From assembly GCA_025963715.1 (NCBI GenBank), contig JAOQAG010000012.1, positions 62,001-126,000 on the forward strand: DNA of 64,000 nt. Direction: 5' to 3'. Source of the stretch: Bacteroidota bacterium. GTDB lineage: Bacteria > Bacteroidota > Bacteroidia > 2-12-FULL-35-15. Positions within the stretch are counted from its first letter, which is position 1, and each line of letters starts with the position of its first letter. The position numbers were made by a program, and so were the translations under genes. The notes below the pieces were generated by a model. That model was not told the origin of the DNA. It did no database searches and worked only from the letters and a program-made list of their open reading frames with translations. Positions 1 to 64,000 of this stretch are shown here, in pieces.

Positions 1-963
1 GACAGCCTTATGGGCGGCGATGATTACATGGCGTACATTGATCAGCGCAGCGATTTACGGGTGTATTACGATGGCGATGTAAATACAATTGAAGAAGAAG
101 TACCGACGATCATGATCGCAACAGCACATTGCCTGGTGTATAAAATGCAGAACAGGCTGATGATCGTGGAGAAAGGCGTAAAGAAAAAATTAGATAATTG
201 GGTCGGCGATTTTTCGGCAGGCGACTCGATCGTGGTCTGGCAATCACAGCCCAGCATGGATATTATGGCATATCAGAACGGCGAGATCAAAACAGTGGAA
301 GCAGCTGTTGGAACCAACGTGATCAACAGCCACAAAACCGGGAAAGATATTTTTGCATACAGCGATCTTAACAATGAATTTAAAATCTACGACCAGGGAA
401 TTGTAGTCGATTCCAAATTAAATAATATCCGCAATTTTAAATGCGGCCGCGATATTGTGGCGTTTGCCGACCGTTTTAACGGTGCATTTAATGTGTACAG
501 CAATGGCGTTGTAAACACCATCAGCACACAGATCCCTAAAAAATATTATGTGACCGATAACATGGTAAGTTATGTGGATTTTGACAGCAATTTTATGATC
601 TATTATAACGGTGTGGCCACAAAAGTAGAATCGTTTGAACCGCAGTATTATGTGGCGAAAGACAATGTTATTTTATTTTTTTACGAACCGGAATTAAAGG
701 TCGTTTACGGCGGTGCTATTTATACACTCGAAAAATTTTTTGACCAGCGCGATGTAACGGTGGGGATCAATTCCGCATTGTACATGGACAATAACAACCG
801 TGCAAAATATTTTTACAAAGGAAAAACGTATGAGAATTTTCTGATCGACAAACCAAAATCCATGCAGCTGTTCCGCGATCTGCCAGCTATCCGCTATGGA
901 AACAATACCATTGGTTTCTTTTACGGTGGCAAGATCTACGACTTCGAAACCAACCAGTACTAG
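1..963 (+). CDS. Hypothetical repeat protein, 5'-truncated by the window edge
   Basis: The reading frame is open from base 1, so the real start lies upstream; the ATG at 10 is only the first one inside the window. The visible 320 residues consist of imperfect repeats of about 45 residues, each with a short hydrophobic strand and a turn of the type Y-x-N/D/Q-G (for example RVYYDG, MAYQNG, KIYDQG, NVYSNG, MIYYNG), followed by a V-T-rich strand. This all-beta repeat pattern suggests a propeller or solenoid, but I do not recognise a named family. No catalytic motif is visible. It ends with TAG at 961-963, directly followed by a terminator-like hairpin. Function unknown. Confidence 0.75.
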   Translation, partial: DSLMGGDDYMAYIDQRSDLRVYYDGDVNTIEEEVPTIMIATAHCLVYKMQNRLMIVEKGVKKKLDNWVGDFSAGDSIVVWQSQPSMDIMAYQNGEIKTVEAAVGTNVINSHKTGKDIFAYSDLNNEFKIYDQGIVVDSKLNNIRNFKCGRDIVAFADRFNGAFNVYSNGVVNTISTQIPKKYYVTDNMVSYVDFDSNFMIYYNGVATKVESFEPQYYVAKDNVILFFYEPELKVVYGGAIYTLEKFFDQRDVTVGINSALYMDNNNRAKYFYKGKTYENFLIDKPKSMQLFRDLPAIRYGNNTIGFFYGGKIYDFETNQY

Positions 964-965
964 GT

Positions 966-987
966 GATCGCTTGCGCGATGTTTTTT
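966..987 (+). terminator. Terminator-like hairpin after the first gene
   Basis: ATCGC (967-971) pairs with GCGAT (976-980) around a 4-base loop and is followed by G and six T (982-987). It starts 3 bases after the stop codon. The stem is short (5 bp), so termination is inferred. The T-run leads straight into the ACCACTAAGGC-type repeat word, an arrangement repeated at three other places in the window. Confidence 0.5.
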
Positions 988-1396
988 CACCACTAAGGCA
1001 CTAAGAAAAAAAGAGAAAAAAAAATTTCACCACATAAGGCACAAAAGAAAACATAAGGCAAGGTGTATACTAAGCTCGTTACACACAGTTTCTCTGCGAA
1101 AGCGAAGCCTCAAAAACACCACTAAGGCACTTAGAAAAAGAAAAAAGAAATTTTCACCACATAAGACACAAAGAAAACATAAGGCAGGATGTGTTATACA
1201 AAACCCGTCACACATAGCTTCTCTGCGAAAGCGCAGCCTCAAAAACACACAGAATAAACACAGTAACATTTTAGCCTCCGCGAACTTTGCGCCTTCTTTG
1301 CGCACTCTGCGGTTAATATACACAGCAATACCCAGTCTCTGCGAACTCCGCGTCTCTGCGAGAAAAAACACACAGCCCTTAGTGCCTTAGTGGTAA
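988..1396. repeat. Composite intergenic word-repeat block
   Basis: The block has no convincing gene. It is made of degenerate short words: CACCACTAAGGCACTAAG at 988-1005, CACCACATAAGGCAC variants, CTCTGCGAAAGCGAAGCC variants, CTTTGCGCACTCTGCGGTT near 1296-1314, and a closing inverted word CTTAGTGCCTTAGTGGT at 1379-1395. A segment of about 95 bases is duplicated in direct orientation (1025-1119 and 1152-1248, clearly recognisable but diverged). The rest of the gap to 1614 is AT-rich sequence in which I see nothing specific. Confidence 0.8.
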
Positions 1397-1614
1397 GATC
1401 ATCGTTTTACTAAAACAACAATGTTAATAACCATAAAATTAACATTCATCCCCGCCATTCACGCTTACACCGAAAACCCTTTATTCAAGCCAATTACAGC
1501 GCTCTGCTAATTTCATTGAGTTTCCCGTCCAGCCATTATTAATTTTACGGTTATTAACAAATCACTGTTTGTAATTACGAAACAGCCCCCTCCCAATCCC
1601 TATACAAATTAGAA

Positions 1615-1622
1615 TAGTTTTG
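1615..1622 (+). promoter_or_regulatory. Candidate -7 box TAGTTTTG
   Basis: Matches the Bacteroidota sigma-70-type consensus TAnnTTTG, 80 bases upstream of the ATG at 1703. No clear TTG -33 element is seen at the usual spacing, so this is a moderate candidate. Confidence 0.45.
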
Positions 1623-1702
1623 TTCAACATAGCTTTATGGCATGTTATAGATTTTGCTGTGATCACCAATTAAAATGCTGCATGTACAAAAATCAACATA
1701 AT

Positions 1703-3013
1703 ATGATAAAGAAAATTATACTCTCTTTCCTTTTATTGTTTGCGGTTGCAGAAGCGGTCAACGCTCAGAAAACACCCAAACAATTGCCTTCTGTTGCAGT
1801 AGGTGTAGGCATCCTGTCGTTTAACGGAGATGTTGGAAATGGCGTTGATCTGAGTTCTTTCAGCCGTATCCGCGGAGGATACAACCTGGTGGTGGAAGAG
1901 CGCATCGGAAAATTCCTGGGCGTATCATTAAGCGGTTTGTACGGTAAATTATCCGACAGCGATAACCGCCTTGGTCACAATCTGAATTTCGAATCCAAGA
2001 TCATGCAGGGCGATATTAACCTGGTGATCCATTTTGATAATGATTTTATATTAAAACGTACCAGTGTTTTTGCGCCCTACCTGTCTGCCGGTTTTGGTTA
2101 TTTAAAATTCGATCCGATGGGCGATCTGAAAGACAAACACGGAACACCTTATAATTACTGGTCGGACGGAACCATCCGCAACATTGCAGAAACAGATCCG
2201 GGTGCATCTTCTGCCGTAATTATACAACGCGATTATAAATACGAAACCAAATTAAAAGATTCCACCACCAATTACGCACACAATACATTTTCCATTCCCT
2301 TAACACTTGGTTTCAATTTAAAATTATCCGATAACCTGGGAGTAAACATTGCAGCTTCGTATTATTTAACAATGACTGATTGGATCGATAATTACAAGAA
2401 CGGTGCAAACGATAAATTTATTTATGCACATGTTGCTTTAAAATATTCGTTTGGTAAACCTTACGATGACAGTGATCCTGTTTACCAGAAAGTTGATTTT
2501 TCTTCTCTCGACAAAATGGATACTGACGGTGACGGCGTAAACGATGGCGACGACCACTGCCCGGGAACACCTGCAGGTGTAAAAGTAAGTAACCACGGTT
2601 GCCCGCTGGATGATGATGAAGACGGCGTGCCGGATTACAGGGATAAAGAATTAAAAACACCAAAAGGTGTATTGGTGGATGAGAACGGTGTAACATTCAC
2701 CGATAAAGAAATTGCAGACAAACAGGCACAATGGGATTCACTGGCAACGGAACGCAGCGAGCTTTTTAATGAAAATCCAAGCCTGGCTTATTTAAAAAGT
2801 GTAGATGAAAAAGCAGCTGAGATCCGCAAAAGCAACCCGAGCGCAGCAGCATACAGCAAGATCCCGCCAGCATTAAAATCGGCGGATAAAGACAATGACG
2901 GATATATTTCTTCCGCAGAGATCTCAGCAGCGATCGATTCATTTTTTGATGGGGATTCGGTTTTTACAGTAGAAAAACTGAACGACCTCATCGATTATTT
3001 CTTTGAACAATAA
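1703..3013 (+). CDS. Outer membrane barrel protein with TSP3 and EF-hand calcium-binding segments
   Basis: 436 residues from the ATG at 1703, chosen because it gives a classic signal peptide (residues 1-21, hydrophobic core FLLLFAVA, cleavage before Q22). Residues about 28-255 look like an OmpA-type eight-stranded barrel with alternating strands. Residues 273-315 form a thrombospondin type-3 calcium-binding stretch (DTDGDGVNDGDD, HGCPLDDDEDG). The C-terminus carries an EF-hand-like loop (DKDNDGYISSAE, 395-406). There is no OmpA peptidoglycan-binding domain. The barrel is clearly paralogous to that of the gene at 4550 (shared HNLNFES/RNLNFES and YWSDG-IR segments). Inferred role: outer membrane structural or adhesion protein. 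Confidence 0.8.
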   Translation: MIKKIILSFLLLFAVAEAVNAQKTPKQLPSVAVGVGILSFNGDVGNGVDLSSFSRIRGGYNLVVEERIGKFLGVSLSGLYGKLSDSDNRLGHNLNFESKIMQGDINLVIHFDNDFILKRTSVFAPYLSAGFGYLKFDPMGDLKDKHGTPYNYWSDGTIRNIAETDPGASSAVIIQRDYKYETKLKDSTTNYAHNTFSIPLTLGFNLKLSDNLGVNIAASYYLTMTDWIDNYKNGANDKFIYAHVALKYSFGKPYDDSDPVYQKVDFSSLDKMDTDGDGVNDGDDHCPGTPAGVKVSNHGCPLDDDEDGVPDYRDKELKTPKGVLVDENGVTFTDKEIADKQAQWDSLATERSELFNENPSLAYLKSVDEKAAEIRKSNPSAAAYSKIPPALKSADKDNDGYISSAEISAAIDSFFDGDSVFTVEKLNDLIDYFFEQ

Positions 3014-3045
3014 CCAAACAAGTACACACCTAAATAAAAATATAT

Positions 3046-4470
3046 ATGTTAAAATACGGCGTCCTATTATTCAACACCATTGCATTGTTGATATACCAGT
3101 TTTTTTTCGCTGATGCTATTACCGTTACGCAAAATATTCCGTCCAGCGCAAAACCGGATACAGAATTCATTGTAGAGCTTACCATTTCAAAAGGTACAAC
3201 AGGCGGATTTGCAAAGCTGCAGCAGGATCTGCCGGAAGGCTTTACAGCGGTGCAGGACGAAAACAACGGCGCATCCTTCACGTTCAGCAATCAATCTGTA
3301 AAATTTATCTGGATGTCGCTGCCAGGTGAAAAAGAATTTAAGATCAAATACAAAGTAAAAGTTGCGGCAGGTGTAAGCGGCGATAAGATCATTTCCGGAA
3401 AATTTTCCTACGTAACCGACAATGTAAAGCAATCGGTGGATATTGCTCCTTCTACGATTAAGATCGATGGCGGAACAAGTACACCGGTGGCAGCCAGCAC
3501 AAGTCCGGCAACTACTACAACCGCTTCTTCAACCCCGGCAACAACAACTCAGAATACCTCTACCGATAATACATTAACATCGCAACTGATTGAAAAATCA
3601 GCGCCAGCTCCAACAACGGAAGCATCTTCCATTACCTGCGTGCGCACAGTACCGGCAAATCCTTCCGGAGATTTTACCGTGGAGATCAACGTTAACAAAG
3701 GAAATGTAAGCGGCTTTGCTAAATTACTGGAAACATTGCCTGCCGGTTTTACCGCTACAGCTATCGAATCACAAGGTGCTTCTTTCAGTTTCCTGGATGG
3801 AAAAGTAAAATACGTATGGGTTTCCATGCCAGCATCAACCGAATTTAAGATCCGCTACAAAGTAAGCGTAGCAGCAGGTACAAGCGGCAGCCAAAACATT
3901 GATGGTGTATTTTCCTACATCGAGAACGACGATACAAAAAAATACGTATTACCTACTTCTACTGTTACCATTGGCGGAGCATCACAACCGGTTGCTACAA
4001 CTCCTGTAAGCACCACACCGGATAATACAACAAAAAGTGTAGCAACTACACCCGACAATACAACACCGGTAGCTACCACACCTGTAACTACGCCAACTGC
4101 TGATAAAACAACAACACCGGCTACAACCAACGCAACTGATAATACGGCAAAAACATTAGCGGCCAGCACCATTCCGGCGCCACAGGGAAATGTAAATTAC
4201 AAAGTGCAGATCGCGGCATTGCATAACGCTGTGGATGCAGATAAATTAGCCATACGTTTCAACATCAATGAAAAAGTACAAACCGAAATGGCAGAAGGAT
4301 ATACTAAATACCTGGTAGGCGCTCACAATGATTATAAATCGGCACGCGATTCCCGCGAAACGATCAAATCAAAAGGAGTATCCGATGCATTTGTTACGGC
4401 ATACAACAGCGGAAAAAGAATTACTGTTCAGGAAGCATTAATGATCACCACCCAAAAATGGTACAGGTAA
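3046..4470 (+). CDS. Secreted protein with two repeated beta domains and a C-terminal SPOR domain
   Basis: 474 residues, starting 32 bases after the previous stop, so probably co-transcribed with it. Residues 1-24 are a signal peptide. Two homologous domains follow (about 25-141 and 195-312; compare KGTTGGFAKLQQDLPEGF with KGNVSGFAKLLETLPAGF), each followed by a Thr/Pro/Ala-rich linker. Residues about 393-470 resemble a SPOR fold (VNYKVQIAALHN start, KYLVGAHNDYKSA, VSDAFVTAYNSGKRI end). SPOR domains bind glycan strands stripped of stem peptides, so a periplasmic peptidoglycan-associated role is inferred. The two N-terminal domains are not a family I can name. Confidence 0.75.
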   Translation: MLKYGVLLFNTIALLIYQFFFADAITVTQNIPSSAKPDTEFIVELTISKGTTGGFAKLQQDLPEGFTAVQDENNGASFTFSNQSVKFIWMSLPGEKEFKIKYKVKVAAGVSGDKIISGKFSYVTDNVKQSVDIAPSTIKIDGGTSTPVAASTSPATTTTASSTPATTTQNTSTDNTLTSQLIEKSAPAPTTEASSITCVRTVPANPSGDFTVEINVNKGNVSGFAKLLETLPAGFTATAIESQGASFSFLDGKVKYVWVSMPASTEFKIRYKVSVAAGTSGSQNIDGVFSYIENDDTKKYVLPTSTVTIGGASQPVATTPVSTTPDNTTKSVATTPDNTTPVATTPVTTPTADKTTTPATTNATDNTAKTLAASTIPAPQGNVNYKVQIAALHNAVDADKLAIRFNINEKVQTEMAEGYTKYLVGAHNDYKSARDSRETIKSKGVSDAFVTAYNSGKRITVQEALMITTQKWYR

Positions 4471-4492
4471 TCGTCTGAAAAGCAACCCCTAT

Positions 4493-4534
4493 ACTCAATT
4501 TAGCATCTTTGCAGCATGTTAAATTGAGTTTTTT
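4493..4534 (+). terminator. Rho-independent terminator
   Basis: ACTCAATTTA (4493-4502) pairs perfectly with TAAATTGAGT (4520-4529) and is followed by TTTTT (4530-4534). It lies 22 bases after the SPOR gene stop and separates it from the next gene, whose promoter box begins 3 bases further on. Confidence 0.8.
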
Positions 4535-4536
4535 GT

Positions 4537-4544
4537 TATATTTG
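4537..4544 (+). promoter_or_regulatory. -7 box TATATTTG almost touching the start codon
   Basis: A perfect TAnnTTTG match ends 5 bases before the ATG at 4550. With the usual few-base distance from this box to the transcription start, the mRNA would be leaderless or nearly so. No TTG at the expected -33 distance. Confidence 0.5.
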
Positions 4545-4549
4545 TGTTT

Positions 4550-6841
4550 ATGGTAAAACGTCTCTCAGTTAGTCTATTGTTTGCTTTGTGGAGTTTATTC
4601 TCCTTCGCTCAGCAGAACGATGCTGCACCGTCCGACACGACCACTACTCCCAAAAGTGCCCCCAAGCCTAAAAAAGAATTTGTTTTCAAACCCACCATCG
4701 GTCTGGGTACAGGTTTGCTTTCTTATTACGGCGATATTTACGACAAACATTTCCAGAATCCATCTGTAAGCCGTATTGCTTACGAACTCGGCGTTTCACA
4801 ATATTTCACGGATTACCTGCAGTTTAATTTTTATGTGTTGTTCGGCCGCCTTGGCGCCAATGAGCGCAACACTGTTAACGGACGTAATCTTAATTTTGAA
4901 TCCCAGATCCGTGCAGGCGGTATTAACCTTACGTATAATTTCGGGAATTTTTTACCGAAGAACAGGTGGGCCAGTCCCTACGTTTCACTGGGGATCGAAT
5001 CGTTTGAGTTCCTTTCAAAAACCGATCTGTACGACGGAAAAAGCAATAAATATTATTACTGGTCGGATGGCAGCATCCGTGATAAAGCCCAGAACGACCC
5101 GCTTGCAGCCAGCGCCGTGGAGATCCATCGTGATTATACTTACGAATCCGATATCCGCACACTCAATTACGACGGGTTTGGAAAATACCCTGAACGCTCC
5201 TTTGCTGTGCCCATTGGCGTGGGCGCGATGATGAAGATCAACGATTATTTTACATTCAAGATTGGAGCCACCATGCATTTTACCTTTACCGATTATATTG
5301 ATGGTGTAAGTAATAAAAGCACCAGTAACCGTGTAGGGAACAGCAAAAATGATAATTTTATGATGAGCTCCTGCTCACTGAATTACAATTTAGGCCTGAA
5401 GAAAAAATCGGTGGATACCGTAAGTGAAGATGATTTTAAAGATGTGGATTTTTATGCGCTTGATCTCGAAGATTTTGACAAAGACGGGGTGCCTGATTTT
5501 AGAGATTCCTGCCAGAATACACCATTGGGAGTTCCTGTGGATGAAAAAGGTTGTCCGCTGGATGACGACGGCGACGGCGTTCCCAACAATGTGGACGACG
5601 AGCCCAACACACCAAAAGGAATGCTGGTGGATACAAGAGGCGTGCAGCTGAACGATTCCACCATTGCTTATCAATACAGCGTTTACACTGATTCTACCGG
5701 CATGTTCGCAAAAGTGGAATACCACAATCACAATGGCAGCAGCTTTAAGAGCACCTTTTATCAAAAAGAATACACAGTGGAGCTCGGCGAGTTCAAAAAA
5801 GGATTATCGCCGGAGGTAATGACCAAATTTTTAAGCGTTAACGATATTTCCAGCACCGTGGTAGATGATTCCACTACGGTATACACCGCCGGTAGATTCC
5901 CGGATCTGCTCAGTGCGGAAAATCGTAAAAAAGAGTTGGTTGCCCAGGGCTTAAACGATGCAAAAGTAGTATACAAACAAAACGGTAAATTTTACGATGC
6001 GCCGAAATACGGTAATACGCCTGTAGCTTCGGGAACCAACACACCTAATAATTCTGCAAATACAGCAGGCAATAATGGCGGCAGTACTTCCGGCAACAAT
6101 GGAGGCGGCAACCATCCTGCAAATGGAACACAAAGCGGTACAAACCCTGTAAACAATACGCCAACGCACCCGGTTGCAACCAATACACATCCGGCTAACG
6201 GTAGCGGCAATACTTCAGGATCGGGTACCGGCGGCAGCGATGCAGCACTTAATCAGCAGGGAATTGTATTGCGTGTACAGCTAGGCGCTTACCACAACCG
6301 TCTGTCCAAAAATGTATTCAAGGACATCAACGACCTGATCGAAATAAAAACCGACGATGGCCTGTATAAATACATGACGGGCTCGTTTACTAATTTTGAC
6401 GATGCAGCCAAACACAAAGTGGAAATGTTGCTGAAAGGTTACAACGGGGCATTTATAGCGGCTTACAAAGATGGAAAACGTATTTCCCTGATGGAAGCAG
6501 GCGCCATTATGCCGAAAAAAGACGAGCAGCCGGAAGTGTCGGACAGTTCCGCTGTAAACGGCGCCAACAAAGCATTGGTGATCTTTAAAGTACAGGTGGG
6601 CGTGTTTAAAAGCGAGCCACCGGCGGATAAACAGGAACAATACAACAAAGTAAAAGGCATTACCAAAGAAGCCACTTCTACCGGCCTGAACAGGTATACT
6701 GCCGGATCGTTCAACGATTACAAAGCGGCAGTAGCATTAAAAAATGAGCTGGTGAAAAATGGCATTACCGATGCCTTTGTGGTTGCTTTCTTTAACGGCG
6801 AATATATTTCCATCCAGGAAGCACTGGAGCTGGCTAAATAG
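4550..6841 (+). CDS. Outer membrane barrel-TSP3 protein with three SPOR-like repeats
   Basis: 763 residues from the ATG at 4550 (a GTG two codons earlier lies inside the promoter box and is less likely). Signal peptide 1-20; barrel about 45-285, paralogous to the gene at 1703; TSP3-type Asp-rich calcium loops about 308-355 (FDKDGVPDFRD, LDDDGDGVPNN). Then a SPOR-like segment (about 405-483, EYTVELGEFKKG), a low-complexity Asn/Gly/Thr linker (487-568), and two further SPOR-like segments (about 572-660, VLRVQLGAYHN; and 680-763, FKVQVGVFKSE). The architecture would put a barrel in the outer membrane and several glycan-binding modules in the periplasm. It is an alternative to the usual barrel-OmpA anchor; division-site localisation is inference from SPOR biology. 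Confidence 0.78.
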   Translation: MVKRLSVSLLFALWSLFSFAQQNDAAPSDTTTTPKSAPKPKKEFVFKPTIGLGTGLLSYYGDIYDKHFQNPSVSRIAYELGVSQYFTDYLQFNFYVLFGRLGANERNTVNGRNLNFESQIRAGGINLTYNFGNFLPKNRWASPYVSLGIESFEFLSKTDLYDGKSNKYYYWSDGSIRDKAQNDPLAASAVEIHRDYTYESDIRTLNYDGFGKYPERSFAVPIGVGAMMKINDYFTFKIGATMHFTFTDYIDGVSNKSTSNRVGNSKNDNFMMSSCSLNYNLGLKKKSVDTVSEDDFKDVDFYALDLEDFDKDGVPDFRDSCQNTPLGVPVDEKGCPLDDDGDGVPNNVDDEPNTPKGMLVDTRGVQLNDSTIAYQYSVYTDSTGMFAKVEYHNHNGSSFKSTFYQKEYTVELGEFKKGLSPEVMTKFLSVNDISSTVVDDSTTVYTAGRFPDLLSAENRKKELVAQGLNDAKVVYKQNGKFYDAPKYGNTPVASGTNTPNNSANTAGNNGGSTSGNNGGGNHPANGTQSGTNPVNNTPTHPVATNTHPANGSGNTSGSGTGGSDAALNQQGIVLRVQLGAYHNRLSKNVFKDINDLIEIKTDDGLYKYMTGSFTNFDDAAKHKVEMLLKGYNGAFIAAYKDGKRISLMEAGAIMPKKDEQPEVSDSSAVNGANKALVIFKVQVGVFKSEPPADKQEQYNKVKGITKEATSTGLNRYTAGSFNDYKAAVALKNELVKNGITDAFVVAFFNGEYISIQEALELAK

Positions 6842-6849
6842 CGGAGTGC

Positions 6850-6880
6850 TTGACTTGTACGCTTATTGGCATTATCTTTG
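6850..6880 (+). promoter_or_regulatory. Bacteroidota promoter: TTG (-33), 20-base spacer, TATCTTTG (-7)
   Basis: TTG at 6850-6852 and TATCTTTG at 6873-6880 have the textbook Bacteroidota spacing. The start codon of the downstream small gene is at 6919, giving a leader of roughly 30 bases. This is the best-formed promoter in the window. Confidence 0.7.
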
Positions 6881-6918
6881 CAAAATACTTTTTAACTAAA
6901 AAAACAAACCCTCACACC

Positions 6919-7176
6919 ATGAAAAACATACTGAAAATAACAGCTTTCGCAATGTGCCTGGCTGTAGCGAGCAACGGTTTTGCACAAACCGATACAAAGA
7001 AAAAACAGGAACCGGCTAAAAAACAAGAAGCAAAAAAATCGGACACCACCAGCGGAAAACAAAAAATGGCGATCTCGGAACAAGGTGTAAATAAAAATAA
7101 TAAAAAGAAAACAGGTTCGGCTAATGCTGCTGCCACAACAACCACTCCTCCACCCGCCGGAGAACAAAAAAAATAA
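6919..7176 (+). CDS. Small secreted Lys/Gln-rich protein
   Basis: 85 residues from the ATG at 6919. Signal peptide 1-22 (ITAFAMCLAVASNGFA, then QTD). The mature part is low-complexity and strongly basic (runs of KKK, KKQE, NKNNKKK) and ends in Thr/Pro-rich sequence; no folded domain is evident. It has its own promoter (6850-6880) and terminator (7182-7208), which argues that it is a real gene. Function unknown; small basic periplasmic proteins of this type are common in Bacteroidota. Confidence 0.7.
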   Translation: MKNILKITAFAMCLAVASNGFAQTDTKKKQEPAKKQEAKKSDTTSGKQKMAISEQGVNKNNKKKTGSANAAATTTTPPPAGEQKK

Positions 7177-7181
7177 TTCAG

Positions 7182-7208
7182 AAAGGCTTCATCACGAAGC
7201 CTTTTTTT
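7182..7208 (+). terminator. Rho-independent terminator
   Basis: AAAGGCTTC (7182-7190) pairs with GAAGCCTTT (7196-7204) around ATCAC, followed by a T-run to 7208. It begins 5 bases after the stop codon of the small basic secreted protein. Confidence 0.85.
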
Positions 7209-7265
7209 GGCACTAATTTTTAATGATTACTTCAGGTTTGGACTTAAACGAAAGCATTTAAAATA

Positions 7266-7342
7266 CGTCATTGCGAGGAACGAAGCAATCTCATTAATGG
7301 ACGACACGCTGGTGTGAGATTGCTTCGTTCCTCGCAATGACG
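7266..7342. repeat. Extragenic palindrome, variant 1 (CGTCATTGCGAGG family)
   Basis: 28-base arms 7266-7293 and 7315-7342 are perfect inverted repeats, beginning CGTCATTGCGAGGAACGAAG and ending in CAATCTCA, around a 21-base loop. It belongs to a widespread class of extragenic palindromes starting with GTCATTGCGAGG. There is no coding potential. Confidence 0.85.
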
Positions 7343-7405
7343 GGTAGATGTTAAACATTTCTTTTATAAAAGTGTTTATTCATTTGGTATCGGCTTTCTT
7401 TAGAA

Positions 7406-7499
7406 CGTCATTGCGAGGGCTTTTCGCCCGAAGCAATCTCATTCTAGCTTAATTACTCTGGTGTGAGATTGCTTCGGGCGAAAAGCCCTCGCAATGACG
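7406..7499. repeat. Extragenic palindrome, variant 2 (CGTCATTGCGAGG family)
   Basis: 36-base perfect arms, 7406-7441 and 7464-7499, share the outer CGTCATTGCGAGG and the inner GAAGCAATCTCA with the first copy, but carry a different, longer middle (GCTTTTCGCCC instead of AAC) on both arms. The rest of the 472-base gap between genes (7209-7680) is AT-rich with nothing further that I recognise. Confidence 0.85.
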
Positions 7500-7680
7500 C
7501 GTTGATTAAAATTTTTTCAACAAAATAGCTTGACATAAACTTTCCAGTCAATTATTTATTTAAAACCCGGAAAGAGAATTTTGAATTGTCATTTACCCGG
7601 CATTTTTCATTTTTTAACAACCAGGTTTCAATCTGAAAACGGAAATTGGACGTATATTTTGAAAACCAATTAATCAGAAA

Positions 7681-8343
7681 ATGAAAAAGATATTTCTATT
7701 TTTAACCGTTGTTTCGTTTGGTACAGGTTTTACTTCCTGTGCTCAGAAACGCACGGATTATGCAGCCAATAAACCGAAACCACAAACAACTACAATAAAG
7801 AATACAGGAACTATGGATACAGCAACATTTGCCGCAGGATGCTTTTGGTGTGTGGAAGCACAATTTCAATTACTGGACGGGGTGATCTCGGTTGAATCGG
7901 GATTTACAGGCGGAACAGTGAAAAATCCCGCTTACAGGGAAGTCTGCAACGGAACCACCGGCCATGCAGAAGCATGTAATATTGTATACGACAATACAAA
8001 AATAAGCTACGACGAACTGCTTGCCGCTTTTTGGCAGGTACACGACCCTACCCAATTGAACAGGCAGGGAAACGATGTGGGAACGCAATACCGTTCGGCG
8101 ATCTTCTATCACAACGAAAAACAAAAAGAGCTGGCCGAAAAATATAAAAAAGAACTGAATGCTTCCGGTGCATGGGACAAGCCTATTGTTACCGAGATCA
8201 GTCCGTATACCGTATTTTACAAAGCCGAGGATTACCACCAGAATTATTACAATCAAAACGGCGAGGAACCCTATTGTCATTTTGTGATCCAACCGAAAGT
8301 GGAAAAATTCAGAAAGGTTTTTAAAGACAAGCTGAAACACTAA
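7681..8343 (+). CDS. msrA: Peptide methionine-S-sulfoxide reductase MsrA, exported lipoprotein form
   Basis: 220 residues. MsrA reduces methionine-S-sulfoxide in proteins using a catalytic cysteine and thiol recycling. The active-site motif GCFWC is at residues 53-57, followed by family signatures (SGFTGG, GHAEA, HDPTQLNRQGNDVGTQYRS, YFxAEDYHQNYY-type end). The N-terminus is a lipoprotein signal with lipobox FTSC (Cys20), so the enzyme is predicted to be anchored extracytoplasmically. The start ATG follows a gap containing two extragenic palindromes, and the gene appears monocistronic. There is no MsrB domain. Confidence 0.93.
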   Translation: MKKIFLFLTVVSFGTGFTSCAQKRTDYAANKPKPQTTTIKNTGTMDTATFAAGCFWCVEAQFQLLDGVISVESGFTGGTVKNPAYREVCNGTTGHAEACNIVYDNTKISYDELLAAFWQVHDPTQLNRQGNDVGTQYRSAIFYHNEKQKELAEKYKKELNASGAWDKPIVTEISPYTVFYKAEDYHQNYYNQNGEEPYCHFVIQPKVEKFRKVFKDKLKH

Positions 8344-8383
8344 AGCACGTTGCTTTTTTACACAAAATGTAGCAAAATGTTGT

Positions 8384-8391
8384 TATCTTTG
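8384..8391 (+). promoter_or_regulatory. -7 box TATCTTTG 4 bases before a start codon
   Basis: Perfect TAnnTTTG match ending at 8391; the desaturase ATG is at 8396. If used, transcription would start at or beside the initiation codon (leaderless mRNA). No clear -33 TTG at the expected spacing. Confidence 0.5.
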
Positions 8392-8395
8392 CCGA

Positions 8396-9409
8396 ATGCT
8401 TGCAGGCAAAGAACTCATATTAGCAACCAAACCATTTGCAAAAGAAATCCGCTGGAAAAGCTGGTACCACACAATTGTGGGGTTCCTGCTTTTAACTGGG
8501 TCTATTTTGGGTACCTACCTGGTTCCCCCGGTTTGGGGTAAAATTCTCTGCAGCCTTTTCGCTGCCGCGATGTTGTCGCGTGTTTTTATCATTTTTCATG
8601 ATTTTCAGCACCATTCCATCCTGCAAAAATCGGTTCCGGCCAACGTGCTTTTTACCATTTTTGGCATTTACATGATCACGCCGCCAAGCATCTGGAAACG
8701 TTCACACGATCACCATCACAATCACAACGCTAAATTATTCAGTGCCAGCATCGGTTCCTACCCGATCATGACCCGCCAGAAGTTTATGGAGGCGACCAAA
8801 GCTGAAAAATTTATATACCTTGCCATCCGCCATCCGCTCAACATGTTTTTTGCCTATTTCACAACATTTATGTACGGCATGTGCATTCAATCGTTTGTAA
8901 GCAGCCCGCGCAGGCATTGGGATTCATTAGTAGTATTGATCCTGCATTTTGGTTTTGCTACCTTTTTAGTTGTTTATTTCGGCTGGATCACCCTGCTGCT
9001 GAGTTTTATCATGCCGTTCTTTTTATCTCACATGCTGGGCGCTTATTTGTTTTATGCACAGCACAATTTTCCGGGTGTGGTTTTCCGTAACAATGTCGAC
9101 TGGCATTATGCCAATGCTGCATTGGAATCGTCCAGCTTTATGGCCATGAACCCCGTTTGGAACTGGATAACTGCAAACATCGGCTATCACCACATTCACC
9201 ATTTGAATTCAAGAATTCCTTTTTACCGGTTGCCCGAAGCAATGGCAGCCATCCCCGAGTTGCAAAAAGCAACAAAAATAACCCTCAATCCCGGCGATAT
9301 TATCCGTTGCCTGCGCTTAAAAGTATGGGATCCTGAACAAAACAGGATGATCGGCTTTGCTGAAATGGTAGCTACCGATATGCCGGTGATCCCGAAAAAA
9401 GCGGGTTAG
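8396..9409 (+). CDS. Membrane fatty acid desaturase
   Basis: 337 residues. Histidine boxes of the di-iron membrane desaturase family are visible: HDFQHH (68-73), HDHHHNH (104-110) and HHIHH (265-269), plus H223 in AQHNFPG. Hydrophobic segments at about 26-45, 50-67, 85-97, 150-166, 177-195 and 197-220 fit four or more membrane passes. It should introduce a double bond into acyl chains (acyl-lipid or acyl-CoA), adjusting membrane fluidity. Length and box spacing are normal. It stands alone between msrA and a lipoprotein gene; the exact regioselectivity cannot be read from sequence. Confidence 0.9.
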   Translation: MLAGKELILATKPFAKEIRWKSWYHTIVGFLLLTGSILGTYLVPPVWGKILCSLFAAAMLSRVFIIFHDFQHHSILQKSVPANVLFTIFGIYMITPPSIWKRSHDHHHNHNAKLFSASIGSYPIMTRQKFMEATKAEKFIYLAIRHPLNMFFAYFTTFMYGMCIQSFVSSPRRHWDSLVVLILHFGFATFLVVYFGWITLLLSFIMPFFLSHMLGAYLFYAQHNFPGVVFRNNVDWHYANAALESSSFMAMNPVWNWITANIGYHHIHHLNSRIPFYRLPEAMAAIPELQKATKITLNPGDIIRCLRLKVWDPEQNRMIGFAEMVATDMPVIPKKAG

Positions 9410-9494
9410 TGCTGTAAGAAAATGACCTGCATAAATTGCCGGTTTAAGAAATACGATCTGCGATCCTGGTTCTGAAACAATAGTAACAGCTAAG

Positions 9495-10139
9495 ATGAAA
9501 CATCTCTTCACTTTCCTTATTTTTATATTTTTCATTAGCTGTGCAAACAGGTTAACTTATGTAAATAAAAGCGGGAGCTGCCGTATTAAATTATACAACG
9601 ATTCCACGTATCATCTAAAGTATCCGACTTTTTTTAAAAATATACGGAAAAACGGAACTTATAAAATTACGGGGAACTCTCTTGTATTAAAGCGAACCAT
9701 CAAAAACATCGTTTACGATAGCACAGATTGTTCATCCATTTACTACATCGACCATCCTGACACGGTAGAATTATCATTCAGAAACCTCAACGACAGTTCT
9801 ATTAATGTAGCCTTTACGATCAATCAAAATTCTACTGTTTTTAAAACGGATCATTCAGGCCATTTAAAAATTTTGTACAGTGACCTTGTATCGAAAAAAA
9901 TAATTTCCAGCGACAGTTCCTTTCATTCGATCAGCATTTCCTTTAACAACACTGCTTATTTTATTTCAGGCAAATCAATGTTTCCAAAACCAACAAACAT
10001 TGACATCCAGCTGAACCAGTTCGTTGGTCAGAAAACGGTTACCCTGTACCGGAAGTTTGACTATTTAAATGATACGGTTATTGTTAATGGCATGGATCCA
10101 AAGGCAATTGGGCGTGACCGGAAGCTGACAAGGAGATAA
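9495..10139 (+). CDS. Hypothetical lipoprotein
   Basis: 214 residues. The N-terminus is a short lipoprotein signal (FIFFISC, lipidated Cys16). The mature protein is rich in Ser/Asn/Thr and beta-strand-like sequence with two Cys near the front; it ends in a basic tail. The segment about residues 25-110 (NKSGSCRIKLYNDSTYHLKY, NGTYKITGN) resembles small beta-barrel lipid-pocket or copper-resistance-type lipoproteins, but this is only an impression. Function not recognised. Confidence 0.65.
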   Translation: MKHLFTFLIFIFFISCANRLTYVNKSGSCRIKLYNDSTYHLKYPTFFKNIRKNGTYKITGNSLVLKRTIKNIVYDSTDCSSIYYIDHPDTVELSFRNLNDSSINVAFTINQNSTVFKTDHSGHLKILYSDLVSKKIISSDSSFHSISISFNNTAYFISGKSMFPKPTNIDIQLNQFVGQKTVTLYRKFDYLNDTVIVNGMDPKAIGRDRKLTRR

Positions 10140-10140
10140 T

Positions 10141-10175
10141 AAAAATAAAAAAGCATGACACTTTCGCATCATGCT
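10141..10175 (-). terminator. Terminator for the minus-strand gene, possibly bidirectional
   Basis: AGCATGA (10152-10158) pairs with TCATGCT (10169-10175). Read on the minus strand the stem is followed by TTTTTTATTTTT, a good U-tract for the gene ending at 10208. The convergent plus-strand gene ends at 10139, so it may serve both directions. Confidence 0.7.
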
Positions 10176-10207
10176 CTTCATCTATCAAATTCTTTTTTCC
10201 CTATAAA

Positions 10208-11197
10208 TTACTGCACAATCATTTTCTTATTTATCACATTATGATTACTATCTATAATCTGTAAATTATAAACACCCTTTGCCATCTCTCCTTTTTCTAT
10301 TATCAATTGTTTCCCGGAATATACGATCGTTTTGACCTCCCGGCCTGTCACATCCGTTATTTTCACAATGACATTTATTTGTTCTTCAGGGAAATTAATA
10401 GTTGTTTGTTCTGAAAACGGGTTTGGAAAAACACTGATTTGTTCAGCTGAAATTTCGGAAATGCTAGTAGTTAACGTTGGGTAAAAATTATACGTTATTC
10501 CTATGGATGGAGTTCCATCTATTGAAGTGTAGGCTGGGCTACATGCTGCATAAAATCCATATGATGGTAAATTGGCAGTACCTGTAAGGCAAAGAATGCC
10601 AAGACCACTACAGTCACCATAAAAGAATTGTACACTCGGCCCCGGATCCGGGTCACTTGTTCCATCCGGGTATCCATAAGTTAACGGGTCTGTGTCATTG
10701 TTTCCAAAATGAATTTCAATATGACTATCCAATTCAAATAACCAAATTTGAAAATCAACATAATCAGTAGAATCACTTACGGGATAATAATTCCTAAAGC
10801 CAGCGTTTTGCCATTCAGCCTTAAAGATATGCTGTCCGGTAGTACCCGTAATTTCATAAGAAAGTGGTGAGAGCGATGTAAGAATTCCTCTATCAATTAA
10901 CAGAGACCCCGCAAAAGGGCTATAATAAACCATCAATTGATTATTTGCACTTGTACCTGTAAAACCTATCTCCCCTCCAGCATCTATATCTATTGTAGTA
11001 TAAGCGTATCCAGAAAGCATGAAGTTAAAGCCCAGCGATAAATGATAAGAAGAGTTCGAGTTCCAAACTGTCCCAACATTTAAAGAAATAGGAGAACTTA
11101 AAGGTTGATAACTAGTTGTTGTAGTAGTCATAGAATATTGCCCGTTAGAGAATAGGCTAATCAACGACAGCAAGTAAATCAATGTAATTTTTTTCAT
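10208..11197 (-). CDS. T9SS-secreted protein of unknown function
   Basis: 329 residues. Signal peptide 1-19 (LIYLLSLISLFSNG, then Q). Residues about 30-225 form a beta-rich globular region (LSLGFNFMLSG, DIDAGGEIGFTG, WQNAGFRNYY, IHFGNND) of a type often found as the catalytic-free cargo portion. Residues about 245-329 are a type A T9SS sorting domain (SVFPNPFSEQTTINF, VKITDVTGREV, GVYNLQI, KKMIVQ end). The protein should cross the outer membrane through T9SS and be anchored to A-LPS or released. The gene is minus strand, with a terminator just downstream. Confidence 0.85.
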   Translation of the reverse strand: MKKITLIYLLSLISLFSNGQYSMTTTTTSYQPLSSPISLNVGTVWNSNSSYHLSLGFNFMLSGYAYTTIDIDAGGEIGFTGTSANNQLMVYYSPFAGSLLIDRGILTSLSPLSYEITGTTGQHIFKAEWQNAGFRNYYPVSDSTDYVDFQIWLFELDSHIEIHFGNNDTDPLTYGYPDGTSDPDPGPSVQFFYGDCSGLGILCLTGTANLPSYGFYAACSPAYTSIDGTPSIGITYNFYPTLTTSISEISAEQISVFPNPFSEQTTINFPEEQINVIVKITDVTGREVKTIVYSGKQLIIEKGEMAKGVYNLQIIDSNHNVINKKMIVQ

Positions 11198-11218
11198 TTC
11201 ATTTAGTTCTAAAACATC

Positions 11219-12238
11219 TTACTGCTTATTCTCCCTCTCCAGCGTATTTAAACGTTGCACGATCGAATCCAAATTACGGAAGTGAATGTATGCTTTTCTG
11301 TATTTGTTTGCATCAAATGCCGGAGAACCCATTTGCACTTCTCCTTTTTTGGTAATGCTTTTTGAGATCCCGGATTGCGCCGTGATGATCGTATTATCAG
11401 CAATTTCCAAATGTCCAACAATCCCAACTTGTCCGCTGAACATGCAATTTTTACCGATCTTTGTAGAGCCTGCAACCACACCGTGTGCGGCAATGTAAGT
11501 ATTTTCGCCTATTTCCACGTTGTGTGCAATGTGGATCAGGTTATCAAACTTAACGCCTTTACGTAAAATAGTGGAACCCAATGTTGCCCTATCGATCGCA
11601 CAATTCGCGCCGATCTCCACATCATCTTCAATGATCACATTTCCAATCTGCGGAATTTTTTGGTTATCATTTTGCGGATTAAAACGGAAGCCATCGCTGC
11701 CAATTACCGTTCCCGAATGGATGATGCAATTTTTACCGATCTGCGTTTCCGAATAAATTTTAACGCCGGAAAAAAGCGTGGTATTATCGCCAATCACGCT
11801 GTTATCACCAATGTATACCTGCGGATAAATTTTCACGTTGTTTCCAACTTTTACGTTTTCGCCAACAAAAGCAAACTCGCCCAAGTAAATGTTCTCGCCT
11901 GTTTTTGCGCTTTCCGAAATAAAGCCCAGTTTGGAGATCCCAGTTTTATTCAGTTTTACCTGGTTGTACATTTCCAGTAATTTTGAAAATGCAATTTCTG
12001 CGCTGTCAACGCGGATCATTGTTGCAGTAACGGGCTCTGTTGGCACAAAATCCTTGTTAACAATTACCAGCGATGCTTTGGTACCATAAATATATTGCAC
12101 GTATTTAGGATTCGCCAAAAAAGAAATAGAACCCGGTTCGCCTTCTTCGATCTTTGATAATTTGCTGATCTTTACATCTGCATTTCCTTCTATTTGTCCG
12201 TTTAATAAACCGGCTATTTGCTGTGCGCTGAATTCCAT
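11219..12238 (-). CDS. lpxD: UDP-3-O-(3-hydroxyacyl)glucosamine N-acyltransferase LpxD
   Basis: 339 residues from the ATG at 12238, chosen because MEFSAQQIAG is the typical LpxD N-terminus; the open frame extends upstream only through repeat DNA. LpxD adds the second 3-hydroxyacyl chain, N-linked, in lipid A synthesis. An N-terminal uridine-binding domain (1-100) is followed by left-handed beta-helix hexapeptide repeats (about 105-300) and a C-terminal helix (310-339). The catalytic His is H239 in NLIHIAHN, matching the numbering of the E. coli enzyme. The gene is not with lpxA/lpxC/fabZ here; its 5' flank is an unusual word-repeat block. Confidence 0.95.
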   Translation of the reverse strand: MEFSAQQIAGLLNGQIEGNADVKISKLSKIEEGEPGSISFLANPKYVQYIYGTKASLVIVNKDFVPTEPVTATMIRVDSAEIAFSKLLEMYNQVKLNKTGISKLGFISESAKTGENIYLGEFAFVGENVKVGNNVKIYPQVYIGDNSVIGDNTTLFSGVKIYSETQIGKNCIIHSGTVIGSDGFRFNPQNDNQKIPQIGNVIIEDDVEIGANCAIDRATLGSTILRKGVKFDNLIHIAHNVEIGENTYIAAHGVVAGSTKIGKNCMFSGQVGIVGHLEIADNTIITAQSGISKSITKKGEVQMGSPAFDANKYRKAYIHFRNLDSIVQRLNTLERENKQ

Positions 12239-12303
12239 CTGAGTGTTTTTTAATTGTTGTGGTTTAGAGATCCCAAATATATTATTTTTTTGCGAGACGT
12301 GTT

Positions 12304-12603
12304 GCACTGGGTTTTGAACCATATAATTTCTGATAAAGTACTGTGCGGTTTGAACCACAAAGGAAGGCAAAAAGCTAAGTCTAATATACTGTGTATTTTT
12401 GAACCACATAAGGAACATAAGAAAACATAAGGCGGGAGGTAAAGTGCTGTGGAGCTTTTGAACCACAAAAGAAGACAAAAGAAACAAAAGGCGAGACGTA
12501 ACTTACTGTGTGTTATCACCCCTGACAGGGTTTGAAACCCTGACAGGGGTATCTTCGTAGCAGGCGTATGGTTTGGCTTTTCAAACGCAGCATCTGCGCA
12601 AAG
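12304..12603. repeat. Composite intergenic word-repeat block upstream of lpxD
   Basis: Four successive units of the form (T)ACTG-G-x-TTTTGAACCA(C) begin near 12304, 12339, 12387 and 12445, three of them followed by ACCACATAAGG / ACCACAAAAGAAG-type words; another TACTGTGTG is at 12494. A palindromic element with direct and inverted CCCTGACAGGG (12518-12550; core CAGGGTTTGAAACCCTG) follows, then the word GCAGCATCTGCGCAAAGC at 12588-12605. Reading frames crossing this block translate only the repeats and are not genes. Confidence 0.8.
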
Positions 12604-12660
12604 CAAACTTTGAACTTTGAACTTTAAACTTTTGAACTTTGAACCTGCAACTTTGAACTA
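12604..12660 (-). repeat. GTTCAAAGTTCAAAG word array abutting the rluD stop codon
   Basis: On the minus strand the array begins within the rluD stop (TAGTTCAAAG) and repeats the 8-9-base word GTTCAAAG about six times with small variations, then joins the TTTGC..GCAGATGCTG word. This is the same order and orientation relative to the upstream gene as at 17107, 41591, 61561 and 63815. Confidence 0.85.
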
Positions 12661-13752
12661 TTCTTCAGCAGCGTTCGAGTTGGCATATCCGCGCCATTTG
12701 GTAATTGCAGCCTGCATATCCGCAGGAAGCTCCGAATCAAAGTGGATGTATTTTCCGGTAATAGGATGGTTAAAGCCCAGTGATTTTGCATGCAATGCAT
12801 GACGTGGCAACAGGGCAAAACAATTATCTACAAATTGTTTGTATTTGGCAAAGGTGGTTCCTTTTAAAATGCGGTTTCCGCCATAAGTATCATCATTAAA
12901 AAGCGAATGGCCGATGTGCTGCATGTGCGCGCGGATCTGGTGCGTACGGCCGGTTTCGAGCTTACACTCAATCAGCGTTACGTAACCAAAGCGCTCCAGC
13001 ACGCGGTAATGCGTTACAGCATGCTTGCCGGTCTCGCTGCCTTCGGGATATACCGCCATTAATTTACGATCGCGCAAATGCCTGCCGATGTTACCGGTTA
13101 CAGTTCCGCTTTCTTCTGTAAAATCGCCCCATACCAATGCAATGTAGATCCTGTCAAGGTTACGGTCGAAAAAATCTTTTGCAAGTTTTGTCATGGCTAT
13201 TTCACTTTTAGCAACCACCATGATCCCACTTGTATTTTTATCGAGGCGGTGCACCAAACCCGGGCGAAGCCCTGCGCTTGTAGCTGATTGCGCTGTGGTT
13301 TCCAATGTAGCACCGGAATTACTTACCGGCAGGTTTTGAAAATGATACACCAATGCATTTACCAATGTGCCTTTGTAATTTCCGTAACCGGGATGCACCA
13401 CCATGCCCGGTTGTTTATTGATAATGATCAGGTCATTGTCTTCGTATACAACATTGATCGGAATGTTTTGCGGGATCAGCTCAATTTCGCGCGGCGGATG
13501 CGATAATACAATGGTGATCGTATCGTGGGGTTTTACCTTGTAATTGGATTTTACAGGCTTGTCATTCACCAGGATGTTACCATTTTCGGCGGCCTGCTGA
13601 ATTTTGCTTCGCGTGGCATTTTCGATGCGGTTCATCAAAAATTTATCGATGCGCAACAATGCCTGTCCTTTATCGGCTGTTACTCTGTAATGTTCATAAA
13701 GACCTTGCTCTTCTTCATTCTCATCGGGGATATCTAACTCTTCTTCGTTCAT
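12658..13752 (-). CDS. rluD: RluD-family 23S rRNA pseudouridine synthase
   Basis: 364 residues. It isomerises uridines in large-subunit rRNA (RluD: positions 1911/1915/1917 in E. coli). An acidic N-terminal tail (1-18) precedes an S4 RNA-binding domain (about 32-90: LRIDKFLMNRI, SKIQQAAENGNILVN) and the catalytic domain with HRLDKNTSG, catalytic Asp171. ETGRTHQIRAHM and the RHALHAKSLGF motif are present. The gene is 49 bases downstream of a T9SS cargo gene and in the same direction as PASTA and ddl genes; a Ddl-PASTA-RluD neighbourhood is a common Bacteroidota arrangement. Confidence 0.95.
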   Translation of the reverse strand: MNEEELDIPDENEEEQGLYEHYRVTADKGQALLRIDKFLMNRIENATRSKIQQAAENGNILVNDKPVKSNYKVKPHDTITIVLSHPPREIELIPQNIPINVVYEDNDLIIINKQPGMVVHPGYGNYKGTLVNALVYHFQNLPVSNSGATLETTAQSATSAGLRPGLVHRLDKNTSGIMVVAKSEIAMTKLAKDFFDRNLDRIYIALVWGDFTEESGTVTGNIGRHLRDRKLMAVYPEGSETGKHAVTHYRVLERFGYVTLIECKLETGRTHQIRAHMQHIGHSLFNDDTYGGNRILKGTTFAKYKQFVDNCFALLPRHALHAKSLGFNHPITGKYIHFDSELPADMQAAITKWRGYANSNAAEE

Positions 13753-13801
13753 GCTCTTCGTCTTTATTGTGGCTGCATACAGCCCTATTGCATTAAAAAT
13801 G

Positions 13802-15733
13802 CTAGTTGGAAATAATAAATTTATTCAGGGAAACATCGCTGTTATTTACGATCCTCACAAAATAAATTCCATTCGATAAATTGGAAATATCAATGTATCC
13901 GGGCAATGCACCGGTATTTTCCAATACCGTACGGCCGTACATATCAATTACGGTACAGGTGGTTTTCTGATCGGTTACCGGCGCTGTACTTCTTAAATAT
14001 AATTTATCCTTCGCGGGATTCGGGAATACCGTTATTTTATTTTTATCAGCCTTGTCGTAGTCGGCAATACCAACTGCTCCGGCGGCAGATCCCAGGATCG
14101 GACGCATCATCAGCGATCCGGAAAACGGTGATGTGTACCAGGTGCCGCTGGTGCTGTAATATGTTTTGTCCTGTGAATTTGTATTCACATCTACCCCAAT
14201 GTTGATCGGCTGCGTGGTATTCTGGTCGAAGCCTACAAAAAAAGTAGTGCCACCCGCAAGGAATAAAGGCGTTTCGAGGTAATACCGTGTAAATGCATTT
14301 CTGCCGGATTGATTGTAAGAAGGTGTATCCAGCGCAGAATAAATGTACAGCACAGATCCCGGATTTCCGGAACCGCCTACGCCCCAAACTTTTAGCTTGA
14401 AGGTAAACAAGGAGGCATCGGTCCATTGCGGATTAAAATAAATATCAACGGCACGTAACGAATCATCTACTGTAGTGGCATATTTTTCTGCCAGCTGTGC
14501 GTGCAAAAAGCCGACAAGCCCAAAGGAAATTTCGGCAGTTCCATCATCGTAAGCATAATAATTATCAAATTCCTGTTTGTGACGGATAGTATCGTTACCG
14601 AGCAGCTTATCTTCGGAAGGCGAAGGCGCAATGCTGGTTTCAATGGTATAATTTGTTTTTCCGGTTAAAGCCGGAATGGTGTAATTAACAGGCGGTGAAG
14701 CAACGGGAGCCGCAGAAATATAGCCGCTGGTGGCATACGGATCAAAATTAACCGCACCGGCATTATAGGTGGTATTTACCTGCACGTTGTTCTCATCATA
14801 AATACGGTATTCGAAATTACCGCCAAAGCTGGTAGCTGCATTGTTATTCCTCACAGTAGTGGAATACCCTGTTTTCATAAAAGATGCCGTATACTGCTCC
14901 CAGGGCATTACGCTATAGGTATTGAGCAGCGAGGGTGTGTTGTACACAAAAGAAATATCGCGGAGCAAGGTATCCGACCGGTTTTTGTTGAGGTATACAT
15001 CGTCGATGTGCCAGTGATCGCCGTTACCGCTTAATGTGGCCCAGTTGGTAAACCGGAACTGAAATCCTTTTTGCAGGTACACCGGATTGGTTACATGCAG
15101 CATGACCATTGAGAAAGCTGTATCGGTAATATCGGTAAGCAAGCCGGGTGTAGCCCAAACATGGTCCCAGGAACCGGAGAATACATTTTTAAATTCGAGG
15201 ATCAGGGAATCATCGCGGTCAGGGAAATTTCCACGTCCTTGTGCCTGGTAATAAAAGCTGAAATAAACGGAAGTATCTCCCGGAAGGTACAGGTCAATGG
15301 GTTTTGATGTAAGCGTATCCGCTTTGCCGCTGCTGTATTGGTCAGCCAGAAAATTGTAAGGATAACCGTTTGCATTCAGCCCGTCGAATGTAGCAACACC
15401 CAGTGTTGGCGGTGCAATCGGTAAATCGCGGTTAATGTATACGGAATTATTCAGCCAGAATGCCGTATCGGGATACGGGCCTTCATACGCAAAATCGTCT
15501 TCAAAACCGGCAATCCCCAGCGAAAGTGTATCGGTGATGGAACCGCCGCTGCGGAGCAGGGATTTTTTTTGCAGCTCATCGTGTTTTGCGATCAGCGGGC
15601 CGTTCACGGTCAATGCCGCTTTTGTCCAGCCTTGCGCAAACAAGCCTGCAGAGAAGAGCAGCAGCAATGAAAGAAGTATGTTTTTTTTTGTTGTCAAAAT
15701 CGTTACAGTGTTATTGAGGATCATCGTCATCAT
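13802..15733 (-). CDS. Large T9SS-secreted protein
   Basis: 643 residues from the first ATG at 15733, which overlaps the PASTA gene end by 23 bases; a TTG at 15697 (giving MTTKKNILLSLLLLF) would yield a more typical signal peptide and no overlap. Residues about 70-245 resemble a MAM/choice-of-anchor-type beta-sandwich (GFEDDFAYEG, YFSFYYQAQGRG, WHIDDVYL). The centre (about 385-545) is another beta-rich domain, and residues about 560-643 are a type A T9SS sorting domain (ITVFPNPAKDKLYL, VIDMYGRTV, GIYFVRIV). No catalytic motif is seen. Its position between PASTA and rluD suggests co-expression with envelope genes. Confidence 0.85.
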   Translation of the reverse strand: MMTMILNNTVTILTTKKNILLSLLLLFSAGLFAQGWTKAALTVNGPLIAKHDELQKKSLLRSGGSITDTLSLGIAGFEDDFAYEGPYPDTAFWLNNSVYINRDLPIAPPTLGVATFDGLNANGYPYNFLADQYSSGKADTLTSKPIDLYLPGDTSVYFSFYYQAQGRGNFPDRDDSLILEFKNVFSGSWDHVWATPGLLTDITDTAFSMVMLHVTNPVYLQKGFQFRFTNWATLSGNGDHWHIDDVYLNKNRSDTLLRDISFVYNTPSLLNTYSVMPWEQYTASFMKTGYSTTVRNNNAATSFGGNFEYRIYDENNVQVNTTYNAGAVNFDPYATSGYISAAPVASPPVNYTIPALTGKTNYTIETSIAPSPSEDKLLGNDTIRHKQEFDNYYAYDDGTAEISFGLVGFLHAQLAEKYATTVDDSLRAVDIYFNPQWTDASLFTFKLKVWGVGGSGNPGSVLYIYSALDTPSYNQSGRNAFTRYYLETPLFLAGGTTFFVGFDQNTTQPINIGVDVNTNSQDKTYYSTSGTWYTSPFSGSLMMRPILGSAAGAVGIADYDKADKNKITVFPNPAKDKLYLRSTAPVTDQKTTCTVIDMYGRTVLENTGALPGYIDISNLSNGIYFVRIVNNSDVSLNKFIISN

Positions 15734-16544
15734 CAGGTGGTGGATTAGAACCGGAACCAGTTCCGATCTTGTCCTTATCAGACGTAAGGTAAATGTCTAC
15801 GGTTGCCCCCATGTTAATAGTTCTGTCTTTTCCACACGATGGCGACTGGCGATAAACGCGTACCGCAGTGGAAGATGAATCGTTTGGGTTATCAAATGTT
15901 ACAGCCCCGATACTCAGCGAGCTTTGGGCCAGCTTTTCCATTGCTTCTTTGCGGCTAAGGCCGGATAAGCAGGGAATTCCTACTTCTTCATCGCTCAATC
16001 CTTTACCTACCACCAGGTCGATCACGGTACCTTTTGCAACGATTTCGCCCGGTGCAATTTTTTTACCTTTTACCAGCTGATCGAGTACACAATTGGCGCA
16101 TTGATCGGGTACAAATTTGGTTTTTCCCATTTTCAGCCCGTATGTAATGATCATGGACGATGCCTGGCGCAGGGAACAGTCGATGAGCTTTGGCATTTGA
16201 ATGCTTGGCGGCATCAGGGAAGTAACATATAAAAAGATAATGCGGTTTTCTTTCACTTCGGCGCCTGCTTCGGGTTCCTGTTTTACAACGGTTCCTTTTT
16301 GCGCTTTTACATCGTAAATGGAATCGATCACGAGGTAACGGATGTGTTTGTCGCTGGTAAACTGATCGAGATCACCGATCTTCACACTGGTAAAATCAGG
16401 CACTTTTATAATCTGGCCGTGGTTTGTAGCGGACTGTAACCACATCAGCAACAGCCAGACCAATAAACTTAAGGTTACGACGTAAATCGCCAAATGTTTT
16501 AAAAATGTCTTACTTTTTATAAACTGGAAAATGCCTTTTAACAT
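15711..16544 (-). CDS. PASTA-domain membrane protein
   Basis: 277 residues. A short cytoplasmic N-terminus, one transmembrane helix (about 18-38, IYVVTLSLLVWLLLMWL), then three PASTA-type repeats in the periplasm (about 45-110, 115-180, 187-255; for example IKVPDF, IQMPKLIDCSLRQA, VGIPCLSGLSRKEA), and an acidic tail ending DDDDDPQ. PASTA domains bind peptidoglycan or beta-lactam-like ligands; here no kinase or transpeptidase domain is attached. The protein lies downstream of the tandem Ddl, consistent with a peptidoglycan role. Several Cys residues in repeats 2 and 3 could form disulfides. Confidence 0.88.
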   Translation of the reverse strand: MLKGIFQFIKSKTFLKHLAIYVVTLSLLVWLLLMWLQSATNHGQIIKVPDFTSVKIGDLDQFTSDKHIRYLVIDSIYDVKAQKGTVVKQEPEAGAEVKENRIIFLYVTSLMPPSIQMPKLIDCSLRQASSMIITYGLKMGKTKFVPDQCANCVLDQLVKGKKIAPGEIVAKGTVIDLVVGKGLSDEEVGIPCLSGLSRKEAMEKLAQSSLSIGAVTFDNPNDSSSTAVRVYRQSPSCGKDRTINMGATVDIYLTSDKDKIGTGSGSNPPPDDDDDPQ

Positions 16545-16690
16545 ATACGGATCGTGGTCGTAATTAGGCTACGAATGTACGAATTTTACGGGAACGGGAA
16601 AAGGAGAATTTTATTATACAGATGGTGAACAGGAACGTCCTTCGACAAGCTCAGGATGACAACGAATCTGGATTGTTGCTGTGTGTGTTT

Positions 16691-16809
16691 GCCACAGATT
16701 CACGGATTAAAAAATCAATAAAAATAATTACATGGATTAATTGCACAAAAATCGCAATGCGATTTATTTGTGCAATTTTTTTTACGGTAAAAATCTGTGA
16801 ATCTGTGGC
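16691..16809. repeat. Nested imperfect inverted repeat
   Basis: Outer arms GCCACAGATTCAC (16691-16703) and GTGAATCTGTGGC (16797-16809) are perfect complements. Inside lies ATTGCACAAAAATCGC / GCGATTTATTTGTGCAAT (16740-16776). The same GTGAATCTGTGGC word recurs alone at about 40593-40605. No gene is visible here. Confidence 0.75.
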
Positions 16810-16837
16810 TGAAAACAAATGATAGTATTTAATTAAC

Positions 16838-17086
16838 AGATCCCGGGTCAGGCCCAGGATGACAGTTAAAAAGGTAAATGGGATTTTGATTTAACAAACA
16901 CAACATCTGCGTACAGCAAAACTTTGAACATTGAACTTTGAACTTTTTTTACACAGTATCTGCGCACAGCAAACTTTGAACTTACTTCTAATTGGCAGAT
17001 CCCGGGTCAAGCCCGGGATGACAGTTAAATTAATGAATTGAGTTTTTTTATAAACACAGTATCTGCGCACAGCAAAATTGAACTTT
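16838..17086 (-). repeat. Triple composite word module downstream of ddl
   Basis: Read on the minus strand after the ddl stop there are three successive copies of (GTTCAAAG array)-(GCTGT-CGCAGAT--TGTGT word), separated by CCCGGGATC-type palindromes at 16996-17024 and 16838-16863. The most distal copy, 16838-16950, is 113 bases long and recurs with only about five differences at 32742-32854 in the opposite orientation. A TCCTTCGACAAGCTCAGG element of the palindrome class lies at 16638-16655. Confidence 0.85.
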
Positions 17087-19798
17087 CTAACTTTGAACTT
17101 TGAACTCCCTTTTCTGTTTCGCAAATCCAAATTCCAAAATCCTGTCAATAAAATCATAAGGTTTGTAACCGTTGATGGCCGTTTGATGGAAGATGCAGGT
17201 GGCCGGTGTCATTCCCGGTAAGGAATTTACTTCGATAAACACAACCTCTACCCTGCTTACATCATAAATGCGTACAAATGCATCGATGCGGCAATAACCG
17301 TTTACGTTCAGCACTTTTGCGGCGGCACCAAGCGTTTGTTTTATTTTATCGGAGATTTGCTGACGCTCTACCGGATCTTTGGAATAACGCGCCGGTGTAA
17401 TGTTCTGACCTTGTCCGGCAAGAAATTTTTCTTCCAGCGACAATACTTCTCCTTCGCTTAATGCTTCGGATGCTTCAAACACTTCATAGGCTACATTTCC
17501 GTTTGTATCATAATTGGTAAGCATTCCACCGGTGATCTCTAAAAAATGTTTTGCATCGCGTTTCGAAATTAATTCTTCTACGAGGATCACACGCTTTTGC
17601 GGAAATTCTTCTTTGTCTTTTATGTGTAATAAATCAGCTGCGACCTGGTCCAGTGCTTCCTGTTTGCGGAAGATCAGTTTTGCAAACGCTTCAAATTCTG
17701 CTGCGGTTTTTACTTTCCGTACGGCGGAGCTGCAGCCATCGTCCACCGGTTTGGCAATAAACGGATAGGTGATTTTTTGGTTGATTGCAGCCAGTATTTT
17801 ATTTTTATCGGCATTCCATTCTTCTTCGGTCACTAATAAATGTTCCGCTACTAAAAAACCATTTTCTTTCAGGATCTCGTTGGTGCGGTATTTATCAATG
17901 GTAATTTGTGAACTGTCCACTCCCGAGCCGTTATAAGGTAATCCTACTTTTTCGAGCTGCGCCTGTACGGCACCATCTTCGCCCGGGCGACCGTGTAAAG
18001 CAATAAATACAGCATCCACCATTTTTGCCAGCTCATCATACGTCAACCGTTTGGGTTTTGCCAGGCTATCGGTGCTGGAATATTTGGTGGTGATCTCCGA
18101 ACATTCAGCAATGATCTGCTGCACCATTTCATGGATCTTGTAATGATCGATCTTGTCTTTGATATCATCGGCATTGTCTTTCAGTAAAATATTTACCGGG
18201 ATCTGGTAAAGAATGTGCTCATCGGAATTACCGGTTAAAAACACAGGGATCGGTTCATACTTGGCGGATGATGCTAATTTTTCATAAATATTTCTTCCGC
18301 TTTCCACGGAAATATGTCGTTCGGATGAATAACCACCCAGGATCACGGCTACTTTTATTTTAGTAGTTGCCGCATTTTTATCCAGTTTGATGGCTGCATC
18401 CAGTTTTTCGAGCAGGGCATCAAACGCGCCGCTGTTCTTGCTCGCAATGATGCGTTGCGCCAAGGATGTACGGATGATGTACGTTAAAAACTGTGAAGGA
18501 TTCAATCCGATCTCGGCTGCCTGGTGAAAGAAAAAAGAAGAAGGCATCATCCCGGAAGTGGTGTTGGGATCGTTCAAAAATATTTTTCCATTCGTGGATA
18601 AAAATCCATCGATACGGGCATACACATCAAAGCTGAGCGCATGGAACAAGCGCTCGCATTCGCTGCGGATGGCCTGAATTTGCTCATTTGGTAAATCAAT
18701 CGGCGTAATTTTGCGGGATAATCCCGGCAAATATTTGGAGCGGTAATCGAATAGTTCTTTTCCTTTGCGGATCTCTGTCGGCGGCAGCGCGATTGGCTTT
18801 CCGTGTTCGTCCTGCGCTACGATACAGGAAAATTCCTTTCCTTCAATAAATCCTTCGATCAGTACTTTGCTTTCTCCATCAAGCGCTGCGAGGATCGCAC
18901 CTTCTTTTTCGGTTTCAAAAAGTGTATCCAGATATTTTATAAGATCAGTTGGGTGATATACGTCAACTTTAACCTTTGAACTTTGAACCTGTAATGGCAT
19001 TCCGATCCCTTCACGAATATCGGCAAGTGTGCGGATGAAACTATTTTTTTCTGCAGCAGTTAATTTTTTCCATTCGCCTGCATCCATCCATTTGGTGAAC
19101 AATGCTTTTTCGATGGCTTCCATGAATTTGAAATGATCGTCTTCATGCAAAATGCTGACACCGATGGAAGAACCCTGGTTTGCGGGTTTGATCACGAGTG
19201 GAAAACCGATCTCTTTTTTCGCTTTTTCAAATAATTGGTTGCCATATGTGCCATTGATGTATGCGGCACGTTCCACGGTCATAAATTTAGGACTGTTGAA
19301 CCCGGCATTGACCATCAATTGTTTTTGAATGCTTTTATCGATGCCGATCGCGGAAGGTAAAATGCCGGAACCGGAATACGGAATGCCCATGTATTCGAGC
19401 AATCCCTGGATCTTGCCGTCTTCGCCGAAAGGCCCGTGCAAACATAAAAAAGCAAAATCAAACTGATTTTTCAGATCGCCTGCTTCTATTTTTTTTCCAA
19501 TCTTACCGATCATTTCCAATTGCTGCGCTTCGGTTAATTTACCGATCTGCTCTGCGTAGATCTGGAAATCGCCATCGGCAGTGGGAATGAACTCTGCAGG
19601 CGGATAAAAATCGCGGATGCTGCCTTTGTAAACAAATTCCCAGTTGAGCAGCACAAAATTCCCGAAGCTGTCCACAAACACGGGAACGGCTTCAAACAAT
19701 GATTTATTGAGATTATCGTACACGGTTCTTCCGCCTGCGAAAGAGATCTCGCGCTCTTTGGAAAAACCTCCGAAAATGATTCCTATTTTGATTTTCAT
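17087..19798 (-). CDS. ddl: Tandem-duplicated D-alanine-D-alanine ligase (two ATP-grasp Ddl units)
   Basis: 903 residues, about twice a normal Ddl (300-370). Unit 1 (1-475) and unit 2 (480-895) each start with a Ddl N-terminus (IFGGFSKEREIS; ILGGYSSERHIS) and carry LHGPFGEDG / LHGRPGEDG. The ATP loop is canonical in unit 1 (KPANQGSSIG, 204-213) but altered in unit 2 (KPVDDGCSSAV). The metal/substrate end is canonical in unit 2 (IEVNSLPGMT, 855-864) but altered in unit 1 (LNDPNTTSGMM). The product D-Ala-D-Ala feeds UDP-MurNAc-pentapeptide synthesis. Residues 270-278 and the C-terminal EFKVQS are encoded by the GTTCAAAG intergenic word. Whether both units are active is unknown. Confidence 0.9.
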   Translation of the reverse strand: MKIKIGIIFGGFSKEREISFAGGRTVYDNLNKSLFEAVPVFVDSFGNFVLLNWEFVYKGSIRDFYPPAEFIPTADGDFQIYAEQIGKLTEAQQLEMIGKIGKKIEAGDLKNQFDFAFLCLHGPFGEDGKIQGLLEYMGIPYSGSGILPSAIGIDKSIQKQLMVNAGFNSPKFMTVERAAYINGTYGNQLFEKAKKEIGFPLVIKPANQGSSIGVSILHEDDHFKFMEAIEKALFTKWMDAGEWKKLTAAEKNSFIRTLADIREGIGMPLQVQSSKVKVDVYHPTDLIKYLDTLFETEKEGAILAALDGESKVLIEGFIEGKEFSCIVAQDEHGKPIALPPTEIRKGKELFDYRSKYLPGLSRKITPIDLPNEQIQAIRSECERLFHALSFDVYARIDGFLSTNGKIFLNDPNTTSGMMPSSFFFHQAAEIGLNPSQFLTYIIRTSLAQRIIASKNSGAFDALLEKLDAAIKLDKNAATTKIKVAVILGGYSSERHISVESGRNIYEKLASSAKYEPIPVFLTGNSDEHILYQIPVNILLKDNADDIKDKIDHYKIHEMVQQIIAECSEITTKYSSTDSLAKPKRLTYDELAKMVDAVFIALHGRPGEDGAVQAQLEKVGLPYNGSGVDSSQITIDKYRTNEILKENGFLVAEHLLVTEEEWNADKNKILAAINQKITYPFIAKPVDDGCSSAVRKVKTAAEFEAFAKLIFRKQEALDQVAADLLHIKDKEEFPQKRVILVEELISKRDAKHFLEITGGMLTNYDTNGNVAYEVFEASEALSEGEVLSLEEKFLAGQGQNITPARYSKDPVERQQISDKIKQTLGAAAKVLNVNGYCRIDAFVRIYDVSRVEVVFIEVNSLPGMTPATCIFHQTAINGYKPYDFIDRILEFGFAKQKREFKVQS
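18965..18991 (-). repeat. GTTCAAAG word array inside the ddl coding region
   Basis: On the minus strand the DNA reads CAGGTTCAAAGTTCAAAGG followed by TTAAAGTT, the same word array found after stop codons elsewhere. It is translated as QVQSSKVKV (residues 270-278), in a long insertion of ATP-grasp unit 1, without disrupting the frame. Confidence 0.8.
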
Positions 19799-19802
19799 AT
19801 TT

Positions 19803-20020
19803 TTACCACTAAAGTTTTTTTACCACTAAGGCACTAAGGACACTAAGACTTTTTTCTCGCTATCCTTATATTTTTCTCGCAAAGACGCAAAGCACGCAAA
19901 GACTAAGCGTATTTAAAAACTAAAAACATTTTATTGAGCGAAATGTTTATGTCTTGATTCTTGTGTCTTGATTCTTGATTCCTTTTAGTCCTGATACTTA
20001 TTACCTGATACTTGCATCCT
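19803..20020. repeat. Composite word-repeat block between rdgB and ddl
   Basis: Near the ddl start lie ACCACTAAGGCACTAAGG-type words (19805-19848), then CTCGCAAAGACGCAAAGC-type words (19876-19905). Next to the rdgB end lies another family, GTCTTGATTCTTGTGTCTTG and CTGATACTTATTACCTGATA (19951-20020). No gene is visible in the gap. Confidence 0.8.
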
Positions 20021-20051
20021 GCTACAAATTTAGCCTTCTGCAGGAGCATTT

Positions 20052-20630
20052 TCAACCAAGCGTTTTCAAGTATTCAACAAGTTTGTTAACAGCGATGCCG
20101 CGGTGGGAAATTTTGCTTTTTTCGGACAACTCCATCTCGGCAAAGGAGCGGCTGTAACCTTCGGGCTGAAAGATGGGATCGTAGCCAAAACCTTTATCAC
20201 CGCGCTTTTCCTGCAATATAATGCCATTCACTACGCCTTCGAATTGCTTTTCTTTTCCATCGATCACCAATGATATAACGGTTTTAAAACGCGCATTACG
20301 ATTGGTCATTCCCTGCATTTCGGCAAGGATCTTCTCCATGTTTTTTTCTGCATTTTTTTCTTCGCCTGCATACCGGGCCGAAAGCACACCGGGCCGTCTC
20401 TGCAATGCTTCCACCTCTAAGCCGGTATCATCGGCAAAACAATTGTGGCTGTAATTTTCGTACACATAAAATGCTTTTTGCGCGGCATTTCCTTCTATAG
20501 TTGCTTGTGTTTCGGGAATTTCTTCTGTGCAATGGATATCATTCAGGCTCAGAATTTTTATGACTTCAGGGATCAGCACCTGGATCTCTCTGGCTTTATT
20601 TTGATTGGCGGTAGCAAATACTAATTTCAT
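20052..20630 (-). CDS. rdgB: RdgB/HAM1 non-canonical purine NTP pyrophosphatase
   Basis: 192 residues, normal length. It hydrolyses dITP, XTP and related deaminated purine nucleotides to monophosphates, keeping them out of nucleic acids. Signatures are the N-terminal TANQNKAREI, FADDTGLEVEAL with the catalytic acidic residues, PGVLSARYAG, GDKGFGYDPIF, and SHRGIAVNKL near the end. The stop TGA lies 32 bases before the word-repeat block. A candidate promoter box TAATTTTG on the minus strand is at 20689-20696, giving a leader of about 55 bases. The gene diverges from the ABC transporter gene. Confidence 0.96.
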   Translation of the reverse strand: MKLVFATANQNKAREIQVLIPEVIKILSLNDIHCTEEIPETQATIEGNAAQKAFYVYENYSHNCFADDTGLEVEALQRRPGVLSARYAGEEKNAEKNMEKILAEMQGMTNRNARFKTVISLVIDGKEKQFEGVVNGIILQEKRGDKGFGYDPIFQPEGYSRSFAEMELSEKSKISHRGIAVNKLVEYLKTLG

Positions 20631-20688
20631 TGTTTTTTTGAGTGGCTGTATTACCTGATTTGGTGCTTTCGGACAAGATTTACAGCTA

Positions 20689-20696
20689 CAAAATTA
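20689..20696 (-). promoter_or_regulatory. Candidate -7 box TAATTTTG for rdgB
   Basis: Perfect TAnnTTTG on the minus strand in the 127-base divergent region between rdgB and the ABC transporter gene. No clear -33 element. Confidence 0.4.
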
Positions 20697-20732
20697 CGCA
20701 ATATATTTTAGTCGGTATATTTATACTTTTGT

Positions 20733-20740
20733 TAACTTTG
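20733..20740 (+). promoter_or_regulatory. Candidate -7 box TAACTTTG for the glycan locus
   Basis: Perfect TAnnTTTG match, 17 bases before the ATG at 20758; it could drive the first gene of the surface-glycan locus. No TTG at the usual distance. Confidence 0.45.
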
Positions 20741-20757
20741 AACACATTCAAACAGAT

Positions 20758-22533
20758 ATGAAAGCCGACCGTTTTTTTTTAGTAGACACATATAAAAAAA
20801 TCAAGCACAACTTACCCGATTACGTACTGAAATCAATCGTTCGCCTGTTCCCTATTTACCTGCTTTCTTCTATTTTTGAAATTTTCGGTTTGGTGATCCT
20901 TTTCCCGGTCATAAAAATTGTGATTGAGCCTTCTTACATCCAAAATAACAAATACGCTTTTTTCCTTTATAACCTTTTCCATTTTCAAAGCAGCATCAGC
21001 TTTGTTTTGTTTCTTTTTTCATCCATTACCATTGTTTTTATTTTAAAGAATGCGATCATCCTGCTGATCACAAAAATGCAGACGAATATTTCCTTTAACC
21101 TTGCCAGCAGGCTTTCGCTGGAAAAATACAGCACCTACATCGGGAAACCGTACAGCTTCCATTCGGAAAACAACACAGCGGTGCTGTTGCGCAATTTTAC
21201 ACAAATGCCCTTTGAGCTGATCCTGTATGTGATCATGCCCTTTATTGCTATTTTAAGCGAGCTGTTTGTACTGGTATTGATCATTTGCGCGATCACCATT
21301 TACGACCCGGTATTGTTTTGGTCGCTGATCATTTTTACAGCGCCTTTCCTGTTTTTTTACAATCGTTTTTTTAAGAAAAAGCTGCGCGATATTTCCACCA
21401 AGCGCGATGCGGAAGGTGTGTACATGTATAAGCTGGGCTTACAGTCGATGGAGGCATTCCGCGAGATGATCGTTTTTAATAAAAAAAGTTATTTTAAACC
21501 GGTGTTCAAAAAAACGGTGGACAGCTACAGCAAATCGCTGGCGGATATTTACCTGATGAATTCTTTTTCTCCGAAAATTGTGGAAACGGTTGCGATCCTC
21601 GCAATCTTCTCCATTTTTGTTTCGGGTTATATTTTAAACAAGGACATTACGATGATGGCACAATTCCTCATCATTTTTACCATTGCCGCTTACCGCGTGA
21701 TCCCTTCCATGAACAAGATCATTTTATCCTCCAACTATATCAAATCCAGCTCGTACGTGTTCCAGTATTTTGATAAATCGGATGTTTCCGTTGCAACGGA
21801 TGAGCCAGCATCAAACGAGCACATCCGGGATTTGGATTTTAAAGAAAAGCTGGAAATAAAAAATTTGTCGTTTAACTTCCAGAACAAAAGCGACAATGTG
21901 CTGAACAACCTGAATTTAAGCATTGCAAAAGGACAAACGATCGGGATCATCGGGACTTCGGGAGCGGGAAAAACCACGCTGCTCAATATTTTACTGCGCC
22001 TGTATGAAGAAACCGAAGGCGGGATCTATGTGGACAATGCGAAGATCGATAAATCCAACCTTTACTCGTGGTACAAACTGGTGAGCTATGTTCCACAAAA
22101 CATTACGCTGCTGGATGGTTCTATTGAAGAGAACATTGCATTCGGTATTCCGGCTGAAAAAATTGATCATGCATTGTTGAAAAAAGTAATCCGGCAGGCA
22201 CAACTGGATGTATTCATCAGCAGCCTGCCACAGAACACAAAAACCGAGATCGGCGAAAAAGGGGTAAAGATCTCGGGCGGACAACGCCAGCGCATAGGCA
22301 TTGCACGGGCGCTCTACCATGGCGGCTCCATTCTTATCTTTGACGAAGCAACCAGTGCGCTGGATCATGAAACGGAAGAAATGCTGACGGAATCCATCAA
22401 TAATATCTCGCACAAGGAGCTTACGATCATCATTGTGGCACACAGGATCCAGACGTTAAAATACTGTGATGCGATCTACCGCCTGGAACATGGAGAAATT
22501 AAATCGAAAGCCATGGCCTACCATGAGATCTAA
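20758..22533 (+). CDS. ABC transporter, permease-ATPase fusion (flippase-like)
   Basis: 591 residues: an N-terminal membrane domain with about six helices (25-55, 80-105, 155-180, 185-203, 275-293, 298-315) and a C-terminal ATPase. Walker A GTSGAGKT is at 399-406, Q-loop SYVPQN near 443-448, signature SGGQRQR from 506, Walker B ILIFDE at 525-530, and the H-loop VAHR is present. The organisation matches MsbA/PglK-type half transporters that flip lipid-linked saccharides or lipids. As the first gene of a glycan locus it is inferred to move a lipid-linked glycan across the inner membrane, PglK-like; substrate unproven. Confidence 0.88.
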   Translation: MKADRFFLVDTYKKIKHNLPDYVLKSIVRLFPIYLLSSIFEIFGLVILFPVIKIVIEPSYIQNNKYAFFLYNLFHFQSSISFVLFLFSSITIVFILKNAIILLITKMQTNISFNLASRLSLEKYSTYIGKPYSFHSENNTAVLLRNFTQMPFELILYVIMPFIAILSELFVLVLIICAITIYDPVLFWSLIIFTAPFLFFYNRFFKKKLRDISTKRDAEGVYMYKLGLQSMEAFREMIVFNKKSYFKPVFKKTVDSYSKSLADIYLMNSFSPKIVETVAILAIFSIFVSGYILNKDITMMAQFLIIFTIAAYRVIPSMNKIILSSNYIKSSSYVFQYFDKSDVSVATDEPASNEHIRDLDFKEKLEIKNLSFNFQNKSDNVLNNLNLSIAKGQTIGIIGTSGAGKTTLLNILLRLYEETEGGIYVDNAKIDKSNLYSWYKLVSYVPQNITLLDGSIEENIAFGIPAEKIDHALLKKVIRQAQLDVFISSLPQNTKTEIGEKGVKISGGQRQRIGIARALYHGGSILIFDEATSALDHETEEMLTESINNISHKELTIIIVAHRIQTLKYCDAIYRLEHGEIKSKAMAYHEI

Positions 22534-22546
22534 GCCCGTTTTTTTC

Positions 22547-22554
22547 TACATTTG
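22547..22554 (+). promoter_or_regulatory. Candidate -7 box TACATTTG
   Basis: Perfect TAnnTTTG match in the 49-base gap between the ABC transporter stop (22533) and the FdtA-like start (22583), suggesting an internal promoter for the amino-sugar genes. Confidence 0.45.
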
Positions 22555-22582
22555 TTAACACTCTACTTTACACACAACCATT

Positions 22583-22996
22583 ATGGATATTCAAGACACC
22601 AGCATTCCTCACCTGATCGATTTTAAATCTATCGGTTCAACCGAGCTTGGATATTTGACCGTTGCCGAATTCCCTTCCAATATTCCTTTCCCGATCAAAA
22701 GAACGTACTGGACCTATTTTACTCCTAATAATGTGGAACGCGGCAATCATGGCCACAAAGAGCTGGAGCAGGTAATTGTAGCCGTTAACGGGATCATTGA
22801 ATTTGATCTGGAGGCAGTGGACGGCACTAAATTTAATTTTAAGCTCGACAATCCTGAAAAGGGTTTATACATCCCGAGAAGGTACTGGCGTGTGATCCAT
22901 TTTTCGCACAACGCGGTAATGCTGTGCATGGCATCGGAAGGATATGACGTAGTGGATTACATAAGGAATTACGACGATTTTAAAAATTTAAAATAA
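22583..22996 (+). CDS. FdtA/QdtA-like dTDP-4-oxo-6-deoxyglucose 3,4-ketoisomerase
   Basis: 137 residues, a single cupin of the WxcM C-terminal/FdtA family. These enzymes shift the keto group of dTDP-4-oxo-6-deoxy-D-glucose from C4 to C3. Typical features are KRTYWTYFTPNNVERGNHGHKEL with the conserved RG-HGHK segment, then VNGIIEFDL and YIPRRYWRVIHFS. It is one base upstream of an acetyltransferase gene and two genes upstream of an aminotransferase, the Fdt/Qdt set for Fuc3NAc or Qui3NAc. Which epimer is made (FdtA versus QdtA) cannot be told by eye. Confidence 0.85.
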   Translation: MDIQDTSIPHLIDFKSIGSTELGYLTVAEFPSNIPFPIKRTYWTYFTPNNVERGNHGHKELEQVIVAVNGIIEFDLEAVDGTKFNFKLDNPEKGLYIPRRYWRVIHFSHNAVMLCMASEGYDVVDYIRNYDDFKNLK

Positions 22997-22997
22997 A

Positions 22998-23555
22998 ATG
23001 CCCCATTTCATTCACCCGAATGCACTTGTTGAAACCACGGATATTGGTGAGGATACCAGGATCTGGGCATTTGTGCACATTCTTAAGGACGTAAAAATAG
23101 GCCGCAATTGCAATGTATGCGATCATTGTTTTATTGAGAGCGGCGTAACAATCGGTAATGATGTGACCATTAAATCGGGCGTGAATATCTGGACCGGCGT
23201 AAGCCTGGAAGACAATGTATTTATAGGTCCCGGCGTAATGTTTACCAACGACCTGCATCCGAGGAGTAAACAGGCATTTAAACTGGAAACGATCACCATC
23301 CGCAAAGGCGCAAGCATTGGCGCAGGCTCGGTACTGCTTGCCGGTGTGGAAGTTGGAGCATACGCCATGACGGGGATCGGATCGGTAGTAACCCGGAATG
23401 TAAAGAGCCACGCGCTGGTATACGGCAACCCGGCAAAGCAGCATGCCTGGATAGACGAAGAAGGAAACAAGCTTACAAAAGCAGAAGAACAGGTGTGGAT
23501 CTCGGTAAAAGGCGAACGATATAAAGAAACAGCAAACGGATTAATAAAATTATGA
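22998..23555 (+). CDS. Hexapeptide-repeat sugar N-acetyltransferase (FdtC/QdtC-like)
   Basis: 185 residues. A left-handed beta-helix acyltransferase with hexapeptide repeats through about residues 15-140 ([42 protein letters not shown]). The TNDLHPR segment and [10 protein letters not shown] are typical of the WbbJ/FdtC/QdtC group that acetylate 3-amino-3,6-dideoxyhexoses on dTDP using acetyl-CoA. It starts 1 base after the FdtA-like stop and overlaps the next gene by 4 bases (ATGA), so the three are translationally coupled. Confidence 0.87.
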
Positions 23556-24661
23556 GCACTATTCCTTTCTTATCTTTTTCGCGGATGCATGCGGATGCAA
23601 AAGATGCTATCTATAAAGCGTTTGGCGATGTATATGAAAGCAACTTTTTTATCCTTGGCGACAAAGTAAAACAATTTGAAGAAGGGTATGCGCGCTTTAA
23701 TAAAACCAACTATTGCATTGGCGTTGGTAATGGATTGGATGCGCTGGTAATTTGCTTAAAAGCGCTGGGCGTTGGTCCCGGCGATGAAGTCATCGTTCCT
23801 TCCAACACCTACATTGCTTCTCTTTTAGCGATCTCTGCTGTAAGCGCAATTCCCGTGCTGGTGGAACCGCGCATGGAAACGTACAACATTAACCCGGAGC
23901 TGATCGCGGCAGCTGTTACTTCAAAAACAAAAGCGATCCTGCCGGTGCATTTATACGGGCAGGCCTGTGAAATGGACGCCATCATGGCGATTGCAAAAAA
24001 ATATACATTGGCTGTGGTGGAAGACAATGCACAGGCGCAGGGCGCCAGCTACAATGGCATACAAACGGGCACGGCAGGTGCTATCAACGGCACCAGCTTT
24101 TACCCAGGTAAAAACCTGGGCGCTTTGGGCGATGCAGGTGCCATTACCACCAATGATGAAGCGCTTTATAAAAAAGCGCAAAGCCTGCGTAATTACGGAT
24201 CGCAAAAAAAATATTTTAACGAAGTAAAAGGATACAATTCCAGGCTGGATGAATTGCAGGCGGCTTTTTTATCGGCAAAGCTGGAACACCTGGATAAATG
24301 GAATGCAGAGCGGATAAACATTGCGCAGAAATACAATGAATTATTAAAAGGCACGGAAGGGATCATCCTGCCACAACTGGCAGAAGGCGCTACTTCAGTT
24401 TATCATTTGTATGTGATCCGCACAAAAAAACGCGACGAATTACAGGCTTATTTAGCAGGCAAAGGTATCGGCACGGTGATCCATTATCCCGTTCCGCCCC
24501 ATTTGCAGGAAGCTTACAGTGAACTTGGTTTCAAAAAAGGAGATTTTCCCATCGCGGAAGAAATTGCGGAAACCTGCCTGAGTCTGCCAGTTTACCCGGG
24601 CTTAACAGAAGATCAGATCAGTTACATTCATACCAGCATCCGGCAATTTTTTAATCAGTAA
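23552..24661 (+). CDS. DegT/DnrJ/EryC1/StrS PLP aminotransferase (FdtB/QdtB-like)
   Basis: 369 residues. The fold-type I sugar aminotransferase family uses PLP; the Schiff-base lysine is K187 in [15 protein letters not shown]. Other signatures are [40 protein letters not shown] and [14 protein letters not shown]. It would transaminate the 3-keto sugar from the FdtA-like enzyme, and the FdtC-like enzyme then acetylates the amine. The start overlaps the upstream gene (ATGA) and the stop overlaps the next start (TAATG). No rmlA/rmlB genes for the dTDP-sugar precursor lie in the window. Confidence 0.93.
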
Positions 24662-26319
24662 TGAAAAAATTCAATTATTATATCCTGTTACTGATAGCCT
24701 TTGTTATAGGCTATTTTTTTATGTACGGGCCGTACGGGTATAATGATGCCGATGACGGGTATACCATGGCACTTTGCTGGCGCATGTACAACGGTGAAAT
24801 TCCGTACAGGGATTTTATTCTTGTACGGCCGCCGCTCCCGTTTTTAGTTCATTTACCTACACTGTACCTGGTGCCGCAAAACTATCAGGTTATTTTTGAA
24901 CGCTTTTTATTTTTTGTAATGATGGGCTGCTCTGCTCTGTTTGCTGCGCTTTCCATAGACAAGCTTTTTGATCTGAAAACATTTCGCATCCATCCATTTT
25001 TATTAGCAACGATAGGTTTTGTTTTCTCCGTTCATAATTTTCCACCAATGGCATGGTGTACTGTTGATGCTGTATTTTGGGGATCACTCGGAATTTATAT
25101 TCTTGTAAAATCGCCTTCACTGCTTTCGGTTACTACCGGTATGCTGTTCCTGTTTTTTGCTGCACTTTGCAAACAATCCTTTTACCTGATGCCTTTTGCA
25201 GGTATTATTTTCATACATGTATTTCACAGAGATCGTAAAAAAACAGCAGCAGCCATTATCAGCCTTACGGCGATGATCTCTCTTTTTCTGCTGGTACTGA
25301 GCAGTATGGGCGCGCTGAAAGGTTTCATAAAAATGACGGTTGGCAGCACTACTTTGTCTGACCTGATCGCTGCCGGTGTGTTCCGCTATTTTGTGATCAC
25401 GGCAAAATACCTGTTGGTGCCGCTTGCTGTTTGGCTTGCTGCTGTTAAGCTTTCGGCATTTCCAAAATTCGCACGCATTAAAGAACTGGTTCCTTATTTT
25501 TTCATTTCGTTTATTGTATTTTATTTGCTGGCCAAATTTGTTTACACGGTATTGTATGCAGGCATTCCTTATGAACCGGAGTATTCGCCTTTTTACCAGG
25601 ACGACACGGCCACCCTGCTTTTTATTCTTTCCGTTTTTCTCTTTATTGCCAATTTTTCGATGGAAAAAAAATGGCTGGGGCTGATGTTCATGATATTGCT
25701 TTCCTGGAGCTCGGGGATCAGCTGGGGATACCAGACCACTGCATTTTTTTCTACCCCGATGTTGTTTTGTTTTTTTATTGTTGCAAACAAATATTTTAAT
25801 ACACACAACATTACCCGCCTGGCGGTGTTTACTTTGCTGATCGGCACACTCACGTACCAGCTTGCCTATGAAAAACCCTATTGCAATCCACTAAAACGCA
25901 ACCTTACCTACAACCTTTCGGATATTCTCCCAAAGCTAAGCCACATAAAAGTAGGCAGGGATACGTATGATAAATACCACGAGCTGCTGCTCTTGAAAAA
26001 AAAATACGGCGACAACTTTAAAACATTACCGGGCATGCCGCTGGTAAATTACCTTACCAATACTAACAGTCCGGTGCCGCTCGACTGGATTTTTAATGCC
26101 GAAGTGAACAATAACGATGCGTCGATCCTGGATGCGCTCCGCAGCAAAAAAACGCTGGTATTTATGGAACGGCATCCGCAATTGATCAAGATTACCGATA
26201 TAAAAGAAAAGTTCCATGCAGGCACTGCTTATTTTATCACGCACAACTGGGAAAGGATAGACAGCACCAATTATTTTGACATTTACAAACCGAAAGAAGA
26301 AAACGGAATCGCACAGTGA
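24661..26319 (+). CDS. GT-C type membrane glycosyltransferase
   Basis: 552 residues with about ten to twelve hydrophobic segments (first at 5-22, then 80-100, 110-125, 155-180, 190-215, 240-260, 285-310 and later). The first periplasmic loop has the acidic YNDADDGY motif and NGEIPYRDF, typical of GT-C enzymes (ArnT/GT39-like) that use polyprenyl-phosphate sugars. The C-terminal about 130 residues form a soluble periplasmic domain. It is coupled by 1-base overlap (TAATG) upstream and TGATG downstream. Inferred role: adding a sugar to a lipid-linked or exported acceptor in the periplasm. Confidence 0.75.
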   Translation: MKKFNYYILLLIAFVIGYFFMYGPYGYNDADDGYTMALCWRMYNGEIPYRDFILVRPPLPFLVHLPTLYLVPQNYQVIFERFLFFVMMGCSALFAALSIDKLFDLKTFRIHPFLLATIGFVFSVHNFPPMAWCTVDAVFWGSLGIYILVKSPSLLSVTTGMLFLFFAALCKQSFYLMPFAGIIFIHVFHRDRKKTAAAIISLTAMISLFLLVLSSMGALKGFIKMTVGSTTLSDLIAAGVFRYFVITAKYLLVPLAVWLAAVKLSAFPKFARIKELVPYFFISFIVFYLLAKFVYTVLYAGIPYEPEYSPFYQDDTATLLFILSVFLFIANFSMEKKWLGLMFMILLSWSSGISWGYQTTAFFSTPMLFCFFIVANKYFNTHNITRLAVFTLLIGTLTYQLAYEKPYCNPLKRNLTYNLSDILPKLSHIKVGRDTYDKYHELLLLKKKYGDNFKTLPGMPLVNYLTNTNSPVPLDWIFNAEVNNNDASILDALRSKKTLVFMERHPQLIKITDIKEKFHAGTAYFITHNWERIDSTNYFDIYKPKEENGIAQ

Positions 26320-27389
26320 TGGAGAAAAAAAAGATATATCCGGCCTCGGTGAATACTCCTGAAAAAGAGCCGTTTTTTCACAACATCGATCCTGTTGTTT
26401 TTAAAGCTGTGTTTTCAAAAAAGAAGGAACAGCCCGCTCTTTATTTATATTCGCTGAACAATGCATACGCATCGCCTTACGGAAGTGTTTTTAAAAACGG
26501 TAGGGTGATCAGGGAATCCATTTATCAATCGGCTGCAGCAAACATCCGCAGTAATTTTTTCTCCTTCTGGAATAAGATCATTCGTAACAAAGTACGCCCG
26601 ATCAGCGGTGATTGTGTGGTGGTCAGCCATTCCTGGTTTCAGAATTATTATCACTGGATGACCGAAATTGTTCCGCGCCTATTTTTAATGCAGGAGGAGC
26701 TGACCGGAAAAAAGCTGATCATTCACAAAAACCTTTCGGCCTTTCACCATGCTGTACTCAGCAAATTTAATTTCAAAGAGATCATTTATATTGAAGATCA
26801 TGAAATTGCAAAATGCGAACAGCTGAGCTTTACTTCTTTTCCGAGCCATTACACCAACCGGTTTTTGAATGCAGCGGCGGGGCCGGTAAAAATGATAGAG
26901 CTGAATGTAAATGAAGTACTCATGCGCGAAATGAAACGCTGGTTTATTGATACCAATCCTTTGCTTAAAAATAATAAGGAAGTAAAAAACAGCAGGATCT
27001 TCATCAGTAGAAAAAAAGCAGGCTACCGCAAAATTTTAAATGAAGCGGAGCTGGACCACATTTTGGAAAAAGCCGGGTTTGTAAAAATATTTTTAGAGGA
27101 TCTTTCTTTTGACGAACAGGTGCAGGCATTATACAATGCAAATGTTGTAGTGGCCATACACGGTGCCGGGCTCACCAATATTTTGTTCATGCAGCCGCAC
27201 ACGCACGTGATCAATTTTATAAGTGAGGCCCATCATGAATTTTGCTACCTCACCATGGCACACATCGCGGAAAGCAACTATGCACACATTAACTGCCGGG
27301 GAACAAAAAAAGAAAATCCTGCCTACAATGATATCACCATCGACCCTGCACTGGCGCAGGAAGTACTCCATTTAATCACTGTAAGCTAA
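26319..27389 (+). CDS. GT61-family (DUF563) glycosyltransferase
   Basis: 356 residues from the ATG at 26319; a GTG one codon earlier is possible but overlaps the previous gene more. GT61 signatures are NYYHWMTEIVPRL (about 108-120), RIFISRKKAGYRKILNE, and VVAIHGAGLTNILFM near the end. Bacterial GT61 proteins are found in capsule and O-antigen loci; the donor sugar is not predictable. No signal peptide or membrane helix, so it should act at the cytoplasmic face. Start-stop overlap with both neighbours (TGATG, TAATG) places it in the glycan operon. Confidence 0.85.
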   Translation: MEKKKIYPASVNTPEKEPFFHNIDPVVFKAVFSKKKEQPALYLYSLNNAYASPYGSVFKNGRVIRESIYQSAAANIRSNFFSFWNKIIRNKVRPISGDCVVVSHSWFQNYYHWMTEIVPRLFLMQEELTGKKLIIHKNLSAFHHAVLSKFNFKEIIYIEDHEIAKCEQLSFTSFPSHYTNRFLNAAAGPVKMIELNVNEVLMREMKRWFIDTNPLLKNNKEVKNSRIFISRKKAGYRKILNEAELDHILEKAGFVKIFLEDLSFDEQVQALYNANVVVAIHGAGLTNILFMQPHTHVINFISEAHHEFCYLTMAHIAESNYAHINCRGTKKENPAYNDITIDPALAQEVLHLITVS

Positions 27390-28678
27390 TGGAAAAAGTG
27401 CTGATCCTCGCCTACTATTATCCGCCCTGCCGTGGTGTTGCAGCCTACCGGCCACAATCCTGGGCAAAGGATTTTCGCCTGCACGGATATGCACCTACCG
27501 TAATTACCCGCCACTGGAGCGGAGATGAGAGCGTGTGGGAAGATTACATGAAAGATGCGGATAAAAAAACGGAGATCATTACAGACCAACATTCCAGCAC
27601 CATTTATTTGCCTTATAAAAAAAACAAGCTGCTGCAATTCGCAGAAAAAAAATGGGTGCGCAGCTTAAAGCTGAATAAGCTCATTTATTTAGGCTTAACG
27701 TTAAATGGTGATTTCCAAATGGAGATCGACGGATACAATTGTTTTAAAGAGTATTTGTTTGAACACCTGCGAACAGAAAAATACAAGCTGATCATCATCA
27801 CTTCTCCGCCTTTAAATGTGGCGAAGCTGGCATACAAAGCAGCAAAAAAATTTAAGATCCCCTTTGCGATCGATTTCCAGGATTCCTGGAACAACCTGAT
27901 GCTTGCAGAAAATTACAATCCCGGCAGGAAAGAAAAATTTTACAATTCCGTAAAAGAATTTTACCTGCGGAAATGGCTCGGCAAAGCATTATTTTCCGTC
28001 ACTGTTACGCCTGCCATCGGCGACAGGATCAAAGAACATACACACAAGCCGGTGGAGATCATCACCAACGGATTTGAGCAGAATGCTTATAGTTCCAGGC
28101 CGGTAATACCTTCTTCGGATGTTTTTAATATCTCGGTAATGGGTACCATTCATCCCATGCAGGACATCACGGCCATGCTGGAAGGTTTGAATTTATTTTT
28201 GCAGGAAAAAGATCCTGCAAAAGTAAAACTAAACTTTATCGGGCTGGACTCCTTCCCGGAAATGTCAGGGCATGTAAAAAGCGCGCTGCCTGCATCATTC
28301 CTGCATGTTTCTCCAAGGGTAAAAATGGAAGAAGCTGTTGATCTGACACTGGCGGCAAATGTGCTGCTGTTCCCAAGCTACAAAGGATACAAAGGATATT
28401 ACACCGCCAAGATCTTCGAATACCTGGGAGCACAGCGCAACATTTTAATGATGCCCGGCAACAACGATATTGTGGATGAACTGATCGGGAGAACACAAGC
28501 GGGAAAAATTGCAAATTCCGCAACCGAATTTGCACAGATCCTCAACAGCTGGCATAACGAATGGAAAAACACGGGCACATTAATATACAACGGCATCCCG
28601 GAAGAGATCCGTTTTTTTTCGAGAGAACGGCAAAACGAATTGCTTTGTGAAGCGATCACCAGGCATTTAAGCGCATAA
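27389..28678 (+). CDS. GT4-type glycosyltransferase
   Basis: 429 residues. A GT-B fold glycosyltransferase: the N-terminal half starts with MEKVLILAYYYPPCRGVAAYRP, the usual nucleotide-free Rossmann domain, and contains ITSPPLNVAKLAYKAAKKFKIPFAIDFQDSW. The C-terminal half has IMGT/FIGLDSFPE and LLFPSYKGYKGYYTAKIFEYLGAQ, where the Glu in KIFEYLG corresponds to the EX7E donor-binding region. Cytoplasmic, presumably transfers a sugar in glycan assembly. It overlaps the GT61 gene by one base. Donor and linkage unknown. Confidence 0.83.
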   Translation: MEKVLILAYYYPPCRGVAAYRPQSWAKDFRLHGYAPTVITRHWSGDESVWEDYMKDADKKTEIITDQHSSTIYLPYKKNKLLQFAEKKWVRSLKLNKLIYLGLTLNGDFQMEIDGYNCFKEYLFEHLRTEKYKLIIITSPPLNVAKLAYKAAKKFKIPFAIDFQDSWNNLMLAENYNPGRKEKFYNSVKEFYLRKWLGKALFSVTVTPAIGDRIKEHTHKPVEIITNGFEQNAYSSRPVIPSSDVFNISVMGTIHPMQDITAMLEGLNLFLQEKDPAKVKLNFIGLDSFPEMSGHVKSALPASFLHVSPRVKMEEAVDLTLAANVLLFPSYKGYKGYYTAKIFEYLGAQRNILMMPGNNDIVDELIGRTQAGKIANSATEFAQILNSWHNEWKNTGTLIYNGIPEEIRFFSRERQNELLCEAITRHLSA

Positions 28679-28722
28679 TGCACCCGGCCCTGCAGGCAAT
28701 AAAAAATTAAAGAAAACAGGCT

Positions 28723-29838
28723 TTGAAAATAAAAATCATAACGATCATTTCTAATATTGATACTGCACTTGGGTTCGAGTGGGTTGCAAAGTATTTGGAT
28801 AAAGAGCAGTTTGAACAGCAGTTTATTTTTTTGAATCCTGCAGAAGGCGCACTTGAAAGGCATCTGAAAGACAATCATTTTGCCGTGTTCTCTATAAAAT
28901 ATACAGGCAAGGCCGATCTGCCTGCCGCTTTTTTAAAGATCGTTTCCATTCTCCGGAAGGAAAAACCACAGATCGTTCACACCCATCTTTTTGAAGCATC
29001 CATCATCGGGCTTACCGCGGCAAAGCTTTGCGGAATAAAAAAACGCATCCACACACGGCATCATTCGGACTCGAACCGGGTGTATGTGCCAAAAGCGGTG
29101 AAGTACGACCGGTTCATCAATAAACAGGCAACGGATATTATTGCCATCAGTAAAAACGTGGCCGATGTGCTGACCAATGATGAACATGTTCCCTCTCAAA
29201 AAGTCCACACGATCTACCACGGGCTGGAATTAAGCGCAACGGAAAATATCAGCAGCGAACGCATAAAGAAATTACGCAGCATTTACAATCCGGATAACCG
29301 CCGACCGGTGATCGGTGTTATTTCCCGCTACATTCATTTAAAAGGCATCCAGTACATTATTCCCGCGTTTAAGGAGCTGCTGCAAACACATCCACATGCT
29401 TTACTGGTACTGGCAAATGCAAAAGGCAACTACAGCGGGGAGATCAAAAAAATGCTTGCCACTCTTCCACCCGGCAGCTACTGCGAAATTGAATTTGAAA
29501 AAGACCTGTTTGCGCTTTACAAATTGTTTGATGTATACGTGCATGCGCCCATCACGCAAACATGCGAGGCATTCGGGCAAACGTACATTGAGGCGCTGGC
29601 AGCCGGTACGCCTTCCGTTTTTACATTATCGGGCATTGCATCAGAGTTTATTAAAAACCGGGAAAATGCGCTGGTAGTGGATTACCGGAGCAGTAGCCAG
29701 ATCCTTTCGGCCTGCCTTGAGCTCCTTCAAAATCACGAACTGGCCGATAGCATTACAAGCAAAGGAAAAGCGGATATACATGCATTGTTCAGCATACAGA
29801 AAATGATCGCGTCCCTTGAATCCCTGTATAAAAAATAA
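28723..29838 (+). CDS. GT4-family glycosyltransferase with a TTG start
   Basis: 371 residues. The start is TTG at 28723: the frame is closed by a TAA at 28708-28710, and no ATG gives the full N-terminus MKIKIITIISNID. GT-B features: QIVHTHLFEASIIGLTAAKLCG and RIHTRHHSD in the N-terminal domain; VISRYIHLKGIQYIIPAF and CEAFGQTYIEALAAGTPSVF (EX7E-type, E268-E276 region) in the donor domain. A ten-codon frame (28678-28710) overlapping the previous stop lies just upstream and might aid coupling. Sugar specificity unknown. Confidence 0.85.
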   Translation: MKIKIITIISNIDTALGFEWVAKYLDKEQFEQQFIFLNPAEGALERHLKDNHFAVFSIKYTGKADLPAAFLKIVSILRKEKPQIVHTHLFEASIIGLTAAKLCGIKKRIHTRHHSDSNRVYVPKAVKYDRFINKQATDIIAISKNVADVLTNDEHVPSQKVHTIYHGLELSATENISSERIKKLRSIYNPDNRRPVIGVISRYIHLKGIQYIIPAFKELLQTHPHALLVLANAKGNYSGEIKKMLATLPPGSYCEIEFEKDLFALYKLFDVYVHAPITQTCEAFGQTYIEALAAGTPSVFTLSGIASEFIKNRENALVVDYRSSSQILSACLELLQNHELADSITSKGKADIHALFSIQKMIASLESLYKK

Positions 29839-29925
29839 GCGTTTTTTTGGGAAAATCATAGTACTTTTACAACGTATGCAGGCCTGCCTGCCGTGATCCA
29901 TTCATAAAAAGATTTTTGTTCAAAA

Positions 29926-30801
29926 ATGAATTCAGTTCCATTGATCTCTATTATAATTCCTTGCTTTAATGCAGAAAAATTTATTGCCGACACACTCCAG
30001 TCCGTGCTCCGCCAAACATATACCAACGTTGAAGTGATCTGTATTAACGACGGATCAACGGATAACTCAGAAGCAATCATCAGCAGCATCAACGATCAGC
30101 GCATTCATTATTTTTACAAAAAAAATACCGGGGTTTCCGATTCGCGTAACCAGGGATTGAAAAAAGCAAAGGGCGAGTACATCCTGTTCCTCGATGCGGA
30201 TGATCTGCTGTCAGAACAATTCGTTGAAAAAAGCATTGACGCATTACAGCAAAATAATACGGTTGGTTTTTGCAGTTCCAAAGTGATCAAGATCGATGAA
30301 ACAGGAAAGGCGCTTTCGGCAAACCAATGGAAAGGTGCGTCAGGCGATATTCTGCAGGAAGTGCTGAGTTATAATCCTGATATTGTAACCTGCCCTTCCA
30401 ACTATGTTTTTCGTAAAAAAATACTGGTTGATAATTCCGTTTTTTTCAACACCAGCTTATCCAGCAGCGCCGATCGTTATTTCCTGATCGAGCTGGCAAA
30501 TTATACAAAAGGAATGCTCATCACCGATGGCAACTACCTGTATTACCGGGTACACAAAACCAGCATGTCGAATAATTTTACGCCCGGATTATTGAATGAC
30601 AATTTACTTTTTCAAAAAGAAGTATTGAAGATCGGCAACATTCCGGGAAGATTAAAACGTGAGTTTAATTTTAAAACCAATTATATTTTCGCAGGAAGCT
30701 CCTTCCGGTTAAAGCAATACGGCCCCTGCATTGGCTTTTCGGTCAAAGCATTTTATTATAATCCATTGGGATTTATAAAACAACTCATTATTAAAAATTA
30801 A
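29926..30801 (+). CDS. GT2-family glycosyltransferase
   Basis: 291 residues. GT-A fold, family 2: ISIIIPCFNAEKFIADTL at the N-terminus, ICINDGSTDNS for nucleotide binding, SRNQGLKKAKGEYILFLDADD with the DxD-type metal-binding motif (LDADD) near residue 87. The C-terminal part is helical without clear membrane segments. It acts in the cytoplasm on a lipid-linked acceptor. It lies 87 bases after the previous gene and only 5 bases before asnB, suggesting co-translation with the latter. Confidence 0.9.
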   Translation: MNSVPLISIIIPCFNAEKFIADTLQSVLRQTYTNVEVICINDGSTDNSEAIISSINDQRIHYFYKKNTGVSDSRNQGLKKAKGEYILFLDADDLLSEQFVEKSIDALQQNNTVGFCSSKVIKIDETGKALSANQWKGASGDILQEVLSYNPDIVTCPSNYVFRKKILVDNSVFFNTSLSSSADRYFLIELANYTKGMLITDGNYLYYRVHKTSMSNNFTPGLLNDNLLFQKEVLKIGNIPGRLKREFNFKTNYIFAGSSFRLKQYGPCIGFSVKAFYYNPLGFIKQLIIKN

Positions 30802-30806
30802 ACACC

Positions 30807-32687
30807 ATGTGCGGGATCACCGGATATTATTCATTCAATAATAAATTTTCTGAGGCCGAGCTTCATGAAATGACCAATTCGATTGCGCACCGGGGACCAA
30901 ATGCAAGCGGTTATTACCGCGACCAGGTAGTTGGGCTTGGCCATCGCAGGCTGAGCATCATTGATCTTTCCGACAGCGCCAACCAGCCCATGCATTCTTC
31001 CGACAACCGTTACGTGATGGTGTACAACGGCGAAGTGTACAATTATCGTGAGATTGCTGTTGAATTAAAACAAAAATACAAAACCAATTTTCATACCTCC
31101 TCCGATTCGGAAGTGATCCTCGAAGCGTATGTGCGTTACGGCCCCGATTTTTTACAAAAATTAAACGGCATGTTTGCCATCGCGATCTATGATAAATTAA
31201 AAAATGAATTGTTCATCTGCCGCGACAGGATTGGAATAAAACCACTTTATTATTTTTGGGACGGAGAAAATTTTGCATTTGCATCCGAATTAAAAGCGCT
31301 CACAAAAACAGCGTACATTCCGCTGGAGCTCAATAAAAATGCGATCTACCAGTTTTTGCACCTGGGATTTATTCCTGCGCCGCAGTCGATCTACCAATCG
31401 GTAAAAAAGCTGGAAGCGGGCACCTGGATGAAGATCTCGGAGAAAAATATGCACTCCGAAAAGTACTGGACCGTAAACCAGGCCGTGACGGGAAAAACGG
31501 TGACAAAGGAAAAAGAAGCGATCGTAAAGCTGAGTGATTTACTGATGAGTTCCGTACAATACCAGATCAAAAGCGATGTACCTTTTGGTGTATTCCTGAG
31601 CGGAGGTATTGACTCCAGTCTTGTTACAGCCTACGCCGTAAATTTATCCGGTGTAAAAGTAAATACATTTTCAATTGGATTTGAAGAGAACCGCTACAAC
31701 GAATCCGTTTATGCCAAAGCCGTTGCCAATCATCTCGGTACCAATCACCACGAATTTATTGTTTCCTACAACGATGCCATCGGCCTGATCGATACTATTT
31801 TTGATACTTACAGCGAACCCTTCGCGGATGCTTCCGCGATCCCGACCATGCTGGTTTCAAAACTGGCGCAGCAGCATGTAACCGTTACCCTTTCGGGAGA
31901 AGGCGGCGACGAATTATTTTTAGGTTATGGTGCATATCAATGGGCGCGCAGGCTCAATCAGCCTGTTATCAAGGCTCTGCGTAAACCTATCGCCAGCGCG
32001 CTTGCTCATTCTCATTCGCGCTTTGAGCGTCATGCAGGTTATTTTAAATATCCCGAATCGGCCCTGCAATACAGTCACACGCTTTCGCAGGAACAATATT
32101 ATTTTACGCTGGCCAACCTCGACAATATGCTGACAAGTGGTTTTGCAGCTTCACAGGGCGCTACTAATATCGAACAGCTGAGTCGTTTTGGCGTAGAGAT
32201 CGAACACCTCGGAAGAGACATGGAACCGATGGAAAAACAAGCGCTTTTTGATCTTAATTTTTATTTACAGGACGATCTGCTTACGAAGGTTGACCGCGCC
32301 AGTATGCACTTTTCGCTTGAAACACGCGTACCTTACCTCGATCACAGGATCATTGAATATGCACTGAATATTTCCAGCAGCCTGAAGTACAAAAACGGCA
32401 CAGCAAAATACATTCTGAAAGAAATTTTGTACCAGTACGTTCCAAAAAAATTCTTCGACCGCCCGAAACAGGGCTTTGCCATTCCATTGGAAAAATGGCT
32501 CAACAACGAATTGCGTTTTTTAATTGAAGACAATCTTTCAAAAGAAGTGATCGGGAAATACGGGGTCGTAAAATTTGAATACGTGGAGCAATTGAAAAAA
32601 GAATTTTTCAACGGTAAATCATATTATTACAGCAGGCTTTGGCTGTTGATCGTGTTACACAAATGGCTGCGGATCAATGTCAAGTAA
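30807..32687 (+). CDS. asnB: Glutamine-hydrolysing asparagine synthase-family protein
   Basis: 626 residues, normal for AsnB. The N-terminal glutaminase domain begins MCGITGYYS with nucleophile Cys2, and contains RGPNASG and YNGEVYNY. The synthetase domain has the PP-loop SGGIDSS (265-271) and SGEGGDELFLGY. AsnB makes asparagine from aspartate, ATP and glutamine; paralogues within polysaccharide loci often amidate uronic-acid sugars. The latter is inferred here from the neighbours. Start ATG is forced by Cys2. The stop is followed within 10 bases by a GTTCAAAG-type word block. Confidence 0.93.
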   Translation: MCGITGYYSFNNKFSEAELHEMTNSIAHRGPNASGYYRDQVVGLGHRRLSIIDLSDSANQPMHSSDNRYVMVYNGEVYNYREIAVELKQKYKTNFHTSSDSEVILEAYVRYGPDFLQKLNGMFAIAIYDKLKNELFICRDRIGIKPLYYFWDGENFAFASELKALTKTAYIPLELNKNAIYQFLHLGFIPAPQSIYQSVKKLEAGTWMKISEKNMHSEKYWTVNQAVTGKTVTKEKEAIVKLSDLLMSSVQYQIKSDVPFGVFLSGGIDSSLVTAYAVNLSGVKVNTFSIGFEENRYNESVYAKAVANHLGTNHHEFIVSYNDAIGLIDTIFDTYSEPFADASAIPTMLVSKLAQQHVTVTLSGEGGDELFLGYGAYQWARRLNQPVIKALRKPIASALAHSHSRFERHAGYFKYPESALQYSHTLSQEQYYFTLANLDNMLTSGFAASQGATNIEQLSRFGVEIEHLGRDMEPMEKQALFDLNFYLQDDLLTKVDRASMHFSLETRVPYLDHRIIEYALNISSSLKYKNGTAKYILKEILYQYVPKKFFDRPKQGFAIPLEKWLNNELRFLIEDNLSKEVIGKYGVVKFEYVEQLKKEFFNGKSYYYSRLWLLIVLHKWLRINVK

Positions 32688-33165
32688 AAGTTTGAAGACG
32701 GAAGTTCGATTTCGGAAGTTTGCTGTACTCAGATGCTGTGTAAAAAAAGTTCAAAGTTCAAGGTTCAAAGTTTTGCTGTATGCAGATGTTGTGTTTGTTA
32801 AATCAAAATCCCATCTACCTTTTTAATTGTCATCCCGGGCCTGACCCGGGATCTCATAAATGTTAGCAGAATCTGTCTGTACGTTTTTTAATTAGCAGCT
32901 CCCGTCTGCCGCGGCGGACAAAAATGACAGAACATCAGAGCAATTGCGCTCCGAATCAAACACAGCACACACCCAGATTAGTATATTAGTATTAATTGGT
33001 ATTTAGTAGATCCCCAGATTCGTTTTTCGTTCCTGTTCCTGCCCGAATCGTTCAGGCGGGCGTTATCCGTACCACACAGATTAGTATATTAGTAAAAATT
33101 GGTATTTAGCAGATCTATTCCTAAATCCTTATTTCTTAATTCCTAAATCCTAAATCCTTATACTT
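32688..33165. repeat. Composite word-repeat region between convergent genes
   Basis: In order: degenerate GGAAGTT words with TTTGCTGTACTCAGATGCTG (32688-32740), the 113-base module shared with 16838-16950 (32742-32854, including palindrome CATCCCGGGCCTGACCCGGG), a Pro-rich-codon-like CGCCGCGGCGG spot at about 32908, two AGATTAGTATATTAGTA..TTGGTATTTAG words (32974-33011, 33077-33113), a TTCCTGCCCGAATCGTTCAG element (33041-33060) also seen near 50199-50223, and ATTCCTAAATCC words (33117-33160) that run into the end of the minus-strand gene. No gene. Confidence 0.8.
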
Positions 33166-34500
33166 CTTCATCGCCTTTTTATCTCCCGTTCTCTGATCAT
33201 AAAAATACCGGAGCACAAACAAGCTGGAAACATAGAAAGGAATACAGGGAATTTTTAACCGCACTAATGATCCAAAATTGGAAGTAGCAATTCCCACCGA
33301 AAAAGCAAAAAACAAAGAAAATAAGACAGAAAATAAAAGCAGGGGATTTTGTCCGATAAGACTAAAGAACCCTAAAAACTTTAACCGGATGAGCAGAAAG
33401 GCCGTCAGCAGCATGATGTAGGTATTTTCTAACGCGGAAAGCAGCATTACCGGGTTTTTGGCATCCCACAAATACGGCCGGAACAAAGTAGCTGCAATCG
33501 CTAAATGCGCCTTGCCCATCATGCTCCCAAAACTGGAATCAAACTCACCAATATCAAAGCTATTCCCGCCATAATAATCCTGTTTCTGATCGAGATTCAC
33601 TACTACCGCCCGGTCCATTACCTTATCAATGGCATACAGCCCAAGGAAATCTCCCATCTGCGAAAGCAATAAAAGGCTGAGCCCCACACCCAGCGCAATA
33701 AAAAAAGGCGCTGCCAGGTATTTTAATACCTTGCTCTGCACCCTCGACAAACGATCGTTGGAAAGCCAGATGAGCGAACCGGGCAATAAGGCAAACAAAA
33801 TATAGGGTTTGATCGCGATTAGCAAAAAGGCTGCAATGAATATAAAAATGAGGCTGCTGAACTTGTATTTTTTACGGATAAAAAATGAATAGAAATGATA
33901 CGTATACCAACCCACTGCCGAAAGTGTGATCGTATCTTTTAACAAGCCCGAACCCCAGAAAACAACAGAAGGAATAAATAAGATAGAAATGGCAAACTGT
34001 TTTTCCAGCTTCGGGAACTGCTCATTGAACAACATGAACAAGCGCCAGATCCCGGTATAACAGATCCAGGCAAGTAAAATCGACATGACCACAAAGCTGT
34101 GAAAAGCCAGGAAATAAAGCGGGATGAGTAAACGCGATACAAACACTGCCGTACTGTCGCGCCAGAAAACAGGATAGCCGGTATCTTTATCAAAATACCG
34201 GAAATTATCACTCGAATTATTGCCGCCCGCTACATCCCAGAACATGTGCGTGTCCTTGTAAATCAGGTTGGAAATGGCTTTGGTGGTTTCGTAATAATTG
34301 GTAGTATCGCCGCCGGTGTAATAAAACTGGTAGATGAGGCACACTGAAATAGCGCCAAACAATTTTATCATCAATCCCCGCGTGTACCATTTATAGATCG
34401 GTTGCGCTACAATATTTTTCGACTGAATATAGCTCCCGGTAAAATAAATCATTAACAGGTAAAGCGGCGCCAGCAATAGATCGAAAATTGAAAGTACCAT
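33136..34500 (-). CDS. Polytopic membrane protein, possible polysaccharide polymerase
   Basis: 454 residues with about ten hydrophobic helices (5-24, 45-63, 118-145, 168-190, 205-222, 228-245, 262-285, 345-360, 375-395, 405-425). The segment around residues 280-345 (DKVMDRAVVVN to RPYLWDAKN) is a large hydrophilic loop, as in Wzy-type polymerases. It sits in the glycan locus but on the opposite strand. I do not recognise a specific family. The last residues (KDLGFRN) and the stop codon are encoded by the intergenic GGATTTAGG word array, so the C-terminus seems recently extended or replaced. Confidence 0.7.
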   Translation of the reverse strand: MVLSIFDLLLAPLYLLMIYFTGSYIQSKNIVAQPIYKWYTRGLMIKLFGAISVCLIYQFYYTGGDTTNYYETTKAISNLIYKDTHMFWDVAGGNNSSDNFRYFDKDTGYPVFWRDSTAVFVSRLLIPLYFLAFHSFVVMSILLAWICYTGIWRLFMLFNEQFPKLEKQFAISILFIPSVVFWGSGLLKDTITLSAVGWYTYHFYSFFIRKKYKFSSLIFIFIAAFLLIAIKPYILFALLPGSLIWLSNDRLSRVQSKVLKYLAAPFFIALGVGLSLLLLSQMGDFLGLYAIDKVMDRAVVVNLDQKQDYYGGNSFDIGEFDSSFGSMMGKAHLAIAATLFRPYLWDAKNPVMLLSALENTYIMLLTAFLLIRLKFLGFFSLIGQNPLLLFSVLFSLFFAFSVGIATSNFGSLVRLKIPCIPFYVSSLFVLRYFYDQRTGDKKAMKKYKDLGFRN

Positions 34501-34597
34501 GCGTGTGTATCCTGTTAGATTTGCTTAATTTAAACAAAAGTAACACATTGTTTTAAATATTATCTTAAACTTGTAGTGTAATTTTTGGCTGTAGAAA

Positions 34598-35824
34598 ATG
34601 AGAGTAATTTACGTTTCTTACGATGGAATGACCGATCCTTTGGGACAATCGCAGGTGATCCCTTACCTCGCCGGATTATCCTCCCTCGGCCATACGATCA
34701 CGATCGTGAGCTGCGAAAAAAAAGAACGGTTTGAAAAACAGCAGCAGTACATTCAGCAAATGCTGAACAAACACAACATCAGCTGGTATCCGGTTCCATA
34801 CTCCCGCCTGCCATCGGTGCTTTCCAAACAATTTAACTTATCGGCAATCAACAAAAAAGTGCAGCGCTTGTGCAAAGAGCAAAAGCCGGAGATTATCCAT
34901 TGCCGCAGCTACATGGCAGCCCTGATCGGATTAAAGATCAAACAAAAATACGGTGTAAAATTTATTTTTGATATGCGCGGCTTTTGGGCGGATGAGCGCA
35001 TCGACGGCCAGATCTGGAGCATGAAGAACAAGATCCACAAACGTATTTATGCGTTTTTTAAAAAGAAAGAGATCGCATTTTTAGATCATGCGGATTATAC
35101 CGTCAGCCTTACGGAGAACGCAAAAAAAGAGATCCATTCCTGGAAAACGTTGCAAAAACAACCCATTCCGATTGAAGTAATTCCCTGCTGCGCCGATCTT
35201 GATCTGTTTTCACCGGCTTCGATAAATCCCGAAAAAATAAAACAATTAAAAACAGAATTGCACATCCGCGAAAGCGATTTGGTGATCAGCTACCTCGGCT
35301 CCATTGGTACCTGGTATATGCTGGACGAAATGCTTGATTTTTTCAGCTGCCTGCTGCAGAAAAACGTGCATGCAAAAATTTTATTCATTACGCCGGATGC
35401 ACCGGAACAGATCCTGAAAAAAGCAAGGGAGAAAAACATTCCTGCCGGAAAGATCATGATCCGCTCCGCCAGCCGCATGGAAGTGCCGCAATACCTCAGC
35501 TTATCAGCGATTTCCATTTATTTTATAAAACCGCTGTATTCAAAAAAAGCATCGTCGCCTACCAAAACCGCGGAGATCATGGGATTGGGGATTCCCATTA
35601 TTACCAATACCGGCATCGGCGACAGCGACCGGATCCTGAACGATGCTAAATCCGGTATTTTGATCAACGATTTTTCGGAAGCTGAATATACACGCGCAAT
35701 TGAACAAATTAATGTACTTTTAAAAATGGATCCTTCAAAAATAATGGAGGCATCCCGCAACTATTTTTCACTGGATAAAGGGATCCGTTTGTACAATTCC
35801 GTTTATCAAAAATTAAAATCATAA
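34598..35824 (+). CDS. GT4-type glycosyltransferase
   Basis: 408 residues. GT-B fold: MRVIYVSYDGMTDPLGQSQVIPYL at the N-terminus, IIHCRSYMAALIG and FIFDMRGFWADE in the acceptor domain; VISYLGSIGTWYMLDEML, FITPDAPEQILKKA and SPTKTAEIMGLGIPIITN in the donor domain, where TKTAEIMGLG corresponds to the EX7E region with one Glu visible. Divergent from the polymerase-like gene (97-base gap), so it begins a second transcription unit of the locus together with galE and the acyltransferase. Confidence 0.86.
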   Translation: MRVIYVSYDGMTDPLGQSQVIPYLAGLSSLGHTITIVSCEKKERFEKQQQYIQQMLNKHNISWYPVPYSRLPSVLSKQFNLSAINKKVQRLCKEQKPEIIHCRSYMAALIGLKIKQKYGVKFIFDMRGFWADERIDGQIWSMKNKIHKRIYAFFKKKEIAFLDHADYTVSLTENAKKEIHSWKTLQKQPIPIEVIPCCADLDLFSPASINPEKIKQLKTELHIRESDLVISYLGSIGTWYMLDEMLDFFSCLLQKNVHAKILFITPDAPEQILKKAREKNIPAGKIMIRSASRMEVPQYLSLSAISIYFIKPLYSKKASSPTKTAEIMGLGIPIITNTGIGDSDRILNDAKSGILINDFSEAEYTRAIEQINVLLKMDPSKIMEASRNYFSLDKGIRLYNSVYQKLKS

Positions 35825-35828
35825 TTCG

Positions 35829-35836
35829 TATTTTTG
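35829..35836 (+). promoter_or_regulatory. Candidate -7 box TATTTTTG before galE
   Basis: Matches TAnnTTTG and ends 8 bases before the galE ATG (35845), directly after the upstream stop codon at 35824. It is AT-rich context, so a chance match is possible. Confidence 0.35.
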
Positions 35837-35844
35837 CTGAGCTT

Positions 35845-36882
35845 ATGAATTCAAAAAAAAACATACTGGTTACCGGCGGAGCAGGGTACATTGGCTCCCA
35901 CACGATTATTGAGATTCTCGAAACAGCTGATTTTAATGTAATTTCAGCCGACAATCTTTCCAACGCTTCTGCAAAAACATTTGAACGGATCGAACAGATC
36001 ACCGGAAAAAAAGTACACAATTACGAGATCGACCTCTGTGATAAAAAAGCAGTAGAACAACTATTTGAAAAAGAGAAAAACATTGCAGGCATTATCCATT
36101 TTGCGGCATTCAAAGCCGTGAACGAATCGGTAACCAATCCGCATAAATATTACAGCAACAACATCAATTCGCTGTTGAATATTCTCGAAGCCTGCGTCAA
36201 CTATAACATTTCCAATTTTATCTTTTCTTCTTCCTGCTCTGTATACGGCAATATCAGCGAGCTTCCGGTAAAGGAAACCACGCCGTTCAGCAAAGCCGAA
36301 TCGCCTTACGCCTACACAAAACAAGCAGGCGAAGAAATTGTAAAAGATTATGCAGCGGCGCATCCGCAGCTTAACACCATTGCGCTGCGTTATTTTAACC
36401 CGGTGGGAGCACACATTTCCGGCCTTATCGGCGAATCCTCTTTGAACAAACCCAACAACCTTGTTCCCATCATTACCAATACCGCCGTCGGAAAAATTGC
36501 GCAAATGACCGTTTACGGAAATGATTATCCTACGCGCGACGGTACCTGCATCCGCGACTATGTACACGTAAGCGACATTGCCAATGCACATGTGCGTGCC
36601 CTGATGTTTTTACTCGACAAAAAAAACAAATCAAATTTTTCCATTTTTAATTTAGGCACCGGGCAAGGTGTAAGCGTATTGGAAGCCATCCATTCCTTTG
36701 AAAAAGTAAGCGGACAAAAATTAAACTACACCATCGGGCCCAAACGTGCCGGAGATATTGGCGCCATTTATTCCGACAATAGCTTTTCAGAAAAAACACT
36801 GGAATGGAAGCCTAAATACAACCTTGATCAAATGATGGAAACGGCCTGGAAATGGGAATTAGAACAACAAAAGGAAGGTTAA
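35845..36882 (+). CDS. galE: UDP-glucose 4-epimerase GalE
   Basis: 345 residues, typical length. An extended short-chain dehydrogenase: NAD-binding GGAGYIGSH (11-19), HFAAFKAVNES, catalytic Ser130 in FSSSCSVYG and the YxxxK pair Y155/K159 in SPYAYTKQ, with spacing identical to the E. coli enzyme. RYFNPVGAH and YGNDYPTRDGTCIRDYVHV complete the GalE signature. It interconverts UDP-Glc and UDP-Gal (or the N-acetyl forms), supplying galactose-type donors for this locus. The gene lies 20 bases after a GT4 gene and 3 bases before the acyltransferase gene. Confidence 0.95.
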   Translation: MNSKKNILVTGGAGYIGSHTIIEILETADFNVISADNLSNASAKTFERIEQITGKKVHNYEIDLCDKKAVEQLFEKEKNIAGIIHFAAFKAVNESVTNPHKYYSNNINSLLNILEACVNYNISNFIFSSSCSVYGNISELPVKETTPFSKAESPYAYTKQAGEEIVKDYAAAHPQLNTIALRYFNPVGAHISGLIGESSLNKPNNLVPIITNTAVGKIAQMTVYGNDYPTRDGTCIRDYVHVSDIANAHVRALMFLLDKKNKSNFSIFNLGTGQGVSVLEAIHSFEKVSGQKLNYTIGPKRAGDIGAIYSDNSFSEKTLEWKPKYNLDQMMETAWKWELEQQKEG

Positions 36883-36885
36883 TCA

Positions 36886-38028
36886 ATGACCGGAGAAAAA
36901 ACAATTCAGCAAAAAAAAGTCTTTTTTCCAAACCTCGACGGATTGCGTTTCCTGTGCTTTCTTTCCGTTTTTTTATTCCATAGTTTTTATACCGAATTTG
37001 ATTCCATCAAAAATTCCGGCGCCTACATTTTTGTAAAAAAAGACCTGTTCGCAAATGGCAATATCGGCGTAAATTTCTTTTTTGTACTCAGCGGTTTTCT
37101 CATCACCTATTTACTGATCGAAGAAAAAAATTTCCACAAAAAGATCGATATAAAAAAATTCTGGCTTCGCCGTATTTTAAGGATCTGGCCGCTTTATTAT
37201 GTATGCGTACTTTTCGGATTTGTTGCATTTCCTATGCTCAAGGCACATTTCGGACAAACGCCGAATGAAACCGCACACGTGATCAGCTACCTTACCTTCA
37301 CCAATAATTTTGATTTTATCAAATACGGTTTGCCCGATGCTTCCATCCTGGGCGTATTGTGGAGCATTGCCATTGAAGAGCAGTTTTATTTTGTATGGCC
37401 CATTTTACTCACTATTGTTCCGACAAAACATTATTTAAAATTATTCACCGGCATCATTATTTGTTCTCTCATTTTTCGCTGCATCTACACCGATCCGCTC
37501 ATGTATGAGCACCACACGCTTTCCTGCATGGGCGATCTTACCATTGGTGCGCTGGGCGCTTATGTATGCCGCATGCCGCAATTCCGCAGCCGGATCGAGA
37601 ACATGAGCAAAGTTTCTATTGCACTTATTTACGCGGCTTTTATCACCGTTTTCTTTTTCAGGGAACAGCTGTTGGAACGTAATTTTTACGTCCACATTTT
37701 CGAGCGTTCATTCATTGCCATGATTATTTTAATGATCATTCTGGAGCAGAATTTTGCCAAAAATTCCTTCTTTAAAATGGGAGGATTCAAGCAATTAAGC
37801 AAACTGGGGCTGATCTCTTACGGCCTGTATTGCCTGCATTTTATCGGGATCCTCATCACGGTAACCTTATCGAAAATGTATCATTTCAATACAAAACTGT
37901 GGATTGTACTACTGGTAGAAACGCCTGTGGCATTGTTCCTCACCATCATTATCAGCAGCATCAACTACCGGTATTTCGAAACTCCTTTCCTCAAATTAAA
38001 AGAGAAATTTGCTTACATTACCAGGTAA
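36886..38028 (+). CDS. Acyltransferase-3 family membrane protein (OafA-like)
   Basis: 380 residues with about ten transmembrane segments. The family signature is visible: FPNLDGLRFLCFLSVFLFHS with the conserved Arg and catalytic-type His near residue 32, FFFVLSGFLITYLL, FWLRRILRIWPLYY, and SIAIEEQFYFVWP. These proteins transfer acyl groups (often O-acetyl) to surface polysaccharide. No C-terminal SGNH domain is attached. The stop lies before the rel gene, whose own start is about 60 bases downstream, so this closes the glycan locus. Confidence 0.9.
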   Translation: MTGEKTIQQKKVFFPNLDGLRFLCFLSVFLFHSFYTEFDSIKNSGAYIFVKKDLFANGNIGVNFFFVLSGFLITYLLIEEKNFHKKIDIKKFWLRRILRIWPLYYVCVLFGFVAFPMLKAHFGQTPNETAHVISYLTFTNNFDFIKYGLPDASILGVLWSIAIEEQFYFVWPILLTIVPTKHYLKLFTGIIICSLIFRCIYTDPLMYEHHTLSCMGDLTIGALGAYVCRMPQFRSRIENMSKVSIALIYAAFITVFFFREQLLERNFYVHIFERSFIAMIILMIILEQNFAKNSFFKMGGFKQLSKLGLISYGLYCLHFIGILITVTLSKMYHFNTKLWIVLLVETPVALFLTIIISSINYRYFETPFLKLKEKFAYITR

Positions 38029-38057
38029 TTTCGCTTTTATAAAACAGCAGAATTTCG

Positions 38058-38065
38058 TATCTTTA
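38058..38065 (+). promoter_or_regulatory. Weak -7 box TATCTTTA before rel
   Basis: One mismatch to TAnnTTTG, 24 bases before the rel ATG at 38090. Low-to-moderate candidate. Confidence 0.3.
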
Positions 38066-38089
38066 CAACAGGAAAGAAAAAAAATTTGT

Positions 38090-40315
38090 ATGCAACCAGA
38101 GATTCCAATAGTTCCAATAGATTTAGAAGCCGAAAAGAAAGAAATATTAAAACGTTACCGTGCTCTTTTAAATGCCTGTAAACGTACGCTTGAAAAAGGT
38201 GATAAGCTCCTGATCCGCAAAGCATTTGACATTGCGCTGGAAGCACACAAGGACATGCGCCGCAAATCGGGCGAACCCTACATTTACCACCCGATTGCCG
38301 TTGCTCACATTTGTGCCGAAGAGATAGGGCTGGGAACCACTTCCGTTGTGTGCGCCTTGCTCCACGATGTGGTGGAAGACACCGACCTTACCCTTGACGA
38401 TATCCGCGGATTATTTGGCGAAAAAGAAGCAAAGATCATTGACGGGCTTACAAAAATTTCCGGAGTGTTCGATCAAAGCTCTTCCCTGCAGGCAGAGAAT
38501 TTTCGCAAAATGTTGCTTACCCTTTCGGAAGATGTGCGCGTGATCCTGATCAAGCTGGCCGACCGCCTGCACAACATGCGTACGCTCGACAGTATGAAGC
38601 GCGATAAACAATTAAAAATTGCTTCTGAAACACTTTATTTATACGCACCACTGGCGCACCGTTTGGGACTTAACGCCATCAAATCCGAACTGGAAGATTT
38701 AGGTTTGAAATACACCGAGCCGGAAGTATACAACGATATTCAGCAACGCTTAAAAGAAGGCGAGCCGGAACGCAAAAAATTTATTACCAAATTTATCGTT
38801 CCGATCAAAGAGATCCTCGAAGAACAAGGCTTAAAAGCCAAGATCATCGGCCGCCCGAAATCCATTTATTCGATCAATAACAAGATCCGCACAAAAGGTG
38901 TTCCCTACGAAGAAATTTACGATCTTTTTGCGATCCGCATCATCATTGACACACCGCCCGAAAACGAAAAATCCGATTGCTGGCGCGTGTATTCTATTGT
39001 TACCGATTTTTATCATCCAAGTCCGGAACGCTTGCGCGACTGGATTTCCACACCCAAAGCAAACGGTTACGAAAGTTTGCACACCACCGTAATGGGACCG
39101 GAAGGAAAATGGGTGGAAGTGCAGATCCGCACCCTGCGCATGGACGAATTAGCGGAAAAAGGATATGCCGCACACTGGAAATACAAAGACAGTGCAAATG
39201 AAAATCAACTGGACGAATGGATCCGCAAAATTCGCGAGATCCTTGAAAATCCGCAGGAAAATGCGCTCGAGTTCCTCGATGATTTTAAGTTGAATTTATT
39301 TGCCGAAGAGATTTTTGCATTTACTCCGAAAGGCGAAATGAAAACCTTACCGATCAATGCCACCGCGCTTGATTTTGCATTTGACATTCACACCAAAGTG
39401 GGTGAAAAATGCATCGGCGCCAAAGTAAATCACAAACTTGTTCCGCTTAGCTACAAACTAAAAAGCGGCGACCAGGTAGAAGTGCTTACTTCCAACAAAC
39501 AAACGCCGAAAGAAGACTGGCTGGGATATGTGGTAACGGCCCGTGCAAAATCAAAAATTAAAAATGCGCTCAAGGAAGAACGCAGAAAAGTATCGGAAGA
39601 AGGCCGCGAAATGCTGGAACGCAAATTCCATCATTTGAAGATCGATTTTACCGTTCCGAATATCAACGAGCTGGCCAATTATTTTAAATTGCCAAGCAGC
39701 CAGGAATTGTTTTACCGTGTGGCGGTTGGCAATATCAACATCAAACATCTGAAAGATTTCCGCCAGGAACAAGGCAAGATCGTTCACAAAACAGGAAGCA
39801 TTAAAAAAGCGGATGCCGCACCGTCGCTGGAACAAATGGTGGCAAATGCCCGCGGTAAATCCGATATGCTGGTGATCGGCGAAAATCTCAATAAAATTGA
39901 TTACAAGCTTTCGCCTTGCTGTACACCCATTCCGGGCGATGACGTATTTGGTTTTATTACCATCAACGAAGGAATAAAAATTCACCGTGTAAATTGCCCG
40001 AATGCCATCCAGCTGCTTTCCAACTATGCTTACCGCGTGGTGAAGGCAAAATGGACCAGCCAGGAGCTTATTTCCTTCCTTGCAGGAATTAAAATTACCG
40101 GCATCGATGAAGTGGGTTTGGTAAATAACATCACCAAAATTATTTCCAACGAGCTCAACGTAAACATGCGCTCCATCAGCTTTGACACCAATGACGGCAC
40201 GTTCGACGGAAGTGTAACCGTATTCGTACACGATACCAATCACTTAACGGAACTGATGAAAAAGCTGAAAAAAGTGAACGGTGTGTTGACGGTAACGCGC
40301 ATGGAAAGCAATTAG
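38090..40315 (+). CDS. rel: Bifunctional (p)ppGpp synthetase/hydrolase (Rel/SpoT)
   Basis: 741 residues from the ATG at 38090; an in-frame start at 38009 would overlap the acyltransferase gene and lacks homologous sequence. The HD hydrolase domain is intact (H67, HD at 92-93, ED at 96-97, D158 in LADRLHNMRTL). The synthetase domain follows (about 245-370: GRPKSIYSINNKI, YDLFAIRIII, ANGYESLHTTV, EVQIRT), then TGS (about 415-475) and an ACT domain (about 665-741). Controls the stringent response by making and degrading (p)ppGpp. The TAG stop lies inside a TTAGTCGTTAG word array. Confidence 0.95.
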   Translation: MQPEIPIVPIDLEAEKKEILKRYRALLNACKRTLEKGDKLLIRKAFDIALEAHKDMRRKSGEPYIYHPIAVAHICAEEIGLGTTSVVCALLHDVVEDTDLTLDDIRGLFGEKEAKIIDGLTKISGVFDQSSSLQAENFRKMLLTLSEDVRVILIKLADRLHNMRTLDSMKRDKQLKIASETLYLYAPLAHRLGLNAIKSELEDLGLKYTEPEVYNDIQQRLKEGEPERKKFITKFIVPIKEILEEQGLKAKIIGRPKSIYSINNKIRTKGVPYEEIYDLFAIRIIIDTPPENEKSDCWRVYSIVTDFYHPSPERLRDWISTPKANGYESLHTTVMGPEGKWVEVQIRTLRMDELAEKGYAAHWKYKDSANENQLDEWIRKIREILENPQENALEFLDDFKLNLFAEEIFAFTPKGEMKTLPINATALDFAFDIHTKVGEKCIGAKVNHKLVPLSYKLKSGDQVEVLTSNKQTPKEDWLGYVVTARAKSKIKNALKEERRKVSEEGREMLERKFHHLKIDFTVPNINELANYFKLPSSQELFYRVAVGNINIKHLKDFRQEQGKIVHKTGSIKKADAAPSLEQMVANARGKSDMLVIGENLNKIDYKLSPCCTPIPGDDVFGFITINEGIKIHRVNCPNAIQLLSNYAYRVVKAKWTSQELISFLAGIKITGIDEVGLVNNITKIISNELNVNMRSISFDTNDGTFDGSVTVFVHDTNHLTELMKKLKKVNGVLTVTRMESN

Positions 40316-40700
40316 TCGTTAGAAAATTAGTCGTTAGTAATTAGTATGTAGTCGTTAGATGTTAGTAGGTTATAGTTTGTAGTTTGTAGTTTGTAGCAGG
40401 TAGTCCGGAGACGGTATACATTTTATGATCGCGCAAGCGATCAAGCCTTTGCGCCCTATACTTATGCAATTAAATAACACACAATCCTCTGCGCCCTTCG
40501 CGCTCTCTTTGCGTTCTCTGCGGTTAAACAATCACAGCATTTCATCGCGCAAGCGATAATAATCTGCCATAATTATTTCACGCAAATAATCTGTGAATCT
40601 GTGGCTAAAACAACACTTGGCTCTCCGCGCCCTCTGCGCCTTCTCCGCGACCTTTGCGGTTAATCACCCATGCCCTGTTTTTGTGGAAAACTTTGCATTT
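40311..40700. repeat. Composite word-repeat block between rel and fur
   Basis: TTAGTCGTTAG words (40312-40356, overlapping the rel stop), AGTTTGTAGTTTGTAGT words (40373-40402), hairpins GATCGCGCAAGCGATC (40427-40442) and ATCGCGCAAGCGAT (40544-40557), CTTTGCGCC / CTCTGCGCCCTTCGCGCTC / TCTCTGCGGTT words (40487-40527 and 40621-40662), and an isolated GTGAATCTGTGGC at about 40593. The final 50 bases before fur are plain AT-rich. No gene is seen. Confidence 0.8.
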
Positions 40701-40751
40701 CCGTGCCAATAATTTTCGTATTTTTATATTCTAAAACCCTATTGGAAACAA

Positions 40752-41231
40752 ATGCCAGCAGTTGATACAAAAGAAACGGTAAAACAACTTTTTTCAGATT
40801 ACCTGACCACACACGGGCACAGGAAAACTCCTGAGCGTTTTGCTATTTTAAATGAGATCTATTCACATGGCGGACACTTTGATATCGAATCATTGTACAT
40901 CCACATGAAAAATAAAAAATACCGCGTAAGCCGCGCTACACTTTACAACACCATTGAGCTTTTGCTTAACTCAAGCTTAGTGACCAAGCACCAGTTCGGG
41001 AAAAACCTGGCACAATTCGAAAAATCCTATGAATACAAGCAACACGATCACCTGATTTGCCAGGATTGTGAAAAAGTATTCGAATTCTGCGATCCACGCA
41101 TTCAGCAGATCCAGAAAATGGCAGGCGACATCCTTGATTTTAATATTTCGCACCATTCGCTCAACCTGTATGGAAAATGTAACAAGCTAGCCACAGCAGG
41201 CGTGTGCGAAAATAAAAAGCTGAAAAAATAA
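40752..41231 (+). CDS. fur: Fur-family transcriptional regulator
   Basis: 159 residues. Winged-helix DNA-binding domain (about 8-90: [38 protein letters not shown]) and metal-binding/dimerisation domain. Visible metal ligands are HDH (98-100) and CQDC (103-106); the second C-terminal CxxC of classical Fur is not present as such, only two spaced Cys (about 143 and 152). It could be Fur, PerR or Zur; the regulator type is not decidable from sequence. It is followed 12 bases later by a STAS gene, suggesting an operon. Confidence 0.88.
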
Positions 41232-41243
41232 AACCATAATCCC

Positions 41244-41591
41244 ATGATATTCGAGTACAAATTATCCGTTAAAAGTGGCGTCAATTGTTATCTCCTGCAT
41301 GGCGAACTGATTGATAAAGGCCAGGCCATGCCAATGCTTGACGAAATTAAGGCTGCTGCGGAAAAAGGAGAAAACAAGATCCTGCTTAACCTTGCTAATT
41401 TGAAATACATCAATAGCAGCGGGCTTAATGTGCTGATCAATATCCTCACCATATCGCGCAAAGCGGATGGAGACGTAGCTATTTGCAATGTGAATAAAAA
41501 AATAAACGAACTGCTTGTGATCACAAAGCTTAACAGCGTATTTAATGTGTGCGAAACGGAAGAAAAAGCAATCGCCGTTTTGAAAAAGTAG
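41244..41591 (+). CDS. STAS-domain protein (anti-sigma factor antagonist-like)
   Basis: 115 residues, a single STAS domain like SpoIIAA/RsbV. The phosphorylatable Ser region reads YINSSGLNVLIN (Ser58/Ser59), with Asn instead of the usual Asp before the SS pair. Such proteins bind anti-sigma kinases or act in partner-switching; no kinase gene is nearby, so the partner is unknown. It follows fur by 12 bases. Its TAG stop is the first three bases of a GTTCAAAG word array. Confidence 0.85.
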   Translation: MIFEYKLSVKSGVNCYLLHGELIDKGQAMPMLDEIKAAAEKGENKILLNLANLKYINSSGLNVLINILTISRKADGDVAICNVNKKINELLVITKLNSVFNVCETEEKAIAVLKK

Positions 41592-41901
41592 TTCAAAGTT
41601 CAAAAGTTTAAAGTTCAAAGTTTGCTGTGGGATCGCTTATGCGATTGCTTTTTTTACCACGAAGGCGCAAAGACGCTAAGAAAGAGAAAAGGAAATGTTC
41701 TTTAAAAATATCTGGTCGCTAATTAAAAAACACCGTTCACATATTGCCCCCTCTCTTGACTCTTGCGCTAAAGCTTCAGCGTCGGCGCATGGAGAGGGGA
41801 TGAAGGGGAGAGGTTTCAAACACAGATTAGTATATTAGTAAAAATTGGTATTTAGTAGATTACACAGATTTGTAAATTCGTAAAAATTCGTAATTCGTAA
41901 T
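41590..41901 (+). repeat. Ordered word-repeat region from STAS stop to purA start
   Basis: In order: GTTCAAAG array (41591-41624), TTTGCTGTGG word start, hairpin GATCGC-TTAT-GCGATT plus T-run (41631-41655), ACCACGAAGGCGCAAAG word (41656-41681), a CCCCTCTC...GAGAGGGG imperfect inverted segment (about 41747-41802), AGATTAGTATATTAGTA..TTGGTATTTAGTAG word (41823-41861), then TTCGTAAAAATTCGTAATTC words up to the purA ATG at 41902. No gene. The order closely matches that in 63469-63823 read on the minus strand. Confidence 0.85.
41631..41655 (+). terminator. Terminator-like hairpin within the repeat region
   Basis: GATCGC (41631-41636) pairs with GCGATT (41641-41646; one G-U pair) and is followed by GC and seven T (41649-41655), 40 bases after the STAS stop. 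Confidence 0.5.
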
Positions 41902-43182
41902 ATGAAAGTAGATGTATTATTGGGTCTTCAATGGGGAGACGAAGGTAAAGGTAAAATTGTAGATGTATTAACGCCAAAATACGATATCATCGGGCGTTTC
42001 CAGGGTGGCCCGAATGCAGGACATACATTGGAATTCAACGGGATCAAACACGTGTTAAGAACCATTCCTTCCGGGATCTTTCATGATACTGCCATTAATA
42101 TTATTGGTAACGGCGTAGTGATCGACCCTGTTGTGTTGATCGCCGAGATTGATGCACTCATTAAAATGGGCGTGGATGTAAAATCAAAATTGCTTTTTGC
42201 AAAAAAAGCGCATCTGATCCTTCCAACACATCGCTTGCTGGATGCGGCTTCCGAAGCTGCAAAAGGAAAAGAGAAGATCGGTTCCACATTAAAAGGGATC
42301 GGGCCAACATACATGGATAAAACCGGCCGTAACGGGATCCGCATCGGCGATATCTCATTACCGAATTTCAAAGATAAATACGATGCGCTCGTGGAAAAAC
42401 ACAAGCAGATCCTGAGTCATCTCAATTTTGAATACAACCTTCCGGAGATGGAACCGGAGTGGTTCAAAGCAATTGAAACACTCAAAACATACCAGCAAAT
42501 TGAAAGCGAACATTACATCAACAATGCGCTTCAAAACAACAAAGCTATTTTAGCGGAAGGCGCACAAGGCTCTTTGCTCGACATTGATTTCGGATCGTAT
42601 CCCTTTGTAACCTCTTCCAATACTATTTGTGCTGGCGCCTGCACCGGTTTGGGCATTGCACCTAACCGCATCGGTAATGTATACGGCATTTTTAAAGCCT
42701 ACTGCACCCGTGTGGGCAGCGGACCTTTCCCTACCGAACTGCATGATGAAATTGGCGATCAGATCCGTAACAACGGCCGCGAGTTTGGTTCCGTAACCGG
42801 GCGCCCGCGCCGTACCGGCTGGCTGGATCTTCCGGCATTAAAATATGCAGTAATGATCAACGGTGTTACCGAATTGCTGATGATGAAAGCCGACATCCTG
42901 AGTGGATTTGATACCATCAAAGTATGTACAGCCTACAATTACGAAGGAAAACAAATTGATTATTTACCGTTCGATTATTCTCCTGAATTATTAAGCCCGG
43001 TTTATACCGAATTAAAAGGCTGGAACCAGGATCTGACAGGATTAAATAGCCCGGATCAGATGCCACAAGCGTTGAACGATTACATTACTTATATCGAAAA
43101 AGCTACCGGTGTTCCGATCTCTGTTGTGTCTGTAGGACCGGATCGTACACAAACACTGATTCGTAAAAAAGAATTGGTATAG
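41902..43182 (+). CDS. purA: Adenylosuccinate synthetase PurA
   Basis: 426 residues, standard length. It makes adenylosuccinate from IMP, GTP and aspartate, the first committed step to AMP. The N-terminal GLQWGDEGKGKIVD P-loop (8-21), GGPNAGHT, GPTYMDKTGRNGIRIGD, AEGAQGSLLDIDFGSYPFVTSS split over 215-240, GPFPTEL and TGRPRRTGWLD are all in place. The ATG is fixed by the MKVDVLLGLQWG N-terminus; the 60 bases before it are word repeats with no space for a conventional promoter other than within them. Confidence 0.97.
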   Translation: MKVDVLLGLQWGDEGKGKIVDVLTPKYDIIGRFQGGPNAGHTLEFNGIKHVLRTIPSGIFHDTAINIIGNGVVIDPVVLIAEIDALIKMGVDVKSKLLFAKKAHLILPTHRLLDAASEAAKGKEKIGSTLKGIGPTYMDKTGRNGIRIGDISLPNFKDKYDALVEKHKQILSHLNFEYNLPEMEPEWFKAIETLKTYQQIESEHYINNALQNNKAILAEGAQGSLLDIDFGSYPFVTSSNTICAGACTGLGIAPNRIGNVYGIFKAYCTRVGSGPFPTELHDEIGDQIRNNGREFGSVTGRPRRTGWLDLPALKYAVMINGVTELLMMKADILSGFDTIKVCTAYNYEGKQIDYLPFDYSPELLSPVYTELKGWNQDLTGLNSPDQMPQALNDYITYIEKATGVPISVVSVGPDRTQTLIRKKELV

Positions 43183-43202
43183 TAATTGTCTGGATACCTT
43201 TG
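43174..43202 (+). promoter_or_regulatory. Promoter candidate: TTG, 18-base spacer, TACCTTTG
   Basis: TTG at 43174-43176 (inside the last codons of purA) and TACCTTTG at 43195-43202 fit a Bacteroidota promoter; the OstA-like gene starts at 43244, giving a leader of about 35 bases. Confidence 0.5.
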
Positions 43203-43243
43203 AGGATCAGTTTCTCAAGACATTGATAAAGCAATAAAAAAGA

Positions 43244-44899
43244 ATGGTAAAACCAAAAAATAAAAAGCAGGAATTAAAAGTGAGCTCATTTTTAATTCTT
43301 GCTTTTTATTTTTTTATGCTGTTCGCTCCGCTTCTTTCGCTTGCACAAACACCTCATCCGCAAGGTGGCAGCAACGCACAGGTTGGCAGTAAAAAAATCC
43401 GCATTGTAAAAGCCGGTACCTTAAAAGCTGCAAAACAAATTGCTGAAGGCGCCGAACGCCTTATCGGCGATGTAGAATTTGAACACCAGAACGTGTTAAT
43501 GTTTTGCGACAGCGCTTATTTTTACAAGGACAATTCACTGGATGCCTTCGGGCATGTGCACATTGTGCAAAACGATTCCATCCATTTGTTCGGCGATCTT
43601 TTGAAATATAACGGAAATACGAAAATTGCAGTGCTTACACACAATGTGGTGGTAAACAAAGGCGATATGCACCTTACCACCGAAGAGCTGAATTACAATG
43701 TAGGCACCAGCGTGGGTTCATACGTAACGCCTGCAAAAATTATAAATAAGGACAATGTACTTACCAGCGACCAGGGTTATTTTTTCAGCAAATCAAATGA
43801 TCTTACATTTAAAAAAAATGTGGTGCTTACCAATCCGCAATTCATTATCAATTGCGATACAATGCGATACAATACCACTTCAAAAGTAACCTACTTCATC
43901 GGGCCCACTACTATTAAAAGCAAAGATAACCTGATCTATTGCGAGGATGGCTGGTATGATACCTTCCATGATCTTTCCCGTTTCAGCAAAAATGCGTACA
44001 TCCTTACACAGCAGCAAAAAATGTTGGGGGATAGTTTGTATTACGACCGTAACGAAGGAATTGGCCGCGCAGTAAAAAATGTACAGATCATCGATACAAC
44101 ACAAAAATTAAATATCTATGGAGATTTTGCCATCCATTATGAATTCAGGGATCTGTCGGTGATTACGGGCAACACGCTGCTAACGCAACGCTATGAAAAA
44201 GATACCTTGTTTTTACATGCAGATACATTAAAAGCACAAGGCGATGCACCGAAAATAAAACCGGATAAAAGTAAAAAAGTAAGTGCCGCCAGCGGAGCGC
44301 TTTACAAACCAAGTCCGGCAGACACTGCCAAAACCGATCATCAGAAATTATTCGCCTATCACAAAGTCAAGTTTTTTAAACGCGATATGCAGGGCAAATG
44401 CGATTCGCTGATCTACACCACCATTGATTCCATTATGCATTTATACAAGGCCCCGATCCTGTGGTCGGATGCCAACCAGCTGACTTCCGACAGTATGCGG
44501 CTGACAACGGGAAGCAAATCATTAAAATACATTGAGCTGTTCGGTACCGGATTTATTGTGTCGGCGGAAGACAGTTTGCGTTACAACCAGATCCGCGGAA
44601 AATACATGAAAGGATATTTCAGCGACAACAAACTGGTGCGTGTAAATGTGGAAGGCAACGGCCAAACCATTTATTTTGCGAAAGACAAACAAGAGATCAA
44701 AGCCGTAAACCGCGCCGATTGCACGGACTTGCATATCTTTTTAAAAGACAACCAGATCGACCGCATCGTGTTTCTTACAAAACCTGAAGCATCGCTGTAT
44801 CCGCTTGACAAAGTGGAATCGAAAGAATTAAAATTAAAAGATTTTAGCTGGCGTTATACCGAACGTCCGTTATCATTTAAAGATATTTTTATTTGGTAA
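43244..44899 (+). CDS. OstA/LptA-like periplasmic protein
   Basis: 551 residues. Long signal peptide (1-35, FLILAFYFFMLFAPLLSLA). The mature part consists of repeated beta-strand pairs of the OstA/LptA/LptC jelly-roll type: EGAERLIGDVEFEHQNVLMFCDSAYFY, DAFGHVHIVQNDSIHLFGD, LNYNVGTSVGSYV, DNLIYCEDGWYDT. About 500 residues is far longer than LptA (around 180), as in the Bacteroidota OstA-like group. It should bind or bridge LPS between membranes. The gene follows purA and precedes two small exported-protein genes with tight spacing (16 and 15 bases). Confidence 0.85.
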   Translation: MVKPKNKKQELKVSSFLILAFYFFMLFAPLLSLAQTPHPQGGSNAQVGSKKIRIVKAGTLKAAKQIAEGAERLIGDVEFEHQNVLMFCDSAYFYKDNSLDAFGHVHIVQNDSIHLFGDLLKYNGNTKIAVLTHNVVVNKGDMHLTTEELNYNVGTSVGSYVTPAKIINKDNVLTSDQGYFFSKSNDLTFKKNVVLTNPQFIINCDTMRYNTTSKVTYFIGPTTIKSKDNLIYCEDGWYDTFHDLSRFSKNAYILTQQQKMLGDSLYYDRNEGIGRAVKNVQIIDTTQKLNIYGDFAIHYEFRDLSVITGNTLLTQRYEKDTLFLHADTLKAQGDAPKIKPDKSKKVSAASGALYKPSPADTAKTDHQKLFAYHKVKFFKRDMQGKCDSLIYTTIDSIMHLYKAPILWSDANQLTSDSMRLTTGSKSLKYIELFGTGFIVSAEDSLRYNQIRGKYMKGYFSDNKLVRVNVEGNGQTIYFAKDKQEIKAVNRADCTDLHIFLKDNQIDRIVFLTKPEASLYPLDKVESKELKLKDFSWRYTERPLSFKDIFIW

Positions 44900-44915
44900 A
44901 TTAAACCTCCATCCC

Positions 44916-45401
44916 ATGAAATTCATTTTATATTCTGCTTTTTTATTGTTGCTGGCGCCCTGCAACTCTTTAAAAAACACAGCAAAAGCACAAACCCCGG
45001 ATGCAGGCAAAAATTTAAAAACGGTTAGCTTCATTCTTCAGAAAACAGCTTGTTTTGGCAAGTGCCCGGTGTACACGCTTACCATTACCGGTGAGAATAA
45101 CACCGCGCTTTTAAAAGGCGATATGAACATTGACAAAATCGGGAATTACAAAAAAACAATTTCCGATGAAGAGTTAACAACACTTGTAAATGCATTCGAT
45201 AAAAATCATTTTTTCGACCTGTTGGATGAATATAACAAGCCACAGGTAATGGATGTTCCTTCTATCTACATTACCTACTCTATCGATGGAAAAACAAAAA
45301 AGATCAAGGATCGCTGGCAGGCACCAAATGAGTTAAAAGATCTGGAAAAATTATTGGAAGCCATTGCGTTAAGCACGGATGGCTGGGAAAAAACGGAGTA
45401 A
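44916..45401 (+). CDS. Exported protein with DUF6438-like domain
   Basis: 161 residues. A hydrophobic N-terminus (ILYSAFLLLLAPCNS) is a signal sequence; the lipobox-like LAPC has Pro before Cys, so lipidation is uncertain. The mature domain contains QKTACFGKCPVYTLTI, with the CxxxC pair and pattern of a small Bacteroidota family (DUF6438, from memory), and DVPSIYITYSIDGKTKKIKDRW. Function unknown. 16 bases after the OstA-like gene, likely co-transcribed. Confidence 0.75.
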   Translation: MKFILYSAFLLLLAPCNSLKNTAKAQTPDAGKNLKTVSFILQKTACFGKCPVYTLTITGENNTALLKGDMNIDKIGNYKKTISDEELTTLVNAFDKNHFFDLLDEYNKPQVMDVPSIYITYSIDGKTKKIKDRWQAPNELKDLEKLLEAIALSTDGWEKTE

Positions 45402-45416
45402 ATCTTTTCAATGTAA

Positions 45417-45899
45417 ATGATAAAAAAATTAATTCTTCCGATTTTCATCCTGGCTTTTCTTTTTTCCTGCACAAGAGAAAAAGGAAAAAATCAAAAAACT
45501 GACCGGTTCTATCTTATAAGTAACTGCAAGCAAGACACCACTTTTATCCTGAAACTTTTGTTTGATACTGCACATTTAAATGTTATTGCGGCAAAAGATT
45601 TTGCAGAATCCGATAAAAAAAACGGATTTGGAGGTCGCGTCATTAAGCTAACGAATGAACCGGCACCCGTTGACGGCGGTATGGTTTGTTATTTTACACG
45701 GGATCTTGGAATCATCTATACAAAAAGCACAACCTGGCCTTGTTATACAAGGTTGCACTCCACAAACGATAGTATAGAAAAAAGAATAAATGATTATCTG
45801 GAAAGGATTCTTTCTGAACCAGCCATGGTAGTTAAAGGAGAATATATACCACCACCCATTACTACAACAGTAACATTTACTCCTCCAAAAACGGAATAA
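45417..45899 (+). CDS. Hypothetical lipoprotein
   Basis: 160 residues. Lipoprotein signal MIKKLILPIFILAFLFSC, lipidated Cys18. The mature sequence has three further Cys and ends in a Pro/Thr-rich stretch (PPPITTTVTFTPP). No recognised domain. It begins 15 bases after the DUF6438-like gene and its stop overlaps a GATTTAGAATTAGGATTTAG word (45900-45920). Confidence 0.65.
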   Translation: MIKKLILPIFILAFLFSCTREKGKNQKTDRFYLISNCKQDTTFILKLLFDTAHLNVIAAKDFAESDKKNGFGGRVIKLTNEPAPVDGGMVCYFTRDLGIIYTKSTTWPCYTRLHSTNDSIEKRINDYLERILSEPAMVVKGEYIPPPITTTVTFTPPKTE

Positions 45900-45961
45900 A
45901 GATTTAGAATTAGGATTTAGTAAAGTAATTTATAATTCAACATCTATAATTTATAATTCCT
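45899..45961. repeat. Word repeats between convergent genes
   Basis: GATTTAGAATTAGGATTTAG (45901-45920) followed by three TTTATAATTC-type words to 45960. They fill the entire gap between the lipoprotein stop and the stop of the minus-strand gene at 45962. Confidence 0.75.
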
Positions 45962-46444
45962 TTACGCCAGCACTCTCCGCTGCCAGCTATTTTTTACCGG
46001 TACTTCCCAGTCCAGATCAAACGCTGCTTTTGTAGTCACCATATTATTAAACACAATGGTATTTTCATTTACTTCATGCGCCGCAGCCAGCTTTTCAAAT
46101 TCTGCCAAAGAACACGCAACTAATTCATTTCCTTTTTTATAAGCCACCTGCATCCGGTCGAATAAATTCAGGTGTAATTGCTGCTCCAGCTGTTTTATAA
46201 AGTGCACCGATTTATCAATGCTGCAGCCACTTGCCAGGGCTTGTTTTTCATCCACAGCAATTACAATAAAACGATTGTATAACACATCAAAGCTCGCTCT
46301 CAATGCAGCACCGTGCGCGCTCCAATCGGAAATAAATTTTTCGCCTGCAATTTTTATTTCATTCACCTCCACATCCGATAACGCTTTGTTATTCTGATAC
46401 ACCCATACACGTGCATCCAAAGGCATATTTTTTATTGAGTCCAT
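45962..46444 (-). CDS. Conserved Bacteroidota protein often labelled ABC transporter ATPase
   Basis: 160 residues from the ATG at 46444 (MDSIKNMPLDARVWVYQNN); the open frame runs 18 codons further upstream without homologous-looking sequence. The same small protein is conserved near the MCE/Fe-S genes in many Bacteroidota and is frequently mislabelled as an ABC ATPase: I see no Walker A, Walker B or LSGGQ motif. The core (AGEKFISDWSAHGAALRASFDV, IVIAVDE) is soluble alpha/beta. Function unknown; genomic association with the redox pair upstream is the only hint. Confidence 0.8.
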   Translation of the reverse strand: MDSIKNMPLDARVWVYQNNKALSDVEVNEIKIAGEKFISDWSAHGAALRASFDVLYNRFIVIAVDEKQALASGCSIDKSVHFIKQLEQQLHLNLFDRMQVAYKKGNELVACSLAEFEKLAAAHEVNENTIVFNNMVTTKAAFDLDWEVPVKNSWQRRVLA

Positions 46445-46496
46445 TTTTTCTTTAATTAGATTGTTTTTGTTTCTGTATTGCCTGCTGCAAACATTC

Positions 46497-46660
46497 ATGA
46501 GATCCGCAACAGGTGCGGGATGACAACTTCGTGGAGAGAGTATTATTCAAATAAATATTTTACACAAAGTATAAACAAAGATTAGTATATCGGTAATGAC
46601 TGGTATTTAGCAGAAATCACAGATTCGTAAAAATTCGTTTTCAGATTCGTACGATCCGTA
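46497..46660. repeat. Palindrome and word repeats in an intergenic gap
   Basis: GAGATCC-gcaac-aggtgcGGGATGACA element (46499-46525) of the CCCGGGATC class with altered centre; then AGATTAGTATATCGGTA..TGGTATTTAGCAG (46579-46613) and AGATTCGTAAAAATTCGT words (46621-46650). Confidence 0.7.
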
Positions 46661-46661
46661 C

Positions 46662-47489
46662 CTATAAATCGTTTGCCTGCGCTATCAATTCCGCTACATC
46701 CAATACTTTCACTTCCTGCTCTTTATTAAAATGTTTTACGCCATCCGTCATCATCGTATTACAAAACGGACAACCTACCGCGATCACATCCGGATTCAAT
46801 GCCAGCGCTTCCTCTGTACGTTCAATGTTCACTTCTTTGTTCCCTTTTTCTGCTTCCTTGAACATTTGCGCACCACCCGCACCGCAGCATAATCCTTTTG
46901 ATTTACTGCGTTTCATTTCCATCAGTTCCGCATCCAGATTCACCATTACCGAACGTGGCGCTTCATATACATCGTTGCCCCTTCCCAAATAACACGGATC
47001 GTGGAAAGTGATCTTTTTCCCTTTAAAGCTTCCGCCTTCAATGGTAATTCTTCCGGAATTTAAGAGATCCTGCAGCAATTGCGTGTGGTGGATCACTTCG
47101 TAATGTCCGCCCAAAGCCGGGTATTCGTTTTTAATAGTGTTAAAACAATGCGGACAGCCCGTCACTATTTTTTTCACGTCGTAGCCGTTCAATACCGTAA
47201 TGTTGTTCATGGCCTGCATCTGGAATAAAAATTCATTCCCTGCACGTTTCGCCGGATCACCGGAGCAGCTTTCTTCCACACCAAGCACTGCAAATTTCAC
47301 ATTCGCGTGGTTCAATATTTTCACGATCGCTTTGGTGATCTTTTTTGCACGATCATCAAAACTACCCGAACAGCCTACCCAAAAAACAATCTCAGGTGAT
47401 TCGCCTTTGGCCATATAATCAGCCATGGTAGGAACAACCAGCGGTTGCTTTGTAGTTTGAGTGTCAGTAGTAGAAGTTTGATTTTCCAT
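46662..47489 (-). CDS. (Fe-S)-binding CCG-domain protein (HdrB-like)
   Basis: 275 residues from the ATG at 47489. Two CCG domains: Cys40, Cys75, Cys112/Cys115 (TGCPHC) and Cys166, CCG at 201-203, Cys240/Cys243 (GCPFC). This is the cysteine pattern of HdrB/GlpC/LldE subunits that bind a noncubane [4Fe-4S] cluster or mediate thiol-disulfide chemistry. Cytoplasmic. It follows the membrane Fe-S gene on the same strand, so the two presumably form one oxidoreductase. The electron donor and acceptor are not known. The downstream gap contains word repeats and a CCGCAACAGGTGCGG palindrome. Confidence 0.87.
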   Translation of the reverse strand: MENQTSTTDTQTTKQPLVVPTMADYMAKGESPEIVFWVGCSGSFDDRAKKITKAIVKILNHANVKFAVLGVEESCSGDPAKRAGNEFLFQMQAMNNITVLNGYDVKKIVTGCPHCFNTIKNEYPALGGHYEVIHHTQLLQDLLNSGRITIEGGSFKGKKITFHDPCYLGRGNDVYEAPRSVMVNLDAELMEMKRSKSKGLCCGAGGAQMFKEAEKGNKEVNIERTEEALALNPDVIAVGCPFCNTMMTDGVKHFNKEQEVKVLDVAELIAQANDL

Positions 47490-47613
47490 AGTATGAATGA
47501 TGATTGTTGAATGGTGATTGTGAATCACCTTCATTTTATTTTTTATCTTTTATCTGCTCTTCAGCAATTTTCAAAAATTAATTAATTGAAATCTTCACAT
47601 ACCAACGTTTGCT

Positions 47614-47727
47614 ATCTAACCCTTCCAGGGACAAAAAAGCCCTGAAAGGGATTAGTTCTTTTAGTCATCCAGCAATATTTGCGCACCAGCAATTTTCAAA
47701 TTTTCAAATTCACACATTTTCAAATTA
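47614..47727. repeat. Imperfect palindrome and TTTTCAAATTTTCAAAT words downstream of the membrane Fe-S gene
   Basis: AACCCTTCCAGGG / CCCTGAAAGGGATT imperfect inverted repeat around 47617-47652. AGCAATTTTCAAATTTTCAA words (47689-47724) continue up to the stop codon (TTA at 47725-47727) of the minus-strand gene. Confidence 0.7.
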
Positions 47728-49032
47728 TTCCTTCGTCCAGTTCAAACGATCCGACGGCGAAAATTGCCATGGCGCTCCGTTATTTTCCATGTTTGTAAAC
47801 ATCATGTTCAACTCGGTTGGTGCAGCACTTTGTTCCATTACCAAAAAGCGGCGCATATCAATGATAATGCTCAGCGGATCAATATTCACAGGACATTCCT
47901 GTACACAGGCATTGCAGGAAGTGCAGGCCCACAATTCTTCCGGCGTGATGTAATCATTCAATAATGATTTTCCATCGTCCTTGAATTCGCCTTTATTTGC
48001 ATCTATATTTTTCCCAACTTCTTCCAAACGGTCACGGGTGCTCATCATGATCTTGCGCGGCGATAATAATTTTCCGGTAATGTTTGCAGGGCAGGCAGAT
48101 GTACATCTTCCGCACTCCGTACACGTATAAGCATCCAGCAATTGTTTCCAGCTCAGGTCGGTTACATCCTTCGCGCCAAAGCGCATCTGAACATTGGGAT
48201 CAGCCGGTGGCGGCATAAACGAAGGATCCATAATGGCTTTCACTTCATTGGTAACCGATTCCAGGTTGGTAAATTCGCCTTTCTTTTTCAGGTTGGAAAA
48301 ATACACATTCGGGAAAGCCAGTAAAATATGGAAGTGTTTGGAGTACGGTAAATAATTGAGGAAACTGATGATCCCGATAATGTGAAACCACCAGCAAAAA
48401 CGCTCAATAAAAATCAACGTACCTTCCTGCATTCCCGAAAATAATGGCATTAAATAGTGCGACACAGGATTCGCGAAAGCAACGTTGTAATGATGGCTTC
48501 CCATATTGAACAACAGCGCATCACAGGCATTCATCGTAAAAAAAGCAGTCATCAATAAGATCTCTGTGATCAGGATCGCGTTGGCATCCGTACGTGGCCA
48601 GCCGGTAAGATCTTTGCTTACCAATCGTTTTACATGCACAATGTTACGGCGGATCAAAAATACAGCACAACCGAAAGTGGTTAAAAATGCAAGGATCTCA
48701 AATGTGGCAACTAAAATGTTATACAAACCACCGGTAAAAGAAAGGAAGCGGTGTGTCCCGAAAATACCGTCTACAAACATATCGATCACCTCAATGTTGA
48801 TGATCACAAAACCCACATACACAAAAATGTGTAAAATGGCCGGGATCGGGCGTGTTACCATTTTGGACTGTCCAAGTGCCACACGTGCCATCGTTTTCCA
48901 GCGCATTCCGGGCTGATCCTTGCGCTCTGTTTCTTTTCCAAGAAGTATGTTGCGGCGTACTTTCCGGACATTGATCGTGAACAGGGTGGTTCCGGCAGCT
49001 AATAATAAAATAAAGAGGATGCTTGTTATCAT
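47725..49032 (-). CDS. Membrane-anchored 4Fe-4S ferredoxin-type oxidoreductase subunit
   Basis: 435 residues from the ATG at 49032. The N-terminal half has about five transmembrane helices (2-20, 62-84, 104-127, 150-172, 208-230) of the NarI/HdrE type, with several His (for example H68, H215) that could bind heme b. The C-terminal half carries two [4Fe-4S] motifs: C304-C307-C310-C314 and C370-C373-C376-C380 followed by P. Together with the CCG protein downstream this resembles a fused HdrC/HdrE and HdrB pair, a membrane quinone-linked electron-transfer complex. The pair sits next to MCE and amidase genes, a conserved Bacteroidota order. Confidence 0.87.
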   Translation of the reverse strand: MITSILFILLLAAGTTLFTINVRKVRRNILLGKETERKDQPGMRWKTMARVALGQSKMVTRPIPAILHIFVYVGFVIINIEVIDMFVDGIFGTHRFLSFTGGLYNILVATFEILAFLTTFGCAVFLIRRNIVHVKRLVSKDLTGWPRTDANAILITEILLMTAFFTMNACDALLFNMGSHHYNVAFANPVSHYLMPLFSGMQEGTLIFIERFCWWFHIIGIISFLNYLPYSKHFHILLAFPNVYFSNLKKKGEFTNLESVTNEVKAIMDPSFMPPPADPNVQMRFGAKDVTDLSWKQLLDAYTCTECGRCTSACPANITGKLLSPRKIMMSTRDRLEEVGKNIDANKGEFKDDGKSLLNDYITPEELWACTSCNACVQECPVNIDPLSIIIDMRRFLVMEQSAAPTELNMMFTNMENNGAPWQFSPSDRLNWTKE

Positions 49033-49142
49033 AGTGTGCTTTTTGTCAGTGTTATAACAAATGTAAAAATAATAATTTATTATGCAAGCATAACAAATTT
49101 TGGAGAAATTTTGCGGGAAAAGCAATACCGCATTTTCAAAAC

Positions 49143-50126
49143 CTAGTCTTTTGGCTTATTCCTGTCCTTTTTACTAAAAACAGAAATGTGTACATAACGC
49201 TCCGGATTAACGCGCAGGTCTTTTAGCAATTTATCCAGATCAGCCGATGACTGATCCAGCTTCCGGTACAAGCTGTCGTTGTTGATCAGCATTCCCAGCG
49301 TCCCCTGCCCGGTATTGATCTTGTTCAGGATAGTGGAAGCCTGCGACAATGCCAGATCCGCATTGTTGATCGCGGAAGTGAGGTTGGATTTTGCAAGCGA
49401 ATCGCTGATGTTGGAAAAATTATTGATCACGTTACCCAGCTTATCGCTGTTATTGGCAAGCGTGGTAGCCAATACGTTGATCTTCGTGAGGATGCTGGAG
49501 ATCTTCACACGCTCGTTCACTACCAGCGTATCCAAACGGAACGATGTGGTTTCAAGTGAACTGATGGCGCCTTTTATTTTTTCGAAGCTTTGAGATAAAT
49601 TCTTGCGTGCATTTTCATTGAATACCTGCTGCACCACCACCATTACCGAATCGATGGAGGAGATCAGCCCTTCCGCTTTTTTCTGCAATGGTGCAATTGT
49701 TTTATTTACTGCCGCTTTCAGGTTGTCTTCCTGCGCCGATTTTAACGTATCGCCGCTTTCGGCATATTTTCCACTCGCATCGTTTACCAGGATCAGCTGC
49801 ACGGCTTTAGAGCCGAGGATATCCGAGCTGATCACTTTCGCGATGGATTTTTTAGGGATCTTTGCATCGTCGTTCATCAACAGGGTAACGATCACCAGGC
49901 CGCTTGTATCGTTTGCCAGTTCTATCTTCCCTACCATTCCTACTCTAAAACCGTTGATCATTAAAGGATTGGCTTCCACCAGCCCGTCGATATCGTGGTA
50001 TACCGCGTAAAACTTACGTTGTGTGGAAAACAGATTTTTTCCTTTTAAAAAGCTAAAACCATAAAGAAAACATCCAATGGCAATGACCGTAACTAAACCT
50101 ACTTTAACCTCTTTTGATAGTTTCAC
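49143..50126 (-). CDS. MCE-family (MlaD-like) lipid-transport substrate-binding protein
   Basis: 327 residues. One N-terminal transmembrane anchor (8-28, VGLVTVIAIGCFLYGFSFL), one MCE domain (about 36-115: FYAVYHDIDGLVEANPLMINGFRVGMVGKI), and a long helical, probably coiled-coil C-terminus (about 120-300). MCE proteins form rings that shuttle phospholipid between membranes; MlaE/MlaF partners are not in this window. 110 bases upstream of the membrane Fe-S gene, same strand. Candidate -7 box TAAATTTG on the minus strand is at 50150-50157. Confidence 0.9.
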   Translation of the reverse strand: MKLSKEVKVGLVTVIAIGCFLYGFSFLKGKNLFSTQRKFYAVYHDIDGLVEANPLMINGFRVGMVGKIELANDTSGLVIVTLLMNDDAKIPKKSIAKVISSDILGSKAVQLILVNDASGKYAESGDTLKSAQEDNLKAAVNKTIAPLQKKAEGLISSIDSVMVVVQQVFNENARKNLSQSFEKIKGAISSLETTSFRLDTLVVNERVKISSILTKINVLATTLANNSDKLGNVINNFSNISDSLAKSNLTSAINNADLALSQASTILNKINTGQGTLGMLINNDSLYRKLDQSSADLDKLLKDLRVNPERYVHISVFSKKDRNKPKD

Positions 50127-50149
50127 CTTGTTTACATTAGTGTTGATTG

Positions 50150-50157
50150 CAAATTTA
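50150..50157 (-). promoter_or_regulatory. Candidate -7 box TAAATTTG for the MCE gene
   Basis: Perfect TAnnTTTG on the minus strand, 23 bases upstream of the start at 50126. No clear -33 TTG. Confidence 0.4.
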
Positions 50158-50284
50158 ATGATTTATTGGAATTAAAGTTACGGATAACGAACAAAAACGC
50201 CCGCCTGAACAATTCGGGCAGGAAACTACGAATCTGTGTGTTTACTGTGTGTTAAAAAAAGAACTACCCCTTCAAGGGTTTCTA

Positions 50285-50395
50285 CAGGCGCGAGTGTCCC
50301 ACTCGTGCCAAACTATTTGAGGGCGTCCCGCCCTCTGAAACAAAAAGAGCGGGACGCTCTTAAAATAAAAGGCACGAGTGGGACACTCGCGCCTG
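50285..50395. repeat. Nested palindromic element
   Basis: 25-base perfect inverted arms (50285-50309, 50371-50395; core GGCGCGAGTGTCCCACTCG) enclose two smaller hairpins: GAGGGCG-TCC-CGCCCTC (50319-50335) and AAGAGC-GGGAC-GCTCTT (50345-50361). The two inner hairpins share GCGTCCCGC and its complement. The surrounding gap (50127-50482) also holds a CCCGCCTGAACAATTCGGGC element (50200-50219) related to the one near 33041 and AACGAATCTG words; no gene. Confidence 0.85.
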
Positions 50396-50482
50396 CGCCG
50401 CATGTAATGTTACAGATAACGACAACAACGAAAAACGAATCTGCATGTTAGGTCCCGGATTTAACAATAATATAATGCGTTA

Positions 50483-51733
50483 TTACTTCAAAGGCACGCG
50501 CCTGCCATCCTGCATGGCAATCACAAAGGCATCCTTAAAGCCGTTCTTGCGCAGCTGGGTTTGCTGTTTCACGGCATCATCCTGCCTGGAATATTCGCCG
50601 GACGTGTATTTGTAAATTCCTTTATCTTCATACTCACCCGGCTTTTCTACGCCTTTAAATTTATCGGAGTCAAGCGGAATTTTTTTATCGGACGATGCGA
50701 TCTGCACTTTATACACGATCGGCGAAGTGGAAACCAACTCCGCTTTCGGTTCTGTTTTATTATCTTTCGGCGCTTTTTCCGGCGTTTTAGCATCCTTTGC
50801 CGTATCCGCAGCCACTACAGCCGGTTTGCCTGCTTTTTTCATTTCTGCCAGCTCCAGCGAATCTTCTTTCGATAATTTATAAGCTGCCTGATTTTCAATA
50901 TCATCCGTATACTTTTTTGTCACGCCTTCCAACTCATCCTTGTATTCCCGGAAAGCACGGAACATGCCCGAAGCCACATAATCCTGACCTTTGGGTGATC
51001 CCAAAAACATTTCCTCTTCCGGGTTGGTCAAAAATCCGATCTCCGTCAATACACTTGGCATAAACGTACGCCACAATACCCACAAACTGGCACGTTTCAC
51101 GCCTTTATCAGCCCTGGCTGCTTTACCGCGATATTGTTTCTGCAATTTGGAAGCAAAGCTCAGGCTTTGATCTAAATAAGTATCATTAAACATGTTCATA
51201 ATGATGTACGACTCATCCGAATTCGGATCAAAACCATCGTATTTTTTCACGTAATTATCCTCCAGCAAAATGGATGAATTCTCCCGTTTTGCCACATCCA
51301 GCTTCCCCTGCTCGTTCTTGATCCCCATCACATACGTTTCGGCACCGTGTGCATCGTCGTTACACACATCGCGTTTTAATTTTTTATCGCGGTAGCAGGC
51401 CGAATTGCAGTGGATGCAAATAAAAAGATCGGCTTTGGCGCGGTTAGCAATCTCTGCGCGCTCCTGCAACTCAATAAACACATCGGTTTTGCGGGTGTAT
51501 ACCACGCGCACATCCTTCATGTTGTCCTCAATGTATTTTCCTAATTTAAGCGCCACTGCCAATGCCACATCTTTTTCTTTGTACTTGCTGCCGTGGCATC
51601 CAGGGTCTTTTCCGCCATGCCCGGCATCGATCACTATCGTTTTAATAGTAAATACTGGCTTGAATTTTGGAGAGAACGACGTCCAAAAAATGCCGCAGGT
51701 AAGCAGTAGGAATATGATAATTAGTTTTTTCAC
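50483..51733 (-). CDS. amiC: N-acetylmuramoyl-L-alanine amidase (Amidase_3) with SPOR domain
   Basis: 416 residues from a GTG start at 51733 (MKKLIIIFLLLTCGIF); no upstream in-frame ATG fits. Signal/anchor 1-20. Amidase_3 domain (about 30-262) with Zn ligands H39 (DAGHGGKDPG), E53 and H108 (CIHCNS) and catalytic E231 (TEIGFLTN). It cleaves the stem peptide from MurNAc in cell-wall splitting. A Lys/Ala/Pro-rich linker (300-335) precedes a SPOR-like domain (about 340-416, VYKVQIASSDKK), which would target it to denuded glycans at division sites. Divergent from lptD. Confidence 0.93.
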   Translation of the reverse strand: MKKLIIIFLLLTCGIFWTSFSPKFKPVFTIKTIVIDAGHGGKDPGCHGSKYKEKDVALAVALKLGKYIEDNMKDVRVVYTRKTDVFIELQERAEIANRAKADLFICIHCNSACYRDKKLKRDVCNDDAHGAETYVMGIKNEQGKLDVAKRENSSILLEDNYVKKYDGFDPNSDESYIIMNMFNDTYLDQSLSFASKLQKQYRGKAARADKGVKRASLWVLWRTFMPSVLTEIGFLTNPEEEMFLGSPKGQDYVASGMFRAFREYKDELEGVTKKYTDDIENQAAYKLSKEDSLELAEMKKAGKPAVVAADTAKDAKTPEKAPKDNKTEPKAELVSTSPIVYKVQIASSDKKIPLDSDKFKGVEKPGEYEDKGIYKYTSGEYSRQDDAVKQQTQLRKNGFKDAFVIAMQDGRRVPLK

Positions 51734-51794
51734 GTTATATCTTTAAATAAAGGGTTTTGGGTTGAAGCGACCCTTTTTCTTGATTTTTTTTTAG

Positions 51795-51802
51795 TAGTTT
51801 TG
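51795..51802 (+). promoter_or_regulatory. Candidate -7 box TAGTTTTG for lptD
   Basis: Perfect TAnnTTTG match, 41 bases before the TTG start at 51844, in the 110-base divergent region between amiC and lptD. Confidence 0.45.
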
Positions 51803-51843
51803 AGCCTTTAACTGAGTATTAAACACAAAAATAGCAGTATAAA

Positions 51844-54438
51844 TTGCGTAGAATCCCGATAAAAACATATTTTATCCTCGTTTGCCTGTTAATAACTGCG
51901 GGTACTAAAACGTTCGCATTTGCTATTGATACCGTTCCTAAAACGGCAGCTGTAAAAGCGACGGATACCGTTGTGAAAAAGGTTCCCACAAAGGCTTTCC
52001 TGGATGACAAAGTGGATTATATTGCCTCCGATTCCATCATCACCGACCTCGCCAATAAAAAAGCATATCTCTACAACCATGCCGTAGTAACCTATCAGGA
52101 CATGACCCTGAAAGCGGGTTATATCATGATCGATTTTAAAAGCAGCACTGTGTACGCCTATGGTATTGATAGTGCAGGCAAGCAGGTGCAGCGCCCCGAT
52201 TTTCAGAACAAGGACGGGAAATACGTAGCGGGATCGATCGCGTATAATTTTGAAACCAAGAAAGGAAAGATCAAGGATGTGATCACGCAGCAGGATGAAG
52301 GCTACATCCACGGCCGCGACATTAAAAAAGATACGGGCAATGTGTATTATGTGGCTCACGGCTATTACACCACCTGCGACCTGGAGCATCCGCATTATTA
52401 TATCCGCGCCAACAAGATCAAAGTGATCCCGAATGATAAGATCGTAACCGGTCCGGCCATGTTATACATAGCCGATATTCCGACGCCGCTGGCTGTTCCC
52501 TTTGGTTTTTTTCCGAATAAAAAAGGGCGCCGTTCGGGGATCCTGATCCCGAGCTACGGCGAATCCACCAACTGGGGCTTTTTTCTGAAGAACGGCGGTT
52601 TTTATTTTGGCGGAAATGAGTTTGTAGACATGGCGCTTACCGCAGATGTTTATTCCAACGGAAGTTTTGGCGGTGCAGCACGCAGCAGCTATAAGGAACG
52701 TTACAAATTTGACGGGAGCGTGGGCGTTAATTTTTCTCGCTTTATCAATGGCGACAGGGAATTGCCGGGCTACAGCAGGCAGAATGATTTTGCAGTGCGC
52801 TGGACGCACAACCAGGATCCGAAAGCGCATCCGAACAGTCGTTTTTCGGCCAACGTGAACGTAGCAAGCAGCACTTACAATAAATACAATGGAAGTATTG
52901 CAGGCGGAACTGCAGGCGGCAGCTACCTTACCAACCAATTGAGCTCCAACATTTCCTATTCCAAAACATTTGTAGGAACGCCGTTTTATTTCTCGGCCAA
53001 TGCACGGCACAGTCAAAGCACGATCGCAAGAACGGTGGACATCAGCCTGCCGGAGCTGAATTTAAGCATGAACCGCGTTTATCCGTTCAAAAATCAATCA
53101 CGTACCACCAATACATGGTATGATAAAATCGGCGTAAGCGCTACACTGAACGCACGCAATGATATTCACTCCTACGATTCAACACTGTTTACAAACAGAA
53201 CGCTGGGACAGATGAAAAACGGCGCGCAGCTGGTGGTGCCGGTCAGTACTACTTTCAACATTTTTAAATTCCTGACATTAACGCCAAGCATCAACGGAAC
53301 CAGCGACATTTATTTTCAGACCATCCGCCAGCGTTACAATGCGGAGAGGGATACGGTACTTACCGATACTGTTCCGGGTGCATCGGTGGTAAGCACGTTC
53401 AGTATTTCTGCAGCCCTTACCACCCGCTTGTACGGCGATTATTATTTTAAGACCAAACATTTGAAGCAGATCCGGCATGTGGCTACACCAACGGTTACAA
53501 TGAGTTACCGCCCGGATTTTGGAAGCCCTAAATTCGGTTATTACAAATCGGTACAAACGGATTCGGCCGGGCACCAGACGCAATACTCGATCTACCGGGA
53601 TGGAATTTACGGGCCGCCCGGTTCGGGGAAATCAGGAGTTGTAGCCTTTAGCTTAAGCAATTCGCTGGAAGCCAAACGAAAAATGGATAGTGATTCGGGC
53701 GCGGTGTATAAAAAAGTATCGCTGATCGATAACCTCGGAGTTGCTTTTTCTTACAACCTTGCTGTGAAAAGTTTTAACTGGAGTACGATCAATGTTACCG
53801 GGCGCACCAAGCTTTTTAAAAAGCTGGATGTGAACGCCAATGCGATCCTGAACCCGTATCAAACGGATTCGCTGGGAACAGCGGTTGATAAATTTGAATG
53901 GGCCAATGGCAGGATCGGGCGATTGGTAGGAGCTAGTCTTTCATTAGGAACGAGCCTCAAAAGCAAGGCGGCCACCACGCTCAACCCTACCAACCCGAAC
54001 GGGCCGAAACCGCTTACACCGGCGCCAATGCCTGCAACGAATAATGCGGTGCAGGATCAGCTGGATTACATTAATTCCCATCCGGAAGCGTATGTTGATT
54101 TTAATGTGCCCTGGAACCTGAGTGTTTATTATAACATTGTGTACAGCATGCCGGGGTTACCATCCACAGCTAAAACCACGCAATCACTTACGTTTAACGG
54201 CGATCTGAGCCTTACAAAAAAATGGAAAGTGAGTTTATCTTCCGGTTATGATTTTATAACGCGCCAGCCTACGCTTACTTCTATTAATGTGTACCGCGAT
54301 TTGCATTGCTGGGAAATGCGCTTCAACTGGGTGCCGTTTGGCTTCCGCCAAAGTTTCTCTGTCGATATCAGCGTAAAGGCATCGGTGTTGAAGGATTTGA
54401 AGCTGAGCAGGAGAAAAGACTGGCAGGATTTTCAATAG
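51844..54438 (+). CDS. lptD: LptD-like LPS-assembly outer membrane protein
   Basis: 864 residues from a TTG start at 51844; an in-frame TAG at 51832-51834 excludes anything further upstream, and the N-terminus MRRIPIKTYFILVCLLITAGT is a proper signal peptide. Residues about 50-190 are an OstA-type jelly roll (ADSIITDLANKKAYLYN, TYQDMTLKAGYIMIDF). The rest is a large beta-barrel (GFFPNKKGRRSGILIPSYGES, repeated aromatic-ended strands) that would insert LPS into the outer leaflet. The Bacteroidota version lacks the four-Cys disulfide pattern of E. coli; here only two Cys are visible. The TAG stop merges with a GTTCATTGGTTTATTAG word array. Confidence 0.9.
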   Translation: MRRIPIKTYFILVCLLITAGTKTFAFAIDTVPKTAAVKATDTVVKKVPTKAFLDDKVDYIASDSIITDLANKKAYLYNHAVVTYQDMTLKAGYIMIDFKSSTVYAYGIDSAGKQVQRPDFQNKDGKYVAGSIAYNFETKKGKIKDVITQQDEGYIHGRDIKKDTGNVYYVAHGYYTTCDLEHPHYYIRANKIKVIPNDKIVTGPAMLYIADIPTPLAVPFGFFPNKKGRRSGILIPSYGESTNWGFFLKNGGFYFGGNEFVDMALTADVYSNGSFGGAARSSYKERYKFDGSVGVNFSRFINGDRELPGYSRQNDFAVRWTHNQDPKAHPNSRFSANVNVASSTYNKYNGSIAGGTAGGSYLTNQLSSNISYSKTFVGTPFYFSANARHSQSTIARTVDISLPELNLSMNRVYPFKNQSRTTNTWYDKIGVSATLNARNDIHSYDSTLFTNRTLGQMKNGAQLVVPVSTTFNIFKFLTLTPSINGTSDIYFQTIRQRYNAERDTVLTDTVPGASVVSTFSISAALTTRLYGDYYFKTKHLKQIRHVATPTVTMSYRPDFGSPKFGYYKSVQTDSAGHQTQYSIYRDGIYGPPGSGKSGVVAFSLSNSLEAKRKMDSDSGAVYKKVSLIDNLGVAFSYNLAVKSFNWSTINVTGRTKLFKKLDVNANAILNPYQTDSLGTAVDKFEWANGRIGRLVGASLSLGTSLKSKAATTLNPTNPNGPKPLTPAPMPATNNAVQDQLDYINSHPEAYVDFNVPWNLSVYYNIVYSMPGLPSTAKTTQSLTFNGDLSLTKKWKVSLSSGYDFITRQPTLTSINVYRDLHCWEMRFNWVPFGFRQSFSVDISVKASVLKDLKLSRRKDWQDFQ

Positions 54439-54760
54439 TTCATTGGTTTATTAGTTTATTGGTTCATTGGGCTGCTGTGTGTTTACAGTGTGTTAACTAC
54501 ATGTGGTTTACGAATTTAGAGGTCGTCATTCCGGACCTGATCCGGGATCTCATGAATGCTTGCAGTATTTAATTCTAATTTTTGTTTGTTTTATCTTTTT
54601 ACTTTTTGCAGCCAAAAAATTACTATATGATTAATTTGTACTACAATCAAATCATAAAAAATCATAAGCGCCACAGGCGATCTTTTTGTGCATCATAAAA
54701 AATCATTTTTGATCTGCGTTCCGATACACAGAACTTACTTATTTCGCAACATCCAACAAT
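54436..54760. repeat. Word repeats and palindrome after lptD
   Basis: TTCATTGGTTTATTAG / TTTATTGGTTCATTGG words (54439-54470) then GCTGCTGTGTGTTTAC; a CATTCCGGACCTGATCCGGG palindrome (54525-54553); ATCATAAAAAATCAT words (54650-54664 and 54692-54706); a hairpin GCGCC-aca-GGCG with T-run (54668-54686). No gene in the 407-base gap. Confidence 0.75.
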
Positions 54761-54793
54761 CGTACGTCCAGCATCTGCAAAAAACGAAAAACA

Positions 54794-54826
54794 AAAAGCC
54801 CCGCTTCGTAATGAAGCGGGGCTTTT
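54794..54826 (-). terminator. Rho-independent terminator, minus strand
   Basis: AAAAGCCCCGCTTC (54794-54807) pairs perfectly with GAAGCGGGGCTTTT (54813-54826). On the minus strand the stem is followed by TTTTTGTTTTT; it lies 20 bases after the stop of the minus-strand gene at 54846 and is the strongest terminator in the window. Confidence 0.92.
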
Positions 54827-54845
54827 ATTGAATTATAAACTGCTG

Positions 54846-57770
54846 TTAGTTTTTAACGATGCGCTGAACGCTTTGTGCATTTTCAGTGATGATCCGTACC
54901 ATGTAAGTACCTTTCGCCAAACCTGCTACATTCATTTCTAATTTATCGTTTGCAGCAAACACTTGTTGAGATACAGTTCTACCTGCAAGGTCAACAATGT
55001 TTACCTGAACTTTTCCTGTAACTGATTTATTTAAGCTGATCGTTAAATTATCAGTTGCCGGATTTGGATATACATACGCCATGTTATCTGCAGAAGCTTC
55101 GGTAACACCTGTTAAAGTTGTTACAGTTGCTGTTACAGGAATACGATCGCTTGTACAAACATTTGACGACCCTGTAAGTACCCAGTCATAAAAATAGTAA
55201 TAAGCAGAGCTGCTTGTAGCAGAACCTGTCCAGCCATTTGTAATTGTCAAATAACCTGTTGTGTTATACGGATAAGTGATCCCGGATGTGCTTCTTTGTA
55301 AAGCAGGGGAAACATATCCGAAGTTAGTTGAGTTTAATGTTGAGTTGGTTGTTAAACGGTAACCTGTACCAATTGCCAATGGGAAGTTTAAGGTAACAAC
55401 CTGTGGGCCGCCAGCAGCAACATTCACAATTAATGAGTTGATTACGGTTCCTCCTGAATTTTTCAACTGAATTTCGCGTGTTCCGGCTGCGCCTGTTGTA
55501 CCGGCATTTACTGTTACAGATGTAAATGTACAAGCAGATGTTACATCGAAATCAAGTCCTCCGTCAATAGTGGTTGCGCTGATTGCACCTGTGGTATTAG
55601 CTGTTCCACCAGTGAAAGTACTGCCAGGATAAGTGGTTGCATCTTCTACATAATAAGTAGTTGTAGCGCTAATTACTGGTGTTGTATAGCTTGTACCAGT
55701 GGTTAACAATGTTCCGCCTGTAGGCGCATCGTACCATGATAAGCTTCCACCTGTACCGGATGCAGATAAGTTAAAAGCTGCAGGACCAGGTCCGGATGCT
55801 CCCGTTCCCGATGGTGCAGGTGCTGCCAAAACAGTTACACTCGTTGGCGCTGCGTTAAATGCAGCACAAGTTCCCTGGATGGTTAAGTTGTATGTTCCGG
55901 ATACAGTTGGGTGAATGGTTTGTGTATTGTCTGTAAATCCGCCCGGACCAGTCCACGCATACGATACAGCCGGAGTACTTGTTAATGTATAAACGCCTGC
56001 ACAAGTAGTTGCTCCTGCAGAAGTTACAGTAGGAGTTTCATCAGGATTAAGCACCACCGATACATTCGGAGAAATGTTGGTACAGCCTGCTGCATTGGTT
56101 ACCATAACGCTGTAATCGCCGGTAGAACCTGTAGTGATGGCTTGTGTTGTGGCATTGGTTGACCAGTGATAAGCGCTGTATCCATTTGCTGCTGTTAACG
56201 TAAGTGTTTGACCTGTACATAAGTTGTAAGGGCCGGGGATTACGTTATCTGTAATTGTACAGGTACCTTCTACAGCTGTAACAAACTGATCGGCATTTAA
56301 AGCACCGAAAGTGGTTGTACCACCTGCAGGCCAGTCGATGGTTGCAGAAGTGATTGCAGTGTTGGCACCCAAACCAAAGTGTAATTGCATGGAGTTGGAA
56401 GTACCGTATGTTTCGCCTGCTCTTACTTCACGGATCTGAGTTCCGAAAGCACCGTGAATGGTTACACGGGCACCGATTGCATTGTGGTTACTTGTTGTTC
56501 CGGTAAGGTTAAAAGTAATGTAGTGATTTGTATTTGAAGTAGAGTTCAGGTACAAGAAATCGTTGGTAGAAGTTGGTGTGTTGTATACATCACCGTAAGA
56601 AGCAAACACATCTACTTTTCCATCGTGGTTCAGATCTCCTGTTGCAAATGAAAGCATTCCGTTTGATTGCGAAGGAAATGTTCCTGTGATTGCAGTAAAC
56701 GTTTTATCACCATTGTTGTGATATACCCAGTATGAATCTCCTGATCCGCCACCTGATAATAAAATATCCAGGTAACCATCGTTATCAAAATCTTCCAGGA
56801 TGGACTCAATTCCATCGGTGTTAAAGTTGAAAAGAGTAGTTGATGTAATGTCTGTAAAATGACCTGTTCCGTCGTTTTCCAAAATCTGGCTGGCTCCGGT
56901 ATGGTTCATCATTACCACATCAAAATCGCCATCATTATCAATGTCACCAAAGCTGGTGGTCCAGGTTTGACGAAAGTTGGTCACTTCAATTCCATAGGTT
57001 CCGGAAGCTTCCGTGTACACGTTGCTACCATTGTTTACGAACAGGCGGTCTCTTCTTCTTTGATCGGTGCTGCTGGAAGTACTCTGACGGCAGTGTGCAA
57101 TGTAAAGATCCAAATCCCCATCGTTGTCAAAATCCAGCCATACGCTGCCGTAGTTGCCAGAATCATATGGATCAGAACCGCCATAAAACATACCAGGATT
57201 AATGTTGGTATTGATGATTGCAGAAGTAGGCGCTTGTAAATTAAGGGTACCTGTTGTGTTTTTGTAAATTTTCATGTAATCCACATCGTCACAAACCGCT
57301 AAATCCACCCAACCGTCGTTATCAAAATCACCGAATGTGATATTTTGAACGAAGTATGAACCGCTTAATGTGGTAATTGTTTTGGTGATGGTAGTACCTG
57401 ACCAGGCTAATTTAACAAGATAAAGCGCACCGTTTGTTCCGGTTGCCACATCTTTCCAGCCATTGTGATCCACATCGGCCACAGCCATGCCCCATACACG
57501 GCCACCGCCGGTAATTGCACCAAGGTTGTAATGTGTAAAAGTTCCGTCCTGGTTTTGCATGTCGATCACAAGCGTAGTTGCGCCATCCATTTTAACGATG
57601 TCGTCAAGCCCGTCGTTATTTACATCGACAACAGAAACAGAGTTTCCACTATGAGAAACAGCACTGATTAAGCTGTTTGAATTTGTAAATGCAAACTGGG
57701 CGTAAGAGCTGGTGGCTCCTAACACACAGGACGCAAATACAAGTGAGCGATAGAGTGTAGATTTTACCAT
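54846..57770 (-). CDS. T9SS-secreted VCBS/ASPIC-UnbV (CRTAC1-like) protein with Ig-like domains
   Basis: 974 residues. Signal peptide 1-24. Residues about 30-400 contain at least six FG-GAP/VCBS repeats with calcium-type loops (VDVNNDGLDDI, GDFDNDGWVDLA, LDFDNDGDLDLYIAH, GDIDNDGDFDVVMMN, EDFDNDGYLDILLSGG, GDLNHDGKVDVF), forming an integrin-like propeller. An ASPIC/UnbV segment follows (about 415-500: NAIGARVTIH, REVRAGETYGTSNSMQLHFGLG), then Ig-like/PKD-like domains (about 510-870). A type A T9SS sorting domain closes it (YVYPNPATDNLTISL, VDLAGRTVSQQ, GTYMVRI). Probable cell-surface adhesion or glycan-binding protein, transcribed downstream of the cytochrome gene. Confidence 0.9.
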   Translation of the reverse strand: MVKSTLYRSLVFASCVLGATSSYAQFAFTNSNSLISAVSHSGNSVSVVDVNNDGLDDIVKMDGATTLVIDMQNQDGTFTHYNLGAITGGGRVWGMAVADVDHNGWKDVATGTNGALYLVKLAWSGTTITKTITTLSGSYFVQNITFGDFDNDGWVDLAVCDDVDYMKIYKNTTGTLNLQAPTSAIINTNINPGMFYGGSDPYDSGNYGSVWLDFDNDGDLDLYIAHCRQSTSSSTDQRRRDRLFVNNGSNVYTEASGTYGIEVTNFRQTWTTSFGDIDNDGDFDVVMMNHTGASQILENDGTGHFTDITSTTLFNFNTDGIESILEDFDNDGYLDILLSGGGSGDSYWVYHNNGDKTFTAITGTFPSQSNGMLSFATGDLNHDGKVDVFASYGDVYNTPTSTNDFLYLNSTSNTNHYITFNLTGTTSNHNAIGARVTIHGAFGTQIREVRAGETYGTSNSMQLHFGLGANTAITSATIDWPAGGTTTFGALNADQFVTAVEGTCTITDNVIPGPYNLCTGQTLTLTAANGYSAYHWSTNATTQAITTGSTGDYSVMVTNAAGCTNISPNVSVVLNPDETPTVTSAGATTCAGVYTLTSTPAVSYAWTGPGGFTDNTQTIHPTVSGTYNLTIQGTCAAFNAAPTSVTVLAAPAPSGTGASGPGPAAFNLSASGTGGSLSWYDAPTGGTLLTTGTSYTTPVISATTTYYVEDATTYPGSTFTGGTANTTGAISATTIDGGLDFDVTSACTFTSVTVNAGTTGAAGTREIQLKNSGGTVINSLIVNVAAGGPQVVTLNFPLAIGTGYRLTTNSTLNSTNFGYVSPALQRSTSGITYPYNTTGYLTITNGWTGSATSSSAYYYFYDWVLTGSSNVCTSDRIPVTATVTTLTGVTEASADNMAYVYPNPATDNLTISLNKSVTGKVQVNIVDLAGRTVSQQVFAANDKLEMNVAGLAKGTYMVRIITENAQSVQRIVKN

Positions 57771-57842
57771 TTGTTTCGAGTTAAGTTGTTTGATTTGAAA
57801 GAGTTAATTTAAGTTTAGAGATATATAAAGTAAAACAATGTT

Positions 57843-59792
57843 TTATGATTTCACAACTTTTTTATAATATATTTTTTTGCTGGTTTGGATCCTTATATAA
57901 TATATACCTGCCGCTGCCGGAAGATCAAAAGTAAGCTCCTGCTGGTAGGATACATTTGCAAGCTCCAGCGGATGTTTTCCGTCTGTGGTATACACATCTA
58001 TTAACTTGATTAGTTCACCGTATTCGGATGCAACGGTAATTTTTCCGTCGTGTGTAATTGTTGGCCATACTTTAATGTTGCTTGCTGCAAGCTCTGTAGC
58101 GCCGGTAGTTAATCCTACGCCTACTAAACTATCTGCCACCATCAGGAAAGGGCTTTTATCCGCATTGTTATACATATCCTTAAAGCGGTTGATCTCTGTT
58201 GCCGACATGGTAAACAACGATGCCACCCATTTTGGCGGAACGGCCTGGTAATACATTTTTGCACGGATCTTTAACGATCCCGACCAGCCGGTGATGGGTG
58301 CACGGTAATGCACATAATCGGAACCGCTGCCTTCCACGCTGCTTGTTTTGTTAAAATCATCATCGGCATTTGCATCCGCAGATACCAGTGTGGTATCGTA
58401 TACCGGCGAAGAAGTAGTGAACCCGGCAGGCGGAATGCGGTTATCTTTTAAAAGTATAGCTGCACGCTCGAGGATGGAAGTAAAATTGCCATTTACATCG
58501 CCCGGTACTTCTTCGTAGATCTGCGGCACATTGGATTGTTTGATCACATCGTGGTGCGGCTCATAAGCCGGATTCTCTCCGATCACATGCTGCTGTGCAT
58601 CAAATGTTCCGGATTTAAAAACGGTATCCGTTGCATCGGTAATTACCAATTGTAAAACGGCACGGCGGGATGGATATCCCGACGGGAATTTATGCCCGGC
58701 TTTGTTGAGCACTTTTACTTTAAAATAAGCAGTGTCGGCAGTAACGCTGTCCAGGATAATGTTCATGTCGATCGCTTTGGTTCTCAACAGATCAGTAGTA
58801 GCCACAATGGTAGAATCAAATTTATCGTCGGGCACATCCACATCCAGGCTGTCCTTGTTATTTTTGATCAGGTTGAGCATGAAATAATTGGCACCCTGAA
58901 ATTTATGCTGGTTGAACGGTGTGCGTGCTGTTAAACCTCCGGTACTGTTGGAAAGGATAATGGCATCCTGGATCTGCGGCATGTGGCAGGTCTGGCATTT
59001 TACATCGTTACCGGGGTATTGTGAATTAACATATTCGTGATACGTGGCCTGTTCCACAAAATAACCGCCGGTATAAGCGCCGCTCAGGTCGGCTGTTTGC
59101 GTGATCAGCGTATGGCAGGAGGAACACAAACGGCCCTGATCCATGTGATTGCTGTAGGTAGGTGTAAATCCTTCGTACAGCTGCATCGGACCAACGTAAG
59201 GCGATGTGAACGGACCGTATTCCACATGCGTGGTATCGTATGGAATGTTGCCGGAAAAGAAATTACCAAGCCCAAGCCTGTTTGCACCGATGGCGTGGCA
59301 GGCACCGCAGGAAACGCCATCGCTGCCCAGCGAATCATTTTCCAGATCGTTTAACGTATAATAGGGGTGCCCGTGGTATTTGGCCGTATACGCACCAAGC
59401 GGTGCGTGGCAATCGAGGCATTTGTTCTGTAATTCGTTGGCATGAGCAGGATTGATCATGATCTCCTGGCGTACTTTTGCTTTCCAGAAAGGATCTTTGG
59501 CGCTGAGTGCCATCATGGAGCTTTCCCAGCGGTCTACGAGGTTTACGTCGTTACCCGCTTCGTCGATGCTGGCGGTATGTGCCGAATCATACCCGTGACA
59601 GCCGCGGCAGCTGGAAGAGGGTAAAAAATATTCACCGGCAGCAATCGGCGCCATCCGCAAGGTGTCGCGGAATGCCTCAATCTGATCAATGGTGTGGTAT
59701 TTATAGCTGCTGCCTTCGGAAGAGGCTGAATTCATGAATTTAAATCCGATGGCAAGTCCAATAAAAATAAAAAGAATAGTAATTTTTTTCAT
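57843..59792 (-). CDS. Pentaheme c-type cytochrome with T9SS sorting domain
   Basis: 649 residues. An N-terminal hydrophobic signal (ITILFIFIGLAIGFKFM), then five CxxCH heme-binding motifs: CRGCH (62-66), CLDCH (125-129), CGACH (162-166), CSSCH (223-227), CQTCH (266-270). Additional conserved His (for example H139, H142, H216, H282) could be distal ligands. Residues about 300-560 are a beta-rich domain (KVLNKAGHKFPSGYPSRRAVLQL) as seen in multiheme cytochrome families of the cytochrome c554/NrfA-like superfamily. The last about 75 residues resemble a T9SS sorting domain (IKVWPTITHDGKITV, GIYYIRIQTSKKIYYKKVVKS). This predicts a surface-exposed redox protein. A TACATTTG promoter box lies upstream at 59818-59825. 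Confidence 0.87.
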   Translation of the reverse strand: MKKITILFIFIGLAIGFKFMNSASSEGSSYKYHTIDQIEAFRDTLRMAPIAAGEYFLPSSSCRGCHGYDSAHTASIDEAGNDVNLVDRWESSMMALSAKDPFWKAKVRQEIMINPAHANELQNKCLDCHAPLGAYTAKYHGHPYYTLNDLENDSLGSDGVSCGACHAIGANRLGLGNFFSGNIPYDTTHVEYGPFTSPYVGPMQLYEGFTPTYSNHMDQGRLCSSCHTLITQTADLSGAYTGGYFVEQATYHEYVNSQYPGNDVKCQTCHMPQIQDAIILSNSTGGLTARTPFNQHKFQGANYFMLNLIKNNKDSLDVDVPDDKFDSTIVATTDLLRTKAIDMNIILDSVTADTAYFKVKVLNKAGHKFPSGYPSRRAVLQLVITDATDTVFKSGTFDAQQHVIGENPAYEPHHDVIKQSNVPQIYEEVPGDVNGNFTSILERAAILLKDNRIPPAGFTTSSPVYDTTLVSADANADDDFNKTSSVEGSGSDYVHYRAPITGWSGSLKIRAKMYYQAVPPKWVASLFTMSATEINRFKDMYNNADKSPFLMVADSLVGVGLTTGATELAASNIKVWPTITHDGKITVASEYGELIKLIDVYTTDGKHPLELANVSYQQELTFDLPAAAGIYYIRIQTSKKIYYKKVVKS

Positions 59793-59817
59793 GCGTGAAG
59801 TTTAAATATCCTAAAAA

Positions 59818-59825
59818 CAAATGTA
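59818..59825 (-). promoter_or_regulatory. Candidate -7 box TACATTTG for the cytochrome gene
   Basis: Perfect TAnnTTTG on the minus strand, 25 bases upstream of the cytochrome ATG at 59792. Confidence 0.45.
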
Positions 59826-59887
59826 ACTAAACAGAACTAAAAGTAAAAGTAAAAAGCGGTGAAAAGAAATAATACATCGGTTTTATT

Positions 59888-59895
59888 TATATTTG
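59888..59895 (+). promoter_or_regulatory. Candidate -7 box TATATTTG for the MtfA-like gene
   Basis: Perfect TAnnTTTG match, 44 bases before the TTG start at 59940, in the divergent region with the cytochrome gene. Confidence 0.45.
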
Positions 59896-59939
59896 AAATC
59901 GTTAGCATTGCTGCACGCTTTTATTCATAAAAACCGACA

Positions 59940-61157
59940 TTGGAATTCAGGGATTACATACAATCACACATCAGCGATAGTACGATTAAAACGGAGCTGG
60001 AACGATCGTACCCGTATTACCGGCATCTTACCCCGGAATTAAAGCAACGGTTTATAAACCGCTGTTCCGCTTTTATCGAATTAAAAAAATTTGCAGGGCG
60101 CCAGGGGCTTGTTATTTCGGATCCGGTGCGCATTATTATTACGGCGTGTGCGGTGCAGGTTACGTTTGGGCTCGATAGCTTTACGCTGGATACGTTTGAA
60201 TATGTGCTGGTATACCCGGATGTATATGAATCTCCGGCAACGGGGCAGCTGCACAAGGGTGAAACGAGCATGAACGGCTTTATCTGCTTTAGCTGGAAAC
60301 ACATTTTAGAAGGGATTGAGGACCAGCACGACAATTACAACCTGGGCTTGCATGAATGGACGCATGCGCTGCGGTTCAACAGTATTAAGTATGAGGTAAC
60401 GGATTATTTTTTTGATGGTTATATCAATAAATGGATCGCCAATGCGGTGCATGAGTTTACACGGTTAAAAAACGGGAGGCAAAGCATTTTCCGGCGTTAC
60501 GGCGCTACCAATATTCACGAATTTTTTAGTGTGTGCATCGAGCATTTTTTTGAATCGCCGGAGGAGTTCCGCACAAAGCTGCCCGACCTGTTTAATCAAA
60601 CCTGCATTTTATTGAACCAGGTACCGGCAAAAGAACAGTCGGCACAGATCAATGTGCGCAACCAGTTGATGGAGCTGAACAATGCGGAACAGAAAGAGGA
60701 TCAGCCTTTGTATTCTCTGGAAGCATCGCTGTACCGGACGCTGATGAATTTTGGCAGCCGGATCATTTATTTCGGGCTTGTGTTATTTATTTTATTGCTT
60801 CAGCATAACAAAGCGGCCACGATCCTTGCTTTTTTTCTTTGCTTGTTTGCCGTTTTTATGATCAACAACGAATATTTCACGATCCGCTTTTATGCTAACC
60901 ATATTTACCTGCAAAAAGGGTTTATCAATTCTTTGTCGACACAACAAACGGTGAATTATTATTCGTTGATAAAAATGGAGATCTACGAGGGGAACAACGA
61001 CGAGGAGCATGGTTTTGTATTTGAATTAAAATATTATGACGGTTCGCGCTTTATTAAGCGCAGGGCTTATTCGAACTCGGTGCGGATTCCGGAGGAAGAA
61101 ATAAAAACACTGATGCAACAAAAAAATGTTACGGTACTTTTCCCTTCATTCAATTAA
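59940..61157 (+). CDS. MtfA-like zinc peptidase fused to a C-terminal membrane domain
   Basis: 405 residues from a TTG start at 59940 (an in-frame TAA at 59928-59930 excludes a longer form). Residues about 20-230 match the MtfA peptidase family: HEWTH (HExxH zinc motif, 138-142) and the downstream HEFFSVCIEHFFESP with the likely third ligand E201. This is followed by two hydrophobic helices (about 271-287, 289-308) and a C-terminal domain (about 310-405) resembling a PH-like membrane-associated domain. E. coli MtfA has about 265 residues and no membrane part, so the fusion is unusual. Substrate unknown. Confidence 0.82.
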   Translation: MEFRDYIQSHISDSTIKTELERSYPYYRHLTPELKQRFINRCSAFIELKKFAGRQGLVISDPVRIIITACAVQVTFGLDSFTLDTFEYVLVYPDVYESPATGQLHKGETSMNGFICFSWKHILEGIEDQHDNYNLGLHEWTHALRFNSIKYEVTDYFFDGYINKWIANAVHEFTRLKNGRQSIFRRYGATNIHEFFSVCIEHFFESPEEFRTKLPDLFNQTCILLNQVPAKEQSAQINVRNQLMELNNAEQKEDQPLYSLEASLYRTLMNFGSRIIYFGLVLFILLLQHNKAATILAFFLCLFAVFMINNEYFTIRFYANHIYLQKGFINSLSTQQTVNYYSLIKMEIYEGNNDEEHGFVFELKYYDGSRFIKRRAYSNSVRIPEEEIKTLMQQKNVTVLFPSFN

Positions 61158-61175
61158 AACTAAAAATTATACATT

Positions 61176-61556
61176 ATGAAAAAGATCATTACAAGTAAAA
61201 ATGCGCCTGCACCAATCGGGCCATACAGCCATGGCGTGGTAGTTGGCAATATGCTTTTTGTAAGCGGCCAGGTGGGCAAGCATCCTGTAAGCGGCGAACT
61301 GATGCTGAACGATATTAAAACAGAAACCACCATGGTGATGGAAAATGTAAAAGGAATTTTAACGGATGCGGGAATGGAGTTCGCTCACGTTGTAAAAACC
61401 ACTATTTTTTTAACGGACATGAATAATTTTGCGATGGTGAATGAGGTGTACGGTTCTTATTTTAAAGGCGATTATCCGGCGCGTGAAACGGTGCAGGTGT
61501 CGAAGCTGCCGCTGAATGTGAATGTGGAGATTAGTGTTATCGCAGTAAAGGAATAA
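61176..61556 (+). CDS. ridA: RidA family enamine/imine deaminase
   Basis: 126 residues, standard length. RidA hydrolyses reactive 2-aminoacrylate and related enamines to keto acids. The signatures are IGPYSHGVVVGNMLFVSGQVG at the N-terminal strand pair, and the C-terminal block PARETVQVSKLPLNVNVEISVIA with the conserved Arg that anchors the substrate carboxylate. Cytoplasmic homotrimer in known members. It starts 19 bases after the MtfA-like gene; the word-repeat block begins within 5 bases of the stop. Confidence 0.95.
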   Translation: MKKIITSKNAPAPIGPYSHGVVVGNMLFVSGQVGKHPVSGELMLNDIKTETTMVMENVKGILTDAGMEFAHVVKTTIFLTDMNNFAMVNEVYGSYFKGDYPARETVQVSKLPLNVNVEISVIAVKE

Positions 61557-61800
61557 AAAGAAGTTCAAAGTCGGAAGTTCAAAGTTCAAAGTTTGCTGTA
61601 CGCAGATGCTGTATGTTCACTGGTTCAATGTTCATTGGTTTGCTTTCCGCTGATGCTGTGTGTTTTTTGAACCACATAAGGCACAAAAGAACACATAAGA
61701 ACTTTACCCGAAAATAGTATACATCTCAAACATTGTAACAGGCTTCGCCTTATATTTTCTTTTGTGCCTTATGTGGTGAAAAAAATCTTAGGATTTTAAT
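61557..61800. repeat. Ordered word-repeat region after ridA
   Basis: GTTCAAAG array (61561-61593), GCTGTACGCAGATGCTG word (61594-61610), a second variant pair GGTTCAATGTTCATTGG and GCTGATGCTGTGTG (61621-61662), then ACCACATAAGGCACAAAAGA (61671-61690). The last word recurs as a perfect 20-base inverted copy at 61758-61777. No gene. Confidence 0.85.
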
Positions 61801-61821
61801 ACTTTTCTTGTTTCAAATTCA

Positions 61822-61857
61822 AAAAAAAATCCTTCTGAAATTCAGAAGGATTTTTTT
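61822..61857. terminator. Bidirectional rho-independent terminator
   Basis: AAAATCCTTCTGAA / TTCAGAAGGATTTTTTT hairpin with A-run on one side and T-run on the other (61822-61857), between ridA (plus) and the membrane-protein gene ending at 61859 (minus); it can serve both. Confidence 0.85.
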
Positions 61858-61858
61858 A

Positions 61859-62320
61859 TTAAAAACCGGTGGTTTGTGCCGGTCGTGTTTGTTCTAATTT
61901 GCGTTTGTATCCGGCTATTTTCACCCAATAAATAATCCAGCAAACAAAGTAACCGATGATTGCGAGGAAGTTCAGGAGTGGAATAACGCAACAGCAACCC
62001 AATACACAATAAGCAATGCCAATTCCGGCACCCGGGCGATCTTCGTCCGCCTGAATGTTCCGTTTCTGGAATTCTGCTTTGAGTGAATCAGCGATCCTGT
62101 TTACCATAATGAATTGCCAAACGATCCCAAACAATGGAATGAATACCATCCAAACCTGTCCGGGAGGCATTTTTTGGTTTTCCGGGCTTACAGCTTCCAG
62201 TGTTCTTTGTAAGGTTAACAGATAAAGGATAACCAACACCAGGCCTATAATAAACACAATAAATGCGATGATAACGAAGACGGCAAGAAATGCTGAATCC
62301 AAACCCGAGCTATAATACAT
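61859..62320 (-). CDS. Small membrane protein with DUF4870/4328-like topology
   Basis: 153 residues. Three to four hydrophobic segments (about 10-37, 57-73, 95-115, 115-132), a conserved-looking motif PPGQVWMVFIPLFGIVWQFIMVNRIADSL, and a Cys-rich stretch GCCC. The C-terminal tail is hydrophilic. I do not recognise a function; the pattern resembles small uncharacterised Bacteroidota membrane proteins. It is the third and last of three minus-strand membrane-protein genes in a row and ends at a strong terminator. Confidence 0.7.
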   Translation of the reverse strand: MYYSSGLDSAFLAVFVIIAFIVFIIGLVLVILYLLTLQRTLEAVSPENQKMPPGQVWMVFIPLFGIVWQFIMVNRIADSLKAEFQKRNIQADEDRPGAGIGIAYCVLGCCCVIPLLNFLAIIGYFVCWIIYWVKIAGYKRKLEQTRPAQTTGF

Positions 62321-62375
62321 ATTTTATTTTTTAATGAATTGTTATTTGGTGCAGAGCAGATTTCCTGAATGCAAC

Positions 62376-62849
62376 TTATTTCATTGCTTTTAAGTTGGCT
62401 GCATACATTGCAATAAATGCTGCTGTAACGATTGCCATGAACCAACCACCGCCGATAATGCTAAGAACCAGGATCAAACCGTTTACAACAGTGTAAATGA
62501 TAAAGCCTGATTTTTTTTGCTGCCACATTTTTACTGTGCCAAAAATTGATAATCCTGACAAGATCAACAGAACAAGGAAAGCAATCACGAAAACGGTTGT
62601 TCCCATGCTCATCAGTCCACCTGCAGCCTGCATAGCAGCTGGATCAGGAGTCATACCATCCGCATTTTGCTGTTCCATAGCTGATGCCATTCCAACTCCA
62701 AGCATTCCTAAAATCCAGCCCGAAGCAACCATTCCGATGATGGAAATTAAAGCAAAAAATCCGCTTCCGATGAAGCTTAAAATACATAATACTGTTAAAA
62801 ATTGTGGTCTTGTTGCTGGCACAGCAGCTTCTGTAGTCATTTCTTCCAT
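62376..62849 (-). CDS. Small membrane protein, paralogue of the one at 63016
   Basis: 157 residues. Four hydrophobic segments (about 18-45, 82-104, 113-132, 133-150). Shares with the gene at 63016 the segments RPQFLTVLCILSFIG, MWQQKKSGF-YTVVN and FIAMYAANLKAMK. Between the first two helices lies a Met/Gln/Ala-rich loop. No functional motif is seen. The two paralogues are separated by 166 bases of AT-rich sequence and probably arose by tandem duplication. Confidence 0.72.
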   Translation of the reverse strand: MEEMTTEAAVPATRPQFLTVLCILSFIGSGFFALISIIGMVASGWILGMLGVGMASAMEQQNADGMTPDPAAMQAAGGLMSMGTTVFVIAFLVLLILSGLSIFGTVKMWQQKKSGFIIYTVVNGLILVLSIIGGGWFMAIVTAAFIAMYAANLKAMK

Positions 62850-63015
62850 AGTGTTTGTTTTTGGTGTTAGTTAGTTTTATGTTTTGTTTGTTGTAGCTAA
62901 TTAATGAAAAAAAAGAAACGCTCAAAAATTTTGTAATGAGAACTTATTAACATTTGAGCATTCTTTGTTTATAACATCAATTCAACCGGCTACTAATCAA
63001 GCGGTTCGAAAAAAA

Positions 63016-63468
63016 CTAATTCATAAATCTCATGTTAAGAGAATACATGGCCACAAACAAAGCAGGGATAAATGCGGAAAAAAGATTAAACTGGATCCCT
63101 AACATGACGATGGGAAGGAAAAATAAAAGGATGTTGGCAATGGTATAAAAGTGAAAACCGTTCTTTTTTAATTTCCACATCATGATAACACCCGTTAATT
63201 CCAGTATGTTCAATAAAATTACAGGAAGATAATATTTCCAGCCTGCCTGAAAAACGGTGATCACATCCACATCGCGCTCCGGATCAAACTGTGGATTGGT
63301 TTTAAGGATCTGCACCATTATATCCGATAACGGAGTTATAACCAATGCACCAAAAGTTGTGAGCCCTATCCAGATAAATGACAGGACGCATAATACAGTT
63401 AAAAGCTGCGGCCGCACAGGCGCGGGTTGCTGCTGGTTAAATTCCTGAAACTCATTAAAATCATCCAT
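63016..63468 (-). CDS. Small membrane protein, paralogue of the one at 62376
   Basis: 150 residues. An acidic/Gln-rich N-terminus (MDDFNEFQEFNQQQ), then RPQLLTVLCVLSFIW and three to four hydrophobic segments (about 20-45, 75-95, 108-125, 125-143), ending FVAMYSLNMRFMN. Clear paralogue of the 62376 gene over the whole membrane part. The start codon at 63468 is immediately preceded by the word TTAGTATTTAGTAGAT, placing a repeat element directly at the translation start, as at purA. Confidence 0.72.
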   Translation of the reverse strand: MDDFNEFQEFNQQQPAPVRPQLLTVLCVLSFIWIGLTTFGALVITPLSDIMVQILKTNPQFDPERDVDVITVFQAGWKYYLPVILLNILELTGVIMMWKLKKNGFHFYTIANILLFFLPIVMLGIQFNLFSAFIPALFVAMYSLNMRFMN

Positions 63469-63823
63469 ATCTACTAAATACTAATTTTTACTAATGTACT
63501 AATCTGTGTTCAACGAAATAACGAATTTATCGAATAACGAATCTGCGTTATGTACTAATTTGAACCACAAAAGAAAACAAAAGATTTCTGTGGTGGACTG
63601 TGTGAAGTGGTTTGTGACCAAAGCCCGTTAAAAAACAATTAACTCTTTTTCTCTTTTCGCCTTTGTGCCTTCGTGGTAAAAAACGCTCCGAAGGAGCCAC
63701 AACAAAAGCTCATTTTCTTCTTTTCCTTCTGAGTGCTTTTCTTAGTGCCTAAGTGGTAAAAACGCTCCGAAGGAGCACACACAGCAAAATTAAACTTTCC
63801 AAATTAAACTTTGAACTGATTTT
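63469..63823 (-). repeat. Ordered word-repeat region between two minus-strand genes
   Basis: Read on the minus strand from the upstream stop (63824): GTTCAAAGTTTAATTTGG-type array (63815-63790), TTTGCTGTGTGTGC, hairpin GCTCC-TTC-GGAGC plus T-run (63776-63758), ACCACTTAGGCACTAAG (63756-63740), a second identical hairpin (63697-63678), ACCACGAAGGCACAAAG (63677-63661), a TTTTGTGGTTCAAATTAG word (63574-63557), CGTTATTCGATAAATTCG words, and AGATTAGTACATTAGTA..TTAGTATTTAGTAG up to the next start codon. No gene. Confidence 0.85.
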
Positions 63824-64000
63824 TTAAAACACTATTCCCGCCCACAATTCATAATTTGTTTTTTGTATATCGTCGGCATGCTTTTGTTTTTGCATGCGTA
63901 TTAATTTATAATAGCTGTTGGGCTGCGGTTCCAGTGAAATTTCTTTTACAATGCCGTTGCTGGCGATCACCATGCTCATTTTCTGGTTTCCAAAATAAGA
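63824..64000 (-). CDS. C-terminal end of a gene running off the window
   Basis: 58 codons plus stop TAA (63824-63826) in a minus-strand frame that is open to the window edge. The visible end reads, in part, SYFGNQKMSMVIASNGIVKE, then EISLEPQPNSYYKLIRMQKQ and finishes YELWAGIVF. The codon use is like that of the neighbours, and a GTTCAAAG-type array follows 9 bases after the stop, as after other genes here. Too short to identify. Confidence 0.6.
   Translation of the reverse strand, partial: SYFGNQKMSMVIASNGIVKEISLEPQPNSYYKLIRMQKQKHADDIQKTNYELWAGIVF

What the first reader, a model, noticed from the sequence alone, without database searches (positions are those of the whole stretch)
16838..16950. 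113-base composite repeated nearly identically 16 kb away
16838-16950 (minus) and 32742-32854 (plus) match with about five substitutions and no gaps. Both contain T/A-run, GTTCAAAG array, GCAGATGTTGTGTTTG word, a unique spacer ending CCTTTTTAA, and a CATCCCGGGCCTGACCCGGG palindrome. The conserved unique spacer shows that the words move or are copied as a block, although no transposase, terminal repeat or target-site duplication is visible.
Basis: seen in the sequence. Interest (0 to 1): 0.65.

Follow-up and report, generated by a model that had tools for sequence, protein, structure and literature searches.

The report
Heptamer-ended repeat with REP core
The copied block is one arm of a repeat present in about 50 copies in this bacterium, and its ends match those of a small gene-carrying DNA element found between genes in many bacteria, so it may be a gene-less offshoot of a poorly described kind of mobile element.

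Summary
In detail: 16838-16950(-) and 32742-32854(+) differ at 5 of 113 bases, no gaps. The match extends to 144 nt (93%), then stops abruptly. The spacer is not unique. The block belongs to a dispersed family (61 BLAST matches, 50 located composites, 125 copies of its word) in this 4.9-Mb Bacteroidia genome. The word is absent from 35 same-genus genomes, and both window sites lack the composite in every syntenic relative seen.

The composite has two parts. The palindrome is a CGTC-type REP, a known class without a known transposase. The GTTCAAAG array plus word forms terminal inverted arms, usually starting at a stop codon. The same arms flank a PF05635 gene (23S-rRNA-IVP/Avd-like four-helix bundle) between sufB and sufC in this genome.

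This generalises. Of 97 PF05635 loci, nearly all lie in sense between co-directional genes (95/97 upstream, 94/97 downstream). Most have inverted heptamer arrays (best period a multiple of 7 in 72/97), and array sequence tracks protein clade.

Best reading: a gene-less, REP-carrying derivative of a PF05635 element. The shared arms and the PF05635-heptamer association are shown. Mobilisation by PF05635 is inferred. No paper found in the held library describes the association.

The parts
16833..16976 (-). Copy 1 of the duplicated block at its full extent (144 nt, 93% to copy 2); contains the reported 16838-16950
32716..32859 (+). Copy 2 of the duplicated block at its full extent; contains the reported 32742-32854
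16920..16943 (-). GTTCAAAG-type heptamer array of copy 1 (arm, outer part)
32749..32772 (+). GTTCAAAG-type heptamer array of copy 2
16895..16920 (-). Sub-terminal word TTTGCTGTACGCAGATGTTGTGTTTG of copy 1
32772..32797 (+). Sub-terminal word of copy 2
16838..16864 (-). CGTC-type REP (TGTC tag, 8-bp stem) of copy 1
32828..32854 (+). CGTC-type REP of copy 2
32855..32975 (+). Right half of the copy-2 element: linker in inverted orientation, degenerate second REP and a decayed mirror spacer/word (boundaries approximate, read by eye)
16989..17105 (-). Second, tandem composite at site 1 (array, word, spacer, REP); its array codes the last residues and stop codon of the upstream ligase gene
16945..16983 (-). 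Partial module (one array unit plus word) between the two composites of site 1; its inner part is inside the 144-nt block
12577..12658 (-). Gene-less arm (array plus word) whose first G completes the TAG stop of ORF 12658-13752(-)
41591..41630 (+). Gene-less array whose first G completes the TAG stop of ORF 41244-41591(+)
61562..61660 (+). Gene-less array with two words, after ORF 61176-61556(+)
17087..19798 (-). Upstream gene of site 1, D-Ala-D-Ala ligase domains; synteny anchor for the empty-site test
15711..16544 (-). Downstream gene of site 1, PASTA domain
30807..32687 (+). Upstream gene of site 2, asparagine synthase; synteny anchor for the empty-site test

Best explanation
The block is the left arm plus REP of a dispersed, gene-less composite element. 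Its ends (inverted GTTCAAAG heptamer arrays with a sub-terminal word) are the ends of a small element that in this genome also exists in a gene-carrying form: about 0.6 kb between sufB and sufC, encoding a PF05635 four-helix-bundle protein (23S rRNA IVP / Avd-like). Its core is a CGTC-type REP dimer. Proposed working: PF05635 elements sit in sense between co-transcribed genes, directly after a stop codon at TA, where the array restores TAG or TAA. Their inverted arrays pair as a long stem in the transcript. The encoded protein recognises its own array sequence and, probably with a nuclease or reverse transcriptase supplied in trans, spreads the element and any gene-less copy with the same arms. 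Shown: the family, the shared arms, the gene-carrying relative, the operon position, the heptamer period, the array-protein co-variation. Inferred: recognition, mobilisation, the RNA step.
For: Dispersed family, absent from relatives at both sites and as a word from 35 genus members. Arrays start at TA/TAA in 62 of 122 cases against 3.6% background, mostly at stop codons (49 of 73 3'-adjacent arrays within 7 nt), and face each other as inverted pairs (21 cases). The L255 element has the same array and word arms around a PF05635 gene. 97 PF05635 loci: sense between co-directional genes (95/97, 94/97), inverted flanks median score 20 against 11 in 248 control genes (p 7e-35), best period a multiple of 7 in 72/97 against 14/79 control gaps, arrays track protein clade (Mantel r 0.49, p <= 5e-4). 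Same protein clade and array type at 12-14 different gene junctions and at either of two suf-operon junctions. RNA stem in a gene-less pair, z -13.
Against: PF05635 has no known nuclease or transposase motif, and no mobility was seen directly. Only one gene-carrying element with GTTCAAAG ends was found in this genome against more than 100 gene-less arms. Part of the array-protein correlation is shared descent at the same junction. Only 9 of 21 array pairs have TA at both ends, and no target-site duplication was shown. The predicted RNA stem at window site 2 is weak (z -1.4), as expected for a decayed copy but no support. The REP core may have its own mode of spread.
Confidence: 0.55

Rival explanations
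1. The REP is the moving part. CGTC REP dimers are mobilised by a RAYT or another HUH transposase on single-stranded DNA, and the arrays and words only hitchhike or are favoured targets.
For: 374 REP copies, many as inverted dimers, some within a different palindromic shell, and contigs that end inside dimers, suggesting recent identical copies. The genome has three RAYT-like genes. REP dimers occur without arrays in G010 and G019.
Against: Each RAYT here is flanked by a different palindrome, and none of 29 RAYT loci in relatives carries the GTCAT palindrome. Arms occur often without REP, and the window block includes one and a half array modules.
Confidence: 0.15
2. RNA-processing role without mobility. 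The inverted arrays are intercistronic and 3'-end RNA stems cut by RNase III, kept by selection and copied now and then by recombination or template switching; PF05635 is an RNA-binding maturation factor.
For: Sense orientation between co-directional genes, position directly after stop codons, strong RNA stems, and RNase III excision of the 23S rRNA intervening sequences that encode the same protein family (PMC4990558).
Against: The composite is species-specific and absent at both sites in all syntenic relatives, many arms are single and unpaired, and the same element sits at unrelated junctions. This fits spread better than conserved function.
Confidence: 0.22
3. Old local segmental duplication with inversion of a 16-kb neighbour, no mobility.
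For: The two copies are the second most similar spacer pair and lie 16 kb apart on one contig.
Against: Similarity stops at the arm and REP edges. Other close pairs and a 91-92% triplet lie on different contigs.
Confidence: 0.05

Closest known systems
CGTC-tagged REPs (Di Nocera et al. 2013, PMC3733652)
   Same: TGTC/CGTC tag, 8-bp stem starting AT, 5-base loop, paired changes in the stem, frequent inverted dimers, position close to gene 3' ends, no flanking transposase gene
   Different: Unpaired tail is CT(G) and not CCA; here the REP is the core of a larger composite with heptamer arms
23S rRNA intervening sequences (IVS) with the S23p/IVP protein (for example Coxiella, PMC4990558)
   Same: Small element with terminal inverted repeats and a PF05635 four-helix protein, in sense within a transcript, RNA stem at the ends, regarded as selfish
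   Different: Not in rRNA but between protein genes; ends are heptamer arrays; gene-less copies are abundant; the block in the window has no gene
Intergenic heptamer direct repeats (TAACTGA arrays of Beggiatoaceae, Cyanobacteria and some Bacteroidetes, MacGregor 2015, PMC4679880)
   Same: Seven-base direct repeats between genes, dispersed, patchy across distant lineages, no mechanism known
   Different: TAACTGA arrays lie mostly upstream of start codons; no PF05635 link was reported there, and no TAACTGA array was found in the loci held here
MITEs and REPINs (REP/RAYT systems)
   Same: Short, gene-less, many copies, inverted ends or palindromes
   Different: The gene found between matching ends is PF05635, not a transposase; the palindrome has no RAYT partner here
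Avd, accessory protein of diversity-generating retroelements
   Same: Homology between Avd and PF05635 is reported (PMC10053308); Avd works with a reverse transcriptase and RNA (established knowledge)
   Different: No reverse transcriptase was looked for or seen next to these elements

Membership tests
CGTC-tagged REP (the palindrome only) | Unpaired CGTC tag, often TGTC | tested here: met
   84 TGTC and 17 CGTC among 101 palindromes
CGTC-tagged REP (the palindrome only) | 8-9 bp stem with AT in the first two positions and a loop of 4-5 bases | tested here: met
   ATCCCGGG/CCCGGGAT stem, 5-base loop in most; stem variants keep pairing (CCCGTG/CACGGG, CCCGCA/TGCGGG). The search pattern itself required GTCAT and most of the pairing, so this is descriptive.
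CGTC-tagged REP (the palindrome only) | Short unpaired tail, mostly CCA | tested here: not met
   Tail is CTG, CTC or CT in the aligned copies; the class is described as variable, so the palindrome is called CGTC-type
CGTC-tagged REP (the palindrome only) | No transposase gene flanked by the repeat | tested here: met
   None of 3 own and 29 relatives' RAYT loci
RAYT-mobilised GTAG REP / REPIN | GTAG tag and a RAYT gene flanked by the same repeat | tested here: not met
   Tag is TGTC; RAYT flanks differ
PF05635 element (IVS-like) | Encodes a PF05635 protein | tested here: not met
   The window block is non-coding; the gene-carrying relative is L255
PF05635 element (IVS-like) | Ends identical in type to those of a PF05635-coding element in the same genome | tested here: met
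   L255 arms: TAAGTTCAAAG arrays and the word GTTTTGCTGTACGCAGATACTGTGTTTG
23S rRNA intervening sequence | Lies inside a 23S rRNA gene and is excised by RNase III | tested here: not met
   Elements lie between protein genes; excision is not testable here
MITE | Terminal inverted repeats | tested here: met
   21 inverted array pairs; many other arms are single
MITE | Target-site duplication | tested here: inconclusive
   TA or TAA at 62 of 122 array starts, at both ends in 9 of 21 pairs; no strain-level empty site available
MITE | Shares ends with a transposase-coding element | tested here: not met
   The gene found between such ends is PF05635, not a transposase; the genome was not searched for every transposase family

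The most novel reading that the evidence does not exclude
PF05635 four-helix-bundle proteins define a widespread class of tiny mobile elements bounded by inverted heptamer arrays whose sequence each protein clade recognises. These elements insert in sense just after stop codons in operons, probably through an RNA step, and seed genomes with gene-less heptamer arrays such as the one in the finding. This would explain intergenic heptamer repeats in many bacteria.
Probability: 0.4. Interest if true: 0.9.

Novelty: new variant of a known kind. Interest (0 to 1): 0.7.

Why it matters
Intergenic heptamer arrays and CGTC REPs are two repeat classes described without a mobilising enzyme (PMC4679880, PMC3733652), and PF05635 is a family of unknown function known from 23S rRNA intervening sequences. 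The finding that PF05635 genes are regularly flanked by inverted heptamer arrays, in sense between co-directional genes, with array sequence following protein clade, gives the heptamer arrays and the protein family a common, testable explanation. If right, it is a mobile element of about half a kilobase without a recognised transposase that is easy to overlook because it fits between genes.

Tried and rejected
RAYT as mobiliser of the REP: all RAYT loci examined carry other palindromes or none. Local duplication as the general mechanism: most nearest spacer relatives lie on other contigs. The word in other species: an exact-pattern scan of the GTDB genome collection gave nothing, nor did 35 genus members with 3 mismatches. 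A first flank test with shuffled partners was too conservative because many loci share the same array type; it was replaced by control genes and control gaps. TAACTGA arrays were looked for in all held loci and not found.

Full report
Observation. The two 113-base stretches differ at 5 positions with no gap. The identity extends to 144 nt (16833-16976 minus, 32716-32859 plus; 10 differences) and falls to chance level (22.5%) in the 40 nt on either side.

Family. BLAST of the block in its own genome (G000, 4.9 Mb, 51 contigs; the window is C3:62001-126000) gave 61 matches, about 30 of them nearly full length. The word TTTGCTGTGCGCAGATGCTGTG has 125 copies with up to 3 mismatches against none for the reversed pattern, and none in 35 other genomes of the genus. 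Alignment of 23 copies gives a consensus: AGTTCAAAGTTTAAAGTTCAAAAGTTTAAAG, TTTGCTGTGCGCAGATGCTGTGTTTG, an AT-rich spacer of about 34 nt, TGTCATCCCGGGCCTGACCCGGGATCT, a linker, and in many copies an inverted second palindrome. Among 50 located composites the window pair is the second most similar by spacer (94%; median 56%). Other close pairs and a 91-92% triplet lie on different contigs, so the family is dispersed. The finding is one close pair of a large family, and the spacer is not unique.

Sites in relatives. Site 1 lies between a gene with D-Ala-D-Ala ligase domains and a PASTA-domain gene. The downstream gene and its upstream sequence are recognisable by eye in G019, G010, G003, G009, G042, G024, G046, G049 and G007; none has the composite. 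In G000 the array supplies the ligase's last residues (EFKVQS) and its stop. Site 2 lies 3' of an asparagine synthase gene and faces a convergent gene. In five relatives (G016, G049, G007, G042, G008) those genes are separated by a short gap; in a sixth, G050, the gap holds a different inverted array pair (GCTGATGTGCTAATT type). In other genus members the parts occur apart: arrays alone (for example G002, G004, G008) and palindrome dimers alone (G010, G019).

The palindrome. It fits the CGTC REP class: TGTC/CGTC tag, 8-bp stem beginning AT, 5-base loop, and paired stem changes between variants (PMC3733652). Its tail differs from the usual CCA. The genome has 374 matches with up to 3 mismatches, many as inverted dimers, and several contigs end inside such dimers. 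The class has no known transposase; here too the three RAYT-like genes and 29 RAYT loci of relatives do not carry it. REP dimers also occur in this genome inside another palindromic shell (GGTTATGTTGTAG...CTACAACATAACC), so the REP is a core that sits in more than one wrapper. The block ends where the linker begins because the linker is in opposite orientation in the two copies (ATCTGTTAATT against ATCTCATAAATG), as expected if it was inverted between the two REPs (inference).

The arms. Of 122 array starts in sampled own-genome loci, 62 directly follow TA or TAA, against 3.6% for GTTC/GTTT positions in the window. Of 100 arrays with an assignable left neighbour, 73 adjoin a gene's 3' end, and 49 of those start within 7 nt of the stop codon; 27 adjoin a 5' end. 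In the window the first G of the array completes the TAG stop of two genes, ORF 12658-13752 (minus) and ORF 41244-41591 (plus). In 21 cases two arrays face each other 149-586 nt apart, 9 with TA at both ends. RNA of such a pair can form a long terminal stem (L174, z -13).

The gene-carrying form. One array pair (L203/L255, contig C12) encloses an ORF. It is a PF05635 protein (23S rRNA-intervening sequence protein; E 8e-39), between SufB and an ABC ATPase in the SufC position. Its closest solved relative is XCC0516, 2GSC, described as a pentamer of four-helix bundles (PMC4990558). Its downstream arm, read outward, is the finding's array and word (TAAGTTCAAAGTTTAAAGTTCAAGG...GTTTTGCTGTACGCAGATACTGTGTTTG). 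Its upstream arm has the array and a shortened word.

Generality. The genome has eight PF05635 genes, and by eye each has its own inverted array type, for example GATTTGAGA, AGTAGACA, AATTTGAAAATTTGAAG, AATTATAAATTATAAATG and AGGATTTAGGATTT. 35 of 36 genus members have PF05635 genes. A scan of named genomes with the L255 protein gave 80 loci, mostly Bacteroidota, with a few labelled Verrucomicrobia, Acidobacteriota, Chloroflexi, Nitrospirae or Ignavibacteria. For the 97 loci with enough flank, the upstream gene is on the same strand in 95 and the downstream gene in 94, with median gaps of 46 and 50 nt, at many unrelated junctions (41 upstream-gene clusters). The inverted-repeat score across the gene has median 20 against 11 for 248 control genes (p 7e-35). 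The best repeat period is a multiple of 7 in 72 of 97 loci, against 14 of 79 control gaps. Similar proteins have similar arrays (Mantel r 0.49, p <= 5e-4; within the genus, similarity of 0.6 or more gives a median arm score of 24.5 against 12). Part of that correlation is shared descent at one junction. However, GTTCAAAG-type arrays occur with this protein clade at 12-14 different gene junctions. In suf operons the element lies between a sufA-like gene and sufB in some genomes and between sufB and sufC in others. The other junction lacks the gene (L298, L299, L304) or holds a gene-less array pair (L296).

Reading. The composite of the finding is best seen as a gene-less derivative with the arms of a PF05635 element and a CGTC REP dimer as core. 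Two things are results: the arms and the gene-carrying element share sequence, and PF05635 genes are generally bounded by inverted heptamer arrays in sense between co-directional genes. Three things are inferences: that the protein recognises the array, that it drives spread, and that RNA is involved. They rest on the array-protein correlation, the sense bias, the RNA stems, the known 23S rRNA intervening sequences with this protein (PMC4990558) and the reported homology to Avd (PMC10053308). The main rival is an RNA-processing role without mobility.

Comparison with the literature. The held library has papers on CGTC REPs (PMC3733652), heptamer arrays of unknown spread (PMC4679880), 23S intervening sequences (PMC4990558), and a survey whose figure legend lists the family among CRISPR-linked proteins (PMC10910872). 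Ten searches returned no description of PF05635 genes bounded by heptamer arrays. Most subscription papers and preprints were not searchable, so novelty is provisional.

Noticed in passing
L031 (C7), L032 (C15), L033 (C12) of the own genome; window 50285-50395: Three RAYT-like genes, each beside its own palindrome family (GTAGGCGCTAGGC..., GCAGGCGCGAGTG..., CCCCTTCAAGGG...). The second palindrome occurs as an inverted dimer in the window without a RAYT gene.
   Followed up: partly
L234-L248 (contig ends and REP dimers of the own genome): Several contigs begin or end inside identical REP dimers wrapped in GGTTATGTTGTAG...CTACAACATAACC, a second palindromic shell around the same REP core; suggests recent spread and assembly breaks at these dimers.
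   Followed up: partly
L254, L256-L261 (own genome): Seven further PF05635 genes with inverted arrays of other heptamer types; one type (AGGATTTAGGATTT) also occurs gene-less in the window near 33157.
   Followed up: partly
L136 (genome G050, site 2 orthologue): The gap that holds the composite in the window holds a different inverted array pair (GCTGATGTGCTAATT ... AATCAGCACATTAGTAATCAGCACATC) in this relative.
   Followed up: no
L109 (genome G046, site 1 orthologue): The orthologous gap holds another GTCAT palindrome dimer (GTCATTTCGACCGAAGGGAG...), as if the site attracts such repeats.
   Followed up: no
window 7266-7499: CGTCATTGCGAGG...CGAAGCAATCTCA palindromes as inverted dimers, a second CGTC-type REP family in the window.
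   Followed up: no
window 981-1316, 12349-12510, 40475-40663, 61665-61785: Other dispersed intergenic words (CCACTAAGGCACTAAG, CCACATAAGGCACAAAAG, CTCTGCGCCCTTCGCGC...) often directly downstream of GTTCAAAG arms; their nature was not determined.
   Followed up: no
window 32969-33130, 41818-41892, 46573-46639, 63469-63510: Repeated ACACAGATTAGTATATTAGTAAAAATTGGTATTTAGTAGAT element, at least five copies in the window.
   Followed up: no
L345 (Ignavibacteriae MAG): PF05635 gene flanked by very long heptamer arrays (ACACTCT/ATACTCT type), the strongest inverted flank in the set (score 69).
   Followed up: no
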